A stretch of 64,000 bases of DNA, taken from the NCBI RefSeq assembly GCF_018139645.1, contig NZ_JAGSPM010000001.1, positions 558,001 through 622,000 of the forward strand, read 5' to 3'. This DNA is from Affinundibacterium baiyunense. GTDB taxonomy: Bacteria > Pseudomonadota > Gammaproteobacteria > Burkholderiales > Burkholderiaceae_D. The notes beneath the pieces were generated by a model. That model was not told where the DNA came from. It worked only from the letters and a program-made list of their open reading frames with translations, and ran no database searches. This document shows, piece after piece, positions 1 to 64,000 of the stretch. Numbering within the stretch: position 1 is the first letter of the stretch; the number at the start of each line of letters is the position of its first letter. A program made the position numbers and the translations under genes.

Positions 1-9
1 CTACCCAAG

Positions 10-660
10 TTAAGCTATTTTTTCATCTAAGCTGCGCCACATATACCAAGTTGCGACGGTACGCCATGGCTCCCAATTCGCTGCTACTTCACGCAAATCG
101 ATACGCGATACGGGCTCGCCTGAAAAATAATTTTTACTAATACCGTTTATCAAACCTGCATCGTCCAAAGGCAAAATATTAGGACGCAATAAATTAAAAA
201 TCAAAAACATCTCAGCTGTCCAACGGCTGATTCCTCGAATCTGAACCAGTTCTGCAATGACCGCTTCGTCCGTCATGTCGACCCAATTATCAACATGTAC
301 TTTACCATCTTTAAAATGACCAGCAAGATCGAGAATATAGTCAGTTTTACGCTTCGACAATCCTGATGCTAATAATTTTTCTTTTCCTGCCGCAAGCACT
401 TCCACAGGCGTCGATTTTGGGCAAACAGTTAAGTATTTTTCCCACAAGAGATTTGCCGACACACCTGAAATCTGTTGCGCAATGATCGATCTTGTCAAGG
501 TCGTGAATGGATCATCTCGCCCTAATAAATATAAATCACCGAATTGAGGAATCAATTTACGTAAAATTCTATCTCGCTTCATTAATTCATTTTTTGCCTC
601 TTCCCAGTAGTGCGGAACATGCAAATCACCATTACTACGGACACGACTATTTTTATTCAT
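10..660 (-). CDS. DNA-3-methyladenine glycosylase II (AlkA/HhH-GPD family)
   Basis: This is a 216-residue base-excision repair glycosylase that would remove alkylated purines from DNA. The helix-hairpin-helix lies at about residues 137-150 (LVQIRGISRWTAEM). It is followed by the LPLDDAGL segment, where Asp167 matches the catalytic aspartate of AlkA. The conserved N-terminal block SIIAQQIS (58-65) is also typical. It lacks the N-terminal domain of E. coli AlkA, as short members of the family do. The ATG at 660 is the only sensible start. The gene reads left out of the window start and its downstream neighbour is not visible. The family call is firm; substrate range is inferred. Confidence 0.88.
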   Translation of the reverse strand: MNKNSRVRSNGDLHVPHYWEEAKNELMKRDRILRKLIPQFGDLYLLGRDDPFTTLTRSIIAQQISGVSANLLWEKYLTVCPKSTPVEVLAAGKEKLLASGLSKRKTDYILDLAGHFKDGKVHVDNWVDMTDEAVIAELVQIRGISRWTAEMFLIFNLLRPNILPLDDAGLINGISKNYFSGEPVSRIDLREVAANWEPWRTVATWYMWRSLDEKIA

Positions 661-1232
661 TTATTGATCTTCCGTAATACACATCAACACACAGTAGCCG
701 AAAACCAAGATCAATTTTGATCACCTAGAACGAGTAACTGCATAGATAAGAACTTAAGCGAACCGCGAATTTTACCTTATAAAGACGCAAATTGAACTAA
801 TTTTTCAGTCCAAGCTAGCACTAAGGGAAAACAAAAACAAGGAAACGTATATTTTAAAAAATACTCAATAATAATTCTGAACGCGTTTTTTTGCCCATAT
901 TCGAGTTCAATTTTGTAAAAATTCTCAGATCAAACCTTTCACGATTTTTATTGCCGCGCAACACAATTAGCTTCCCCAGTTTAAATTGCAAATCTACTTG
1001 CACTCCTTGTCTAATGCTAAAGGCACACAATTAAAGCTTGAATACAATCGCAGTACCGTCAAATCCGTATCAATCTTGAGAAGATTCTTACTTTTTCATT
1101 CGAATCTAACAAACTCAACCACGCGATACCAAGTTTATTTGTTAAGATTGCGGCTGACCAATTTAGCAAATAAGAAATCGAATCCGTTCGACAACTAAAG
1201 ACTAATTAATAGAAAAGACATTAAGTTAAATT
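661..1232. other. Intergenic region between divergent genes
   Basis: This AT-rich stretch of about 570 bases separates the leftward glycosylase from the rightward TPR gene. It should hold promoters for both. I see no convincing promoter pair, hairpin terminator or RNA gene. A 70-codon open frame at 986-1198 has no ribosome-binding site or recognisable composition and is left out. Confidence 0.5.
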
Positions 1233-2240
1233 ATGCGATATTCCCTAAAAACTGCAGTTGCAGCGATTGCCCTTACTGTTGGATTATCACCAATTGCGTA
1301 CGCTGACGATGCTAGCGATGCGAGCAAACTATACAAAGCTGGTCAACTCAACGAAGCAATTAAAAAAATTGACTCTGTCTTGGCGCAACGCCCTAAAGAT
1401 GCGCAGATGCGTTTTTTAAAAGGCATCATCCTCACAGAACAAAACAAACAGGCTGAAGCGATCACAATTTTTACTAAATTGACGGATGACTACCCTGAAC
1501 TTCCTGAGCCGTATAACAATTTAGCCGTCTTGTACGCATCCAATGGCCAATTTCTCAAAGCAAGTGCTGCGCTAGAAATGGCGATTCGCACGAATCCAAC
1601 TTACGGTACCGCCCACGAAAATTTGGGCGACGTGTACGCCAAGTTAGCTAGTCAATCATACGACAAAGCCTTGCAACTAGATTCAGGCAACTCCACTGCA
1701 AAATTAAAACTCAATTTAGTCAAAAACTTAATTGGTAACACCACTGGTGGTGTCAATCCAAAAACAAGTGCAGCAAATCCTGCTCCTATTGCGACAATCC
1801 CAAACACACCAACGATCGCCGCGCCACCGCCTAACCGTGCTGCCGAACCCAAAGCAACACCAGCACCTGTGGCACAGAGTAAGCCAGCCGCCGTGACTAG
1901 CGAAAAAGACGTCGTGCTTGATATTGTTGAAGCATGGGCAAAAGCTTGGAGCAGTCAAAATGTCAGCAAATATTTAGGCTATTACGCTAAAGATTTCCAA
2001 ACGCCAAATAAACAGTCACGTAGTGCATGGGCCGAGGATCGCCGCTCTAGAATTGAAGGAAAAGGAAAAATCGGTGTACGTATCGACGACCCGAACGTTA
2101 GCATCGATGGAAATTCTGCCACCGTTAAATTCAAACAATATTACACCTCTGATCGCCTCTCTTCGACGAGTCGCAAAACATTGGTATTGACTAAGCAAGA
2201 TGGCAAATGGCTCATTAAGCAGGAGCGTTCGGGTAGCTGA
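1233..2240 (+). CDS. Exported TPR protein with C-terminal NTF2-like domain
   Basis: The 335-residue protein begins with a Sec signal peptide (cleavage near AYA|DD, residue 24). TPR-type helical repeats follow at about 27-170, including the motif PYNNLAVLYASNGQFLKASA. Then comes a Pro/Ala/Thr-rich linker (180-220) and a C-terminal domain of about 105 residues that looks like the NTF2/SnoaL fold (WAKAWSSQN ... LIKQERSGS). That last domain is nearly duplicated in the next gene product. Its stop codon overlaps the next ATG (TGATG), so the two are probably translationally coupled. It is likely periplasmic and may help the transpeptidase work at the cell wall, which is inference. The ribosome-binding site is weak. 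Confidence 0.75.
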   Translation: MRYSLKTAVAAIALTVGLSPIAYADDASDASKLYKAGQLNEAIKKIDSVLAQRPKDAQMRFLKGIILTEQNKQAEAITIFTKLTDDYPELPEPYNNLAVLYASNGQFLKASAALEMAIRTNPTYGTAHENLGDVYAKLASQSYDKALQLDSGNSTAKLKLNLVKNLIGNTTGGVNPKTSAANPAPIATIPNTPTIAAPPPNRAAEPKATPAPVAQSKPAAVTSEKDVVLDIVEAWAKAWSSQNVSKYLGYYAKDFQTPNKQSRSAWAEDRRSRIEGKGKIGVRIDDPNVSIDGNSATVKFKQYYTSDRLSSTSRKTLVLTKQDGKWLIKQERSGS

Positions 2241-4030
2241 TGTTTCTCTTAAATTGTAGCAAAGCTTCGACAAGCAAAATTGTCGGAGCTTTATCATTAT
2301 TCGCCCCTCTCGCAGTAACTTTATGTTTTGGTTCTGTTGGTCTTGCATCTGCCAATAACAATCCCAACAAAGTTCAATTCGTCGCACCTCAAAATCCTGG
2401 CCCCAACGCCGATTTGATGTTGATTGAGGTGTATAAATTATTGGCAAGCAATGAACTCGACAAAGCGCAAGTAAAAGTCGATGAGTTGCTTCTCGCCTAC
2501 CCTAATTTTCACTTAGCGTATTTAATTCGTGGCGATTTAATCTCCGTGCGAACACGCCCGGTGACACGCTTTGGCGCAGCACATAATCCGCCAAATGACA
2601 AATTAAAAGATTTACATGAAGAAGCATTAGCACGTATTCGCGCCATCACTGAACGCCCAAGCAAAGATTTGGTTCCGAGTGTTCTACTTCACATGAGTGA
2701 AGAACAACGCTACTCATTGGTGATGGATGCAAAACGCGCGCGCATTTATCTGTATGAAAATATCGCCGGCGTTCCAACTTTGATCAGTGACTATTATGTC
2801 AGTCAGGGCAAGCTTGGAATGGACAAGTTTAAAGAAGGCGATCAACGAACGCCTATCGGTGTCTATTACATTACGAATCGTTTGCCTGGCGCAAAACTTC
2901 CTGATTTCTACGGACCTGGCGCACTACCGCTCAACTACCCAAATGAATGGGATAAGTTGAAAGGACGTGGCGGATCTGGTATTTGGCTACATGGTGTTCC
3001 ATCGACCAACTACAGTCGTGCCCCACTTGCATCGGACGGCTGTATCGTATTATCCAACCCAGATTTTTTAAAACTTGCGGCGATCGTAGACATTACTAAA
3101 ACGCCCGTGATTATTAGCGAACGTCTTGATTTTATTCCTCGTGCGAATTGGATGACTGAGAAACAAAACGCGCGCAAACTAATCGATAGTTGGATTCAAA
3201 ATATCACATCTAGTAATCCGAATTCAGCTTTCTCTCTATATAGTAAAAATTTCAAAAACTTGAGCAATGAATCGGCTGCAACATGGATTTCGAAACAAGC
3301 GGCATTTACCAATCGTCCTGCAGGTAGTGTTAAATTACGTGACGTCTCGCAATTTAAATATCCTGGTCGAGAAGAAGTTTTAGTCAGCAACTTTATTGTC
3401 GACGTTCAAACCAATAAAGGCGTGTCCTCAAACAAGCGACGCCAATATTGGATGAAGGAAGGAAATAACTGGCGCATCATTTACGAGGACAACAATCCCG
3501 TTGCTGGGCCGCGTTTAGAATCGGAATTAGTCCGTGATCTTGCGCAAAGCGCACCTAAAGACCCAGCTAAAGACGCTGTACCAGTAAAACCTGCGGAAGT
3601 AAGACCATCATCGCCAGCCATTGAGAAAGTTATCGCAAACAACAGCGCAAAGAACAGCACAAATAAGCCAGTAACACCCAAGTCAAACGGTGCGCAAACT
3701 GAAGTGATTGACACTGTTAATCGTTGGCTCAATGCTTGGAGTTCGAAGAACACTAAAAACTATCTTGCGCATTATGCGAAAGACTTTCAAACACCGAATG
3801 GTGAAACGAGAAAATCGTGGATGGAAGAACGTCGTTCAAGAATCGAAGGAAAGTCAAAAATCACGGTTAAAATTGATTCGCCCAGCGTGAAAATTGATGG
3901 CAATACCGCAGTAGTGAAGTTCAGACAGAACTATCAGTCTGGTGCTTTAGTCGCAACTAGCAGAAAAACACTGACGCTGATCAAGCAAGATGGTAAGTGG
4001 TTAATTAAACAGGAAAGAACCGGCAGTTAG
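2240..4030 (+). CDS. L,D-transpeptidase (YkuD) with two NTF2-like domains
   Basis: This 596-residue exported enzyme probably cross-links or modifies peptidoglycan in the periplasm. It has a signal peptide (cleavage near ASA|NN, residue 39), a short helical region (55-150) and a YkuD catalytic domain at about 155-295. The active-site His251 (WLHGVPS) and Cys268 (SDGCIVL) are both present. Two NTF2-like domains follow, at about 310-420 and 490-596. The second is closely similar to the C-terminus of the upstream TPR protein. Its ATG overlaps that gene's stop codon. The catalytic assignment is firm; whether it makes 3-3 crosslinks or attaches a protein is not visible. Confidence 0.85.
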   Translation: MFLLNCSKASTSKIVGALSLFAPLAVTLCFGSVGLASANNNPNKVQFVAPQNPGPNADLMLIEVYKLLASNELDKAQVKVDELLLAYPNFHLAYLIRGDLISVRTRPVTRFGAAHNPPNDKLKDLHEEALARIRAITERPSKDLVPSVLLHMSEEQRYSLVMDAKRARIYLYENIAGVPTLISDYYVSQGKLGMDKFKEGDQRTPIGVYYITNRLPGAKLPDFYGPGALPLNYPNEWDKLKGRGGSGIWLHGVPSTNYSRAPLASDGCIVLSNPDFLKLAAIVDITKTPVIISERLDFIPRANWMTEKQNARKLIDSWIQNITSSNPNSAFSLYSKNFKNLSNESAATWISKQAAFTNRPAGSVKLRDVSQFKYPGREEVLVSNFIVDVQTNKGVSSNKRRQYWMKEGNNWRIIYEDNNPVAGPRLESELVRDLAQSAPKDPAKDAVPVKPAEVRPSSPAIEKVIANNSAKNSTNKPVTPKSNGAQTEVIDTVNRWLNAWSSKNTKNYLAHYAKDFQTPNGETRKSWMEERRSRIEGKSKITVKIDSPSVKIDGNTAVVKFRQNYQSGALVATSRKTLTLIKQDGKWLIKQERTGS

Positions 4031-4083
4031 GCAAGGATTCTTGCCGACAACAGGCTTAAGAAATATTACTCAAGGAGTTTATT

Positions 4084-4749
4084 ATGCTCAAAAATAGTCG
4101 TCGTTATTTCTTACAATTCGGTGTGGCCAGTCTCATTGGTCTGATTGCACCTCTCTCTAGCGCCCAAGAGTTACCAAAAGTAAATATCAAGACCTCGATG
4201 GGAGATATCGTTCTTGAGCTATATCCAGAAAAAGCACCAAAGACCGTCGAAAATTTTTTGCGTTATGTAAAGAAAGGTCATTACAACAAAACTATTTTTC
4301 ATCGTGTGATTGATAACTTCATGATTCAAGGTGGCGGCTTGACTGCTACCATGCAAGAAAAGCCAACCGACAAACCTGTTCCTTCTGAAGCCAAACAAGC
4401 TTTTGAAAAAGAATTGAAAAACGATATCGGCACAATCGCAATGGCAAGAACGATGGATCCGAATTCGGCACGAGCACAGTTTTATATCAATGTGAATAAC
4501 AATGATTTTCTGAATTACCAAGCTTTGCCCGAAGGCGATCCAGTTCAAATCATGAAAAACGGCGAACCAATTACCTTACCTCGTTCGCGCGCACAAGTGC
4601 TTGCTGCAGGCTATACACCTTTTGGTAAAGTCATTGAAGGCTGGGATGTTGTAGAAAAAATCAAATCAACACCAACTTCTGAAGTTAGCATTCATCAAAA
4701 TGTACCAGTAAAACCGATTATGATTATCTCCATTAAATTAATGAAGTAG
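4084..4749 (+). CDS. ppiA: Exported peptidyl-prolyl cis-trans isomerase, cyclophilin type, with Tat-like signal
   Basis: This 221-residue cyclophilin would speed proline isomerisation during folding in the periplasm. The N-terminus reads NSRRYFLQFGVASLIG, a close match to the twin-arginine consensus (S/T-R-R-x-F-L-K), ending near LSSA|QE. The cyclophilin core starts at about residue 32, with IFHRVIDNFMIQGG and ARTMDPNSARAQFYIN. An insertion near residue 150 (LPEGDPVQIMKNGEPITL) departs from the short bacterial cyclophilins. A clear AAGGAG precedes the ATG. The downstream cyclophilin gene lacks a signal, so one enzyme serves each compartment. The symbol is by analogy with periplasmic PpiA. Confidence 0.85.
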   Translation: MLKNSRRYFLQFGVASLIGLIAPLSSAQELPKVNIKTSMGDIVLELYPEKAPKTVENFLRYVKKGHYNKTIFHRVIDNFMIQGGGLTATMQEKPTDKPVPSEAKQAFEKELKNDIGTIAMARTMDPNSARAQFYINVNNNDFLNYQALPEGDPVQIMKNGEPITLPRSRAQVLAAGYTPFGKVIEGWDVVEKIKSTPTSEVSIHQNVPVKPIMIISIKLMK

Positions 4750-4888
4750 TCATCAACTAAACAAATACTTAAACAATCACATGAACAACATTGCATACTG
4801 AATCGCCTTACCGTAGCTTAGTGAGGCTCATCAGGACTAAGTATATAAAGCCGGATGAGAATAACGAAGTAAACATAACGAAAGCACG

Positions 4889-4930
4889 TGATTTAAAACG
4901 CGTTATTTAAAATACCTTATTTAAAATACG
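4889..4930 (+). repeat. Three 14-bp tandem repeats upstream of ppiB
   Basis: Three head-to-tail copies of a 14-base unit are read directly: TGATTTAAAACGCG (4889), TTATTTAAAATACC (4903) and TTATTTAAAATACG (4917). The last two differ at one base. They end about 50 bases before the ppiB start, where promoter or regulator-binding sequence would lie. No function is known to me. Confidence 0.7.
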
Positions 4931-4978
4931 TCCGTTAGCAAATTCAGTCGCAATCATTTATCTAAAAAAAGGATTACT

Positions 4979-5467
4979 ATGGCCGTTCTGCTCACCACTA
5001 ACCTAGGCAACATTAAAATCGAATTAAATGCTGAAAAAGCGCCTAAGACAGTCGCCAACTTTTTAGCTTACGTTGAATCAGGACATTATGTTGGTACGAT
5101 TTTCCATCGTGTAATCAGTGGCTTTATGATCCAAGGTGGTGGCTTTGAAGTAGGCATGAAACAAAAACCGACCAAGGGTAATGTTGAGAACGAAGCCAAT
5201 AATGGATTAAAAAATGTGCGCTATGCATTAGCAATGGCGAGAACGAGTGATCCGCATTCAGCCTCGGCGCAATTTTTTATCAACACAAGCAATAACGATT
5301 TTCTTGATTATCCTGGACAAGATGGTTGGGGTTACTGCGTATTTGGCGAAGTCACAGAAGGAAAAGATGTAGTCGATAAAATTTCCTCTTCAAAAACCAC
5401 TCGTTCGAGTTTCTATAACGATGTACCGGTTGAGAACATCATTATAGAAAAAGCTGAAGTCGTTTAA
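4979..5467 (+). CDS. ppiB: Cytoplasmic peptidyl-prolyl cis-trans isomerase B (cyclophilin)
   Basis: The 162-residue protein has the size and motifs of bacterial PpiB: TIFHRVISGFMIQGGG (about 40-55) with the catalytic Arg, and MARTSDPHSASAQFFIN (about 85-101). There is no signal peptide, so it acts in the cytoplasm on proline bonds of nascent proteins. A purine-rich site (aaaaaaggatt) precedes the ATG. It is followed after 45 bases by lpxH, a neighbour pairing that is common in proteobacteria. Confidence 0.93.
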   Translation: MAVLLTTNLGNIKIELNAEKAPKTVANFLAYVESGHYVGTIFHRVISGFMIQGGGFEVGMKQKPTKGNVENEANNGLKNVRYALAMARTSDPHSASAQFFINTSNNDFLDYPGQDGWGYCVFGEVTEGKDVVDKISSSKTTRSSFYNDVPVENIIIEKAEVV

Positions 5468-5512
5468 AGCAACGACCTCAAACCAATCAGCCCATCAGAA
5501 GTTCAACAAACG

Positions 5513-6292
5513 ATGAATAGCCAAGCACATCAACAACAATCATCGGTCGAAGCGCAACCCAAATCGGTTGCGCTTTTTGTTTCCGATGTTCATTTAAGTG
5601 AAGCGCTTCCTCGAACCACAGATCAATTCCTTGATTTTCTACACCATCATGCGATTCACACCGAGCGGCTCTATTTGCTAGGTGATTTGTTTGAATATTG
5701 GGCTGGTGACGATGATATCGATCACCCCTACCACCACCAAATTATTCAAGCACTTCGTGAAATCGCTGAGCGTGGTGTACAGATTTTTTGGATTGCAGGG
5801 AATCGTGATTTTTTAGTTGGAAAATCTTTCGCAGAACGCACCAAGACACAATTACTGGAAGACCCAAGCACACTACTTCTAGCAAACCGCAAACTGATTC
5901 TTTCTCATGGCGATCATCTTTGCACCGATGATGTGAATTACATGGCTTTTCGTTCACTCGTTCGGCAAGAGAACTGGCAACAACAATTTCTGACAAAACC
6001 GCTTGCGGAACGCAAGGCCATCATTGAGAGCATGCGGCAAGCAAGCAGCTCTGCTCAACAAGACAAAAGCATGGAAATCATGGATGTGAATGCATCGGCA
6101 GTAGCAGCGCTCCATCAACAATTTCCAAACAGTGTTTTAATTCACGGACACACTCACCGTCACGCCATCCATGATGAAGCACAGGGCTTACGTTATGTCT
6201 TGCCTGACTGGGATTGTGACAACAGAACGCAGCACCGTGGTGGTTGGTTGAAGTTGACGCAGGATGGGGCATTGAATTTCGTTTATTTGTAA
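5513..6292 (+). CDS. lpxH: UDP-2,3-diacylglucosamine diphosphatase (LpxH)
   Basis: LpxH cleaves UDP-2,3-diacylglucosamine to lipid X in lipid A synthesis, at the inner face of the membrane. The 259-residue protein shows all the metallophosphoesterase motifs in order: SDVHL (about 24-28), LGDLFEYWAGDD (60-71), AGNRDF (95-100), SHGDHLCTDD and the metal-binding HGHTHRH near residue 205. The N-terminal 20 residues (Gln-rich) are longer than in E. coli. Residue MAF and Arg positions around 145 fit the substrate cap. It is likely co-transcribed with ppiB. Confidence 0.93.
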   Translation: MNSQAHQQQSSVEAQPKSVALFVSDVHLSEALPRTTDQFLDFLHHHAIHTERLYLLGDLFEYWAGDDDIDHPYHHQIIQALREIAERGVQIFWIAGNRDFLVGKSFAERTKTQLLEDPSTLLLANRKLILSHGDHLCTDDVNYMAFRSLVRQENWQQQFLTKPLAERKAIIESMRQASSSAQQDKSMEIMDVNASAVAALHQQFPNSVLIHGHTHRHAIHDEAQGLRYVLPDWDCDNRTQHRGGWLKLTQDGALNFVYL

Positions 6293-6434
6293 GAGGGAGC
6301 CCTGCCGACTAATTTGGCGCTTTGCTTTCGCTTGATCGACTCGATAAATTGTGCAAACATGTTTTGTGCAGCTAGCATCTTTATCTGCTCCTGTTTCTCA
6401 TTGATCACATCTCAAGCACAAGCGTTAGACCAAC

Positions 6435-7763
6435 ATGATAAATTCGCCGACAACCGAGCATCTTTGGATGCCATTCACAGCCAATAGACAGTTTAAATCT
6501 AAACCAAGATTGCTCAGTTCAGCGAAAGGCATGTACTACCAAAGTGCCGATGGGCGTGAAATTCTTGATGGCACTGCTGGACTGTGGTGCGTCAACGCTG
6601 GTCATAATCATCCAAAAATCATCGAAGCAATTCAAAAGCAAGCGGCCACCTTAGACTTCGCGCCAACATTTCAAATGGCACATCCGCTTGCATTTCAAGC
6701 AGCTAGTAAATTAGCGGAGATGTCGCCAGCAGGACTTGATCGCGTATTCTTTTGCAATGATGGTTCAGAAGGCGTAGATACCGCATTAAAAATTGCCCTT
6801 GCCTATCATAGAGTGCGTGGCGATGCTGGCCGATTTCGTCTAATTGGACGTGAGCGGGCTTATCATGGGGTTGGCTTTGGTGGTATCGCGGTTGGTGGAA
6901 TTGCTGGCAATCGCAAACAATTTGGCGCTGCACTTGCAGGGGTGGATCATCTACCTCATCCACTCAACATTTCAAAAAACGCGTTTAGCAAAGGCTTGCC
7001 TGAGCATGGCGTAGAACTCGCTGACGTTTTAGAATCGCGCTTACTCGCCTTGCACGATCCAACTACGGTCGCAGCAGTTATCGTTGAACCAATACAAGGA
7101 TCAACCGGCGTCATCATACCGCCAAAATCTTACTTACAAAAACTACGAGACATCTGCACCAAGTATGGAATTCTTTTGATTTTTGATGAAGTGATTACCG
7201 GATTTGGACGTTTAGGAAGCGCGTTTGCTGCCAATTATTTTGGCGTCATTCCAGACATGATCGTGTGCGCAAAAGGATTAACGAACGCCGCGGTTCCTAT
7301 GGGCGCGGTGATCGTAAATACGGGTATTTACGATACATTCATGGAGAACTCACCAAAAGATGCAATCGAACTCTTTCACGGCTATACCTATAGCGCGCAT
7401 CCTCTGGCCTGTGCCGCTGCAATTGCAGCTTTAGATGTCTATCAAGAAGAACAGCTATTTGAACGGGCGGCACAAATATCGACTTACTTCGAAGCAGCGG
7501 CACATCAACTAAGAGATTTACCAACAGTAAAAGATATTCGAAATCTTGGCTTGGTTTGCGGTATTGAGTTACTACCGCAAGAAGGAAAATCCACCACGCG
7601 AGCCTATGATATTTTTGAAAAATGCTTCTGGGAGAAAAATGTTTTAATTCGCACCACCGGCGATATTATCGCCCTATCGCCGCCATTGATTATTAACAAA
7701 GATCAGATCGATACTTTATTCTCGAAATTACGTGATGCGATAGTTGAGCAAGCTAAGGGCTAG
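6435..7763 (+). CDS. Omega-amino acid:pyruvate aminotransferase (class III)
   Basis: This 442-residue PLP enzyme most resembles beta-alanine:pyruvate and other omega-aminotransferases. The N-terminal block HLWMPFTANRQFK matches that subgroup. Asp251 (LIFDEVITGFGR) would hold the PLP ring and Lys280 (CAKGLTN) would form the Schiff base. It would move an amino group from beta-alanine or a similar omega-amino acid to pyruvate in the cytoplasm. It stands alone: the gap from lpxH is about 140 bases and the next genes run the other way. The exact substrate cannot be read from the sequence. Confidence 0.85.
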   Translation: MINSPTTEHLWMPFTANRQFKSKPRLLSSAKGMYYQSADGREILDGTAGLWCVNAGHNHPKIIEAIQKQAATLDFAPTFQMAHPLAFQAASKLAEMSPAGLDRVFFCNDGSEGVDTALKIALAYHRVRGDAGRFRLIGRERAYHGVGFGGIAVGGIAGNRKQFGAALAGVDHLPHPLNISKNAFSKGLPEHGVELADVLESRLLALHDPTTVAAVIVEPIQGSTGVIIPPKSYLQKLRDICTKYGILLIFDEVITGFGRLGSAFAANYFGVIPDMIVCAKGLTNAAVPMGAVIVNTGIYDTFMENSPKDAIELFHGYTYSAHPLACAAAIAALDVYQEEQLFERAAQISTYFEAAAHQLRDLPTVKDIRNLGLVCGIELLPQEGKSTTRAYDIFEKCFWEKNVLIRTTGDIIALSPPLIINKDQIDTLFSKLRDAIVEQAKG

Positions 7764-7798
7764 CATCTAATGAAAGAAGAGCCTTAAGTCAAATCGAA

Positions 7799-8263
7799 TT
7801 ACCAACGCGAATACGGATGCTTAAACAAGTTCGCGTTGGCATAACGATGATCGTGACTGATTTCTTCACCAACCCAGTCAGGTTTTATGAAAGCCTGTGA
7901 TTCCGATTGCAGCTCAAGTTCTGCCACAACCAATCCGGCATTCTCCCCAACGAACTCATCGACTTCCCAAACCAAGCCATCCAAGTCAATTCGATATCGA
8001 TTTTTTTCGATAATTGGTTGTTCGCACAAGGTACTTAATAATTCCTCTGCATCAATCAAAGGAATCGGATACTCCCATTCACCACGAGAGATTCCAGAGG
8101 ACTTACCTTTTAAAGTGAGCATCGCGGATTGCCCTTCTATACGCACACGCACCACCCGCCCGGGAGTCGAGCTGATATACGCCTGACGCATAAATACAGG
8201 TTGCGCAAGTTGTTGCCAACGATCAGATACAACTAAAAACTTACGCTCAATTTCAATGCCCAC
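7799..8263 (-). CDS. CYTH domain protein, likely inorganic triphosphatase-like
   Basis: The 154-residue protein is a single CYTH (triphosphate tunnel) domain. The signature ExExK appears as EIERKFLV at residues 3-10. Basic and acidic strands that line the tunnel follow (RVRIEG, MLTLKGKSSG, EWEYPIP, WEVDEFVGENAGLVVAELEL). Members hydrolyse triphosphate or nucleoside triphosphates. The start is GTG at 8263, preceded by AAGGAAG at good spacing. It reads into the gap after the aminotransferase. Substrate is not known. Confidence 0.82.
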   Translation of the reverse strand: MGIEIERKFLVVSDRWQQLAQPVFMRQAYISSTPGRVVRVRIEGQSAMLTLKGKSSGISRGEWEYPIPLIDAEELLSTLCEQPIIEKNRYRIDLDGLVWEVDEFVGENAGLVVAELELQSESQAFIKPDWVGEEISHDHRYANANLFKHPYSRW

Positions 8264-8298
8264 TTTACAGCTTCCTTCAGTAAAAGTTACGACTGAAC

Positions 8299-9423
8299 TC
8301 AGTTTTTCAATGCAGTCAAAATAGGCTGCAACATCGCCTCACCTAATTTCATACTACGGGCGCCATCCCAACCAACTTCCAGATCTGGCATATTGGCATT
8401 GTCTTTAAATGGCAGTTCCAAGGTCAACGAGACACATTTAAAAGTATGTCCAACGTACTTCGATGCCAACTTCAGCAAATCTTCGTTGTACTTACTTGCC
8501 TCATAGCCGAACTGAGTTTGGAAATCCGGACTTGCTGCACAGAAGCTCTGAACAAACGCGTCTTGTTCTTGCTTTTGCTTCTCACTAAAACCTTCCAACA
8601 TCTCACTGCCAGCGACAAACACATAAGGCAAGCCTTCATCACCATGTATATCTAAGAACAAATCACAGCCTACTTCTTCGATTTTTTTCTTCACATAGTA
8701 AACTTCAGGACTTGTCTCAATTGATGGCGTCATCCATTCACGATTTAAATTGGCGCCTGCAGCATTCGTACGCAAATTGCCGCGAACCGAGCCGTCTGGA
8801 TTCATATTCGGAACAATATACAAAACTGCCTTATCCAAAATCGCACGGGCAATTGGATTCGCCAAGTCTAACAGTGCATTAAGCGTACCTTCTACCAACC
8901 ACTCGGCCATTGTTTCGCCTGGATGTTGACGAGCAATGATCCACACTTTCTTTTCCGCAGATGGATTACCAACCACAACGACATTTAAGTCACGACCATC
9001 AACGGTGTTTCCTAAATCTTCCACACGCACTTGTTCAGACTGTGCAACACTTCCCAACAAGGCGAGGTGACGCTCCCAGCTGTACGGTTCAAAATACGCA
9101 TAATAAACACTATCAGTTTCTGGCGTATGTTTGATCGTCATTACCTTGCCATCAAACTCAGTCTCAACTCGGAACCAATTCTCACGGTCGTAACTAGCAA
9201 CAGCGCGATAATTTTCCCAACCATCAGGATAGGTAGCGGCACCCGCATTTAAGATACGAATACAAGCATCTTGATCACGCGCACCTTGTAATCGGAAGTA
9301 GAACCACTGCATAAATTCCGCGTTGGAATCTTGACGCAGATTCAATTGAATATTTTCTACATCAAGCGTGCTAACAACTTCAATCGCACCCGCATCAAAG
9401 TTCTGGCTAATCTTTATCGACAT
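8299..9423 (-). CDS. M14-family cytosolic carboxypeptidase
   Basis: The protein of about 374 residues resembles bacterial cytosolic carboxypeptidases (M14B/CCP-like). An N-terminal beta-sandwich domain fills about residues 1-120 and a zinc carboxypeptidase domain follows. Zinc ligands are in RQHPGETMAEW (His, Glu) and the later FLDIHGDEG (His); NPDG and the Glu in LTLELPF complete the active site. There is no signal peptide. An upstream ATG at 9429 is in frame, but AAGAGA is placed better for the ATG at 9423. It would trim C-terminal residues from peptides in the cytoplasm; the real substrate is unknown. Confidence 0.85.
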   Translation of the reverse strand: MSIKISQNFDAGAIEVVSTLDVENIQLNLRQDSNAEFMQWFYFRLQGARDQDACIRILNAGAATYPDGWENYRAVASYDRENWFRVETEFDGKVMTIKHTPETDSVYYAYFEPYSWERHLALLGSVAQSEQVRVEDLGNTVDGRDLNVVVVGNPSAEKKVWIIARQHPGETMAEWLVEGTLNALLDLANPIARAILDKAVLYIVPNMNPDGSVRGNLRTNAAGANLNREWMTPSIETSPEVYYVKKKIEEVGCDLFLDIHGDEGLPYVFVAGSEMLEGFSEKQKQEQDAFVQSFCAASPDFQTQFGYEASKYNEDLLKLASKYVGHTFKCVSLTLELPFKDNANMPDLEVGWDGARSMKLGEAMLQPILTALKN

Positions 9424-9650
9424 AATCATCTCTTAGTAAGTAAGTGTTCCGATAAACACAAAGAAGGAATTTGCGCATCTGTCATACGCATAGCATTATT
9501 GTGACTGCTTTTCACCGACTCTGACAATCATTAAAGTCAATTAAGAATGACTATTTTTGTAGGGAACGATAATCTATGGCAATTTAGTAATTTGATCAGA
9601 TGTCTTACAAAATGTTCAGCGGCAAAATATGCAAGTTCGACACTTTTTTG

Positions 9651-9680
9651 ATGACGAAACATTCGCAAATGTCCTATAAT
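9651..9680 (+). promoter_or_regulatory. Sigma70-type promoter for tRNA-Pro
   Basis: A perfect -10 (TATAAT, 9675-9680) lies 15 bases before the tRNA. The best -35 is ATGACG (9651-9656) with an 18-base spacer. Transcription would start only a few bases before the mature tRNA end. Confidence 0.65.
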
Positions 9681-9694
9681 GCAAGCCTTCGAGT

Positions 9695-9771
9695 CGGGGC
9701 GTAGCGCAGCCTGGTAGCGTACATGCATGGGGTGCATGGGGTCGCAAGTTCGAATCTTGCCGTCCCGACCA
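9695..9771 (+). tRNA. tRNA-Pro (anticodon GGG)
   Basis: A 77-base cloverleaf can be folded by eye. The acceptor stem pairs CGGGGCG with CGTCCCG (one G-T pair). The anticodon arm is CATGC-ATGGGGT-GCATG, giving anticodon GGG. The T-arm carries GTTCGAATC, and CCA is encoded at 9769-9771. The body closely matches other bacterial tRNA-Pro genes (GCGCAGCCTGGTAGCG in the D-arm). Confidence 0.95.
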
Positions 9772-9794
9772 ATCTTCAAAATCTTCCCTGCTAA

Positions 9795-9820
9795 GTTTGA
9801 ATTCAATCTTGAATTCAAAC
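9795..9820. repeat. Perfect AT-rich inverted repeat after tRNA-Pro
   Basis: Two perfect 12-base arms, GTTTGAATTCAA and TTGAATTCAAAC, are separated by two bases. It begins 24 bases after the tRNA. No T-run follows, so it is not a classic intrinsic terminator; it may be a processing or pausing structure. Confidence 0.7.
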
Positions 9821-9915
9821 CTTCCATTTCAAAACCAAGTTCAGCACCCAGTTCAACATTTATTCAAGCAAAGTCTACCGATTTATTACGTCAATTTACG
9901 GCTTATAAAATTCAA

Positions 9916-9955
9916 TAAAAATCGATGTGCATACAACAAGCTGTCACACACATCG
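9916..9955 (-). terminator. Possible terminator of the J-domain operon
   Basis: Read leftward, arms CGATGTG (9949-9955) and CACATCG (9923-9929) can pair around a long loop and are followed by ATTTTTATTG. It sits about 85 bases after the last gene of the operon. The stem is short, so this is tentative. Confidence 0.35.
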
Positions 9956-10039
9956 TTAGTTCAATTTTTTCAAATTGAGCACATCGTTGATTTATCAAAA
10001 AACCTGCGCACTCAGTACACAGGGAGCGCGCTTCAATTG

Positions 10040-11302
10040 CTATGGAGTGGCTTTCTTTACTGGCTTAAGAATGTGACAGTTCTCTTGCAAAAATCGAAGG
10101 GCGCCGCTGTAGTTCGTATCCCAGTCATCAACCAGATAGGTTTGCGCTTCGTCAGCAAATTCTTGCCAATCAGCGAGTAAGCCCTCTTGTTTTTCGTGTG
10201 GAGCGGTTTGCTTGATCCATGCATTTGCCTTCTGAACATCCAAACCTTGTTCTCGCACTTTCTTTACAATCTGCTTCGCCGTTTTCTCTGGCAAACTTGT
10301 CTTCGCAGGCACATCTGTTGCGACGCAAAGCAATAAGGTAAGCAAAGAATCGATATCGGTTTTCCCTTTAGTGAGCTTCGACCATTCTTTAGAAACCAAG
10401 GCATCGTAATCCGATGTATCTTCCATCTCGTGAGCACAAATGAAATAGCGCTCTTTCAGCTCAAACACAAGGCGATCGAGCGAATGCTTTAGATCCAATA
10501 TCAATACCAAATCACGCTTGAGAATTTCATCTAATACTTGCAAACACAGGGGATGAAACTTGCTTGGAATATCCACATCCAGAAGCAGCGACTTCGCTTG
10601 TTCTACATCGAATAATGCAGATTTCTTCGCTTTCGTTTTACTTTTTGCTTGAGCGCGTATCGCCTCAATAATTTGAGCGAATTCAACTTGATTTTCAATC
10701 GGTGCATCGCCATCACCAATTAAAAGTTTCAAAATACCAGATCGAATAACGCCGCTGGCTTCCGCATCGTCTTCTTGCAATTCGGCTTGCGTTAAATCCA
10801 TTGAGCGCGCGAACCACAATGCAGCTTCAATCTCCAATGCATTTTGCTGACGGTGAGCAAGCAAGTTTCTATATTCGCTAGGCTTATCTTTTAAAGACCA
10901 CACTTCTAAAAACTCTTCTACTGGCGATTTCTGCTCTCGCCCTAACAATGCATACTCAGGCATCGCATGTAAGGTCTTGAGCAAACCAGAACCGCCGCGT
11001 GACAAAGTCAAGAAGGTATTATCGCGAATTAATTTGGCTGCAATGTCCAAATCACCTTTTGAGGTTTCAAGCAAATAAAGACTAGCAAGATTGACGATAC
11101 GCTTACGTGCGGTCTCAAGCTCGGGACGCAAATATTTACTACCAAAGGCATCAGCGATCTGCACCAAGCCTTTTGGTGCCTCTGCATCAATCGCCTCAAT
11201 TTTTGCGCGACTGATGATAGCAAATCGCAAACCATGACGTAGCGCCGTCTCAAAAAAAGGACGGTCATCGTATATTGCAATAGCTTGTTGAGTTTCAGAC
11301 AT
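10040..11302 (-). CDS. Protein of unknown function, last gene of J-domain operon
   Basis: I do not recognise this 420-residue protein. It has no signal peptide or membrane segment and looks mostly helical, with several charged Lys/Glu-rich stretches. A basic patch AQAKSKTKAKKSA lies near residue 225, and the C-terminus ends in a basic KPVKKATP. An upstream TTG at 11308 is in frame, but the ATG at 11302 is the better start although its ribosome-binding site is weak. It follows the preceding gene by 24 bases and is the last of four leftward genes that start with a J-domain protein. A role as a cytoplasmic client or partner of that J protein is inference. Confidence 0.7.
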   Translation of the reverse strand: MSETQQAIAIYDDRPFFETALRHGLRFAIISRAKIEAIDAEAPKGLVQIADAFGSKYLRPELETARKRIVNLASLYLLETSKGDLDIAAKLIRDNTFLTLSRGGSGLLKTLHAMPEYALLGREQKSPVEEFLEVWSLKDKPSEYRNLLAHRQQNALEIEAALWFARSMDLTQAELQEDDAEASGVIRSGILKLLIGDGDAPIENQVEFAQIIEAIRAQAKSKTKAKKSALFDVEQAKSLLLDVDIPSKFHPLCLQVLDEILKRDLVLILDLKHSLDRLVFELKERYFICAHEMEDTSDYDALVSKEWSKLTKGKTDIDSLLTLLLCVATDVPAKTSLPEKTAKQIVKKVREQGLDVQKANAWIKQTAPHEKQEGLLADWQEFADEAQTYLVDDWDTNYSGALRFLQENCHILKPVKKATP

Positions 11303-11326
11303 AATCAAATTAGCTTATTCCCTAGC

Positions 11327-12097
11327 TTACAAAGCAGACTCTTCGTCGTCATCATCGCCATCGTCATTATTCTTTTTAGGTGCATCAACTTCCTCGTCAT
11401 CACTTTCTTCTGCGACCGGAGATTCAGCGAATTCATCGTTTTGCAAATTGCGTAGATACACTTGATAACGCGCACGCAATTTCATCAAAACTTCACGGAA
11501 AATCTCAGGTAATTCATAGCGCAGCAGATAGGTGACTTCCATCCAATCATGATCTTCAACACTTGCTCTATCCACGGCAGAAGCACGTGTCTCAGTATCG
11601 CGCGTCAAACTCAACAAATCATCATCAATCGCTTGGGTTTTACTTTCATCGCCATATTCATACAAATCAAATGTCGCATAGCGATAGAAATGTTCCACCA
11701 TCTGCGTGCGATCTTGCAGATAATCCGCTAATGCATCGTAGCCGCCCTCCACCTCTGCAATTTCGTATAAAAATTCGGCGGCATCAGCACCATCACGAAA
11801 AATCACCGAATTAATCATGCCTCGCAATTGTTCATGCGTCAGATCAGCATAGCGCTTCTCTAGCACCACTGCTTGCGCAAACTGTTCAGGTGTCACCAAT
11901 AGATTCACCAATGACTCTTTTGACGCATCGTATTCGCGAATAATCGCAAGCAAATCTTTTGCAGGAAATTCATCCAAAGCAGCAACCAATGCTTGATCAC
12001 CTTCGGTTTCCGCCAAGTTTGCCAATGCATGTTCTGCGCCTGCAATATCACCTAGCTGGATCAAATTTTGCGCTTCAATTAAAGCTGGGACACTCAT
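11327..12097 (-). CDS. Protein of unknown function with acidic tail, J-domain operon
   Basis: This protein of about 256 residues is not recognised. The body is helical (for example LIQLGDIAGAEHALANLAETEG, which resembles a helical hairpin repeat). The last 40 or so residues are strongly acidic (DDEEVDAPKK ... DDGDDDDEESAL). The ATG at 12097 is chosen because AAGGAAT sits just before it; an upstream in-frame start at 12151 has no such site. There is no signal peptide. It lies 62 bases after the previous gene and 24 before the next. Acidic tails of this kind often occur in chaperone or nucleic-acid mimicking proteins, but nothing here proves either. Confidence 0.72.
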   Translation of the reverse strand: MSVPALIEAQNLIQLGDIAGAEHALANLAETEGDQALVAALDEFPAKDLLAIIREYDASKESLVNLLVTPEQFAQAVVLEKRYADLTHEQLRGMINSVIFRDGADAAEFLYEIAEVEGGYDALADYLQDRTQMVEHFYRYATFDLYEYGDESKTQAIDDDLLSLTRDTETRASAVDRASVEDHDWMEVTYLLRYELPEIFREVLMKLRARYQVYLRNLQNDEFAESPVAEESDDEEVDAPKKNNDDGDDDDEESAL

Positions 12098-12159
12098 TTT
12101 TATTCCTTTTTTTTCACTCAATGTTTGATCAAGACAAGATATCAATAGCACAGCTACGT

Positions 12160-12750
12160 TTAATCTTTGCGATCAAATCCTTGCTCTGCTAACCAATCCA
12201 TACCAGCCTCTTCCAGATCTACATCGTCACCGTCATCACCATCATCGCGACCATGACGACCATAGTGACCATCGAGATCACCTTGCTCATACATGTCAGC
12301 TTCTTCTTGTGATTCATCATCGCTAGCATCGTCTTCATTACTTGTTGCCATCGCTCGCGTATGGTGGCTGCGGCTTAAATATTCCAGGCAGGCAGCCGTC
12401 ACCAAGAAAGTATCGCCCCCCTCTTCCGCCAGCACCATTTGCGCCATCTTCTCTGCCCACGGCTCTAGCTTCACCGCAGCAGCCAAACTCTTCCAAGTTG
12501 GCAGCTTACTGGCTTCTTTGGATGCAAGCGCTTCAAAACTTAAGGGATTCATGAAAAGAAATGCCTCATGAAAAGCAGGCGCCAACATTTCGGGATTGCT
12601 CGTCATCATTGGTAGCAAGAAGCGTAATTGCTCACGCTTCTCTTTTAATCGATGGCGCATCACATCTTTACCTTCAGAATCAGAACGTAAATCATCTAAC
12701 TCTGCTTTGTATGCCAACATTAATTCTTGAAAATAGCGTGAAAATTTCAC
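12160..12750 (-). CDS. Protein of unknown function with acidic tail, overlaps J-domain gene
   Basis: The protein of about 196 residues is not recognised. A helical N-terminal part (FSRYFQELMLAYKAELDDLR) is followed by a Trp-containing segment and then, from about residue 130, a very acidic region with a His/Gly patch (GHYGRHGRDD). It ends in EEAGMDWLAEQGFDRKD. I choose the GTG at 12750: AGGAG is placed 7 bases before it, and the GTG overlaps the TGA of the J-domain gene (GTGA). The longer ATG frame from 12780 would run far inside the J gene. The overlap points to tight translational coupling. Confidence 0.75.
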   Translation of the reverse strand: MKFSRYFQELMLAYKAELDDLRSDSEGKDVMRHRLKEKREQLRFLLPMMTSNPEMLAPAFHEAFLFMNPLSFEALASKEASKLPTWKSLAAAVKLEPWAEKMAQMVLAEEGGDTFLVTAACLEYLSRSHHTRAMATSNEDDASDDESQEEADMYEQGDLDGHYGRHGRDDGDDGDDVDLEEAGMDWLAEQGFDRKD

Positions 12751-13025
12751 TGCATCACTCCTGACAAATAATTCTTCCAAATTTCGGTCGCTGTTTCTAA
12801 TGGCGACTCTAGTAAATTACGCCGACGATTTTCATCATAAGATGCGCGCGCGGATTCATCAGAAAGCACGTCATACGCTTCTTTAACCGCATGAAACTTT
12901 ACTGGAGCCAATTCCGAACTATTACGGTCGGGGTGAAACTCCGCGGCTTTAACTCGGTAAGCTTTTTTGATGTCGGCTAAACTCGCGTTGGTGGCGACAC
13001 CGAGAATAAAATAATAGTCTTTCAT
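12747..13025 (-). CDS. Small J-domain (DnaJ-like) protein
   Basis: This 92-residue protein is little more than a J-domain. It starts MKDYYFILGV and carries the HPD motif at residues 31-33 (AEFHPDRN) and the helix EAYDVLSDESARASYD. J-domains bring clients to DnaK and stimulate its ATPase. No Gly/Phe linker, zinc finger or C-terminal substrate domain is present, so client binding may come from the co-operonic proteins (inference). The start at 13025 matches the usual J-domain N-terminus; upstream in-frame codons lack a ribosome-binding site. It is the first gene of a four-gene leftward operon, 230 bases downstream of slyD. Confidence 0.9.
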   Translation of the reverse strand: MKDYYFILGVATNASLADIKKAYRVKAAEFHPDRNSSELAPVKFHAVKEAYDVLSDESARASYDENRRRNLLESPLETATEIWKNYLSGVMQ

Positions 13026-13254
13026 GTCTAATTGCCTCACGATGAAAGTCATTGAATTAATATGTGGTGGGTTTGTTTGAAAAAACAATCCAACACCGAG
13101 AGTTAGCTAAGGAGAGACAACACACCAAAGCATAATCTCAATCATTTACCAGCTCACATACTCGCTCGACTCGCGGCTTGCATCAATTAGCCGCAACATT
13201 TTCAAATCAGCTGATTGAAAGCCAATCAAAGCGAGCGCAATCTAGCCAAGCCAA

Positions 13255-13740
13255 TTAATCATCATGATGATGACCGTGCTCACCATGCACATGACCGTGG
13301 GCAATTTCTTCTTCGGTTGCAGGACGAACCGCTAAAATTTCTGCTTCGAAACGCAATTTCATTCCTGCTAATGGGTGATTACCATCAACTGTGACCAAGC
13401 CAGCATCAATCGCCGTGACACGAAATTGCGCAGCCTCTCCCGTTTCTGGATCACGCGTCTCAAACATCATGCCAACCTCTAAATCAGGTGGGAATAAACC
13501 AACATCTTCTTCATGAATTAAACTTGGGTCAATTTGTCCAAACGCATCATCTGCCTCCATAGAAACAGAAATAGTCTTACCTACAGTTTGCCCTTCAAGA
13601 GCAGCTTCAACCGCAGGCAAAATATTGTCGTAACCACCGTGCAAATACACGATAGGATCATGATTTTTATCGATCAAATTGCCTTGCTCGTCGAACATGG
13701 TGTAGTTCAAGGTGACTACAGAATCTTGAGAAATTTGCAT
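13255..13740 (-). CDS. slyD: FKBP-type peptidyl-prolyl isomerase, SlyD-like
   Basis: The 161-residue protein has the SlyD layout: an FKBP half (VTLNYTMFDEQGNLID, and the LPAVEAALEGQTVG block), an inserted IF chaperone flap at about 70-125, then the second FKBP half (NHPLAGMKLRFEAEIL). The C-terminus is His-rich (HGHVHGEHGHHHDD), which would bind nickel or other metals. It acts as a cytoplasmic folding helper and metallochaperone. It lies upstream of the J-domain operon on the same strand, separated by about 230 bases. Confidence 0.93.
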   Translation of the reverse strand: MQISQDSVVTLNYTMFDEQGNLIDKNHDPIVYLHGGYDNILPAVEAALEGQTVGKTISVSMEADDAFGQIDPSLIHEEDVGLFPPDLEVGMMFETRDPETGEAAQFRVTAIDAGLVTVDGNHPLAGMKLRFEAEILAVRPATEEEIAHGHVHGEHGHHHDD

Positions 13741-14179
13741 ATAAATAAGAGTTGAATTAAGTAAAGGGACACAATTTAACTGTCACCAAAACGTGCATTG
13801 TAACAGAGCGCAGCAACGTACTAAGCTGCAATAATCACGCAATGAAACTGATCTGCGTTAAAGAAAAGCATAGAAAACCCTAATAATCATGGGTTTTTCA
13901 AAGACGACAAGCCCAAAAAAGAGCACCTAGGGTAGAATTGCGCCTGTAGAAATTTGTGGTGTGGCTTTGGCAATAAATACCAGCGGAATTAGAAATCGAA
14001 TTCTATTTAAGAACCTCGATCGAAATTCCGTCGATTAAGCTAGATTGAAACGTGCATAAAATTTCATTTAACTAGGTCGATACAAACAAAAACATACGCA
14101 AATAGAGAATGCGCAAATCAACGATAAAAACTAACTGCGCTGCGACATAATTTCAATATCAAGTTGTCCAAGGAAAATA
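13741..14179. other. Intergenic region between divergent slyD and NMO-like gene
   Basis: This gap of about 440 bases should carry both promoters. The one visible structure is a weak hairpin at 13875-13898 (AAAACCC / GGGTTTT). It lies upstream of both genes, so it is not their terminator. I find no RNA gene. A good AAGGA site precedes the rightward gene at 14180. Confidence 0.45.
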
Positions 14180-15424
14180 ATGAAACGTGTAGATGATTTT
14201 CGCCTGCGCCTAGGCAAACATGAACTTGTCCCGATTATGATTGGTGGCATGGGCGTGGATATTTCAACAGCAGAATTAGCATTAGTAGCGGCACGTTTAA
14301 ATGGCATCGGCCATATTTCTGACGCCTTGGTTCACGATGTTTCTGATCGTCGCTTTGATACCAGTTTCATTAAGGACAAGACGAAACTGTACAAATACAA
14401 CATCAACAACTCCGATAAAACGGATATCAAATTTGATTTAGATCTGTTAGCAGAAGCAACTAGATTACATGTTGGTCGCACAATGGAAGCCAAGCAAGGC
14501 GATGGTATGATTTTCGTCAACTGCATGGAAAAATTAACGATGAACGGTCCGCGCGACACTTTGCGCGTGCGCTTAGCGTCTGCACTAGATGCTGGGATTG
14601 ATGGCATCACCTTGAGCGCTGGTTTGCATTTAGGTTCTTTTGGCTTGATCGAAGATCACCCTCGCTTCCGCGACGCAAAACTGGGGATCATCGTGTCTTC
14701 GGTGCGAGCACTACAATTGTTCTTACGTAAAAATGCAAAACTCAATCGCTTGCCAGATTACGTGATTGTCGAAGGACCTTTAGCGGGTGGTCACTTAGGC
14801 TTTGGATTGGATTGGGCGAAATATGATTTGCACACCATCGTTGCCGAAGTTTTACAGTATTTAAAAGATGAAAACCTCGCGATTCCCGTGATTGCTGCGG
14901 GTGGTATCTTTACTGGAAGTGATGCCGTTTCCTTCCTCGAAGCTGGTGCAGGTGGCGTTCAGGTTGCAACTCGCTTCACCGTGACTAAAGAGTGCGGATT
15001 GCCCGATGATGTCAAGCAAGAATACTTCAAGGCGCAAGAAGAGCAAATCATCGTTAACACGATTTCACCAACTGGTTATCCAATGCGCATGTTGAGCAAC
15101 ACGCCTGCCATTGGCTCGAACATTCGTCCGGGTTGCGAAGCCTATGGTTATCTGTTGGATGGCAATGGCAGTTGCTCCTACATCGATGCTTACAATCGTG
15201 AGGTAGAAGCAAATCCAGACAATAAAGATTTCAAAGTGATGGATAAAACGTGTTTATGCACACACATGCGTAACTTCAAGTGCTGGACCTGCGGACAAAC
15301 AACTTATCGCTTGAAAGACACAACACGCCAATTGCCAGATGGAAGTTTTGAATTGCTGTCAGCAGAACATGTATTCCGTGATTATCAATTCAGCGTGAAT
15401 AACGAAATCGCATTACCGAGCTAA
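14180..15424 (+). CDS. Nitronate monooxygenase-like flavoprotein with C-terminal Cys cluster
   Basis: The 414-residue protein has the 2-nitropropane dioxygenase TIM-barrel fold. Visible are the N-terminal PIMIGGMG, VEGPLAGGHLGF with His205 at the place of the catalytic His, and IPVIAAGGIFTG and AGGVQVATRF for FMN phosphate binding. It may oxidise nitronates or act as a related FMN oxidoreductase or enoyl reductase. Unusual is a Cys-rich tail: Cys319 and Cys332, then Cys358-x-Cys360-x7-Cys368-x2-Cys371. Such spacing could hold a metal or iron-sulfur cluster. AAGGAAAATA precedes the start. It stands alone and ends in a terminator shared with serS. Confidence 0.8.
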   Translation: MKRVDDFRLRLGKHELVPIMIGGMGVDISTAELALVAARLNGIGHISDALVHDVSDRRFDTSFIKDKTKLYKYNINNSDKTDIKFDLDLLAEATRLHVGRTMEAKQGDGMIFVNCMEKLTMNGPRDTLRVRLASALDAGIDGITLSAGLHLGSFGLIEDHPRFRDAKLGIIVSSVRALQLFLRKNAKLNRLPDYVIVEGPLAGGHLGFGLDWAKYDLHTIVAEVLQYLKDENLAIPVIAAGGIFTGSDAVSFLEAGAGGVQVATRFTVTKECGLPDDVKQEYFKAQEEQIIVNTISPTGYPMRMLSNTPAIGSNIRPGCEAYGYLLDGNGSCSYIDAYNREVEANPDNKDFKVMDKTCLCTHMRNFKCWTCGQTTYRLKDTTRQLPDGSFELLSAEHVFRDYQFSVNNEIALPS

Positions 15425-15502
15425 GTTTGGATGAAGTTTTGTTTTATTTTGCTCTATCTGGTCAAATAATCGGATAGAAAACCAATAAATTGCTACCCAA
15501 TA

Positions 15503-15536
15503 AAAAAACCCATCACTCAGATGGGTTTTTTATTTT
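15503..15536. terminator. Bidirectional intrinsic terminator between NMO-like gene and serS
   Basis: A 12-base stem (AAAAAACCCATC / GATGGGTTTTTT) with a 5-base loop lies between convergent genes. T-runs occur on both strands. Confidence 0.9.
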
Positions 15537-15567
15537 CTACCTTAGGTGCTTCTCGTTATGCTTGCGG

Positions 15568-16866
<1,299 letters not shown>

Positions 16867-17252
16867 CTAAAAATGAAAGTGGTAAATTGTGAGTCGAAAA
16901 ATCAGTCGGCTTATCCGCACATTAAAAATCATTTGATTTTTAGCGCAAGAGAAAGTCAAACATTAAGCTTAGTCTCACTGCTAAGCAAAATCATTTTAAA
17001 TTCTTGGGCTGCAAATCAGACTCACCGCAATAAAGCAGCTATTGTAACAAGGCTCATGCTTTTCCTCTATGATTTCATGCAGAATCACCAAGGCCATCAG
17101 CTAATTTACAAGTAAGACACTTTACATTGTACGTATTGCGAACACGATACTGCATCCAACATCATGGAAAACTTGATTATTGTTTTTTCCATTGCATTAG
17201 GTGAAACTAAGTAAATTTAGGTAAAACTCCTAGAACAAAAGTACGGTAATAC

Positions 17253-17281
17253 TTGTCAAGAACAGGTAAGCCGTGGATAAT
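17253..17281 (+). promoter_or_regulatory. Sigma70-type promoter upstream of rpoD leader
   Basis: TTGTCA (17253-17258) and GATAAT (17276-17281) each match five of six consensus bases, with the ideal 17-base spacer. The predicted start is near 17288, upstream of an intrinsic terminator. Confidence 0.65.
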
Positions 17282-17328
17282 CCCGACCTCGCATAAAAAT
17301 ACGCAAAAAAATCAATTTAATTCTCTCG

Positions 17329-17348
17329 CCCGCAATTGCGGGTTTTTT
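17329..17348 (+). terminator. Intrinsic terminator in the rpoD leader
   Basis: CCCGC and GCGGG pair around AATT and are followed directly by six T. No coding gene ends before it on this strand, so it would end a leader or small RNA of about 60 bases made from the promoter at 17253-17281. Confidence 0.75.
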
Positions 17349-17368
17349 ATTTAATTGATTCAGTGTGT

Positions 17369-17396
17369 TTGACGAGCTTAACGATTTAGTTCTACT
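17369..17396 (+). promoter_or_regulatory. Possible second rpoD promoter
   Basis: TTGACG (17369-17374) and TCTACT (17391-17396) are spaced by 16 bases downstream of the leader terminator. The -10 is weak (four of six). Confidence 0.4.
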
Positions 17397-17494
17397 GCTC
17401 GATTCGAACACTGTATTTGCTAAGTTTCCTACTTTTGCTTTTGTTGTTGCCATCCAAACTTGATTGGCATTTGTTGTCGCACTTGATTTGTTAC

Positions 17495-20266
17495 ATGAAA
17501 AACAGCTTAACACCATCCGAATCGCACATTAGCACTACGACTGTCGCTCCAGCTTCTAAGACACTCAAATTAGGCAAACCGCTCTCCATCACAAAAACAA
17601 AGACGCCAGTAGTTCAAGCGGAGACGCGCACATTTGCCTTGCCAGTCTTGACCGAATCGCCTGAGCTTGAATCCGGCGAGATCATCAAAACGCAAGTTCA
17701 ATCAGTTACTGTCGTAACGAAACGACGCTCACGCTTGGCAGTGGTCAATGCGGTGGAAACATCTTCATCCGACTCTTCCGATTCCAGCACAAATGAGACG
17801 ACCATGCTTGTGAGCGAATCGAAAGCGAAAGCGCAAGAGCAAGAGCAAGCAACATCCGACAATACCGCTGAGAGCGCAAATCATGTCGCGACTGACGACG
17901 TTACTGCTACTGCTACAACTGAAGTAGCGAACGATATGAATGATGAGTACAGCAATTTACTGTCTAGTGCAGCCAACTTAAGTACTGGCCCAGCGCCAGT
18001 TATCAAAGTAAAGAAAAAGAAAATCATTGCGAAGTTGACTAGTGCAGACACTGATGCGCAAGCATCGGAAACGCCAGCTCCAGACTCTGAAGCCAAAGAA
18101 GCGAATGCACTCGCGGCGCCATCAATCACGCCGCAACTTCAAGCATCTACACAAGTAGAGAAGACAGCAGCCAAAGTGCGTATCGCAAAAGCACCAATTA
18201 TTAGCGATACACCGTCAACAGCTACAGCAGAAATTGACACTTCGGCATACGCATTTCCTACGGTAAAAGAAGCAGCGCGTCGTGGACGCAAACCATCTTC
18301 ACCGCAAGTGTATAACGAAGAAATCCATGCGTTTAACGCATTGGAATCGGCTGAATTAAAGCGCGCTGCGCGAGTAAAATCAGGCAAGGCAACCGCCAGC
18401 AGTGCAAGCAAAGAGCAGCTGGAAGAATACCGCCAACGCCTAACCAAGTTAATTCAACTTGGTAAAGATCGTAGCTATCTAACCCATGCTGAAATTAATG
18501 ATCATCTGCCAGAAAACGTTGATGATCCTGAGATGATACAAAGCATTATCAGCACCTTAAATGATGTTGGCATTGCGGTGTACGATCAAGCGCCAGACGC
18601 AACCATGTTACTGCTATCTGACAATGTCGCCAGCTCAGTTAGCGATGACGATGCCGAGGCCACTGCAGCGGTCGCATTATCGACCGTAGATTCAGATTTT
18701 GGTCGCACCACAGATCCTGTGCGCATGTACATGCGTGAAATGGGTAGCGCAGAATTACTGACTCGCAGCGGTGAAATCGAGATTGCTAAGCGCATCGAAT
18801 CCGGTTTAAAAGACATGCTGCAAGCTATTTCTGCATGCCCTTCCGTGATCCAAGAAGTTTTAGTCACCGCAGAAAAAGTCAAATCCGATGATGTGATCAT
18901 TGACGATATTATCGATGGCTTTCATGTGCCAGACAGCTTAGATATTCCTGCTCCAGTCATCTTAGCGAATACAGACGACGATGAAGAGGAAGAAGACGAT
19001 GAAGAAGGCGGTGCGGCAGAAACAAGCAATACCCTAAGTGCGGAACAGTTAGCGCAAATGAAGGCGACTGCCCTAGAAAAATTTGCGGCGATCAAGACCA
19101 GCTTTGACGATATGTTTGCGCAGATTGAAAAGAATGCTTATCAATCACCAGCATATCAACATGCGCAAGAAAACGTTGCAAAAGAAATGGAAAGCATCCG
19201 TTTTAGCGTAAAGACAACTGAAAAATGGTGCGACATTTTGCGCAAGCAAATGACAGAACTACGTCAAACCGAAAAGCGCATGCTTGAATTGTTGGTAGAT
19301 CGCTGTGGTATGCCACGCGCCTACTTCGTCACGCATTTCATCAAAAATGCGACGAATCGAGATTGGCTAGAACAAGAGATGGAATCACGCGAAGCGTATG
19401 GCGCCGTTCTGAAGCGGCACATTCATGCAGCGCGAGAACTGCAGGGACGCTTAATCGTGCTGGAAGAGTCGGCGAAAATACCACTTAGTGATTTACGCGC
19501 GATTCATAAGAAAATGATTTCTGCGGAGAAGCGTACCCGTGACGCCAAAGCAGCGATGACCGAGGCCAATTTGCGCTTGGTAATTTCAATCGCCAAGAAA
19601 TACATCAATCGCGGCATGCAATTTTTGGATCTTATTCAAGAAGGTAATATCGGCCTACTCAAAGCAGTCGATAAGTTTGAGTATCGCCGCGGCTACAAAT
19701 TTTCAACCTACGCAACTTGGTGGATACGCCAAGCGATCTCGCGCGCGATTGCAGATCAAGCGCGGACCATTCGCGTACCGGTTCATATGATTGAAACCAT
19801 TAACAAGTTGAATCGCATTAAACGCCAATGCTTACAACAAAATGGTACAGAGCCAGATCCAGCATTGATTGCAGAGAAAATGGATTTACCAGAGATCAAA
19901 GTACGTGAGATCTTGAAAATCGCCAAAGAACCAGTGTCGCTAGACGTGCCAATTGGCGACGATGGTGATTCACAACTGGGCGACTTTATTGAAGACAATA
20001 TCACGCTGTCACCAATGCAAGCGGCGATGCAGGCTTCGGTACAAGGCAAGCTCAAAGAGATCCTCGATGCCTTGAGCCCACGTGAAGCAAAAGTCTTGCG
20101 TATGCGCTTTGGTTTAGAGATGGCAAGTGATCATACTTTGGAAGAAGTTGGTAATCAGTTTGACGTTACACGTGAACGGATTCGTCAAATCGAAGCGAAA
20201 GCGATGAAAAAACTGCGCCACCCTTCTCGCTTAGAACAATTGAAGAGCTTGCTAGAAAACAGCTAA
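17495..20266 (+). CDS. rpoD: RNA polymerase primary sigma factor (sigma70, RpoD) with long N-terminal extension
   Basis: This is the housekeeping sigma factor, about 923 residues against 613 in E. coli. The extra length is a low-complexity Ala/Thr/Ser/Glu-rich region at about 1-300. Region 1.1 begins near 305 ([15 protein letters not shown]). Region 1.2 is near 407 ([16 protein letters not shown]), with an acidic non-conserved region next. Region 2 runs through [15 protein letters not shown] near 738, and region 4.2 through [21 protein letters not shown] near 892. I use the ATG at 17495; an in-frame TTG further up is not credible. No clear ribosome-binding site is seen there, so the true start could be later in the extension. 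Confidence 0.95.
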
Positions 20267-20355
20267 TTGCGTTAGCTGTATTAGCATAGTCAGTCATTCG
20301 ACTTGCATGTAAGACGCATTTCTTCACTAATTTCTTTGCCAAGCTATTTATAAAC

Positions 20356-20394
20356 AAAACGCCCCGCCATAAAAAATGTGCGGGGCGTTTTTTA
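20356..20394. terminator. Strong intrinsic terminator after rpoD
   Basis: A perfect 12-base stem AAAACGCCCCGC / GCGGGGCGTTTT is followed by more T. It lies between convergent rpoD and the NadR-like gene and has A/T runs on both sides, so it may serve both. Confidence 0.92.
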
Positions 20395-20478
20395 TTCAAA
20401 TCGAACTTAGCTTCAATATATTTTGATTTAATTTTTTAGCTTTTAAAACTTACAATTTTTAAAATTTAAATTGAAAAA

Positions 20479-21018
20479 CTAACTCAAAAAATCTAAGGTG
20501 AACTTTACTTGCTCCAAACGTTGTTGCAAGCTACCTTCGACCAAAACAAATGGGATGCCACGTGCATCCAAGGTATCGACTAAATCTTCGTGTATTCGCT
20601 GACGTACTTCAGGTGATTCGCGCTGCAGTCCATCAGCAATCCAAGGAAAATCTGGCGCCGTGACCAAGGTCAATGCGTAGTTATGCATTTGCTCCAAACG
20701 CTGCAATTCTGCATCGACCTGTTTAAAATAAAAGCGGCTATACAAGGCAGTCATCAAAGGTGTCGTGTCACAAAACAACCAATGATGCGCTTTATCTAGC
20801 AAATGCTGTTCCTGCTGCAACTGAACTTGCGCAATATGTAATTGATCAGACTCTTGCGGGACACGCCCATTTTTCTCAACAAATTCGCGTAAATATTCAG
20901 GTACCCAAACGGTTTGATAATGATGCGCCAAAGCATCTGCCAATTGCGATTTACCAGAAGATTCTGCGCCAAGAATTGCGATTTTTTGCACTAATGGTGT
21001 GTTCGTTTTTTCAGTCAT
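20479..21018 (-). CDS. NadR-like ATPase, probable ribosylnicotinamide kinase
   Basis: The 179-residue protein matches the kinase half of NadR. It has a P-loop GAESSGKS (17-24), the segment WVPEYLREFVEKNG with the conserved EY/R residues, and FCDTTPLMTALYSRFYF. It lacks the NMN adenylyltransferase and DNA-binding parts of E. coli NadR. It would phosphorylate nicotinamide riboside after import. The gene follows pnuC by 36 bases on the same strand, which supports this role in NAD salvage. The adenylyltransferase step must come from elsewhere. Confidence 0.82.
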   Translation of the reverse strand: MTEKTNTPLVQKIAILGAESSGKSQLADALAHHYQTVWVPEYLREFVEKNGRVPQESDQLHIAQVQLQQEQHLLDKAHHWLFCDTTPLMTALYSRFYFKQVDAELQRLEQMHNYALTLVTAPDFPWIADGLQRESPEVRQRIHEDLVDTLDARGIPFVLVEGSLQQRLEQVKFTLDFLS

Positions 21019-21054
21019 ATCCTGCTTTTCATGTGCTTACCACTCGTTTTTCAG

Positions 21055-21660
21055 TTAGCTGATTTGTTCCTGCTTGCATACCGCGCGCCAAGCACGCGCA
21101 CCAGCAATAGCGAGAATCACAAAAATCGCATAAAGCAAAGCAGTAAGCATCAATCCTTTATACAAATACAGCCCGACATACATTACATCGACCACAATCC
21201 AAACATACCAATTTTCAAGTTTTTTTCTTGAGAGTAGTAATTGCCCGAGCAAGCTCCCCGCTGTTAAGAAACCATCTGCAATTGCTACGTCAGTGTCGGT
21301 CGCTAGTTTCAATAACAAATATAAGACGACGAAAATTACAATCCAGGCAAACATTGCCAACACGCGTTGTGAAGTCTGCATTCGTGTAACAGCTAAGCTC
21401 TCTTGGTTTTCACCATGTCGCAACCATTGATACCAACCCCACACCGAAACCAAAATAAACACAACTTGCAAACCGCTATCGCCATATAACTTTGCGTCAA
21501 AAAACACCAAGCCATACAAAGCAGAAGACAGAATTGAGAACAGCCAAGCCCAATGTATTTGCTTGATATTCAGCACAACCGTGATGATTGCCAATACAAA
21601 CGAACAGAGTTCTAGCGGTGTTGTGATCCAACCCCAGACGAGTGGCAGACTTTGATTCAT
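21055..21660 (-). CDS. pnuC: Nicotinamide riboside transporter PnuC
   Basis: This inner-membrane carrier lets nicotinamide riboside in by facilitated diffusion. The protein of about 201 residues has seven or so hydrophobic segments and typical PnuC motifs: IHWAWLFSILSSALYGLVFF, SVWGWYQW and ENWYVWIVVDVMYVGLYLYK. The ATG at 21660 (MNQSLPLVWGW) is preferred. The longer frame to 21732 adds 24 residues that do not look like the family. It forms an operon with the NadR-like kinase, which would trap the imported riboside by phosphorylation. Confidence 0.88.
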   Translation of the reverse strand: MNQSLPLVWGWITTPLELCSFVLAIITVVLNIKQIHWAWLFSILSSALYGLVFFDAKLYGDSGLQVVFILVSVWGWYQWLRHGENQESLAVTRMQTSQRVLAMFAWIVIFVVLYLLLKLATDTDVAIADGFLTAGSLLGQLLLSRKKLENWYVWIVVDVMYVGLYLYKGLMLTALLYAIFVILAIAGARAWRAVCKQEQIS

Positions 21661-21892
21661 GAAAGACTTTGTGAAATGGGCGTGTGATGAGAATGGGTGC
21701 CGCAGCATACCAAATTTTTGCAGAGAAAACACTTGATCAATCTAAAATCATTATCGAAGCTTTAACAATGTTTGACGATCCGCCAACTTAAAATCCTATA
21801 CAATTCGCAACTTCAAATTTTTGTATTGCATAGGCTGCTTATACAAGCATGCACACCCAAAGATAAACTTAACTAATCGTAAAGGAAGACAG

Positions 21893-22921
21893 ATGAAAAA
21901 AATCGCTTTAGCTATCGCTTTAATCGGCAGTGCTTGTGCTATCCCAGCAGTAGCACAAACGGTAGAAGCCAATCCATCTTGGTATGTAGCACCAAGTCTT
22001 AACTACACCAACACAGACAATGGTTTTGGTTTAACTAAAGATGGTCAAGGTTTAGGACTGCGCTTCGGCAAAATGATCAATCCAAGCTGGGATCTTCAGT
22101 TAGGTGGTATTGCGGCACGCACCAAGCAAGCTGGCACCAAATACACACAAAACTTGTTGAGTGTTGATGCACTGTATTTGCAGTCTCGCGAAGCAGTTCG
22201 CCCATTCTTGTTGTTTAGTGTTGGTGGACAGCATGACAAATTGTCGAATGCATTGAAAACCAAATCCAAGAGTTCCCCATTCATCGGCGCAGGCATTGGC
22301 TTACAAGCTGCGCTGACCGAGCAATTGACATTCCAAGCAGATGTTCGTCGCAACATGGCTTACGTAAGCGGCAATGAGTACAATTTTAATCGCGCGTACA
22401 CAACCTATGCTTCTGTTGGTTTGAACTATTTCTTTGATAAGGTAGCAAAACCAGCTCCTGTGGTTGCACCAGCACCTGCTCCAGCTCCAGTGGCAGAACC
22501 TGCACCAGCACCGGTTGCACCGCCACCGCCAGCACCAAAATTTGAAAAATACACTTTATCATCAACCGAATTATTCGCTTTTGATAGTGCCGTATTAGCG
22601 CCAACACAAGCAAAACTAGATGAAATCGTAACTGCTTTAAAAGCATCTCCATCTGTGTCAAACGTGGTGATCAGCGGCTTTACTGATCGCTTAGGTTCAG
22701 ATAAATACAATCAAAAATTGTCTGAAAAACGCGCTACCGCAGTACGTGACTATTTGGTGAATGCAGGTGTTTCTGCAAATCGCTTGAATGCAGTTGGTAA
22801 GGGTGAAGCAAACCCAGTAGTAACTTGTAATAACAAAAAACGTGCTGATTTGATCAAATGCTTAGAACCAAATCGTCGCGTTGAAATCGAACAAATGACA
22901 TTTGAACGTCGCGTAAATTAA
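21893..22921 (+). CDS. OmpA-family outer membrane protein
   Basis: The protein of about 342 residues has a signal peptide (cleavage AVA|QT, residue 21) and an N-terminal eight-strand-type beta-barrel (about 25-185, many alternating aromatic strands such as SWYVAPSLNYTNT). A Pro/Ala linker follows (APAPAPAPVAEP). The C-terminal OmpA domain binds peptidoglycan: ELFAFDSAVL, NVVISGFTDRLGSDKYNQ and EPNRRVEIEQ. Two Cys in the C-domain (TCNNKKRADLIKCL) probably form a disulfide. AAGGAAG precedes the ATG. A TTGACG and TATACA pair upstream (21772-21802) has a long 19-base spacer. It links the outer membrane to the wall. Confidence 0.93.
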   Translation: MKKIALAIALIGSACAIPAVAQTVEANPSWYVAPSLNYTNTDNGFGLTKDGQGLGLRFGKMINPSWDLQLGGIAARTKQAGTKYTQNLLSVDALYLQSREAVRPFLLFSVGGQHDKLSNALKTKSKSSPFIGAGIGLQAALTEQLTFQADVRRNMAYVSGNEYNFNRAYTTYASVGLNYFFDKVAKPAPVVAPAPAPAPVAEPAPAPVAPPPPAPKFEKYTLSSTELFAFDSAVLAPTQAKLDEIVTALKASPSVSNVVISGFTDRLGSDKYNQKLSEKRATAVRDYLVNAGVSANRLNAVGKGEANPVVTCNNKKRADLIKCLEPNRRVEIEQMTFERRVN

Positions 22922-22994
22922 GCATGGGATTAGCGAATTTGATTCGCTAGTTCTTGCAAGCTTGGTCGACATTGATCAAGTACAAAGCGAAAAT

Positions 22995-23034
22995 AAAAAT
23001 GGCGCTCAATTATCATTATTGCGCGCCATTTTTT
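22995..23034 (+). terminator. Intrinsic terminator after the OmpA-like gene
   Basis: An 11-base stem AAAAATGGCGC / GCGCCATTTTT with a 17-base loop and a following T-run ends the OmpA-like transcript. Confidence 0.85.
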
Positions 23035-23087
23035 ATTAATCGAAGAAATTCTATCGATGTATTTAATGATTCAGTTTTAAAGAGATC

Positions 23088-24035
23088 TTACTGAGCAGCC
23101 TTACCCTTTACCCCAGCGCAATAATCTTTGCTTTCTGTTGCCGAGGTAAACCAATAGAGATCGGCTTTACCTGCCTTCTTGATATAAGCATCAAGATCGA
23201 TAGAATCTGCTTGCACTTCAATCATTTGAATAATGAGTACATCTGCTTGCGGATTTTTCTTACGTAGATGCCAAGGCGCGCCGGTTTCCGCACGAACATG
23301 TTCACCACCTGCGATTAACATCGCAGCGTCGGTTTGCAGCATCGCAGTGGCCATGCTGGCATCTTTTGCTAGTTGAATGTGTAACATAGGTGTCAAAGTT
23401 TCGCGGCTTTGCATGCCACAATGCGAAGAAAAAATTTGATCGAGTAAATAGTCTCTCAAAAAATCTGGTGGATTAAGCGCAGTAGCGAACCGCTCCACAC
23501 CGACAAAATTTTTCTCACCATTTTTGTACACCGCGCTAATAAACGCTCTATCGATATTACCAAAAGCCAATGCTGATCGCTTCGATGCTTCATGAAAGTT
23601 TGGTCCATAAATTCGCCAATCCCAACTGCCCTTCTCTGGCCAATTCAAGATTTGCTTCATTTGATCTAGACTAGTCTCCACTTGCAACTGGCGAATCGCA
23701 GCTTCATGGCTATTATCCAGCATTTCAAATACCACTCGCCCCTGATTATTTCTATTCGCATCGGCAAATCGCTCTTGAATAAAACGTCGTTCTAATTGAT
23801 GGTGCGCAGGATTATCATGTTTTTCACCGACAAAAACATAACGATGCTTGCGTAGTAAATCAAATGCCGATTGTTCATCAAGGAACTGCGCTCGAGAATT
23901 CATCACCTTACCGATCAAGTTCAAGCCAGTGCGCTGCACTTCTTGCGCAGGCTCTGAGATTTGCGCATCAACAAACGTTGACGTCGTCAAGCACATAAAA
24001 AGACTACTGAACAAAATAATTTTTAGTTTGCGCAT
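23088..24035 (-). CDS. ChaN-like exported haem-binding-type protein
   Basis: The protein of about 315 residues matches the ChaN/DUF399 family, implicated in haem or iron handling in the cell envelope. The core motif is YVFVGEKHDNPAHHQLE at about 68-84, with IAGGEHVRAETGAPWHL later. A Sec signal is present (cleavage near VDA|QI), but no lipobox Cys, unlike lipoprotein ChaN members. Two Cys (SSHCGM, DYCAG) remain in the mature part. The in-frame TTG at 24041 is discarded for the ATG at 24035. It stands alone on the minus strand. Confidence 0.8.
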   Translation of the reverse strand: MRKLKIILFSSLFMCLTTSTFVDAQISEPAQEVQRTGLNLIGKVMNSRAQFLDEQSAFDLLRKHRYVFVGEKHDNPAHHQLERRFIQERFADANRNNQGRVVFEMLDNSHEAAIRQLQVETSLDQMKQILNWPEKGSWDWRIYGPNFHEASKRSALAFGNIDRAFISAVYKNGEKNFVGVERFATALNPPDFLRDYLLDQIFSSHCGMQSRETLTPMLHIQLAKDASMATAMLQTDAAMLIAGGEHVRAETGAPWHLRKKNPQADVLIIQMIEVQADSIDLDAYIKKAGKADLYWFTSATESKDYCAGVKGKAAQ

Positions 24036-24450
24036 AATCAAGTGTTCCGAAGAGGAAAAAAAAATTGACTATATATCGAGCATAGCCTGACCGCAAGCAA
24101 AGACGAAGCGGAATTGTCTGATGTGGCATGAATTTTGATACTACTGAAGTGGGAATTTGAGGTGGTGAACTACCCGGAAAAACCGGGTAGTACCGACCTA
24201 GCCACCGTCACACATATCGGTTGTGTGTACAGCAGTTAACTTATCATACTAAAGATTTATGACCAAGTTATGACTTTGGAATGCTAGGATGAACTCCAAT
24301 ACGAGTGAGCATTCATCATCAGACGATACATTGTAGTACCTGAAGTGGTGCATTTAAATGCTATTCCGAAATAAGATTTTCATCTTCCGAAAAAAGCAAA
24401 AAAGGGTTATAGATAGAAATCTATAACCCTTTGTTTTACTACGTGTTCTA
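24036..24450. other. Non-coding region between ChaN-like gene and tRNA-His, with strong stem-loops
   Basis: No gene is seen in about 415 bases. At 24161-24227 there is a nested structure: GGTGG/CCACC enclosing ACTACCCGG-AAAAA-CCGGGTAGT (24169-24191), followed by CACACA/TGTGTG (24209-24227). No T-run follows, so these are not simple terminators. The tRNA-His terminator lies at 24401-24432. Confidence 0.6.
24401..24432 (-). terminator. Intrinsic terminator of tRNA-His
   Basis: A perfect 14-base stem (AAAGGGTTATAGAT / ATCTATAACCCTTT) with loop AGAA lies about 20 bases after the tRNA on the minus strand. Its stem and the following bases are T-rich on that strand. Confidence 0.85.
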
Positions 24451-24527
24451 TGGGGTGGACGATGGGGCTCGAACCCACGACAACAGGAATCACAATCCTG
24501 GACTCTACCAACTGAGCTACGACCACC
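24451..24527 (-). tRNA. tRNA-His (anticodon GTG)
   Basis: The gene folds as tRNA-His with the extra 5' G (position -1) opposite C73 and an encoded CCA. The anticodon arm is CAGGA-TTGTGAT-TCCTG, the D-arm GCTCAGTTGGTAGAGTC and the T-arm GTGGGTTCGAGCCCCAT. The acceptor pairs GTGGTCG with CGTCCAC, leaving a U-U mismatch at 5:68. Confidence 0.94.
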
Positions 24528-24567
24528 ACTGAATCATTTAATAGCATCGCTATCAAGTGAGCCTCGC

Positions 24568-24596
24568 ATTATACGAGAAATTACCAATTCAGGCAA
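24568..24596 (-). promoter_or_regulatory. Sigma70-type promoter for tRNA-His
   Basis: On the minus strand, TTGCCT (24596-24591) and a perfect TATAAT (24573-24568) are spaced by 17 bases. A GC-rich GCGAGG follows, as in stringently controlled stable RNA promoters. Confidence 0.7.
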
Positions 24597-24646
24597 ATAC
24601 TTTCCGTTTTATAGGACTAGTAATATTCCTAACAAAGGACAAAAAA

Positions 24647-24669
24647 AGCCCGCTCAAATTCAGCGGGCT
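24647..24669 (-). terminator. Intrinsic terminator of the DUF3079 gene
   Basis: An 8-base GC-rich stem AGCCCGCT / AGCGGGCT with a 7-base loop is followed on the minus strand by seven T. Confidence 0.85.
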
Positions 24670-24816
24670 AACATCCTATCGAGATTAGGATTACAACAAA
24701 CTCAACAAACATGATGACTATAATGATTTTGTACTGAGTCGAATTCATTTATTACAAATTCTTACGACTTTCATGAATACGATACATAAAGCTTTTTTCA
24801 AGAAAGTATGCCTTAG

Positions 24817-25026
24817 CTAAGAATCAATTTCATGCTTGGGCGCTAACTTGATAACTTGTTCAGGACGACTAGGCTCCCAATCTGACCAATTCTCACCAAA
24901 CAATTCGACAGGATGCGCCGTGCGATCCGCGCCATTTCCACATGCCATCGAATTCGCTGGGCAATACAGATCGCATCCCCAACAAATTCGCTCTGGATTC
25001 TTGGGATGAATTGGAAATTTTTTCAT
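24817..25026 (-). CDS. DUF3079 family small Cys-rich protein
   Basis: This 69-residue protein fits the DUF3079 family: KKFPIHPKNPERICWGCDLYCPANSMACGNG then RTAHPVELFGENW. The four Cys (Cys15, Cys18, Cys22, Cys29 by eye) suggest a metal site. No signal peptide is present. Function is not known for the family. It is a single leftward gene with its own terminator, between tRNA-His and the MarR operon. Confidence 0.85.
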   Translation of the reverse strand: MKKFPIHPKNPERICWGCDLYCPANSMACGNGADRTAHPVELFGENWSDWEPSRPEQVIKLAPKHEIDS

Positions 25027-25156
25027 TTGATTTACTTAACTTGTTTATTTGAAACAAGATGCATCGATGAGCCCTACTCCAAAATTGATATCGACAGCAG
25101 ACAAAATCTCAGGCTAACGCCAAAACTCACTTGAATCAGATTCCAACATCTTAGTT

Positions 25157-25181
25157 TTTTATATCACAGCGTGATATAAAA
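25157..25181 (+). promoter_or_regulatory. Probable MarR-family operator upstream of the regulator gene
   Basis: A perfect inverted repeat has arms TTTTATATCAC and GTGATATAAAA around AGC. It lies about 90 bases before the MarR gene. A TATAAA (25175-25180) inside the right arm could be the -10. MarR proteins commonly bind such sites at their own promoters, so autoregulation is the likely reading. Confidence 0.7.
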
Positions 25182-25269
25182 TAGCATTCCAGCCCCTTCA
25201 AATATTGTTTTAGCACAAGAAAAATTAGGGCTAATCGGTCACAAACAACATCATCATAAAAGTTCATTC

Positions 25270-25707
25270 ATGGAAAAGCGAAGCGCGAAGATGCAGAAAA
25301 AACTAAACAAACACGACTTCGAGCAACTAGCCGACTTTCGTTACCAGCTAAGAATTTTTCTGAGATTTAGTGAGGAGATAACACAGCAGCATGGAATTAC
25401 GGTGCTGCAGTATTTATTGTTATTACAAATAAAAGGCTATCCAGGACGAGACTGGGCCAGCATTAGCGAACTCGCTGAGCGACTTCAATCTCATCATCAC
25501 GGGGTGGTTACGCTGGTGACTCGATGTGAAAAAGCAGGCTTACTTACACGTCGAGTCAGCCGAATCGACAAACGCCGAGTTGAAATCCACCTCTCAAAAA
25601 AGGGAGACCAGTTAGTCAATCAAATTGCCGAACTTCATCAAGATCAAGTTGGTCACTTGAAGCAGGTGCTCGGACGCGTGTTTGAAGCGGATAGCGCGCG
25701 AGACTAA
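25270..25707 (+). CDS. MarR-family transcriptional regulator
   Basis: The 145-residue protein has the MarR winged-helix layout. The recognition region SISELAERLQSHHHGVVTLVTRCEKAGLL lies at about 62-90, and the wing SRIDKRRVEIHLSKKG at about 97-112. Helices for dimerisation flank it. It would bind the inverted repeat at 25157-25181 as a dimer. Only one base separates its stop from the next ATG, so it is co-translated with the HPP-CBS membrane protein and very likely controls it. The ligand is unknown. The first ATG is used; the second at codon 8 is also possible. Confidence 0.88.
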   Translation: MEKRSAKMQKKLNKHDFEQLADFRYQLRIFLRFSEEITQQHGITVLQYLLLLQIKGYPGRDWASISELAERLQSHHHGVVTLVTRCEKAGLLTRRVSRIDKRRVEIHLSKKGDQLVNQIAELHQDQVGHLKQVLGRVFEADSARD

Positions 25708-25708
25708 T

Positions 25709-26893
25709 ATGAATTTTTCTATGTTATTTATGCGCATCAGGCACATGTTCACGTCTATTGTTCCCGCTTCAATTCAAATTAATTTGATCGAGCGAATACG
25801 TGCAAGTGGTGGCGCTCTACTAGGAATATTAATAACCGGATTGATTAGCCATCAAACATTAGGAGGCGGCAGTGAGCTGCCTTTTTTGATTGCTCCGATG
25901 GGTGCGTCTGCGGTACTTCTTTTTGCACTTCCATCTAGCCCACTCGCTCAGCCTTGGTCTATTCTACTAGGTAACACCATTTCAGCCGCAGTCGGCGTTG
26001 GTTGCGCCAGTCTATTAGGAAATACTCCATTTGCGGCGGCCATCGCAGTTGCATTAGCGACGGCAGCGATGTTTGCGAGCAACAGTCTGCATCCTCCTGG
26101 TGGAGCCATCGCTTTATCAGCCGTCTTAGGCGGGCCTAGTATTCAAGCACAAGGTTTTCTTTACATCATTTCGCCTGTGGCTTTGAATTCGGTGGTGTTA
26201 CTCATCATGGCTTTAATTTTCAACAATCTAACAAAACATCGCTATCCTCATATTCATACCGAAGCGAAAAATCTTCACAAGACAAACGATCTAGCACCGG
26301 GTGAGCGCTTAGGATTTAAATCAGAAGACTTAGATTTCGCTATCAACCAATTTAATGAAGTGCTAGATATCAATCGCGATAATCTAGAAAAGTTATTTCG
26401 GCAGGCTGAAATGCACAGTTATCAACGTCGCTTTCAAGCTATCACCTGCGCTGACATTATGTCTCGCGACATCGTGAGAATCACGTATGAGACACCATTG
26501 GAAGAAGCATGGCAACTTTTACGCAAGCATAAAATTAAAGCCCTGCCGGTGGTCGATGATACCCAAAAGGTGATTGGGATTCTGACGCTGATCGATTTTA
26601 TGAAGCACGCAAATCTCGATGTGTATCAAGATTATGAAATCAAGCTAAGGCAATTAATTCAAAGCACAACAGAACTAAGGTCGGGTCGCCCACAAGTTGT
26701 TGGGCAGATTATGACTACTTCTGTATTAACTGCCGGTATCGGTACCCACATTGCGTTTTTGGTACCTATGCTGTCAGATGCTGGCATGCATCACATTCCA
26801 ATTATCGACGAACAAGCAAAACTAGTCGGCATCGTCACGCAATCTGACTTAATTGCCGGACTATTCCGAGAGCGCTTGAATGATGCTAGCTAA
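25709..26893 (+). CDS. HPP-family membrane protein with two CBS domains
   Basis: The protein of about 394 residues has an N-terminal HPP domain with four or so membrane segments (about 30-170). The family motif is SNSLHPPGGAIALSAVLGG, after LIAPMGASAVLLFALPSSPLAQPWS. A cytoplasmic linker and two CBS domains follow at about 245-395 (ADIMSRDIVRI, GILTLIDFM; GQIMTTSVLTA, GIVTQSDLIAGLF). CBS pairs sense adenosine nucleotides. HPP proteins are thought to be small-anion transporters (nitrite has been proposed in some), but the substrate here is unknown. An in-frame TTG upstream is rejected in favour of the ATG next to the MarR stop codon. Confidence 0.85.
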   Translation: MNFSMLFMRIRHMFTSIVPASIQINLIERIRASGGALLGILITGLISHQTLGGGSELPFLIAPMGASAVLLFALPSSPLAQPWSILLGNTISAAVGVGCASLLGNTPFAAAIAVALATAAMFASNSLHPPGGAIALSAVLGGPSIQAQGFLYIISPVALNSVVLLIMALIFNNLTKHRYPHIHTEAKNLHKTNDLAPGERLGFKSEDLDFAINQFNEVLDINRDNLEKLFRQAEMHSYQRRFQAITCADIMSRDIVRITYETPLEEAWQLLRKHKIKALPVVDDTQKVIGILTLIDFMKHANLDVYQDYEIKLRQLIQSTTELRSGRPQVVGQIMTTSVLTAGIGTHIAFLVPMLSDAGMHHIPIIDEQAKLVGIVTQSDLIAGLFRERLNDAS

Positions 26894-26950
26894 CTAAGCA
26901 AATACAGAATTAAATCAATTATGAAATATCAGCACTGCCGAGTGTGGGTG

Positions 26951-26980
26951 AATTTACAGGCATTGCACCTGTAAATTTTT
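26951..26980. terminator. Intrinsic terminator between HPP-CBS gene and dusA
   Basis: A 10-base stem AATTTACAGG / CCTGTAAATT with a 7-base loop is followed by T. It lies between convergent genes and may serve both. Confidence 0.8.
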
Positions 26981-27020
26981 CACCAATATTGGAAGTAGAA
27001 CGACCAAATTGCTAAGTAAA

Positions 27021-28040
27021 TTAGACCAACAAATCCGGATTAGCGTCCTTCACTTTAAGCAAAGCTTCCATCAACAATTGCGGATTTCCATCGGCAAGTT
27101 TTTTGGAATCGGACAAGGTTTGGCGAAACGCACGCGCACCGATCAAACCAAATGTCAGACCTAACATGTGTCGCGTAATACTATTTAACTTCAGACCTTT
27201 TCCGCCATCACCATGTTTGCTTAGCTGTTCAGAAATATAAGGTATCATGGCTAACACAACTTGTTCGCGTGAACGCGATGGAGCTTGATCGCCGTAGTAT
27301 CGTTGATCAAAGCTACTCATGACATAGGGGTTATGATAAGCCTCACGTCCCAACATCACGCCATCTACATGTAATAAGTGTGTATCAATCTCTTCTACCG
27401 TCTTAATACCGCCATTGATAATGATTTCAAGATTCGGAAAATCTTTTTTTAATTGATAAGCGTAGTCATATTTCAGTGGAGGCACTTCGCGATTTTCTTT
27501 TGGTGAGAGACCTTTAAGAATCGCGTTTCGTGCATGCACGATAAACGTTTTACAACCCGCATCGGCGACTTGCCCAACAAAATCACGAACAAAATCATAC
27601 GAGTCAACTTGATCGATGCCAATTCGGTGCTTCACGGTGACATCGATATCCACCACGTCACGCATCGCTTTGACACAATCAGCAACCAACTGCGGCTCGG
27701 CCATCAAACATGCGCCAAATGCGCCTTTTTGTACGCGCTCAGAAGGGCAGCCACAATTTAGATTAATTTCATCGTAACCCCACTCCTGTCCACGCCTCGC
27801 AGCACTTGCCAAATCCGCTGGTTCGCTACCACCTAACTGTAACGCGACAGGATGCTCTTCCTCGTTGAAATCTAAATGACGACCTAGATCACCATATAAA
27901 ATTGCACCAGTCGTTACCATCTCGGTATACAACCAAGTATGACGAGAAATATAGCGATGAAACAGACGGCAATGGCGATCAGACCAATCCATCATGGGGG
28001 CTACAGAGATACGACGAGAGGGAATAATGGGAGAATTCAC
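27021..28040 (-). CDS. dusA: tRNA-dihydrouridine synthase A
   Basis: DusA reduces U20/U20a in the tRNA D-loop using FMN and NADPH. The core shows SVAPMMDWSDRHCR at the start, INLNCGCPSERVQKGAFGACLM with the catalytic Cys, VKHRIGID, FIVHARNAILKGLSPKENR and a glycine-rich phosphate site (IIINGGI, GVMLGREAYHNP). The KLNSITRHMLGL motif near the end is DusA-like. There is no ATG at the proper place. GTG at 28040 gives MNSPIIPSRRISVAP; TTG at 28064 would add eight residues. Neither has a clear ribosome-binding site, so the start is uncertain. Confidence 0.93.
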   Translation of the reverse strand: MNSPIIPSRRISVAPMMDWSDRHCRLFHRYISRHTWLYTEMVTTGAILYGDLGRHLDFNEEEHPVALQLGGSEPADLASAARRGQEWGYDEINLNCGCPSERVQKGAFGACLMAEPQLVADCVKAMRDVVDIDVTVKHRIGIDQVDSYDFVRDFVGQVADAGCKTFIVHARNAILKGLSPKENREVPPLKYDYAYQLKKDFPNLEIIINGGIKTVEEIDTHLLHVDGVMLGREAYHNPYVMSSFDQRYYGDQAPSRSREQVVLAMIPYISEQLSKHGDGGKGLKLNSITRHMLGLTFGLIGARAFRQTLSDSKKLADGNPQLLMEALLKVKDANPDLLV

Positions 28041-28267
28041 AATGGCAAGGCAGCAGAAAATCAAACAAACGCTATTGTACCGCGGCTACCAACCGACTGC
28101 CTGGCTATCGGACAATCAACACACCAAAACATAGTAAGTTAATAATTGGATCTTACTACACAAAGCCTAATCATGCAGAGTCACGATCAGGCATCCATTT
28201 CTAATTTACTGTCGATACCGACATGTTCATTTTTTCAAAAAACTACAATGAAAAATCTTCCAGCAAG

Positions 28268-29014
28268 CTAATCGACTAATTGCGAAATCTCTTCCGCATC
28301 AATACGTTTTTCATTGAGCGATTTCTCACAAACAATTCCAGCAACTTGGATCGCAGCGCGTAGATTTTCGATTTGCTCTTGCTGTGAACACACATGCTCA
28401 GTCAGTTGGCGGAACGCCTTAGAAATTGGATCGTCACCATTCGCACTAAGGCCGTAGGCACTAAAGCTCAATGACGATTTCTCTGCATCTTTATCTTTGT
28501 TTGACTGAACAATGTGGGCAGGATTACCAACCGCAGTCGCGCCCGCAGGAACAGGCTTAATCACAACGGAGTTTGAGCCGATCTTGGCTCCCGCACCAAC
28601 CGTAAATCCGCCCAATACCTTAGCACCCGCACCTACAATCACGCCTTGTTCCAAGGTCGGATGACGTTTAGCGCCCTTGGTCAAAGAAGTACCACCAAGA
28701 GTCACTCCCTGATAAATCGTACAATCATCACCAATTACGGCAGTCTCACCGATCACTACACCAAAGCCATGGTCAATAAAGACGCGTTTTCCTATGGTTG
28801 CGCCTGGATGAATCTCGATGCCGGTAAAAATACGTGCTAAGTGGGCGATAAACCGCCCTAGCCATTTCATGCCATGCGTCCAACACCATTGTGCCCAACT
28901 ATGCATCACAATCGCCTGCAGGCCTGGATAACAAGTAATTACCTCCCAGGTATTACGAGCTGCAGGATCACGTTGAATAATGCTGGCGATATCTTCGCGT
29001 AGTTGCTTAAACAT
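28268..29014 (-). CDS. cysE: Serine O-acetyltransferase
   Basis: CysE acetylates serine to O-acetylserine, the first step of cysteine synthesis. The 248-residue protein has the helical N-terminal part and then left-handed beta-helix hexapeptide repeats at about 70-165 ([42 protein letters not shown]). The catalytic His/Asp are in the DHGFG region. The C-terminal 60 residues ([10 protein letters not shown] ...) are longer than in E. coli and not the usual cysteine-synthase-binding tail. It stands alone between dusA and rlmB on the minus strand. Confidence 0.92.
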
Positions 29015-29176
29015 GGTACTAAATCAAATGAGGTGAGTCTGTGCAGAAGCGCACATGCGGAAAAACAAACAGCAGTGTAATGTTTTTTTAAAAATGACGC
29101 TGGACATCACATATTTCTTGATATTAGGCACAACAAAACATGTGATGCAGAGGGAAAATGCTACTTATTTTGCTGC

Positions 29177-29926
29177 TTATTTTGCTGCTTGTACTGCTAT
29201 ACGTTGACGTCGTGCCTCGTATAAACAAACGCCTGACGCCACTGACACATTTAAACTTTCTACTGAACCCAACATAGGAATTTGTACCAGCATATCGCAG
29301 TTTTCTCTGGTTAAACGACGCATACCCTCGCCTTCATTGCCCATCACAATTGCGATACCACCTTTAAAATCGACGTCGTAAATCGTTTTTTCAACATCAT
29401 CTGAGGTTCCAATAATCCAAATATCGCGCTCTTTCAAATCACGAATGGTTCGCGCTAAATTGGTCACAGTAATGTATGGCACCGTTTCCGCTGCGCCACT
29501 TGCCACTTTTTCTGCGGTGGCATTTAAACCGACAGCACGATCTTTTGGCGCAATCACTGCATGCGCACCAACACCATCAGCAACACGCAAGCATGCACCC
29601 AAATTATGCGGATCAGTAATACCATCTAAAATCAACAACAAAGGTGGACCTTCAATCGCATCCAATAATTCATCCAAATTACGGGCAAGCGATAATTCAC
29701 CTGCTTTTGCAACAACACCTTGATGCCGACGAGTACCAACGATATTTGATAAGCGTTGATCATCTGCTTGAATAATTCGAATTCCTGCAGATCTGGCAGC
29801 ATGAATCAATTCTTGCATACGGCGATCTGAACGATCGCTATCAACATAAATTTCTTCAACTGAAGACGCTTCATGACGAATACGGGAAGTCACGGCATGG
29901 AAGCCAAAAATCATTTTACTTTTCAT
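29177..29926 (-). CDS. rlmB: 23S rRNA (guanosine-2'-O)-methyltransferase RlmB
   Basis: RlmB methylates G2251 of 23S rRNA. The 249-residue SpoU/TrmH enzyme has an N-terminal substrate-binding domain (about 1-80) and a trefoil-knot SAM domain. Motif 1 is [22 protein letters not shown], motif 2 is [19 protein letters not shown] and motif 3 is [23 protein letters not shown]. It follows rnr by 170 bases on the same strand, the usual rnr-rlmB pairing. Confidence 0.95.
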
Positions 29927-30096
29927 TATTTCATTCTCTTACTGGTTTAATTCTCAATCACACTAAAAATCACATTTGAAATACTTCACCACTTGCACCG
30001 ATGTATTCTTCGCTACACAAGTTTGTGGAATTAAAATACCAATGTGCTTTCATTCAATATGCGTGCACTACTACATGTCAGTTGTAACAGACAGCA

Positions 30097-32556
30097 TCAG
30101 CGCTTTTTACGCGTGCTTTGCACCGATTTGGATTTACGCTCGTTACGTACCGCTGCTGCGCTCGCTTTTTTACGTTTTGTTTTATTCGACGATACATCTA
30201 CATACGTAGCAAGCTCTTTTTGCGTTTTAGCTGTTGCCGTACTGGCGGTTCTACTAGTCGCAGCACGCTTTGTTTGGCGTGTCGTAGCAACTTCTTCTAA
30301 TTCACGTGTTTTTGGATATCGATTCGGTATCGCACTTGTCGCCAAAGACAAATCAATTTTTCTTGCATCAATATCTACGCGGCTAACGACTACTTTTATT
30401 TTATCGGTTAATTGATAACGTTTTCCACTACGTTCACCACGCAATTCATGTCGTGCTTCGTCAAACTGGAAATAGTCCGCGCCAAGTTCGGTAATGTGAA
30501 TTAAACCTTCAACGAACATTTCATCAAGCTGCACAAACAATCCAAATTGAGTCACACCAGAAATCGTGCCAGTAAATTCTTCACCCAATTTACTCTTCAT
30601 GTAATAGCACTTGAGCCAGGCTTCCACATCGCGCGAAGCTTCATCGGCGCGCCGCTCATTCGCAGAGCAATGAGTTCCCAACATATCCCAAATCGTTTGT
30701 TCTTTTTGCTGACGTTCTTTTCCTGCCGCACGATCCGCGGCCATTTGCTTGCGGGCTGCATTTGAAATTGTGGTGTTTAAAATACTCGTATCGATACCTT
30801 TAGGCTCGTATTTTTTGCCTTGCAAAATCGCCTTAATCGCTCGATGAGTCAGCAAATCGGGATACCGGCGAATTGGGCTAGTAAAGTGCGCATACGCGTC
30901 ATACGACAATCCAAAGTGACCAATATTATCTGGGCTATATACAGCTTGCTGCATAGAACGCAGCAACATCGTCTGCAATAACTGCGAGTCTGGTCGACTC
31001 TTAATTTTTTCCATCAATTGCGCATAGTCCGATGCGGAAGGCGAATCGCCGCCAGTCAAATTCAAGCCAACTTGACGCAAGAAATTGCGCACCTGTGTCA
31101 ATTTTTCTTTTGTAGGACCCGCATGAATACGATACACACCAAAATGATCATATTCTTGTAACAAGCTCGCGGCACAAACATTGGCAGCCAACATACACTC
31201 TTCGATCAAGCGATGCGCATCATTGCGTGTGCGTGGCAAAATTTTCTCAATCTTGCCAGCCGCATTGGCGACGATATAAGTTTCGGTAGTTTCAAAATCA
31301 ATTGCGCCACGACGATGACGTGCTTTCAATAAAACTTGAAACACTTCATAAAGATGCAGTAAATGTGGCACTAAAGTGAGTCGCTTGTTGGCCTCAGGTC
31401 CTTTGGTGTTTCCTAAAATTGCGGCGACTTCTGTATAAGTAAAACGCGCAGCGGAGTGAATGACCGCTGGATAAAATTGATACGCCGTAACCTCACCATC
31501 AAGTGAAACCACCATATCGCAAACCAAGGTCAATCGATCGACATTGGGATTTAAAGAACACAGGCCGTTTGATAATTTTTCCGGCAACATGGGAATCACG
31601 CGACGCGGAAAATACACAGAAGTACTACGCGATAACGCATCCTGATCAATTGCGTCATTCGGCTTGACGTAATGACTGACATCGGCAATTGCCACCAACA
31701 AACGATATCCTTTTTCTCGGCCAATTTTGCAAGGTTCACAATACACCGCATCATCAAAGTCGCGGGCATCTTCGCCATCAATCGTCACCAATGCGATATC
31801 ACGCAGATCAACTCGCTCTTCAAGATCTTTGGCACCAACATCAAACGGCAATTTACTTGCTGCTTTTTGTGCAGCATCAGAAAATTCGTGTGGCACACCA
31901 AATTTTCGCACCGCGATTTCGATCTCAATTCCAGGATCATCAATCTCACCAAGAATCTCAACGATTTTTCCAAGTGCCTGAGAGTATTTAGTTGGCTGCT
32001 CAACCAATTCGACACTAACTACTTGTCCTGCCTTAGCTTTACCGGGCGCACCAGCTAACAAAATATCTTGATTGATGCGATTGTCTTCTGGCGCAATTAA
32101 CCAAACACCGTTTTCCTGAATCAAGCGACCAATAATATGGGTATTAGCACGCTCAAGAATTTCCGAAACACTTCCCTCTAAACGACCCTTGCGATCGGTG
32201 CCGACAACCCGTGCGCTAACACGGTCACCGTTTAAAATACGCGCCATCTCACGTTCGGGCAAAAATAGATCTGGACTTCCATCATCCGGCGTCAAGAAAC
32301 CATACCCATCACGATGACTACTTACCCTTCCGACGATCAGATTTTCTTGTGACAACGCAGTGAAATTACCAGCCTTATCTTGAGCAATTTGTCCCTCACG
32401 CTCCATTGCTTTGAGCCTTTTCGCCATGCCTTCGATCTCCTCAGGTTTTACGCCTAATTTTTTTGCAATCGATGTTATCTTCAAACTTGTTTTTGAAGCG
32501 CGCAAGATGCCAAGAATATCTTCTCGACTTGGGATGGAATAAAGATGTTTATTCAA
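30097..32556 (-). CDS. rnr: Ribonuclease R
   Basis: RNase R is a 3'-5' exoribonuclease that degrades structured RNA. The 819-residue protein has an N-terminal winged helix (PSREDILGILR), cold-shock domains, the RNB catalytic domain (DIALVTIDGEDARDFDDAVYCE with the metal-binding Asp residues) and an S1 domain (EFTGTISGVTQFGLFVQLDE). A Lys/Arg/Ala/Thr-rich basic tail of about 65 residues closes it. The start is TTG at 32556; the sequence after it matches family N-termini (YSIPSREDI) and there is no ATG for some 40 codons. AGAGAT lies upstream. Confidence 0.95.
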   Translation of the reverse strand: MNKHLYSIPSREDILGILRASKTSLKITSIAKKLGVKPEEIEGMAKRLKAMEREGQIAQDKAGNFTALSQENLIVGRVSSHRDGYGFLTPDDGSPDLFLPEREMARILNGDRVSARVVGTDRKGRLEGSVSEILERANTHIIGRLIQENGVWLIAPEDNRINQDILLAGAPGKAKAGQVVSVELVEQPTKYSQALGKIVEILGEIDDPGIEIEIAVRKFGVPHEFSDAAQKAASKLPFDVGAKDLEERVDLRDIALVTIDGEDARDFDDAVYCEPCKIGREKGYRLLVAIADVSHYVKPNDAIDQDALSRSTSVYFPRRVIPMLPEKLSNGLCSLNPNVDRLTLVCDMVVSLDGEVTAYQFYPAVIHSAARFTYTEVAAILGNTKGPEANKRLTLVPHLLHLYEVFQVLLKARHRRGAIDFETTETYIVANAAGKIEKILPRTRNDAHRLIEECMLAANVCAASLLQEYDHFGVYRIHAGPTKEKLTQVRNFLRQVGLNLTGGDSPSASDYAQLMEKIKSRPDSQLLQTMLLRSMQQAVYSPDNIGHFGLSYDAYAHFTSPIRRYPDLLTHRAIKAILQGKKYEPKGIDTSILNTTISNAARKQMAADRAAGKERQQKEQTIWDMLGTHCSANERRADEASRDVEAWLKCYYMKSKLGEEFTGTISGVTQFGLFVQLDEMFVEGLIHITELGADYFQFDEARHELRGERSGKRYQLTDKIKVVVSRVDIDARKIDLSLATSAIPNRYPKTRELEEVATTRQTKRAATSRTASTATAKTQKELATYVDVSSNKTKRKKASAAAVRNERKSKSVQSTRKKR

Positions 32557-32775
32557 AACGTTGAGATCTCTTTGTAATTGATTAAGGCTACAACACTATA
32601 CAACCGTCAGTAGATAAACATAGTTTATCGGGTAAATTTAAAAATACCTAGCCTTTGCAAAAAGCTCGCTACAGATCTACTGCTTATCTGCAATTGATAC
32701 GCAGATTATCTTTGCTATCGATAAAAAAGCGGGCGGATAACATGCTTTCTGTTAGCGGGCACTACTTTTAATACA

Positions 32776-32803
32776 TTGACTTTGTGAGGCATTACTTTAT
32801 AAT
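32776..32803 (+). promoter_or_regulatory. Sigma70-type promoter for tRNA-Leu
   Basis: TTGACT (32776-32781) and a perfect TATAAT (32798-32803) are spaced by 16 bases, ending 13 bases before the tRNA. Confidence 0.8.
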
Positions 32804-32816
32804 CTTGGTCTCCGTT

Positions 32817-32901
32817 GCCCACGTGGCGGAATTGGTAGACGCGCATGGTTCAGGTCCATGTGCCTTCGGGTGTGGGGGTTCGAGTCCCTCCGTGGGCACC
32901 A
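32817..32901 (+). tRNA. tRNA-Leu (anticodon CAG)
   Basis: This 85-base class II tRNA pairs GCCCACG with CGTGGGC in the acceptor. The anticodon arm is CATGG-TTCAGGT-CCATG, giving CAG. A long variable arm (TGCCTTCGGGTG region) and encoded CCA are present. Confidence 0.95.
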
Positions 32902-32923
32902 GCATTATTTGCTCGATTACTTT

Positions 32924-32956
32924 AAAAAAGCCGTTGATTCTTCAACGGCTTTTTTA
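32924..32956 (+). terminator. Intrinsic terminator of tRNA-Leu
   Basis: A perfect 14-base stem (AAAAAAGCCGTTGA / TCAACGGCTTTTTT) with a 4-base loop follows the tRNA by 22 bases. Confidence 0.92.
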
Positions 32957-33061
32957 TTTCTAATCGAAGAAAATACAATCGCTGAAAACTATCACGAAAA
33001 CACCGCACTAAACATCAATCCATCAAAAATCGCACTAGCAACAGGGGTACGTTCGATGAAC

Positions 33062-33096
33062 AAAAAAGACGGATTTAATAATTAAAATCCGTCTTT
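33062..33096 (-). terminator. Intrinsic terminator of the purA operon
   Basis: A 12-base stem AAAGACGGATTT / AAATCCGTCTTT (33065-33096) is followed on the minus strand by T. It closes the long leftward gene block. Confidence 0.85.
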
Positions 33097-33136
33097 GTTC
33101 TACGATCAAACTCGCTCAGACTACATACCCAAATGT

Positions 33137-33664
33137 TTATTCTTGTGCAGCAAGTTCCTGAATTGACAAGGTATCGTAGATCTCAAATGGCTGATGTATC
33201 CACGGTGAACCTTCTAAGTACTGCAGGTAAAAATCAGGAACCACGACAGAAACTGACTTCACCCAGATCACCGCACTTTTCATCTCAGTGATCTCTGGGT
33301 GATGACGTCTCAGCCATGGCTGCACTTCGCGAAATGTAACGCCCGAATCCACCAAATCATCTACCAGCAAGACACGACCGGAAAGGCTTTTCTCGACACT
33401 CGCAATACTACCGCCAATCTGAATTTGCCCCTGTTCTTGTCCAGCGCTACCGCGATAAGAACTGACTGAAAGTACACTCAATGGCAGTTTAAATAGACGA
33501 GAAAATACATCGCCTATTCTGAGACCGCCACGCGCCAAGCACAAGATATGATCAAATTGCAGACCAGATTCGTGAACCTTCAATGCCAAAAGTTCAATTG
33601 CGCGATGGTATTCATCCCACGAGACCCACAAATCATTTTGTTCTGGATTCTTCAAATTCGACAT
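33137..33664 (-). CDS. Purine-type phosphoribosyltransferase downstream of purA
   Basis: This 175-residue type I phosphoribosyltransferase has the PRPP loop RVLLVDDLVDSGVTF at about 98-112 and the early CLARGGLRIGDVFS segment. It would join a free purine base to PRPP to make a nucleotide in the cytoplasm. The C-terminal WIHQPFEIYDTL resembles hypoxanthine/xanthine-guanine enzymes. It is 11 bases downstream of purA in the same operon, which fits purine salvage next to AMP synthesis. The exact base is not visible. Confidence 0.85.
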   Translation of the reverse strand: MSNLKNPEQNDLWVSWDEYHRAIELLALKVHESGLQFDHILCLARGGLRIGDVFSRLFKLPLSVLSVSSYRGSAGQEQGQIQIGGSIASVEKSLSGRVLLVDDLVDSGVTFREVQPWLRRHHPEITEMKSAVIWVKSVSVVVPDFYLQYLEGSPWIHQPFEIYDTLSIQELAAQE

Positions 33665-33675
33665 CGGCTCTATCT

Positions 33676-34992
<1,317 letters not shown>

Positions 34993-34995
34993 TCA

Positions 34996-36147
34996 TCAAC
35001 CTACAGTTTTTAAAATCCATTGACTACCATCGAATTCGACCATGCGTGTGCATTCAAATTCGTCCTGTTCATTCTCGTGGCCGGGGAGATTTTGAATCAC
35101 CACCTCACCCGCTTGACGTAATTCATTGATCTTCATCCGCAACGCGGGATCTTGATTCCATGGCGCCAAAATTGCGTTCTTACGCTCTGCCGATGGCATC
35201 AAACGCGCCAACTCGCGTAAATCTAAAGAAAATCCTGTTGCTGGACGCGCACGACCAAATGCCTCGCCCACATGATCATACCGACCACCACGCGCCACAG
35301 CATTTGGCAAGCCTGGTACAAAAGCATTAAACATCACACCACTATGGTAGTGATACCCGCGCAAATCAGCCAAATCAACCGTCACTTTTGCATTGCCAGC
35401 CAATTCAACCAAATAGGCCAACTCGTTCAATGCTATCGCAATCCCATCCAGTTTGGGCAAAATTTCACGCGCTTTTTGAATAATCGATTTGTCACCATAT
35501 AAATTTGGCAAATCCAACAAAGCTTGACGAACGACTGGTTGGAAGTCTTTTGTCAACTCTTTCAAAGCAGGCAAATCTTTCGCCTCTAGCAAGGCGAACA
35601 ATTGCGATTCATGTCGCTTCGCCGCTTCGTCGCTATTCAGTAATGCTCGCAAAACACCCACATGACATAAATCTAAACGCACTTCGGAAATATTCGCTAG
35701 CGCCAAAGATGCCAACATCAATTCTTGAATTTCAGCATCTGCTTCTAAACCAGCGTGACCATAGATTTCACCGCCAATTTGCAGTGGCTCACGCGTCGCA
35801 TGCAATCCCGATGGTCGCGTATGTAACACACTACCGGCATAACACAGACGCGTTACCGATTTGCGATTTAATAGATGCGCATCAATACGCGCTACCTGGG
35901 TCGTCATATCAGCGCGTACCCCCATGGTACGACCAGATATTTGATCAACCAACTTAAAGGTACGCAAATCCATATCTTGACCAGCACCTGTCAATAAAGA
36001 CTCGATGTATTCAAGCATAGGAGGCATGACTAATTCATAGCCATAGCAACGGAAATTATCTAATAAAACACGACGCAATTCTTCGATCTTGCGTGCTTCG
36101 GAAGGCAATACGTCGGCTATATTTTCAGGGAGTAGCCAATTTGGCAT
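34996..36147 (-). CDS. hisZ: ATP phosphoribosyltransferase regulatory subunit HisZ
   Basis: HisZ is a catalytically dead relative of histidyl-tRNA synthetase that forms a complex with short-form HisG in histidine synthesis. The protein of about 383 residues opens [25 protein letters not shown] and has the class II-like [16 protein letters not shown] and [27 protein letters not shown]. It lacks the anticodon-binding domain of true HisRS. The true hisS is also in this window (43326-44687). An in-frame TTG at 36156 is passed over for the ATG at 36147. It precedes purA closely. Confidence 0.94.
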
Positions 36148-36265
36148 AAGGAACAATCTTCAGTAATGACAATACTGCAAACATTAATAGATCGGGCAAA
36201 AACTAGAAAGACTGCAATTCAAAATGAAATGCAGTCTATCTAACGACACCCACTTTTAGGCTAAA

Positions 36266-37162
36266 TTATTTTTTAGGCGCGGCTCCAGCACTGCCAGCAC
36301 CAGGCGCTTTGAAATACTTAAAGAATTCAGAGTTTTGATCAACAACCATCATGTCACTCTTACTCTTGAAGCTAGCGCGATAGGCTTCCAAACTACGATA
36401 AAACTTATAAAACTCTGCATTCTGACTGAAAGCCTGCGAGTAAATTTTTGCAGCTTCTGCATCGCCAGCACCACTAATCGTCTGCGCTTCTTTGTATGCT
36501 TCAGCCAAAATCACAATCCGTTGACGATCTGCATCAGCACGAATCTTTTCAGAATCAGCAAAACCTGTAGAACGCAATTCATTTGCTACGCGGCTACGTT
36601 CTGCCTTCATACGTTCATACACAGAATTATTGATTTGCTCAACATAGTCAACACGTTGCAGACGTACATCAACAATCTCAACACCAATTTGCTTCGCTTC
36701 GTCGGTTACTTTTTTACGAATAGCTTGCATGACTTTGTCGCGCTCACCAGAAATTACATCGCGCACAGAGCGCTTGGTGATTTCTTCATTTAAAGCAGCT
36801 TTAACGATTTGCGACAAACGATCGCGGGCACGCCCTTCTTCACCACCAAAACTAACGAAGTACAATTTTGGCTCAGTGATATGCCACTTCACATAGGTAT
36901 CGACCAAAATGTTTTTCTTTTCAGCAGTAATAAAGCGATCTGCTTCTGGTGATTCGATCGTCAAAATACGCTTATCCAAAAACATCACATTTTGAAACGG
37001 AGGCGGCAATTTAAAATGCAAACCAGGTTCACTAATCACGGCCTTCACTTCACCAAGTGCAAAGACAATCGCGTGTGACCTTTGGTCAACCACAAAAATG
37101 GTCGAATAAAACACCACGCCTGCAATGGCGAGAGCGATTAAAGATGAAATAAACTTATTCAT
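36266..37162 (-). CDS. hflC: HflC, subunit of the FtsH-regulating HflKC complex
   Basis: HflC and HflK form a large cage on the periplasmic side of the inner membrane around the FtsH protease. The 298-residue protein has an N-terminal membrane anchor (SLIALAIAGVVFYSTIFVV), the SPFH/band 7 domain (QRSHAIVFALGEVKAVISEPGLHFKLPPPF) and a long helix (YVEQINNSVYERMKAERSRVANELRSTG). Its ATG overlaps the hflK stop by one base (TAATG), which implies coupling for equal synthesis. Confidence 0.95.
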   Translation of the reverse strand: MNKFISSLIALAIAGVVFYSTIFVVDQRSHAIVFALGEVKAVISEPGLHFKLPPPFQNVMFLDKRILTIESPEADRFITAEKKNILVDTYVKWHITEPKLYFVSFGGEEGRARDRLSQIVKAALNEEITKRSVRDVISGERDKVMQAIRKKVTDEAKQIGVEIVDVRLQRVDYVEQINNSVYERMKAERSRVANELRSTGFADSEKIRADADRQRIVILAEAYKEAQTISGAGDAEAAKIYSQAFSQNAEFYKFYRSLEAYRASFKSKSDMMVVDQNSEFFKYFKAPGAGSAGAAPKK

Positions 37163-38415
37163 TAACGAGACTCCCTGTCGCGAGAATCGCGAGTTCTACC
37201 ATCTTTCGTTCCTCTTACTTCTACTGTTGTCATTGTATCGGACGGTGACGTTACTGGAGCCACAGGTGCGCTAGTTCGATTACCGCTATCACCTTGTGAA
37301 TTCAATTTATCCAAGGGCAAATAAATCATATTGTTCGAATTCTTTGCATCCATCATCAACTTGGTCGTACTGGAGAAGATTTGCTGCATCGTCTCTAAGT
37401 ACATACGATCACGCGTGACTGCTGGCGCTTTTTGATATTCAACCAAAACCTGCTTAAAGCGAGAAACATTACCTTCCGCATTCGCTACCACTTTAGAACG
37501 ATAACCTTCGGCATCTTGCAACATACGAGAAGCTTCGCCGCGTGCTTTTGGAATGACGTCATTCGCATAAGCTTGGCCTTCATTTTTCTGACGTTCTTTA
37601 TCTTGCCCCGCTTTTACTGCATCATCAAACGCTGCCTGCACTTGCTCAGGTGGTTGTACCGCTTGCATGGTGACATTCGTAATCTGTGCGCCGGACTCAT
37701 AACGATCCAATACTTGCTGCATCAAGACATTAACATCTAACGCGACTTTCTCACGACCTTCGTAAAGGACAAAGTCCATCTTGCTACGGCCAACGATTTC
37801 ACGAATCGCAGTCTCTGCAACCTGACGAATCATCTCTTCTTGATCACGATTGCTATACAGCCATTTCGCCGCATCTTTCAGTTTGTATTGAACAGCAAAT
37901 TGAATATCGATGATGTTTTCGTCATCGGTTAACATCAAAGCTTCTTTTGGCTGTTTGTTTTTTACATTGTTGCGATAACCAACTTCGACCGTACGAACCT
38001 GCTGCACATTGACGATTTCATGCGCTTGTATCGGTGCAGGCCAACGCCAGTTAAAACCCGGATTTGCCTGATAGCTATACTTTCCAAATGTTGTGATAAC
38101 ACCAGTCTGACCTTCTTGTACGATAAAAAAACCACTAATCATCCAGAAGAAAGCCAATACCGCGACAATCACGCCAAAACCAATCTTCGCGAATAGAGAA
38201 TCATTCGGTGAACCACCATTACCACCATCAGTGCCGCCATTCTTGCCGAACATACGGGCGATCGATTGATTAAAATCTCGCCATAGCTGATCTAAATCTG
38301 GTGGCCCGTCTTCTGGTTTTCTACCATCTGGCTTATCTCCTTTTGAACCGCGCCCCCATTGCGGGTCGTTCAAAGAGAGTAATGGCCTTAAGCGATTAAA
38401 AAAAGGAATTCGCAT
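37162..38415 (-). CDS. hflK: HflK, subunit of the FtsH-regulating HflKC complex
   Basis: This SPFH protein of about 417 residues has a Gly/Asp/Pro-rich cytoplasmic head (SLNDPQWGRGSKGDKPDGRKPEDGPPDLDQLW), a membrane segment (GFGVIVAVLAFFWMISGFFIV), the band 7 domain and a Lys/Arg/Glu-rich helix. The ATG at 38415 (MRIPFFNRLRPLLSLNDPQWG) agrees with the family N-terminus. A longer frame from 38490 is open but adds a non-matching 25 residues. Neither has a strong ribosome-binding site, so the start carries some doubt. Confidence 0.94.
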   Translation of the reverse strand: MRIPFFNRLRPLLSLNDPQWGRGSKGDKPDGRKPEDGPPDLDQLWRDFNQSIARMFGKNGGTDGGNGGSPNDSLFAKIGFGVIVAVLAFFWMISGFFIVQEGQTGVITTFGKYSYQANPGFNWRWPAPIQAHEIVNVQQVRTVEVGYRNNVKNKQPKEALMLTDDENIIDIQFAVQYKLKDAAKWLYSNRDQEEMIRQVAETAIREIVGRSKMDFVLYEGREKVALDVNVLMQQVLDRYESGAQITNVTMQAVQPPEQVQAAFDDAVKAGQDKERQKNEGQAYANDVIPKARGEASRMLQDAEGYRSKVVANAEGNVSRFKQVLVEYQKAPAVTRDRMYLETMQQIFSSTTKLMMDAKNSNNMIYLPLDKLNSQGDSGNRTSAPVAPVTSPSDTMTTVEVRGTKDGRTRDSRDRESR

Positions 38416-38591
38416 TCGTTGATTACCCGATAAATTGTTGAATTTAATTACTAAATGGACTTTTGCAAAACTTACTTTAGAATCACTCATTTTTTGTCAG
38501 TGTAGATACGTTTCAACGATCAACACCTGAGCGACATCAATTTATTTAAGTCCTGTTTTTAAAATAGAACAAAAGAAACACAAACCGAAAC

Positions 38592-39704
38592 CTAATCATC
38601 CGTATTGATTACATCCGCAACTTGTTCGGAACTGTCTACATCTTTCTGCATCAGCTCAACGATCGCATTACGCAACAAATCAATACCTAAACCATTTTTT
38701 GCACTAACGAAAACTCTGCTAATTTTACCATATTCATCCCGCTCGATTGCAGGAGGCAAATCAGCCTGATCTATCTTATTCCAAACCAATAATTGTGGAA
38801 TATGATCAGCACCAATTTCCTTCAAAACATGATTCACTTGATCAATTTGATCATTGCGAACAGCACTACCACCATCAACCACATGCAATAACAAATCTGC
38901 ATGTATCGTCTCTTCTAGCGTCGCTCTAAAGGAAGCAACTAATTGATGTGGCAAATCCCGAATAAAACCAACAGTATCAGAAACAACAATATTTCCAACA
39001 CCTTCTAAGTACAGACGACGCGAAGTGGTATCCAAAGTAGCAAACAATTGATTTGCGGCATACGTTCCCGCCTTGGTCAAAGTATTAAACAAGGTTGATT
39101 TACCAGCATTGGTATAACCGACCAAAGATACTGTAAACGTACTACTCCGGCCTCTCGACCGACGCTGAGTCTCTCTTTGCTTATGCAATTTTTCCATCTT
39201 TGCCTTAAGCATTTTTACACGCTCACCAAGCAAACGACGATCCGTCTCCAGCTGCGTTTCACCTGGGCCACGCAAGCCAATACCACCTTTTTGTCGTTCC
39301 AGATGCGTCCACCCACGAACCAAGCGCGTGGCTAGATGCTGCAACTGCGCCAACTCGACTTGTACCTTACCTTCATGGCTTTTAGCGCGCTGCGCAAAAA
39401 TATCAAGAATTAAGCTGGTACGATCCACCACCCGAATCTTCAGGTGACGCTCCAGATTTCTCTGCTGCGCTGGTGATAGTGCGTGATTGAATATGACCAG
39501 ATCTAAACCAAGGTCAGTGACCGCATGCGCAATCTCATCAGCTTTTCCTGATCCGACAAATAAGGCGGCGTCAGGACTAGATCGCTTACATGCAATGCTT
39601 GTGATAGTCTCAGCCCCTGCAGAGAGAGCGAGCTGAGAAAGCTCATCTAAACTCGCAGCAAAGTCACCTTTGCCGAAGTCCACGCCAACTAGAGCGGCGC
39701 GCAT
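38592..39704 (-). CDS. hflX: Ribosome-associated GTPase HflX
   Basis: HflX binds the 50S subunit and splits stalled ribosomes, especially under heat stress. The 370-residue protein has the N-terminal HflX domain (ADEIAHAVTDLGLDLVIFNHALSPAQQRNLE) and coiled linker, then a G-domain with G1 GYTNAGKSTLFN, G3 DTVGFIRDLP and G4 NKID. It sits between hfq and hflK in the usual order, and 45 bases follow the hfq stop. Confidence 0.96.
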   Translation of the reverse strand: MRAALVGVDFGKGDFAASLDELSQLALSAGAETITSIACKRSSPDAALFVGSGKADEIAHAVTDLGLDLVIFNHALSPAQQRNLERHLKIRVVDRTSLILDIFAQRAKSHEGKVQVELAQLQHLATRLVRGWTHLERQKGGIGLRGPGETQLETDRRLLGERVKMLKAKMEKLHKQRETQRRSRGRSSTFTVSLVGYTNAGKSTLFNTLTKAGTYAANQLFATLDTTSRRLYLEGVGNIVVSDTVGFIRDLPHQLVASFRATLEETIHADLLLHVVDGGSAVRNDQIDQVNHVLKEIGADHIPQLLVWNKIDQADLPPAIERDEYGKISRVFVSAKNGLGIDLLRNAIVELMQKDVDSSEQVADVINTDD

Positions 39705-39748
39705 ATGAACCTAAAAGAAATTCGAATACCTGAAAAATTCAAGAATAA

Positions 39749-39985
39749 TTACTCAGCTTCAGATTCGGAATTAATGCTCACTGCACGCGCAGGAACAACA
39801 GTAGAAATTGCGTGCTTGTACACCATTTGCGTAACTGTATTACGCAACAACACGACATACTGATCAAATGACTCAACATGACCTTGTAGCTTAATGCCAT
39901 TGACCAGATAAATAGATACAGGAATGTGTTCTTTTCTTAACGCATTCAAAAATGGGTCTTGTAACAGTTGCCCTTTATTGCTCAT
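39749..39985 (-). CDS. hfq: RNA chaperone Hfq
   Basis: Hfq forms a hexameric ring that pairs small RNAs with mRNAs. The 78-residue protein contains Sm1 ([26 protein letters not shown]) and Sm2 ([12 protein letters not shown]) with the KH pair, and the N-terminal [14 protein letters not shown]. The C-terminal tail is short and acidic (NSESEAE). About 150 bases separate it from der upstream, which may hold its own promoter. Confidence 0.98.
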
Positions 39986-40133
39986 AACAGCTCCATTGTG
40001 TTGTTGTGATTAGGAGTTGGGGACACCTTCGATTATTTCAAGTGTCCAAAAGATAATTAAGATACCACGAGAAATTTATTTTTAAAATACTTCAAAGAAA
40101 TTTAACGAAGTAAAGTTTGGGTGAATAGCCTTT

Positions 40134-41477
40134 TTACTTCGAATCTTTGGTAAACGGATTTTTACCCGAGCGCATTTCTATACGCAAAGGTGTACCAGTT
40201 AAATTAAATGTTTCTCTAAAATGTTTTTCAAGATAACGTTTATAGACATCACCAATCGCCTCCAACGCATTACCGTGAATAACAATGATCGGTGGATTTT
40301 GTCCACCTTGATGTGCATAACGCATTTTCGGACGAATCGATCCTTTACGCTTAGGCTGTTGATGTTCAACAGCCTCAATCAATGCACGGGTCAATTTTGG
40401 CGTGGACAGATTCGCCATCGCCGCTTCATAGGCAGAATCAATCGACTTCATCAGCGGGCCGATACCAGTCGACTTTAACGCTGAGATGAAATGAAATTTA
40501 GCAAATGTTAAGAAATTCAACTTACGCTCAATATCCATTTTAATTTCATCGCGTCGATCACTTTGCAATCCATCCCACTTATTGACACCAACGACTAGCG
40601 CGCGTCCAGACTCAAGAATAAATCCAGCAATATGCGCATCTTGCTCAGAAATGTCTTGTTGAGCATCCAGCAATAATAGAACGACGTTCGCTTCGGATAC
40701 TGACTGCAAAGTTTTCACCACGGAGAATTTTTCAATCGCCTCAAACACCTTACCACGGCGACGAATACCTGCAGTATCGATTAAGGTGTATTGCTGACCA
40801 TCACGTTCAAATGGAATTTCAATTGAGTCACGCGTCGTTCCAGGCATATCAAACGCGATTACCCGCTCTTCACCCAACAGAGTGTTCACTAAAGTTGATT
40901 TACCGACGTTCGGGCGACCGACAATCGCAATCTTTATCCCTTTGGCTGCATCAAGATTTTCTTCTGGCTCATCTGGACGTGAGGCGTGTGCAATATTCAG
41001 CGCTTCCTCAACCAAATCAGTAACACCATCACCATGCGCGGAGGAAATCACATAAGGATCGCCTAAACCAAGTTCGTAGAAGTCAGCGGCAACGCTGGTA
41101 TAACGCATTCCTTCTGCCTTATTCACCACCAACATAACTGAGCGGCCAGATTTGCGCAAAAAATCAGTAATGGTTTTATCGTGCGGCGTGAGTCCTTGTC
41201 GACCGTCTACCAAAAAAATAATGACATCCGCTTCGGCGACGGCTTGCTTGGTTTGCTTCGCCATCTCATGCATGATGCCTTCTTTTGCGACTGGCTCAAA
41301 ACCACCCGTGTCAATTACCAAAAACGGGCGTTCGCCAACCCGTCCTTCTCCATAATGACGATCACGCGTTAAGCCTGGCAAATCAGCAACCAAGGCGTCG
41401 CGAGTCCGCGTCAAACGATTGAACAAAGTGGATTTACCGACATTCGGCCGGCCGATTAAAGCAATTACTGGTTTCAT
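40134..41477 (-). CDS. der: Ribosome assembly GTPase Der (EngA)
   Basis: Der is an essential GTPase with two G-domains that acts in 50S assembly. The protein of about 447 residues starts [20 protein letters not shown] and repeats the P-loop at about 183 ([16 protein letters not shown]). DTGG and DTAG switch motifs and two NK(A/W)(D/E) motifs are present. A KH-like C-terminal domain ends with basic residues. The ATG at 41477 is the family start; upstream in-frame codons lie inside bamB. Four bases separate it from bamB. Confidence 0.97.
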
Positions 41478-41481
41478 TAAT

Positions 41482-42648
41482 TTATTCCGTCGCGAATGCG
41501 ACAACAGCACCTGATTTTGTTTGCACAATCAGGTTATTACCGGCTATCACCGGCGCAGACATAATCTTACTTCCATCCGTTGGCATACGTGCCAAGAAGG
41601 AACCATCTTCTCTTGATAAAAAATGCAGGAATCCCAATCGATCGCCAATCACAACAGCGCGACCAAACGACGTTGGCGTAGCTAAACCGCGATTTGTCAA
41701 CTTATCATTCTTCCATACTGTGGCACCACCATTGATGTCGTAGCCATAGACACCTCCGGCATTGTCAGCAGCAAAAGCAAAACGCTCGTCAGCTGCGACA
41801 CCAACCTCGCTAGAAATACTCTTAGCCCATTTGACAGTACCATTCGCTGCATCAAAGCACGCTACACGACCTTGATAACTAGCAGCACAAACTGTATTGC
41901 CTACCAAGGCTGGTGCACCAGACATATCAACGATACGCTCTAACTCTGTTGCACCTTTTGGTTCGGCAGCTGTCGCCTCCCAGCGCAAGCCACCATTTTG
42001 CAATGCCAATGCGATCAATTTGCCACCAGGTGTAGAAACCATGCCAATTTGATCTTTGATTGTAATACCGGTCGCCATACGCAAAGTCAATACAGGCAAT
42101 GGGCGCTCAACCGCCCATTTTAATGCGCCAGTATCTGCGTCAAACGCTGTAATTCGATTATCGATACTATGAACCAATACCAAAGAATCTGTTACCGCTG
42201 GAATCGACAAAATTTCGCTACTAGCTTGTGCCTTCCAACGCAATTTACCTTGCGTGTCATAAGTGAACAAAGCACCTTTTTGCGCAGCTACTGCGACTGT
42301 TTTTGCATTCGCACCGACACCTGCAGTTAGAGGCAAATCAGCTTTAATCTTCCAGGCAAGCTGCCCATTCGCGGCATTAACTTTGGCAATCGTGCCATCT
42401 GCACTTGCAGCATACAACTCAGCACCGACTACAGCAGGACTAAAAAAATATTCTCCAGAACTTCCTACACTAAGCGTCCAAGCATTTTTTACCGACATGC
42501 TAGGCGTAAAAATTTGCAAAGGTGCAGGCGCTGTCTTTGTGTCTTCTTTTGCAAATGGATTAAGCCAAGATAAACTAGAACAAGCGCTTAACAAAGTAAC
42601 GCTAAACAAGGATACGGCGAGGCTGCGAGGAAGCATAGTCAATTTCAT
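41482..42648 (-). CDS. bamB: Outer membrane assembly lipoprotein BamB
   Basis: BamB is a beta-propeller lipoprotein of the BAM complex that inserts outer membrane proteins. The 388-residue protein has a lipoprotein signal ([11 protein letters not shown], lipidated Cys23 by eye) and repeated PQQ-like propeller blades ([43 protein letters not shown]). It follows the YfgM-like gene directly and precedes der, the conserved order. Confidence 0.95.
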
Positions 42649-42649
42649 A

Positions 42650-43318
42650 TTATTTCTTGTCTGAAGTTACAGCAACTTTCATTTCGGGCGCACCACCTAA
42701 TGCATCAAGCTTAATTTGCACAAGTTGTTTACCAACATGCTTTTCACCCATTTTATCCAATGCGCTCTTATATGTTTCACGCGCTTCTTTGAGCTTATTT
42801 TGCGCAACAAAAACATCTGCTTTTCTGTCTAGTACATCAGCTTCAAATTCGGCAGGAAATTCGCCTGACAAAGTCTTTAAAGCCTCATCAAGATTTTTCT
42901 CATCGAGAAAAATCGCGGCCAAACGCAGTTTCGCTAATGCTTGAAATTCTTTGGTATGTCCATGCTCAACAACCCAAGACAATTGAGTTTTTGCTGTCTT
43001 CAAATCATTTGCGTCAAACGCGGTTTTAGCTGCAGTCAACGCGGCCATCGTTGCGTATGAGGTACCAGCAAATTTAGTCACCAAGTTTGCACTAGCGCCC
43101 TGCACTTTTGCATTATCTTTCGATGCCGCTGCGCGTTGCACTTCTTCATAAATTGTTGATGCCTGACTTGCTTGGCCCAGTTGATAATTCTTCCAAGCCG
43201 TCCAAGCCGCGAAACTAGATAAGGCAGCGATTAATAACCAAGTAATTAAATTACCATATTGTTTCCACCAAGCTTTGAGGGTGTCTATCTGTTCTTGCTC
43301 TTCGAGATCGTATGCCAT
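42650..43318 (-). CDS. YfgM-like membrane-anchored TPR protein
   Basis: This protein of about 222 residues has a short cytoplasmic tail (MAYDLEEQEQIDTLKAWWKQYG), one membrane segment (ITWLLIAALSSFAAWTAW) and a periplasmic helical-repeat region of the YfgM/ancillary translocon family. In E. coli YfgM works with PpiD at the Sec translocon. The ATG at 43318 is chosen over an open upstream frame that overlaps hisS. It lies between hisS and bamB, as is usual. Confidence 0.9.
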   Translation of the reverse strand: MAYDLEEQEQIDTLKAWWKQYGNLITWLLIAALSSFAAWTAWKNYQLGQASQASTIYEEVQRAAASKDNAKVQGASANLVTKFAGTSYATMAALTAAKTAFDANDLKTAKTQLSWVVEHGHTKEFQALAKLRLAAIFLDEKNLDEALKTLSGEFPAEFEADVLDRKADVFVAQNKLKEARETYKSALDKMGEKHVGKQLVQIKLDALGGAPEMKVAVTSDKK

Positions 43319-43325
43319 TTTTTTA

Positions 43326-44687
43326 TTAATGATGAAGGTGAATATGATTAGGATTATCGCACTGAGATTCGTCGTGATCAGCACCAACGATCTGATCAAC
43401 TAAATAATCTACAGCGGTATCAAAAGGAACACTAGTTTGATTATTTGCAAAGTCTTCTGAACGCATTGACTTCACAGTTACAGTTTCAGCAGCAGCCTCG
43501 TCTTCGCCAATAATCACAGCAAATGCAGCGCCACTGGCATCTGCCTTTTTCATTTGCGATTTAAAACTACCGATTCCAGTAGCAGATGCGCAATGTAACA
43601 CAACATCTAAGCCTGCATCACGCAAACGCTCACCTAAAACAAAAGATTGCATTTGCGCTTGCTCGCCTTGGTGCACTAAATACACATCACATGATTGAGC
43701 GACTTCCGCATCGCCGTTGAGTTTCATCAGCTCCAGCAAGCGCTCAACGCCCATCGCAAAACCACATGCTGGCGTATGTTTACCGCCAAACATCGTGAAC
43801 AAGGTATCGTAGCGACCACCAGCACAAACAGTGCCTTGCGCACCTAATTCGTCGGTAACCCATTCAAACACTGTACGATTATAGTAATCCATACCACGCA
43901 CTAATCGCGGATTGATGGTAAATGGAATGCTATTGTGACGTAATATCTTTTGCACACCTTCAAAATGTGCTTTTGATTCTTCGCCTAAGAAATCCAACAA
44001 CTTCGGTGCATTATTTACCAAGTCCTGCATGCTTGGATTTTTTGTATCGAGAATACGCAAAGGATTTGAATACAAACGACGCTGAGCCTCTGCATCCAAC
44101 TGATCTTTGTGCTGTTCAAAGTAGGCAATCAATTCTGCACGATGTTGATTACGTTCCGCCGCATCACCAATCGAGTTCAATTCCAAGCGTACATTTGTGA
44201 GCCCCAAATCGTCCCACAAGCGCTGACACATCACGATCAATTCGGCATCAATATCCGGACCGGCAAAGCCTAAAGCTTCTGCACCGACTTGATGAAATTG
44301 ACGATAACGTCCACGTTGCGGCTTTTCATGGCGGAACATTGGTCCGTTGTACCAAACACGCTTTGGCCCATCGTAAGTGATGTTATGTTCAAGTGCCGCA
44401 CGCACAATACCAGCCGTGTTTTCAGGGCGCAGCGTTAACTTGTCGCCATTCATCGAATCTTCAAAAGAATACATTTCTTTTTCAACGATATCGGTCACGG
44501 CTCCCAAGCCACGCGCAAATAACGGCGTCGACTCAACGATTGGTGTCCTCATTTGCTGAAAACCGTAACTCTTTAATACAGATTGCACCGTATTTTCAAA
44601 CAATTCCCATAGTGCAGCTTGCTCAGGAAGAATGTCATTCATTCCCTTAATACCACTGATCTTTTCTATTTTCTTATCTTCGGACAT
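43326..44687 (-). CDS. hisS: Histidyl-tRNA synthetase
   Basis: HisS charges tRNA-His. The 453-residue class II enzyme has [14 protein letters not shown] at the start, motif 2 with the [17 protein letters not shown] block, the His-specific [15 protein letters not shown] and motif 3 in [14 protein letters not shown]. The C-terminal anticodon domain follows. The extreme C-terminus is unusual: a His/Asp/Asn-rich tail ([16 protein letters not shown]), perhaps metal-binding. It lies between ispG and the YfgM-like gene. Confidence 0.97.
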
Positions 44688-44758
44688 GCCGTCATTTCCA
44701 ATTTACTTTTAATTAAACTATGTCTGTGCTTATAACAATTTATAACAATTTTAAAATC

Positions 44759-46021
44759 TTAAACTTGTGGTGAGTAACGTGTCTGCACATAATCCAAAAC
44801 AATTTTTTGGAAATCTTGCGCGATGTTTTCACCACGCAAAGTCATCGCTTTAACACCATCGATAAAGACTGGCGCGGCTGGTGACTCACCTGTTCCAGGC
44901 AAACTAATACCAATATGCGCATGCTTGGATTCGCCTGGGCCATTCACAATACAGCCCATCACTGCGACATTCATACCTTCAACACCTGGGTACTGCGTTT
45001 TCCATACCGGCATTTGTTCACGCAAAAACGACTGAATATCATCTGCGAGCTCTTGAAACACAGTCGAAGTTGTTCTACCACATCCAGGGCAGGCAATCAC
45101 CATCGGCATAAACTTACGTAAGCCCATGGTTTGCAAAATCTCCTGCGCAACAAACACCTCTTTACAGCGATCACCACCAGGCTCAGGCGTTAATGAAATA
45201 CGAATCGTATCGCCAATTCCTTCTTGCAGCAAAACCGATAGTGCTGCGGTTGAGGCAACAATGCCTTTACTTCCCATTCCTGCCTCGGTCAATCCCAAGT
45301 GCAATGGATAATCACAATGCTTACTAATTTCACGATACACAGAGATCAAATCCTGCACACCAGATACTTTACAAGACAAAATAATCTGGTCACCTGGCAA
45401 GCCCAACTGCTCGGCTCGTTGCGCACTCTCAATCGCCGATGTTATCAAAGCCTGATACATGACAGTTTGTGCACTTAGCGGCACAGCGCGCTGAGAATTC
45501 TCATCCATGATGCGCGCCAATAAGGCTTGATCCAAACTGCCCCAGTTCACGCCAATTCGCACAGGCTTCTGATACAGACATGCCATTTCGATCATCTGTG
45601 CAAATTGCGTGTCACGCTTTGCACCTTGGCCAACATTGCCGGGATTAATTCGATACTTCGACAAGGCCTTCGCACAATCAGGAAAGTCTTTCAAAAGAGT
45701 ATGCCCGTTGTAATGAAAATCACCAACCAAGGGCACATCAATACCCATACGATCAAGTTGCTCGCGAATTGCTGGCACGGCTTGCGCTGCCTCAGGATTA
45801 TTGACAGTGATCCGCACCAACTCAGAACCAGCGCGCGCCAATTCTTTGATTTGAATTGCGGTAGCGATCGCATCAGCCGTATCGGTATTCGTCATAGATT
45901 GAATAACAACCGGAGCATCGCCACCAACAACAACAACCTTATCTCGATATCGAATTTGAACAGCCCGAGATTGACGTCGTAAAGCTGCACCACAGGCAAT
46001 TTCTTTTAAATCGACTAGCAT
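44759..46021 (-). CDS. ispG: 4-hydroxy-3-methylbut-2-enyl diphosphate synthase (IspG)
   Basis: IspG is the 4Fe-4S enzyme of the seventh step of the MEP isoprenoid pathway. The 420-residue protein shows [13 protein letters not shown] near the start, [18 protein letters not shown] and the C-terminal cluster ligands CPGCGRT and [17 protein letters not shown]. Its ATG is 2 bases below the rodZ-like stop. Length and the extended middle region match the proteobacterial type. Confidence 0.97.
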
Positions 46022-46023
46022 AT

Positions 46024-47019
46024 TTACTTCACAACCAGATTAGCGACGTTATTGCCACGCTCAGACGTCACAGTCATTGGCGAACCACGCAAGATAGCAT
46101 CAACTCCCGCAGCATTACCAAGCTTGACATATAGCACTTGCTTCACGCTAAATGCTTCCTCAGTTCCGGCTTTTGCCAAGTGAGAACTCAAAATAGTACC
46201 TGCTTCAGTTTTTACCTGTACCCAAGAATCTTGCCGAAACTTTAGAACAAATGATTCACTTGCCGCAGGTACTGTTATTGGATCTGCTGATGAAGCTGCT
46301 GGCTTACTAGAATCCATAGTCTCAAGTATTGCTGGACTAGCCACAGAAGCAGCACCTGCCGTATCAACCGTGCTAGCAGTTACCGCATTGACCTCAACAG
46401 ATGTAACCGACGCTGCGACAGAATTCGAAACCGTACCGAGCACTTGACTAGCTTGAGCTACAGCTGGCTCATCCAGCGCTGGAGAAGAATCCAAAGCTTG
46501 CGTCACAGCGACATTCTCTTTTTGTTCAAAAGCACTACGAATGTTTTTACCGAACTCGGTAGATTGCAAAATCAAGAAAACCCCAATGATGACAATCAAA
46601 ACGACAACACCAATAATATATCGACGATTATTATCATGACTGCCATGCAAGGACAAACGTGACTCCACAAACGGGGTCGACAAAGCCGGACGCATCGCTG
46701 TTTCCAATTGCGTCGATTCTGCCTCGCGCGGCAATGCGGCGACCAGATGATCTGCTTCAATCCTTAACAACTTTGCGTATGCTCGAACAAATCCACGAAC
46801 GATAACCATTTTAGGAAGTGCAGCGAAGTTATCCGACTCCAATGCGGTGACTTGCGCTTGCGAAAGCTTCAATTGTTCAGCGACGAAGGGAATTGTCCAA
46901 TTTTTACTTTGTCGACTAGCCGCTAACTGTGCGCCCACCGAATTCAAAGTCGTTGTGCTATCTACCGCGATACTCGGCTTGCTTGAATCCATCACTTCAG
47001 TCTCTAATACATCACTCAT
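46024..47019 (-). CDS. rodZ: RodZ-like cytoskeleton-associated protein
   Basis: RodZ links MreB to the membrane in rod-shape maintenance. The protein of about 331 residues has an N-terminal helix-turn-helix ([38 protein letters not shown]), a single membrane segment ([18 protein letters not shown]), a Ser/Ala/Val-rich periplasmic linker and a C-terminal DUF4115 domain ([19 protein letters not shown]). The ATG at 47019 has AGGTG upstream and overlaps the end of the pilF gene by 8 bases. Confidence 0.9.
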
Positions 47020-47809
47020 TAAAAGCACCTTTTTGAAACAGAGCAAATTCTCTTGAATTTGGATGTCGACGTCGCAACTGAGTTCCCAAATTATTTACAG
47101 AAGTCTGATCACCTAATTTATGATCAATCTTTATCGCAATCCATAATACATCTGCCGCAAAAATCTCATCTTTCAAAACGCGCTGAATGAATGGTCGCGC
47201 TTTATCGAACTGTGACTTATCGTAATAAACCTTAGCCAAATTAGCATTCGCAGTAGGATTCATCGGATCGAGCTGATATGCCATCAAGAAGTATTTTTCT
47301 GCGCTATTCAAATCTTTCATACGCAGACTACAAACTCCAGCACTCATCATCGCCTTCAACGGTGTTGGATAACTACGATCACCTAGAATCCTGTCGTACA
47401 AAGGTAATGCTTGCTTTTCCCGTCCATTTTGGCATAAGAACCACGCATAGTTGTTGCGAATTTCTGAGTTACTTGGATCCAACTTCAATGCATGCAGAAA
47501 ATTTTCTTCAGCACGTTGAGGATCATTCATTTCCATCTGAATCAATGCGCGCAAGCTATAGGCATTGGCGAACTGCGGCGAAATAGAGATAACATTTCGA
47601 ATCTCTTCTAAAGCCAACTTAAATTGGCCTTCCTTAAAGTAGTCGACCGCCAATTGCATACGAATCGACACCCGTCGCTGCAGATCAGGATTCTCTGCAA
47701 CAGTCTTCTCATCATCGAGAGAATTTGAAAATTTTGAGCTTGAACAAGCCGACAATGACATCGCGCAAAAAGTAATTACCAGAACACAAGTCGACTTTAA
47801 AAATCTCAT
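47012..47809 (-). CDS. pilF: Type IV pilus assembly lipoprotein PilF (PilW)
   Basis: PilF/PilW is an outer membrane lipoprotein that helps secretin multimerise during type IV pilus assembly. The 265-residue protein has a lipobox (MSLSACSSS) and TPR repeats throughout (for example FANAYSLRALIQMEMNDPQRAEENFLHALKLDP). Start and rlmN stop overlap by one base (TAATG). No other pilus gene is in the window, which is normal for this conserved locus. Confidence 0.92.
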   Translation of the reverse strand: MRFLKSTCVLVITFCAMSLSACSSSKFSNSLDDEKTVAENPDLQRRVSIRMQLAVDYFKEGQFKLALEEIRNVISISPQFANAYSLRALIQMEMNDPQRAEENFLHALKLDPSNSEIRNNYAWFLCQNGREKQALPLYDRILGDRSYPTPLKAMMSAGVCSLRMKDLNSAEKYFLMAYQLDPMNPTANANLAKVYYDKSQFDKARPFIQRVLKDEIFAADVLWIAIKIDHKLGDQTSVNNLGTQLRRRHPNSREFALFQKGAFNE

Positions 47810-48963
47810 TATTTTATCTCCGTAATTTTCCCAAAATTTGGACCAAATTTCTTCTGATACTCTGACATTTGCTGCATACGTTCTTGCACTCGCGTTCTAT
47901 CTTGCACCTCACCGGCCAACTGACCACATGCCGCATCAATATCATCACCGCGCGTTTTACGCACAGTCGTGACAATACCAGCGTCCATCAAAATTTGTGC
48001 GAATAATTTAATGCGCACATTGGGCGAACGTTTCAAACCAGATTCAGGGAAAGGATTGAACGGAATTAAATTAAATTTACATGGAACGGTTTTGACTAAC
48101 GCAACCAATTCTCGCGCATGTTGATCGGTATCATTCACACCGTCCAACATACAGTATTCGAAAGTAATAAAATCACGCGGAGCAAATTCAAGATAGCGGC
48201 GACACGCATCCATCAACTCATGCAATGGATACTTCTTATTCAATGGCACCAAACCATCACGCAATAGATCATTTGATGCATGCAAGGACACGGCTAAAGC
48301 AACTGGACACTCTTTAGCGAGCTTATCGATCATTGGCACCACACCACTAGTCGACAAGGTCACTCGGCGACGCGACAAACCATATGCATTATCGTCAAGC
48401 ATTAACTTTAAGGCGGTCACAGTGGGCTCAAAATTTAAGAGCGGCTCCCCCATTCCCATCATCACCACATTGGTGATTTGACGTTCACCTTTTGGACCAG
48501 GCTCTATGCCTTTAGTCCGACGCAACTCGAACTCAGCCGTCCATAGCTGGCCGATAATTTCACCCACGCTCAAGTTGCGATTAAATCCTTGTTTTCCTGT
48601 AGAACAGAAACGGCAATTTACCGCGCAGCCAGCCTGTGTAGAAATACACAAAGTGCCGCGATTTTCTTCTGGAATAAAAACAGTCTCAACGGCATTACCG
48701 TTTCCGACATCGACTAACCACTTACGCGTGCCATCTGCCGATGTATGATCGCTGATTACCGCAGGTGCAGAAATATGCGCGCGACCAGCTAATTTTTCTC
48801 GCAAAGATTTGGCGAGGTCGGTCATTTCATCAAAATTACTTGCGCCAAATTGATGAATCCAACGCTGCAATTGTTTTGCGCGAAATGGCTTCTCACCCAA
48901 CTCACCGCAATATGCTACGAGCTGTGCAGGATCAAAATCCAATAAGTTGGTGAGTACCGTCAT
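47809..48963 (-). CDS. rlmN: Dual-specificity rRNA/tRNA adenine-C2 methyltransferase RlmN
   Basis: RlmN is a radical SAM enzyme that methylates A2503 of 23S rRNA and A37 of some tRNAs. The 384-residue protein carries the cluster motif [15 protein letters not shown] (CxxxCxxC), then [13 protein letters not shown] and the resolving Cys in the [15 protein letters not shown] block. It is the first gene of the co-directional block after ndk and overlaps pilF. Confidence 0.96.
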
Positions 48964-49034
48964 TTAAATCTTCTCAATTAATTTTCTACCACTGATTTCG
49001 CTCAATTATTTTTCCATAACTAAGCACAATCACA

Positions 49035-49054
49035 ACTGGGGCATTCGCCCCAGT
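49035..49054 (-). other. GC-rich stem-loop between ndk and rlmN
   Basis: A perfect 8-base stem ACTGGGGC / GCCCCAGT with loop ATTC. No T-run follows on either strand, so it is more likely an mRNA-stabilising or Rho-associated structure than an intrinsic terminator. Confidence 0.5.
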
Positions 49055-49090
49055 CAAAACATCAATTTACTTCAACAAACCTAACACAGA

Positions 49091-49516
49091 TTAACGTGAG
49101 TACACGTTCAATGCTGGGAAGAAGTAAGCGATTTCAACAGCTGCTGTTTCTGGCGCGTCGGAGCCGTGTACTGCGTTTGCATCGATAGATTCTGCGAAAT
49201 CAGCGCGGATTGTGCCTTTTTCTGCTTTCTTAGGATCTGTTGCGCCCATCAAGTCACGGTTTTTCAAAATCGCGCCTTCACCTTCCAATACTTGCACAAA
49301 TACTGGACCAGAGATCATGAAGTCGACCAAATCTTTGAAAAATGGGCGAGCTGCGTGAACAGCGTAGAAACCTTCTGCTTCAGCGCGGGACAATTGTGTC
49401 AAACGAGCTGCAACAACTTTCAAGCCAGCGCCTTCAAAGCGACTTACGATTTGACCGATAACATTTTTTGCAACTGCATCAGGTTTAATGATTGATAATG
49501 TACGTTCAATAGCCAT
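49091..49516 (-). CDS. ndk: Nucleoside diphosphate kinase
   Basis: Ndk balances NTP and dNTP pools by phosphate transfer through a His. The 141-residue protein is the standard length. It starts [14 protein letters not shown] and carries the catalytic [12 protein letters not shown] block with the active His. It heads the leftward gene block; the next gene, rlmN, begins about 130 bases on. Confidence 0.98.
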
Positions 49517-49831
49517 CTAAAAACTCCAATAAAAAGAAAGGGTTAAGACAAAATTTCAAGAATTCATCTAACCTTCGATTTTAGCACGAAACCACTTCAC
49601 CTAGGAAACATGTCTATTTTCTATTTACATGAAACTTTTGCTGCATAAGAAGCAAATTTGATTGCTCTGACAATGCAGCACACCAAATTAAACATAAAAA
49701 CTATTAATTAAGCTAGAAATCTAATTCACTTTGTAATCTCCAAACATTTCTAGAATATGACAAGCATGGTGTAGACAAGCAGCAACTGTTAGACTTCGCT
49801 TCTTTCAGAATTAAGAAAAAAGAGCAACGAC
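49517..49831. other. Intergenic region between divergent ndk and dbpA, with nested inverted repeat
   Basis: About 315 bases, AT-rich. The main structure is a nested inverted repeat at 49639-49680: arms TGCTGCAT and ATGCAGCA enclose AGCAA and TTGCT. It lies about 150 bases before dbpA. I see no clear -35/-10 pair and no RNA gene. Confidence 0.5.
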
Positions 49832-51217
49832 ATGACCCAAACTTTAAAACGCTTTTCCGACCTACCGCTAAGCCCTGCTTTGATCAACAATCTAAGCAGC
49901 CTGGCCTACGTTGAAATGACAGAAATTCAAGCGAACAGTATTCCGGTCATGCTAGAACAACGTGACTTAATTGCTCAAGCGAAAACTGGGAGCGGTAAAA
50001 CTGCTGCCTTTGGCATCGGCATCTTAAGCAAACTCAATCCCAGCTATTTTGCAACCCAGGCCTTGGTAGTTTGCCCAACCAGAGAGTTGGCAGATCAAGT
50101 GTCGAATGAATTACGCCGATTAGCACGCGCCACCCCAAATGTAAAAATTCTTACTTTATGTGGAGGCACACCGATGCGTCCACAAATCGCCTCACTTGAA
50201 CACGGCGCGCACATTGTCGTTGGCACACCAGGACGCTTACTAGATCACATTGGCCGCAATAGCATCAACTTGGCAACAGTTCAAACACTGGTACTCGATG
50301 AAGCCGACCGTATGGTGGATATGGGCTTCTTCGAAGATATTGTTGGCATTGTGGCAGCTTGCTCTCCGCGCCGCCAAACCTTATTGTTTTCAGCGACTTA
50401 CCCAAGCGATATGCGTCACGCGACCGCCAGCTTTTTACGAGATCCCGTCGAAATGAAAGTCGAAAGCCAACACGCTAGTCAACAAATCGAACAATTATTC
50501 TTTGAAGTGACGCCAGAAAACAGAAATGCGGCGGTCAGCCAATTACTTTTTCACTACCAACCAACTTCGACCATCGCATTTTGTAACACCAAAATTCACT
50601 GTGATGAACTGGCAGAAGAACTACAACACCAAGGTATTACTGCGCTAGCTCTGCATGGCGACATGGAACAACGTGATCGAGATGAAATCTTAGTCTTATT
50701 TGCCAATCAAAGTTGCTCCGTACTAGTTGCCACCGACGTTGCTGCACGCGGCATCGATATCCAATCTTTAGGCGCAGTAATTAATGTTGATGTATCGAAA
50801 GATACAGAAGTTCATATTCACCGCATTGGCCGCACTGGTCGCGCTGGTGAACGTGGCTTAGCATTGACGCTCGCAGCGCCAAACGAAAAAAAATGGGTAA
50901 AGCTGATCGAAGAATATCAAGGACAAGATGCGATTTGGAAGTCACTGACAGATTTGAGTCTCAATAGAACTGAGCTGATCGCACCAAAAATTAGCATCTG
51001 CATCGCAGGAGGCAAAAAAGATAAATTACGCCCAGGTGATATTCTAGGTGCGCTGACTGGCGACGTCGGCATTAGCAAGGATCAAGTTGGAAAAATCAAT
51101 GTATTTGAATTTATGTCTTACGTGGCTGTAGATCGGGCGATCGCTGATCAAGTTTTAAGTAAGCTAGGACGCTGCACGATCAAAGGCAGGCAATTTAAAA
51201 TTCGCGAAATTACCTGA
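49832..51217 (+). CDS. dbpA: ATP-dependent RNA helicase DbpA
   Basis: DbpA is a DEAD-box helicase that uses 23S rRNA hairpin 92 as its guide in 50S assembly. The 461-residue protein has Q-motif and Walker A (AQAKTGSGKTAAFG), PTRELA, DEAD as LVLDEADRM, SAT, and HRIGRTGRAGE. The C-terminal domain KLRPGDILGALTGDVGISKDQVGKINVFE ... GRQFKIREI is the DbpA RNA-binding domain, which separates it from RhlE-type helicases. It is a single rightward gene. Confidence 0.94.
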   Translation: MTQTLKRFSDLPLSPALINNLSSLAYVEMTEIQANSIPVMLEQRDLIAQAKTGSGKTAAFGIGILSKLNPSYFATQALVVCPTRELADQVSNELRRLARATPNVKILTLCGGTPMRPQIASLEHGAHIVVGTPGRLLDHIGRNSINLATVQTLVLDEADRMVDMGFFEDIVGIVAACSPRRQTLLFSATYPSDMRHATASFLRDPVEMKVESQHASQQIEQLFFEVTPENRNAAVSQLLFHYQPTSTIAFCNTKIHCDELAEELQHQGITALALHGDMEQRDRDEILVLFANQSCSVLVATDVAARGIDIQSLGAVINVDVSKDTEVHIHRIGRTGRAGERGLALTLAAPNEKKWVKLIEEYQGQDAIWKSLTDLSLNRTELIAPKISICIAGGKKDKLRPGDILGALTGDVGISKDQVGKINVFEFMSYVAVDRAIADQVLSKLGRCTIKGRQFKIREIT

Positions 51218-51223
51218 TCGTCA

Positions 51224-51271
51224 GCGCAAACATTAACGCGATCATTGGCGCAACCATTAACGCGAATATTA
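51224..51271 (+). repeat. Two-copy 24-bp tandem repeat after dbpA
   Basis: Two adjacent 24-base units (51224-51247 and 51248-51271) agree at 20 positions. Both contain CATTAACGCGA. No terminator hairpin is evident. Confidence 0.6.
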
Positions 51272-51314
51272 ACAAGCACCTAACCCTCGACTCAAAAAAT
51301 ATAGATCACTTTTT

Positions 51315-51947
51315 ATGATAAGAATTTTAATCGCAGACGACCACACTATCATGCGTGAGGGACTGAAACGCATACTCGATGGCATCGAAGATATTCAAGT
51401 AATCGGAGAGGCGATTGATGGCCATGACACCATTACTAAAGTTCGCTCAGAAAAGTTTGATGTGCTGCTATTAGATCTTTCTATGCCAGGTCGTAGCGGT
51501 GTTGACTTAATTCACCAAATCAAAGAAGAGTTTCCCAAATTACCGATTTTGATTCTCACGATGCATGAAGAAGAACAATACGCGGTCCGCGCGATTCGAG
51601 CAGGCGCCAATGGCTATCTCACCAAAGAAAGTGCAGGAACACAGCTAGTGACAGCACTAAGAAAAGTCGCCTCTGGTCGCCCTTACATCAGCATGGAAGT
51701 CGCCGAACAATTAGCGATGTCAGCCATGCCGTCAGCGAATAATGACCTTACTCACAGTGCCTTATCTGATCGAGAATTTGAAGTTTTCTGTCACTTAGCC
51801 AAAGGCAAATCCATCACCGAGATTGGTGAAATTTTGCACTTGAGTGTAAAGACCGTGAGTACACACAAAACCAGAATTATGCAAAAGATGGAACTGCAAT
51901 CCATATCCGAACTCGTTCAATATGCAATGACACATCATTTACTGTAA
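51315..51947 (+). CDS. LuxR/NarL-family response regulator
   Basis: The 210-residue protein has a receiver domain with the phosphorylated Asp54 (VLLLDLSMPG), acidic pair ADDH and Lys104 (YLTKES). A LuxR-type helix-turn-helix follows (LSDREFEVFCHLAKGKSITEIGEILHLSVKTVSTHKTRIMQKM). Its likely partner is the NarL-type histidine kinase at 54940-56916, the only such kinase nearby (inference). It lies in a cluster with an Fnr-type regulator and a universal stress protein. Confidence 0.92.
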   Translation: MIRILIADDHTIMREGLKRILDGIEDIQVIGEAIDGHDTITKVRSEKFDVLLLDLSMPGRSGVDLIHQIKEEFPKLPILILTMHEEEQYAVRAIRAGANGYLTKESAGTQLVTALRKVASGRPYISMEVAEQLAMSAMPSANNDLTHSALSDREFEVFCHLAKGKSITEIGEILHLSVKTVSTHKTRIMQKMELQSISELVQYAMTHHLL

Positions 51948-52208
51948 TCACTCACGATCATTTGTCGACATGTAGAGATGTATCAGATAAAGGCTGCTCT
52001 TACATAAGCGGCCTTTTGTCTATCTATTGCCCACCAAATCAAATTTAGTTCGCATTAATTGATTCTTTTAGTTATTAGCAAACAAACTTACATCAAGCGC
52101 GCCCCTCCCCTAATTCGATCAACAAAATAAATCACAGTTGATAGCATGCCAGCCGTAACTCTTCCCCATCCAGGCCTAAGCAATTACAGCATTCAACGCC
52201 ACCCCCAC

Positions 52209-52222
52209 TAGGAATATTCCTA
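52209..52222 (+). promoter_or_regulatory. 14-bp palindrome, possible response-regulator site
   Basis: TAGGAATATTCCTA is a perfect palindrome, about 54 bases centre to centre from the FNR-like box. Its half-site TAGGAAT is loosely like sites bound by NarL-type regulators. A role for the LuxR-type regulator just upstream is a guess. Confidence 0.45.
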
Positions 52223-52262
52223 CAAATCGCTGGAAAACTCCCACACTTTAAATCAGCGAACA

Positions 52263-52276
52263 CTGATTTAAATCAA
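52263..52276 (+). promoter_or_regulatory. FNR-like box upstream of the receiver-only regulator
   Basis: CTGATTTAAATCAA matches the FNR consensus TTGAT-N4-ATCAA at nine of ten positions. It is also half of a longer repeat, TTTAAATCAG-cgaaca-CTGATTTAAA (52247-52272). Confidence 0.55.
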
Positions 52277-52347
52277 ACGCATGTTTGCCCATAATGCTCC
52301 CATGCCGATAACGCTAGTCAACTAGCAAACTACAAAACACCCGCGCT

Positions 52348-52722
52348 ATGAACTTGTTTATTGTCGAAGATTCACTTCTGATTCAAAACCGTTTGGTACG
52401 GTTTATCGAAGAATTGCAAGATGTCAGCATCGTTGGCATTTCGCCCGACATTGGCAGTGCTTACGACAAAATCTTACAAGCACATGCAGATGCCATGATT
52501 CTTGATATACAACTCAGTGACGGTAACGGTTTAGTCCTACTAAAAAAAATAAAACTGACACATCCGGAAATTCGCGTTGTTGTATTAACCAATCATTCAA
52601 GCGAGGCGAATCGCATGCAAGCGTTGCGCGCCGGCGCTGATAGCTTTCTCGATAAATCAACTGATTTCGAGCAAATTCCCAGCATCTTACATCGCTGGCA
52701 AGCAACTGGTTCCGCGCATTAA
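52348..52722 (+). CDS. Receiver-only response regulator
   Basis: This 124-residue CheY-like protein has acidic VEDS near the N-terminus, phospho-acceptor Asp53 (MILDIQLSDGNG), Thr at TNHSS and Lys in LDKSTD. No output domain follows. It may compete for phosphate in a two-component system or act by protein contact. It lies 57 bases before the Crp/Fnr gene and follows the FNR-like box, so an oxygen-linked role is plausible but inferred. The ribosome-binding site is weak. Confidence 0.88.
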   Translation: MNLFIVEDSLLIQNRLVRFIEELQDVSIVGISPDIGSAYDKILQAHADAMILDIQLSDGNGLVLLKKIKLTHPEIRVVVLTNHSSEANRMQALRAGADSFLDKSTDFEQIPSILHRWQATGSAH

Positions 52723-52779
52723 AGCTAGCTGACAAGTCATCATTCAGAATTTAAAAATCCACTTTATAGAGAGTAAATC

Positions 52780-53646
52780 ATGTCTAACTTTTCTACAATT
52801 TCACAAGCAAGCCGTTTTACTGATGTATCTAACTTGTCAGATAATGCATGGCGTCAGCACGGTAGCCTTTGGTCGAATTTGCGCCAAGTTTGTGAATTAC
52901 TTTCAATCCCAGCGCCAGTCACCGTTGATGATGAAGACACGCTGTTTCAACACGTTCGTTTTAAGGCAGGTCAACGCATTCATCGCATCGGCCAAGCATT
53001 CGACACTTTGTATATCGTGAATTCAGGTTTTTTGAAAACCGTGCATATTGATGAGTATGGCAATGAACAAGTCTTGAGCTTTCCAATGAAAGGCGATTTG
53101 CTGGGTATTGATGGAATTCACAAACAACATTACGCTTCAGAGGCAATTGCACTAAGTGACTGCGATATCATTCTTTTGCCCTACAAAGCATTTACTTCAC
53201 TGGGTCGCACTCACGTCGAACTAGAACAAGCGATGTTTAGTGTCATGAGTAGAGAAATCGTTCGCGAACAAATGATGATCAGCATGCTGAGCGCACTGAG
53301 CGCAGAAGCAAAAGTGGCACGTTTCCTTACCAATTTAGGTGAACGATTCAATCAAATGGGCTACTCTGGCCGCAGCTTTAACTTGCGCATGACGCGTCAA
53401 GAAATTGGTAGCTACTTAGGTTTAACATTAGAAACTGTTAGTCGCACATTGTCCGCTCTAAATGAGTTGGGCATGATCTCAGTAGAACAGCGCGAAATTA
53501 ATTTACTTGATCCTGTGGCACTTAAAACCTTACGCCGTCTCCCACCAGCAAAAGCGCGAATCAAAGTCGCAGAAAAAGTCAGCGCACTCGTCAACAAAAA
53601 TTTGCTTCCACAATGGAATGGTGAACTAGCAGCGGCGATGAATTAA
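52780..53646 (+). CDS. Crp/Fnr-family regulator lacking most FNR iron-sulfur cysteines
   Basis: The 288-residue protein has an extended N-terminus, a cyclic-nucleotide-fold sensor domain (about 50-165; LYIVNSGFLKT, GNEQVLSFPMKGDLLGIDGI) and a C-terminal winged helix with the Fnr recognition pattern MTRQEIGSYLGLTLETVSRTLSAL (about 204-227). The E-SR motif fits an FNR-type DNA site. FNR needs three N-terminal Cys and one central Cys; here only Cys38 and Cys128 remain. It may sense something other than a 4Fe-4S cluster. GAGAGT precedes the ATG. Confidence 0.88.
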   Translation: MSNFSTISQASRFTDVSNLSDNAWRQHGSLWSNLRQVCELLSIPAPVTVDDEDTLFQHVRFKAGQRIHRIGQAFDTLYIVNSGFLKTVHIDEYGNEQVLSFPMKGDLLGIDGIHKQHYASEAIALSDCDIILLPYKAFTSLGRTHVELEQAMFSVMSREIVREQMMISMLSALSAEAKVARFLTNLGERFNQMGYSGRSFNLRMTRQEIGSYLGLTLETVSRTLSALNELGMISVEQREINLLDPVALKTLRRLPPAKARIKVAEKVSALVNKNLLPQWNGELAAAMN

Positions 53647-53687
53647 GCTAAGGCATCAAATTTCTAGCTTAAATCTAGGTTAAAATA

Positions 53688-53729
53688 AAGGCGTCTGTAC
53701 TAGTCTAAGTCAACTAGTGCAAACGCCTT
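53688..53729. other. Stem-loop after the Crp/Fnr gene
   Basis: Nested arms AAGGCGT/ACGCCTT and ACTAGT/ACTAGT form a long hairpin with a small symmetric internal loop. No T-run follows. It probably ends or protects the Crp/Fnr transcript. Confidence 0.5.
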
Positions 53730-53799
53730 AAATGCATTCAGTATCTAAAAAAATCCATTAAAAAAAACCGCTACACAAACTCTTCATGTGAGGTATGCC

Positions 53800-54639
53800 A
53801 TGTCATATAAAACCATCTTGGTACATGTAGATGAATCAAAAAATGCGCTCAAACGCACACAATTAGCCCATCAAATCGCAGCAAAATTCGATGCCCATGT
53901 GACCGGCGTAGCACTCACAGGAATCTCACGTTATATCTTCGAAAGCACCGATCTTGGTGTTGGCGATCCAAATATGATGCTGCATCTGACTGGTTTACGC
54001 GAACGCGCAGAGCGCGCAATAACCGCATTCAAGCAAGCAAGTCTCGACCTGGGTGCATCAACTAGCGAATGTCTCATCGCCAATGATGAAGCGAATGGTG
54101 GCTTGGGATTACGTGCGCGCTACGCTGATTTAATTGTGATCGGACAAACGAACCGAAACGAACCATCTCCGTCAGTGTTGTCGGATTTTCCTGAGTTTAT
54201 GATTGTCAATTCTGGCCGTCCTGTTCTCATTACGCCTTATAGCACTGAAATCAATACAGTTGCTGAGCGTTGTTTAATCGCTTGGGATGGCAGTCGTGAA
54301 GCGGCACGCGCTTTAACAGATGCTCTGCCCTTACTCAAAACCAGTAAGGTAGTACAGGTTTTAATCATTAACCCAGAGAAGCAAAGCGAAGCACACGGTG
54401 AAGAGCCTGGCGCCGACATTGCGTTGTTCTTGGCTCGACATGGCGTCAACGTCGAAATTTCTACAAGATTTAGCAGCCAAGATACTGGCTCCAGTATTCT
54501 CGCCGCCTGCAAAGAATGGAGTGCGGACTTGTTAGTGATGGGTGGTTACGGTCATTCTCGTTTCCGCGAGATGATTATGGGTGGGACAACCAGAACTATT
54601 CTAGAAAAGATGACGATTCCTGTTTTGATGTCGCATTAA
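53800..54639 (+). CDS. Tandem universal stress protein (UspA family)
   Basis: The protein of about 279 residues holds two Usp domains. The first starts SYKTILVHVDESKNA. The second carries the ATP-loop motif VMGGYGHSRFREMIMGGTTRTIL near the C-terminus. Such proteins are often induced under low oxygen. The ATG at 53800 has GAGG well placed, so the upstream in-frame GTG at 53788 is set aside. It lies between the Crp/Fnr regulator and the sensor kinase and has its own terminator. Confidence 0.9.
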   Translation: MSYKTILVHVDESKNALKRTQLAHQIAAKFDAHVTGVALTGISRYIFESTDLGVGDPNMMLHLTGLRERAERAITAFKQASLDLGASTSECLIANDEANGGLGLRARYADLIVIGQTNRNEPSPSVLSDFPEFMIVNSGRPVLITPYSTEINTVAERCLIAWDGSREAARALTDALPLLKTSKVVQVLIINPEKQSEAHGEEPGADIALFLARHGVNVEISTRFSSQDTGSSILAACKEWSADLLVMGGYGHSRFREMIMGGTTRTILEKMTIPVLMSH

Positions 54640-54645
54640 TCTTTG

Positions 54646-54661
54646 CTCAGTCATGACTGAG
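54646..54661. repeat. 16-bp perfect palindrome after the universal stress gene
   Basis: CTCAGTCATGACTGAG is a perfect palindrome lying 7 bases after the stop codon and 4 bases before the terminator stem. Confidence 0.65.
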
Positions 54662-54664
54662 AAT

Positions 54665-54711
54665 AACTGCCTGACAACAAATATAATGCGCTGTCAGGCA
54701 GTTGCATTTTT
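54665..54711 (+). terminator. Intrinsic terminator of the universal stress gene
   Basis: A perfect 12-base stem AACTGCCTGACA / TGTCAGGCAGTT with a 15-base loop is followed by five T (54707-54711). Confidence 0.85.
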
Positions 54712-54939
54712 ATCTCGCCAAGTGTGCCAGATACGCTATGCAAACTGGAAAAGCCGTATTATCCAGACACCTAGCAATGACTAATTGCGCTAAGTTTTGC
54801 AAACGCAGATTGTCCTGATGCAGGATGCAGACATCATCGAAAATGCGCTGAATCAAAGACCGAATTTGCCAATGTATTTCAACAATCGTCAACTATCACC
54901 CAACAATAAGTACGCCGCTTTTCCACTCTCGCTCAAATC

Positions 54940-56916
54940 ATGACAAACGCTACCAGCATCGAACTCAAACGCATTACTTGGATTAGTATTGTCTTATTTC
55001 TTTTATCCTGCTATCTCTGGTCGCAACGAGAGTTTTTCTCACAATTTAAAACTCCAAGTGCATTGACCATCCACACCGGTCTCGAAACAGCAACCATCAT
55101 TATTTTTACCTCGGTCTTCATGGTCTGCTGGAATGCGTTTGGCAATCTACGCAAGCGCAGTAGTTTAATACTGGCTGTAACTTTCTTAAGCGCGTCGATT
55201 TTTGGTTTCTTTCATGCGATTTCATTTCAAGGTATGCCTGGCTTTCCCGCAGCAATCGACATGCATAAATCATTGAGTTTTTGGCTGCTCTCGCGCTATT
55301 TAATCAGCCTTACTTTATTAGGTTTGGTTCTGCAAACTCGTGATATCGATATTTCAGAATCCATCTCGAAGATTAGTGTGTATTTAGGCTTGGTGCTCAC
55401 CATCATCGCCACGTTTATTATTTTCACTTACCCTGAAATATTTCCAACGACCTACCAAAAAGGCTCGGGGCAAACATCGTTTAAAATTCATTGCGAGATG
55501 GTCTTGGTTGCGCTCAACTCACTTACCGCTGGTTTATTTTATCGACAAATAGTTCACTCAGATCGCATTGATAGTGAGGGGCATCTCAAAATAAAACGGA
55601 GTATGTTGTTCTTTGCCGCTGCGATGATGGCGATCTCAGAGACCTATTTTTCTTTGTACAGTTATCCTGACGAAATTTTCGTGGTAATCGGGCATGCATT
55701 CCAAGTCATCGCTGCGCTGGCTATTTATCGCGGCATGGTCAGCATCAATATTCACGCCCCTTACTCTAGTTTGATTCAAACCACTAAAGATTTACAGCAA
55801 ACGGCGGACGAATTGCTAATTCACAAGCAAAGATTGACCGGTGTGATTGAAACTGCCATGGACGGCATACTGACAATCAACGATCAACACAAAATCATAT
55901 TAGTGAATCCTGCCGCGGCACAAATCTTTGGATACACGGTCGAGGCTTTAATTGGCACCTCAATCGATATAGTTATCCCTATGCGTCACAGAAACGTGCA
56001 TAGCGCACACGTTCATCAATTTGGTGAGCGTGGCACCACACGTCGCAAAATGGGTGGAAATTTTGATGATTATTACGTTACTGGATTACATGCAGACGGA
56101 ACAGAATTTCCTATCGAAGCATCTATCTCTAGTTTAGTTGAAAATGAAAAACGTTTTTACACCGTGATTTTTCGCAACATTAGTGAACGCAAAGCCGCGA
56201 AAGAAAAGATGGCGCAATATCATTCCGAGTTAACCCAGCTTTCTTCCGCACTGCAAAGTATTCGTGAAGAAGAACGTAAACACATAGCACGTGAATTGCA
56301 TGACGATTTGGGACAATTACTTGCAGCCCTTCGCATGGATTTATCCTTACTTCAACGTGACCAAAACATGACCGATAAGTCACGTCTAACGGTATCGAGT
56401 ATGGATCAATTATTGCTGACATCAATTACGACTTTACGTCGTATTGCAACCGATCTACGGCCAAGAGCACTTGATGAAGGCGGTCTATTTTTTGCACTGC
56501 AGACCTTGCAGAAAGAATTCTCTCAGCGTCACGGCGTTCATTGCGATTTAATCGCAAACGAAGAACAACTCATACTCGATGATGAACGGAGTACAGCAAT
56601 TTATAGGATTATCCAAGAATCCTTAACCAACGTTGCTCGACACGCAAAAGCAAATCACGTCGATATTCAATTCGAACGAACAGATGATGCTCTCCAATTT
56701 GTGATTCAAGATGATGGTCGCGGCATCGAAGAAGGCGCAATGAACAAAACACGATCATTTGGTCTGGTGGGTATGCGTGAACGCATTAAAGCAATGCAAG
56801 GCAATTTCAAAGTACATAGTGAAGTCGGAAAAGGAACTCGAATAGAAATTCATATCCCCTTGGATACGCCAATTTATAATCCTGCAAAAACATCAGCCCA
56901 TTTGGAGCAAAATTAA
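54940..56916 (+). CDS. Membrane PAS sensor histidine kinase, NarL type, possible haem sensor
   Basis: The 658-residue kinase has a membrane sensor module of seven or so segments at about 12-265, resembling MASE3 (HTGLETATIIIFTSVFMVCWNAF). A PAS domain follows at about 295-415, then a HisKA_3 dimerisation region with phospho-His454 (ARELHDDLGQ) and a HATPase domain (NVARHAKA, DDGRGI, GLVGMRERI). In the PAS, IPMRHRNVHSAHVHQF aligns with the FixL stretch PEPYRHEHDGYLQRY so that His354 falls on the FixL haem ligand. Oxygen sensing is therefore possible, not proved. The LuxR-type regulator at 51315 is the likely partner. Confidence 0.88.
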   Translation: MTNATSIELKRITWISIVLFLLSCYLWSQREFFSQFKTPSALTIHTGLETATIIIFTSVFMVCWNAFGNLRKRSSLILAVTFLSASIFGFFHAISFQGMPGFPAAIDMHKSLSFWLLSRYLISLTLLGLVLQTRDIDISESISKISVYLGLVLTIIATFIIFTYPEIFPTTYQKGSGQTSFKIHCEMVLVALNSLTAGLFYRQIVHSDRIDSEGHLKIKRSMLFFAAAMMAISETYFSLYSYPDEIFVVIGHAFQVIAALAIYRGMVSINIHAPYSSLIQTTKDLQQTADELLIHKQRLTGVIETAMDGILTINDQHKIILVNPAAAQIFGYTVEALIGTSIDIVIPMRHRNVHSAHVHQFGERGTTRRKMGGNFDDYYVTGLHADGTEFPIEASISSLVENEKRFYTVIFRNISERKAAKEKMAQYHSELTQLSSALQSIREEERKHIARELHDDLGQLLAALRMDLSLLQRDQNMTDKSRLTVSSMDQLLLTSITTLRRIATDLRPRALDEGGLFFALQTLQKEFSQRHGVHCDLIANEEQLILDDERSTAIYRIIQESLTNVARHAKANHVDIQFERTDDALQFVIQDDGRGIEEGAMNKTRSFGLVGMRERIKAMQGNFKVHSEVGKGTRIEIHIPLDTPIYNPAKTSAHLEQN

Positions 56917-57105
56917 TAACGCGGGGATGACGGTTTATTTATTCAAGGGCTAAATCATGCTGAACTGAACAAAGCTCAACCAAACCAATTTAACTTAATT
57001 TAGCTAATTGAAGCCTAAGGAACAAAGTTAAAATCTATTGGCAACAAATTAGAAATACGATTATCCTGACAGAATACATAAACAGAATTTACAGGAGTTC
57101 TCGCC

Positions 57106-57441
57106 ATGGCAATCTCAGCGCTCAACACTGGCTTATCTGGCATGAAGGCATATCAAGGCGCCTTGGATAGCAGCGCCAATAATGTTGCCAATGCACTCAC
57201 GAAAGCTTACCAGCCACAGGTAGCGAGCTTTCAAGAAGCACCGACTAGCGGCGTGCGAGTCAATATCAGTAAAGAAAGCCAAGAGTTAGCTGCACAAGAG
57301 AATCTAGATCGTCCTAGTGGTACTGATCTAGCAACCGAGATTACCAATAGTTTGCAATACAAGGCCGGATTTGAACTATCGGCCAAAGTGGTAAAAGCGG
57401 CTGATGAAGTGCTTTCAAGCTTGCTTGATATTCGTAAGTAA
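57106..57441 (+). CDS. Miniature flagellar rod/hook-like protein (orphan)
   Basis: This 111-residue protein joins the two conserved ends of flagellar axial proteins with almost nothing between. The N-terminus SALNTGLSGMKAYQGALDSSANNVAN matches the rod-protein signature. The C-terminus LQYKAGFELSAKVVKAADEVLSSLLDIRK matches the FlgE/F/G terminal helix. Full rod proteins are longer and lie in flagellar operons; this one has no flagellar neighbour in view. ACAGGAG precedes the ATG well. It may assemble into the basal body or have a new role. Confidence 0.8.
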   Translation: MAISALNTGLSGMKAYQGALDSSANNVANALTKAYQPQVASFQEAPTSGVRVNISKESQELAAQENLDRPSGTDLATEITNSLQYKAGFELSAKVVKAADEVLSSLLDIRK

Positions 57442-57459
57442 CTTGAATGTTGCAGCCTC

Positions 57460-58293
57460 TCAGACAGGCGTAATGCACAAAAATTCAGGCATATTCTTCA
57501 TATCAAAATAAAGAAGACCGAATAGACCAAAACCTATCAAAATTGCGGCAAATAAATATTGCACGGCAAGCATCAAACCATGCTGTTTCAATGTCTTTGA
57601 CATTGCTTGTGCAATCAAAAGGTGCGGCAAAGCAGCCAGGCCAAATAACAACATCAATATCGCGCCAGACCAGGCCGCACCAGACAATAAAGCGAACGGT
57701 GCAATTGCGTACGACAATCCACAAGGCAGACTTCCCCATGCCATTCCAAGAAACAAAGGATGTGCACTTGCCTTTTGCAAATTAGGCATAACACGTGCAT
57801 AAACGCCTTGAATTTTTTCATTCAGAATATTAGGAATGAGTAAGTGTAGGCGTACACCTAGCAAACGAAGACCTAATATGACTAAGGCAATATTACCAAC
57901 AACGAAGAAAATACTGGTTACAGGAAAATCAAGCTTCCAACGTAAACTAGCCGCGCCTATGCCGCCAAAAACAGCGCCGATCAACGCATAGGTCGCTAAT
58001 CGTCCGGTGTGCAATTGAATTTGGTAGCTAAGCGTAGAAAGGTTTGCTGAATTCGACTGAACAAGAATATCGCCTGCAGGAGCAATTGGGATCACACGGC
58101 GAGGCGTAGAAACAGACGAACTGTCAACGACATTCAAGATGGGAGTTGAAGCACTAGATGTAGTCGATGCTGCAGATCGAAAGCTAGGAAGCCTGCTCAA
58201 AATGCTCGCGATGCCGCCACACATTCCAACACAGTGAAAGCCGCCAATTAGACCAGCTGAAATCGCTGCCAAGATGAGCGGCAAGGTGAGCAT
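57460..58293 (-). CDS. TauE/SafE-type membrane protein, last gene of cbb3 operon
   Basis: The 277-residue protein has six or so membrane segments and the motif GLIGGFHCVGMCGGIASIL near the N-terminus, typical of the sulfite exporter TauE/SafE-type proteins found in cbb3 oxidase loci. The HC-xxMC pattern could carry copper or a thiol relay, so a part in oxidase maturation is likely (inference). A Ser/Thr-rich loop at about 40-75 is unusual. It follows hemN by 12 bases. It is convergent with the mini rod gene, only 18 bases apart. Confidence 0.85.
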   Translation of the reverse strand: MLTLPLILAAISAGLIGGFHCVGMCGGIASILSRLPSFRSAASTTSSASTPILNVVDSSSVSTPRRVIPIAPAGDILVQSNSANLSTLSYQIQLHTGRLATYALIGAVFGGIGAASLRWKLDFPVTSIFFVVGNIALVILGLRLLGVRLHLLIPNILNEKIQGVYARVMPNLQKASAHPLFLGMAWGSLPCGLSYAIAPFALLSGAAWSGAILMLLFGLAALPHLLIAQAMSKTLKQHGLMLAVQYLFAAILIGFGLFGLLYFDMKNMPEFLCITPV

Positions 58294-58305
58294 AACTTTG
58301 AGAAA

Positions 58306-59736
58306 CTAGATTAATTTAGAATACTTCGCACCGCTTTGACGTGACAAATAATGATCGAAAATCATACTAAAAGCACGCACGAACATACGCCCTTTTGATG
58401 TCACACTCACGCTCGCGTCATTCAGATCAAGCAAGCCCTCGTCAGCATAAAAGCGCGCACGTTCTAATTCGTCGTGAAAATATTCAGCAAAAGAAATCTG
58501 ATATTTTGCTTCGATATCAGCGATATTTAAGGTCGTACAACACATCAAATCCATGATAATTTCGCGACGCAATAAATCATCGTGACTCAGATGAAAGCCC
58601 TTCTCTACTGGCAAATGCCCAGCATCAAGCGCGGCATAGTATTCATCCAAGGTACGTAAATTTTGTACGTAAGATGCGCCGATCTTGCCGATAGAAGACA
58701 AGCCCAATGCAACCAAATCACAGTCTGCACGCGTGGTATAGCCTTGGAAATTGCGATGTAAAGATTTATCTTTGACCGCCAAAGCCAAACTATCATCCGG
58801 TTTTGCAAAATGATCTAAGCCTATGTAGACATATCCCTCTGCGAGTAAACGACGCAAAGACATTAAAAAGATTTGCAAACGTTGTTCAGCAGATGGCAAA
58901 TCTGCTTCGTTAATGCGACGCTGCGGTTTGAAACGTGTCGGTAAATGGGCGTAATTGTACAGAGCAATGCGCGCAGGAGATAAGGCGATGACTTGATCTA
59001 AGGTACGCCCAAAGCTTTCCAAACTTTGCTTTGGCAGTCCATAAATCAAATCAAAATTAATCGACTGAAATCCAACCGCGCGACTTTGATTAATACTTTG
59101 CTCTACCATCGAATAAGGTTGAATCCGATGTACCGCTACTTGTACTTGTTCGTCAAAGTCTTGTACACCCAAGCTGGTACGATTAAATCCAAGCTCCGCT
59201 AATAATTGTAACGTCTGCGTTGTTACTGTGCGCGGATCGATTTCGATCGAAATTTCAGCATCCTCCGCGAAATCAAAATGCTCGCGCAGCATTGCCATCA
59301 AACCGCGCATTTCTTCGTCACTCAAAAATGTTGGCGTGCCGCCACCAAGATGAAGCTGTGAAACCACTTCGCGTTCGGTTAAGTATTGCTTCACCAACTT
59401 AAGCTCTTGCGCGAGGTAATTTAAATAAATGGCAGACTTACTTCTATCCTTAGTAATCACCTTATTGCAAGCGCAGTAGTAGCAAAGTGAGGCACAAAAA
59501 GGAATGTGAATATACAAAGATAACGGTGGCTTATTATTTGACTGATTTCTTTGCTGGAGATACTGAATATACGAAGCTTCAGTGAAATCAGTATGAAAAC
59601 GATCTGCTGTCGGATACGAGGTGTATCGCGGCCCCAAAGAATCGAAACGTCGAATCAAGTCTTCAGAAATTTCTAAGTGATCATTGACCTTGGGCAAATT
59701 AGCATTTGAACTTGCGGATAGTGTTGAGATTGACAT
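58306..59736 (-). CDS. hemN: Oxygen-independent coproporphyrinogen III oxidase
   Basis: HemN makes protoporphyrinogen IX without oxygen, supplying haem under microaerobic conditions. The 476-residue radical SAM enzyme starts with the HemN block GPRYTSYPTADRFH and has the cluster motif CASLCYYCAC (Cx3Cx2CxC) in the SLYIHIPFC segment. LGGGTPTFL and FDLIYGLPKQS follow. Its position between fixH and the TauE/SafE-type gene ties haem supply to the haem-rich cbb3 oxidase. Confidence 0.96.
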   Translation of the reverse strand: MSISTLSASSNANLPKVNDHLEISEDLIRRFDSLGPRYTSYPTADRFHTDFTEASYIQYLQQRNQSNNKPPLSLYIHIPFCASLCYYCACNKVITKDRSKSAIYLNYLAQELKLVKQYLTEREVVSQLHLGGGTPTFLSDEEMRGLMAMLREHFDFAEDAEISIEIDPRTVTTQTLQLLAELGFNRTSLGVQDFDEQVQVAVHRIQPYSMVEQSINQSRAVGFQSINFDLIYGLPKQSLESFGRTLDQVIALSPARIALYNYAHLPTRFKPQRRINEADLPSAEQRLQIFLMSLRRLLAEGYVYIGLDHFAKPDDSLALAVKDKSLHRNFQGYTTRADCDLVALGLSSIGKIGASYVQNLRTLDEYYAALDAGHLPVEKGFHLSHDDLLRREIIMDLMCCTTLNIADIEAKYQISFAEYFHDELERARFYADEGLLDLNDASVSVTSKGRMFVRAFSMIFDHYLSRQSGAKYSKLI

Positions 59737-59742
59737 TGTATT

Positions 59743-60000
59743 CTATGAAGCTTTTTGTAAAAGTAAGGCGGTCAACCAACTAGAGAAAGTACCAAGAACC
59801 CAGAAAATCAGAAAGCCGATAGTGTACGCGCCGAGCATATGCACTTGCAGGCGCTCATCTAACACAATCAACTCCATAGGATCGACCAAACTAAAAAACA
59901 CGCCAGTTGCGACGCAAGCCATTAAAAAAGCAGGCCATAAAACGACCATCAAAGTCGATTTGAATGAGGTCTTCTCATGTTGTGCATTGCTCGATTCCAA
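59743..60000 (-). CDS. Small two-helix membrane protein between fixH and hemN
   Basis: An 85-residue protein with two hydrophobic helices (VVLWPAFLMACVATGVFFSLV and LGAYTIGFLIFWVLGTFSSWLTALLL) and a short polar head. I choose the TTG at 60000: GAGGAG sits 6 bases before it. A longer GTG frame from 60126 would run into fixH and adds a Cys-rich stretch without support. I do not know a named family. Its place in the cbb3 operon suggests a part in oxidase assembly, which is inference. Confidence 0.7.
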   Translation of the reverse strand: MESSNAQHEKTSFKSTLMVVLWPAFLMACVATGVFFSLVDPMELIVLDERLQVHMLGAYTIGFLIFWVLGTFSSWLTALLLQKAS

Positions 60001-60073
60001 ACTCAACTCCTCTACCAAATACAAATTATTTATTCGAGAAACAGCCGACGACGATTTCACAACAATATAACAT

Positions 60074-60631
60074 TTAAGGCATCGGTGACAACCGCAAATT
60101 TCTTTGTAGTGGCTCAACCCAGTCACCGGTTAAACGCCATTCATTTGTTTCCAACTTCACGTGCAGTACTTGTAACACGCCAGAATTAACAGCTGTCTCA
60201 AATTTCTTATCTTGCGCAAAATCAGCCTCAAATTTATCTGCAGAAACACGCTTAAGCGGAAGGCGACGAATGACTTCCTCTACTGATCCAGCAGCTGCAC
60301 CAGAACTCGCCAAACTAACCTGCACCAGGTCAGGTAAAGCTTGCTTGGAATTCAATTGCATTACGATCTTCTTACTAGCCAAATCAAATTGTAAATTCGC
60401 CGCCAACGCTAACTCGCGCGCTTTCGCATCACGCTGCAAATTGGTATTAATCATCAAACCTTGTCGATAGTAGTCTTTTGCAACGACTTGATCTGCACCG
60501 CGGAAAGCAATAAAGCCCGTAACTACGCTGGCAAACACTACTAACAAAGGACCACCAACTACCAATAATAGCCAAGGTTCTTTATACCAAACATCTTTTT
60601 TTATTGGTTGCGTTAATATGCCTGAATTCAT
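60074..60631 (-). CDS. FixH/CcoH-like cbb3 oxidase assembly protein
   Basis: The 185-residue protein has one N-terminal membrane segment (LLLVVGGPLLVVFASVVTGFIAF) followed by the conserved KDYYRQGLMIN and a beta-rich periplasmic domain. This is the FixH/CcoH layout, and CcoH is needed for cbb3 oxidase assembly and stability. It lies 45 bases after ccoG in the operon. Confidence 0.88.
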   Translation of the reverse strand: MNSGILTQPIKKDVWYKEPWLLLVVGGPLLVVFASVVTGFIAFRGADQVVAKDYYRQGLMINTNLQRDAKARELALAANLQFDLASKKIVMQLNSKQALPDLVQVSLASSGAAAGSVEEVIRRLPLKRVSADKFEADFAQDKKFETAVNSGVLQVLHVKLETNEWRLTGDWVEPLQRNLRLSPMP

Positions 60632-60676
60632 CTTCTTTCCTTACGTCCTAAATCACATCAGAAAATTGACTCAACA

Positions 60677-62089
60677 TTATCTAGGAACTAAAAATACTGC
60701 TTTTTCAACCACTGAAATATTCTCTTGCTCGGTATCAGCAATAACAAATCGAATTCGATTTGAGCCAGTCGGCACCACACCAGCTGGCACACTCACGCGA
60801 ACAGGGAAAGCTTGACTAGTAGCCGACTTAATCGCAACGCGATCTTCGCCAACGATAGTTGCGCCTGGAATGCCCTTCACACTGATACGGAAAGTTCTTG
60901 CTGATTCTTGTGTATTCATAATTTGCAGACGATAGACATTTTCGATAGCGCCAACTTCCGTAATTTTTGGCATTGCTCGATCTCGCAAGATATCCACTTT
61001 CAACGGTACGCGATAGGCGAGTGATACTGAGGCAACTAAAATAATTAAACCAAGTATCGCACCATAGATCAATGTGCGCAAACGGAATACTCGCTTCCAC
61101 ATCGCCTCTTTTGTCATTTTTTCGACTAGAGCGTGTTCCGTGGTGTAGCGAATCAAACCACGCTCGTAGCCCATTTTATCCATGACTTGGTCGCAACCAT
61201 CAATACATGCACCGCAGGCAATACACTCGTACTGCAAACCATGACGGATATCTATACCGGTCGGGCAGACCTGTACACAAATTCCACAATCCACACATGA
61301 GCCTAAACCTTGCTCTTTGAAATCAACTTTCTTATTTCGTGATCCACGTGGTTCGCCACGATCGGTATCATAGGTAACAATGAGTGTATCTTTATCAAAC
61401 ATCGCACTTTGGAATCGCGCATACGGGCACATGTATTTACACACCTGCTCACGCATGAATCCAGCGTTACCATAGGTAGCAAATGCATAGAACAAGAACC
61501 AGAAGGTCTCCCATGGTCCCAAATTGAAGCTAACAACTTCTGCTGCCAATGTTTGAATTGGTGTGAAATAACCAACAAAAGTAAAACCAGTCCATAGCGC
61601 AATTAATAACCAAATCGTATGCTTAGTCGATTTGAGTCGGAATTTTTTGAATGACATTGGCGCTTGATCTAGCTTCATCCGCGCACTACGATCCCCTTCA
61701 ATTTTTGCTTCCACCCACATGAAAATCTCGGTGTACACAGTTTGAGGACAGGCATAACCGCAGAACAAGCGACCCGCTATCGCCGTAAATAGAAATAGCG
61801 AAAGTGCTGAAATGACCAGCAGAACGGCGAGATAAATAAAATCTTGCGGCCATAATACAAGGCCAAAAATATAGAATTTACGATTGACCAAATCGAACAG
61901 GACCGCTTGTCTATCATTCCAAGTAAGCCAAGCCGATCCATAAAACAAAATCTGGGTAAAAAATACCAACACCCAACGCCATGATTGAAACCACCCTTTT
62001 TGAGAACGCGCATAGATCTTCTTTCGCTCTTCAAACAAAGCCAGTTCTGCTTCGTCACTAGGCACTGGGATAATGGGTATTTTTTTCAT
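60677..62089 (-). CDS. ccoG: CcoG (FixG) iron-sulfur membrane protein for cbb3 copper handling
   Basis: CcoG is a polyferredoxin linked to copper reduction during cbb3 assembly. The 470-residue protein has several membrane helices in its N-terminal half, CGYACPQTVYTEIFMWVE, two 4Fe-4S motifs (CVDCGICVQVCP and CIACGACIDGCD), another helix, and a C-terminal Ig-like domain. It follows ccoP by about 175 bases that contain a hairpin. Confidence 0.95.
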   Translation of the reverse strand: MKKIPIIPVPSDEAELALFEERKKIYARSQKGWFQSWRWVLVFFTQILFYGSAWLTWNDRQAVLFDLVNRKFYIFGLVLWPQDFIYLAVLLVISALSLFLFTAIAGRLFCGYACPQTVYTEIFMWVEAKIEGDRSARMKLDQAPMSFKKFRLKSTKHTIWLLIALWTGFTFVGYFTPIQTLAAEVVSFNLGPWETFWFLFYAFATYGNAGFMREQVCKYMCPYARFQSAMFDKDTLIVTYDTDRGEPRGSRNKKVDFKEQGLGSCVDCGICVQVCPTGIDIRHGLQYECIACGACIDGCDQVMDKMGYERGLIRYTTEHALVEKMTKEAMWKRVFRLRTLIYGAILGLIILVASVSLAYRVPLKVDILRDRAMPKITEVGAIENVYRLQIMNTQESARTFRISVKGIPGATIVGEDRVAIKSATSQAFPVRVSVPAGVVPTGSNRIRFVIADTEQENISVVEKAVFLVPR

Positions 62090-62156
62090 TTTTAGTACGA
62101 ATTCAATTTTGCTGTCTGACAGCGGCCAAACAGATCTTACAGGCTTAATGCCTTAA

Positions 62157-62189
62157 GGTGTGCGAATCCAAATTGCAGACACGCACACC
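62157..62189 (-). other. Stem-loop between ccoP and ccoG
   Basis: Arms GGTGTGCG and CGCACACC pair perfectly around a 17-base loop. No strong T-run follows. It may protect the 3' end of the ccoNOQP message and so give more oxidase than assembly factor. Confidence 0.5.
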
Positions 62190-62237
62190 ACTTTACATCG
62201 ATTTACTTCTTACAAACGTAATACAGTATTAAGTACT

Positions 62238-62261
62238 GTACTAATTACGGTACTAATTACT
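62238..62261. repeat. 12-bp tandem repeat just after ccoP
   Basis: GTACTAATTACG and GTACTAATTACT are adjacent, only 3 bases beyond the ccoP stop codon. Confidence 0.6.
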
Positions 62262-62264
62262 GCC

Positions 62265-63272
62265 TTACTTACTTGCAGAACTAGCATCCGTACTGACGGT
62301 TTGTGCTGCATCACTAATTTGCTTCAATGCACTCGCTTCTGCATCCGTCACCGCGCCTGTATTTGATAAGCCCCATACGTATGCAGTCAACAAATGGATT
62401 TTAGCATCTGTCAAAATTGCTTTATGCGCTGGCATTTGATTCGCACGACCTTTATTGATGGTTTCCATGATGTTTTCAATACCACCACCATATAACCAAA
62501 CCTTATCGGTCAAGTTAGGTGCACCCAAAGCTTGATTGCCTTTGCCATCAGCGCCGTGACAAGCAGCACAAACACCAAACTTTGATTTACCAATTGCTGC
62601 TTTAATTGGATCATGGGCAGCACCTGACAAACTCATGACATAGTTGGCGACATTTTTTACGTCATCATCAGAACCGATCGCAGCACCCATAGGAGGCATT
62701 TGACCATGACGACCTTCCATCAAAGTAGTTTTAATCACTTCAGGCGTGCCACCATATAACCAATCGCTATCAGTCAAATTTGGATAGCCCTTGCCACCTT
62801 GCGCGTCTGAACCATGACATTGTGCGCAACTGTTCAAAAACAAACGCTGACCAATTTCAATTGCTTGCGGATCTTTGGCGACCAACTTTACATCGGTATT
62901 GAGATACTTATTAAATAAGGGACCGTATTGCTTCTCACCATCCTTCATTTCTTTCGCATAAGCACCTTCTTGACTCCAGCCAAATGTGCCCTGATAAGAG
63001 CCCATACCTGGATACACAATCAAATACCCAACACTGTAAATAATCGTCAAGTAAAACAACCACATCCACCATTTAGGCAATGGATTATTTTGCTCCATCA
63101 ATGACTCATCCCAAACATGCCCAGTAGTTTCTGCTGGCAGCGGCTTGCCGTCTGCACCAATCTTCACTTTGACTTTGGATTGAGACCACAACAACAATCC
63201 ACACGCCAGAATACTGATGCCTGTTAATACCGCAATCGCGGTACTCCACCATTCGCTAAAAAAATCTGCCAT
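62265..63272 (-). CDS. ccoP: cbb3-type cytochrome c oxidase subunit III, dihaem CcoP
   Basis: CcoP passes electrons from cytochromes c to the oxidase core. The 335-residue protein has two N-terminal membrane segments (the second WWMWLFYLTIIYSVGYLIVYPG) and the conserved HVWDESLMEQNNPLPKWW. Two haem c sites follow: CAQCH and CAACH, each in its own cytochrome domain with Met ligands downstream (GQMPPMG, NQMPAHK). It lies 2 bases after ccoQ. Confidence 0.97.
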   Translation of the reverse strand: MADFFSEWWSTAIAVLTGISILACGLLLWSQSKVKVKIGADGKPLPAETTGHVWDESLMEQNNPLPKWWMWLFYLTIIYSVGYLIVYPGMGSYQGTFGWSQEGAYAKEMKDGEKQYGPLFNKYLNTDVKLVAKDPQAIEIGQRLFLNSCAQCHGSDAQGGKGYPNLTDSDWLYGGTPEVIKTTLMEGRHGQMPPMGAAIGSDDDVKNVANYVMSLSGAAHDPIKAAIGKSKFGVCAACHGADGKGNQALGAPNLTDKVWLYGGGIENIMETINKGRANQMPAHKAILTDAKIHLLTAYVWGLSNTGAVTDAEASALKQISDAAQTVSTDASSASK

Positions 63273-63274
63273 GG

Positions 63275-63421
63275 CTATTTTCCATTCTCATTATCAAGTG
63301 GCAATTTTGCCAATTCTTCAAAACGGGCTTTGTTCTTAGAACTAAATGCCCAGTACAGGATGCCAATAAAAGCAATCAGACTAACCACTGTCATCACGCT
63401 ACTTAAAATTGTAAAGTTCAT
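63275..63421 (-). CDS. ccoQ: cbb3 oxidase small subunit CcoQ
   Basis: This 48-residue protein is easily missed. It reads MNFTILSSVMTVVSLIAFIG and continues as one membrane helix and a charged tail (SSKNKARFEELAKLPL), as CcoQ does. AGGAGA is well placed before the ATG. It sits between ccoO and ccoP, its fixed position, and would stabilise the oxidase complex. Confidence 0.93.
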   Translation of the reverse strand: MNFTILSSVMTVVSLIAFIGILYWAFSSKNKARFEELAKLPLDNENGK

Positions 63422-63451
63422 CTTCAATTCTCCTGAAAGATTTCCGACACC

Positions 63452-64000
63452 CTAGTTCTTGTTTTTGATTGCAGTACCCAATACCTGCAAATACGCAATC
63501 AAGGCTTCCATTTCTGTTTTACCAGAGACTTCCTCAGCAGCTTTTGCAATTTGCTCATCGGTATATGGCACGCCCAAAGTCTTCATCGCACGCATTCTTG
63601 GTGCCATTCCTGCACCATCAACCGTTGCCTTCAACAGCCAAGGATAAGCCGGCATGTTGGACTCTGGCACTACGGAACGTGGATCAGTTAAGTGATCTTT
63701 ATGCCATGTGTCACTGTAACGTCCACCGACACGTGCCAAATCTGGGCCTGTACGCTTACTACCCCATTGGAATGGGTGATCATAAACAGACTCACCTGCA
63801 ACAGAATAGTGACCATAGCGTTCAGTTTCAGCACGGAACGGACGGATCATTTGTGAGTGACAGCCGTAGCAGCCCTCACGCAGATACACATCACGCCCAG
63901 CCAATTCTAAAGCGCTGTAAGGCTTCATGCCCTGCACTGCTTGTGTCGTCGTTTTCTGAAAAAACAGTGGCACGATTTCAACCAAACCACCAACACTGAT
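63452..64000 (-). CDS. ccoO: cbb3-type cytochrome c oxidase subunit II, CcoO (5' end outside window)
   Basis: CcoO is the monohaem c subunit of the oxidase. The visible 183 residues include the end of the N-terminal membrane anchor ([15 protein letters not shown]), the haem site [13 protein letters not shown] and the Met ligand region [10 protein letters not shown]. The frame stays open through 64000, so the start lies beyond the window; about 20 residues are missing by comparison with the family. ccoN should lie further right. Confidence 0.96.

Follow-up and report, generated by a model that had tools for sequence, protein, structure and literature searches.

A divergent atcJABC operon with a longer AtcC in Affinundibacterium baiyunense and related Burkholderiales

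The atcJABC operon of Shewanella oneidensis (SO_1850, SO_1849, SO_1848 and SO_1846) is presented as a cold-growth operon by Maillot et al. 2019 (PMC6715715). According to that report, S. oneidensis AtcJ is a protein of 94 residues, which consists of a J-domain and a 21-residue tail, and the genes downstream of its gene are atcA (540 bp), atcB (759 bp) and atcC, the last of which encodes a 34 kDa protein. Growth of S. oneidensis at 7 °C is crippled by deletion of atcJ, atcB or atcC, but not by deletion of atcA. AtcJ stimulates DnaK, and AtcC binds the tail peptide of AtcJ with a Kd of 80 nM, full-length AtcJ with a Kd of 7 nM, and also AtcB (PMC6715715). The same report draws an analogy with HscB-IscU, in which a class C J protein has one dedicated client. 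AtcB of Shewanella contacts RNA polymerase according to a meeting report (PMC7871303). Three other articles (PMC8215388, PMC10495460 and PMC8548654) cite Maillot et al. 2019 in passing.

The stretch of DNA analysed here, termed the window, is 64,000 nucleotides long and derives from Affinundibacterium baiyunense. Four genes are arranged on its minus strand from position 13025 to position 10040, and encode in this order a J protein of 92 residues (12747..13025) and proteins of 196 residues (12160..12750), 256 residues (11327..12097) and 420 residues (10040..11302). The GTG start codon of the second gene overlaps the stop codon of the first gene in the sequence GTGA, and gaps of 62 nt and 24 nt separate the second gene from the third and the third from the fourth. 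The four-gene operon with this overlap and these gaps, as given in the original prediction, is confirmed by the coordinates of the open reading frames. The genes are closely spaced on a single strand in the order atcJ-atcA-atcB-atcC, which is the gene order of S. oneidensis, and the sizes of the J, A and B proteins are similar to those of S. oneidensis. A terminator-like hairpin with a stem of nine pairs, followed by TTTTTT, is located directly past the fourth gene (10003..10023, minus strand), and may represent the end of the operon; it is a match to the consensus only, and six such sites are found between 9800 and 13900 as compared with 3.3 expected. The closest named relative is Undibacterium macrobrachii (L004), in which the four proteins are 97 to 100% identical to those of the window.

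Reference operons were gathered with the NCBIfam AtcC model. Of 398 genomes that represent the phylum, 3 exceed its cut-off, and so do 25 of 197 genomes from the taxonomic order of one of these, the first three being included in the 25. The reference set is anchored by one operon (L021), because its proteins exceed the cut-offs of all four NCBIfam Atc models, and its gene order is the same as that of the window. An intermediate set consists of four loci with weak AtcC matches from the same class and another order. The A, B and C genes occur in this order in all 25 reference loci and all four intermediate loci. They are preceded by the J gene in 24 of the 25 reference loci and all four intermediate loci, often by the end of the J gene alone, at which the fetched stretch stops, and the only reference locus without it (L062) is located at a contig end.

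None of the window proteins reaches the cut-off of the NCBIfam equivalogs NF050028, NF047888, NF047889 and NF047890, and for this reason the operon is regarded as a divergent homologue that lies outside the equivalog as NCBI draws it. When the window-type profiles are compared with the reference-type profiles by hhalign, all four slots pair with their counterparts: 99.45% for J, 94.65% for A (over 102 columns), 85.13% for B and 87.90% for C (over 231 columns). The window-type B protein also pairs with the intermediate B protein (91.07%), and no pairing with the intermediate set is obtained for A (1.19%) or C (2.10%). Twenty-four pairings of wrong slots between the window type and the reference and intermediate sets give 4.19% at most, and when the columns of the window-type A, B and C profiles are shuffled, 40 times for each protein, no pairing exceeds 3.66%. 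These controls weigh more than the E-values of hhalign, because the comparison of pairs of profiles is not a database search. For these profiles, one locus with a run of N (L007) was left out of A and one at a contig end (L048) was left out of C; L043 has no C owing to a contig end, and the C protein of L007 was kept, though cut at 393 residues. The J profiles exclude J proteins shorter than 86 residues and contain three reference rows and one intermediate row. The proteins in slots A, B and C are homologous to AtcA, AtcB and AtcC by this comparison with the reference set, and are the three proteins that had been considered unassignable. The operon, for which an undescribed system had been proposed, is a form of the atcJABC operon reported for S. 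oneidensis (PMC6715715). It is a real, conserved operon and a divergent homologue of the described system with a longer AtcC. By this assignment, four unnamed genes of Undibacterium and its relatives are connected to a known DnaK cold-growth module, to which a long form of AtcC is added.

The AtcJ-like protein contains a J-domain at residues 3–64 (Pfam DnaJ, 77 bits) with the HPD motif at residues 31–33, and a C-terminal tail of about 28 residues remains. The NCBIfam AtcJ model NF050028 matches residues 1–86, and thus reaches into the tail, at 57.7 bits against a cut-off of 150. P75 and W83 of the tail are separated by seven residues and constitute a P-x7-W motif (12777..12803, minus strand), which is likely the AtcC-binding segment, judging from its sequence. 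The window AtcJ shares this motif with 19 of the 22 AtcJ proteins from other Burkholderiales loci, all 24 of the reference type and all four of the intermediate set, as compared with 2 to 5% expected for shuffled tails. In the AtcJ proteins of L044, L048 and L050, the proline is kept and the tryptophan is replaced by Ala, Ser or Phe. The tail is likely of a conserved partner-binding type, matching the short AtcC-binding tail of Shewanella AtcJ, which is likewise a minimal J protein. The original prediction that the protein is almost only a J-domain is correct with respect to the HPD-bearing domain, but not with respect to the tail, and the view that it has no client-binding part does not agree with the similarity of the tail to that of AtcJ. 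A search of PDB sequences with the J protein matches J-domains. The abstract of Weber et al. 2023 is said to describe AtcJ homologues with a PX7W motif in beta- and gammaproteobacteria. The model NF050028 itself is named ActJ, and its description is doubled, apparently through a typing slip, as a result of which the model is easily overlooked.

The AtcA-like and AtcB-like proteins both have acidic C-terminal tails, in agreement with the prediction of such tails for two of the three partner proteins. The mean fraction of Asp and Glu in the last 45 residues is 0.39 for A (22 proteins) and 0.31 for B (23 proteins) in the window-type set. The A-like protein gives no match to Pfam or NCBIfam, including the Atc models, and the B-like protein gives no significant match to Pfam or NCBIfam, and none at all to the Atc models. 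PDB sequence searches with A, B and C give no credible match, and the structure model of AtcB is poor, with a mean pLDDT of 46. A role of the operon in defence or in phages is unsupported, because searches of Pfam, PHROGs and PADLOC yield no informative match for any of the A, B and C proteins. An apparent fusion of A and B in L007 was dropped, as a run of N is located between A and B in that locus.

The AtcC-like protein of 420 residues matches the NCBIfam AtcC model NF047890 with an E-value of 9.5e-5, and its score of 22 bits is far below the cut-off, which is 370. AtcC proteins of the window type (21 in the set) are 402–420 residues long where complete, and one of 393 residues is cut by a contig end, as compared with 296–306 residues for the reference type and 289–306 residues across all other sets. 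The long form has roughly 120 to 165 extra residues at the C-terminus; the window AtcC is about 120 residues longer than that of S. oneidensis. In the window, the extension covers approximately residues 262–420 (10043..10519, minus strand), and it is missing from the forms of 289–306 residues. It is not matched by the short AtcC forms in hhalign comparisons (0.13 to 1.08%) or by the short AtcC, A, B and J profiles taken together (0.12 to 1.08%), and resembles the N-terminal part of its own AtcC faintly (8.36%). A Pfam search with the extension alone gives no credible match. The structure model of AtcC is good solely for most of residues 142–415, which are confidently predicted to be helical, and the extension is mostly modelled as helices at pLDDT above 80. 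Foldseek with this model gives nothing at an E-value of 0.001 or better, and VIA-align gives no Z of 5 or more, but the absence of structural matches for a predicted model is no demonstration of a new fold. We found no description of the long form in the literature on AtcJ and atcJABC, within which Weber et al. 2023 may contain one.

The window AtcB matches proteins in 14 of 300 Burkholderiales genomes, from 10 of 134 genera, at an E-value of 1e-5. In all 13 genomes other than that of the window, AtcB is preceded by J and A, one J gene being cut at its start. It is followed by C in 12 of them (cut by the contig end in one), and the contig of the thirteenth ends inside B. A scan with AtcC yields nine contigs, the titles of which name Undibacterium, Oxalobacteraceae or Burkholderiales. 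The four-gene order is the same in each of them, the fourth gene being cut by the contig end in one. The J-A-B-C order and the long AtcC are also found in all ten further loci, one of them from a genome already counted among the 13. By these results the genes stay together across Burkholderiales, which is the check suggested with the original prediction. Within Oxalobacteraceae, the family of the window, the AtcB profile matches 56 of 116 genomes: 31 strongly (11 genera) and 24 weakly (5 other genera), and the remaining match is fragmentary and contains a stop codon. Thirteen of the 31 genomes with a strong match, from 5 of the 11 genera, were inspected (the genome of the window, L026, L051, L052 and nine of the further loci), and all of them have the J-A-B-C order and the long AtcC. 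The fragmentary AtcB is located on contig C22 of a 1.7-Mb genome (G1260), in which the gene is broken up and interrupted by a stop codon, a state that resembles decay during genome reduction; a genome of the same genus (G170) carries the whole operon. A class-wide search of 369 genomes with the window-type AtcB profile matches the genome of the window alone. This search is silent on the absence of Atc from those genomes, because a plain HMM search with this profile fails to link the window-type AtcB to the reference AtcB.

The Oxalobacteraceae genomes with a weak AtcB match contain a second form of the operon, termed type 2, for which 12 of the 24 genomes (L097–L108), covering all five genera, were sampled. 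All 12 have homologues of J, B and C in the same order and an open reading frame in the A slot. The type 2 AtcC is 289–302 residues long and bridges the two forms, pairing at 97.76% with the window type and at 94.82% with the reference type; its pairing with the intermediate C is poor (4.18%). The type 2 B protein pairs poorly with the reference B (1.34%) and the intermediate B (34.95%), and the type 2 A protein does not match any other A profile (3.51% at most). The A slot is the most variable of the operon. The P-x7-W motif is present in 3 of the 12 type 2 AtcJ proteins, and in all 12 if Pro or Ala is allowed at the first position. The five genera assigned to type 2 by AtcB score and the 11 genera with strong window-type AtcB do not overlap in the genomes sampled.

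The operon is very probably a divergent Burkholderiales atcJABC, in which the tail of AtcJ would dock on AtcC and DnaK would be brought to the AtcC-AtcB complex, and the outcome would most likely be growth at low temperature. By analogy with the Shewanella homologues, from which the protein contacts and the role in cold growth are transferred to this organism, AtcJ would serve as a minimal class C J-domain protein, the HPD-bearing J-domain of which stimulates DnaK and the short P-x7-W tail of which contacts AtcC. AtcC would in turn bind AtcB, and the complex would direct DnaK to whatever AtcB and AtcC hold, the AtcB contact named in the Shewanella meeting report being RNA polymerase. AtcA, which is dispensable for cold growth in Shewanella, would be accessory. 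Several points speak against the assignment to atcJABC: the NCBIfam cut-offs are not reached, AtcC is longer, the intermediate set yields no pairing for A or C, and three of the 22 other Burkholderiales AtcJ proteins lack the tryptophan. The first of these points would also be expected from a new J-protein system that is unrelated to atcJABC and similar to it merely in the order of its genes, but such a system is highly improbable, since the profile of each slot pairs with its reference counterpart, the wrong-slot and shuffled controls are clean, and both groups have the motif in the tail. It is also highly improbable that the operon is part of a folding cluster linked to SlyD, with SlyD as a component of the module. 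The slyD gene is located at 13255–13740 on the same minus strand, 229 nt upstream of the start of the J gene, and 11 of 38 loci have a SlyD match next to the operon. However, these 11 are the nine contigs of the AtcC scan and two genomes of the genus of the window, and slyD is not detected at an E-value of 1e-8 in the fetched stretch of the other 27 loci, one of which (L047) starts within the J gene. SlyD is a local neighbour only, and does not add the folding theme that had been read into its position, because it lies beside the operon in only these 11 loci.

Another reading, which we regard as unlikely, is a re-purposed Atc module, in which the same bridge from AtcJ through AtcC to DnaK is retained, but DnaK is led to another target by the longer AtcC and by acidic tails that differ, and the phenotype is other than cold growth. 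The lack of a counterpart of the C-terminal part of the 21 window-type AtcC proteins (393–420 residues) in the short AtcC, the recurrence of the long form in the further loci, the confident helical model of most of residues 142–415 of AtcC and the dissimilarity of the type 2 A protein to any other A are consistent with such a change. However, the window operon shares with the cold-growth operon its J-domain, the motif in the tail, a large part of AtcC and, in AtcB, the N-terminal half, and an extension need not alter the target. A related proposal, for which we likewise claim little probability, is that one Burkholderiales family holds two or more Atc subtypes, which occur in separate genera among the genomes sampled, that the conserved helical C-terminal domain of the window AtcC anchors DnaK to a target that replaces, or is added to, that of Shewanella, and that Atc is a general adaptor, the targeting end of which has been exchanged between lineages. 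The natural variants, namely AtcJ without the tryptophan, short and long AtcC and different A proteins, provide material for the study of tail docking and of targeting by AtcC.

The original idea that the J protein and its partners are a dedicated module and recruit DnaK for one particular target is well supported, because the genes stay together across Burkholderiales, dnaK is encoded elsewhere in the genome, and the Shewanella homologues bind one another and stimulate DnaK. In this genome, dnaK adjoins the gene of DnaJ at its own location. The principle is the same as that of HscB-IscU, in which a small J protein is encoded with its partner and Hsp70 is sent there. Unlike in that system, AtcJ is a different J protein, and a separate J-domain match, read as HscB, is located near a second HSP70 in the same genome. 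The genome contains three J-domain matches at an E-value of 0.01, namely DnaJ, the HscB-like protein and AtcJ, and therefore offers a clean setting for the study of a dedicated J protein. Rfam gives a single match between 9400 and 14200, a tRNA-Pro (GGG) at 9695–9771 on the plus strand, which is located downstream of the operon and on the opposite strand.
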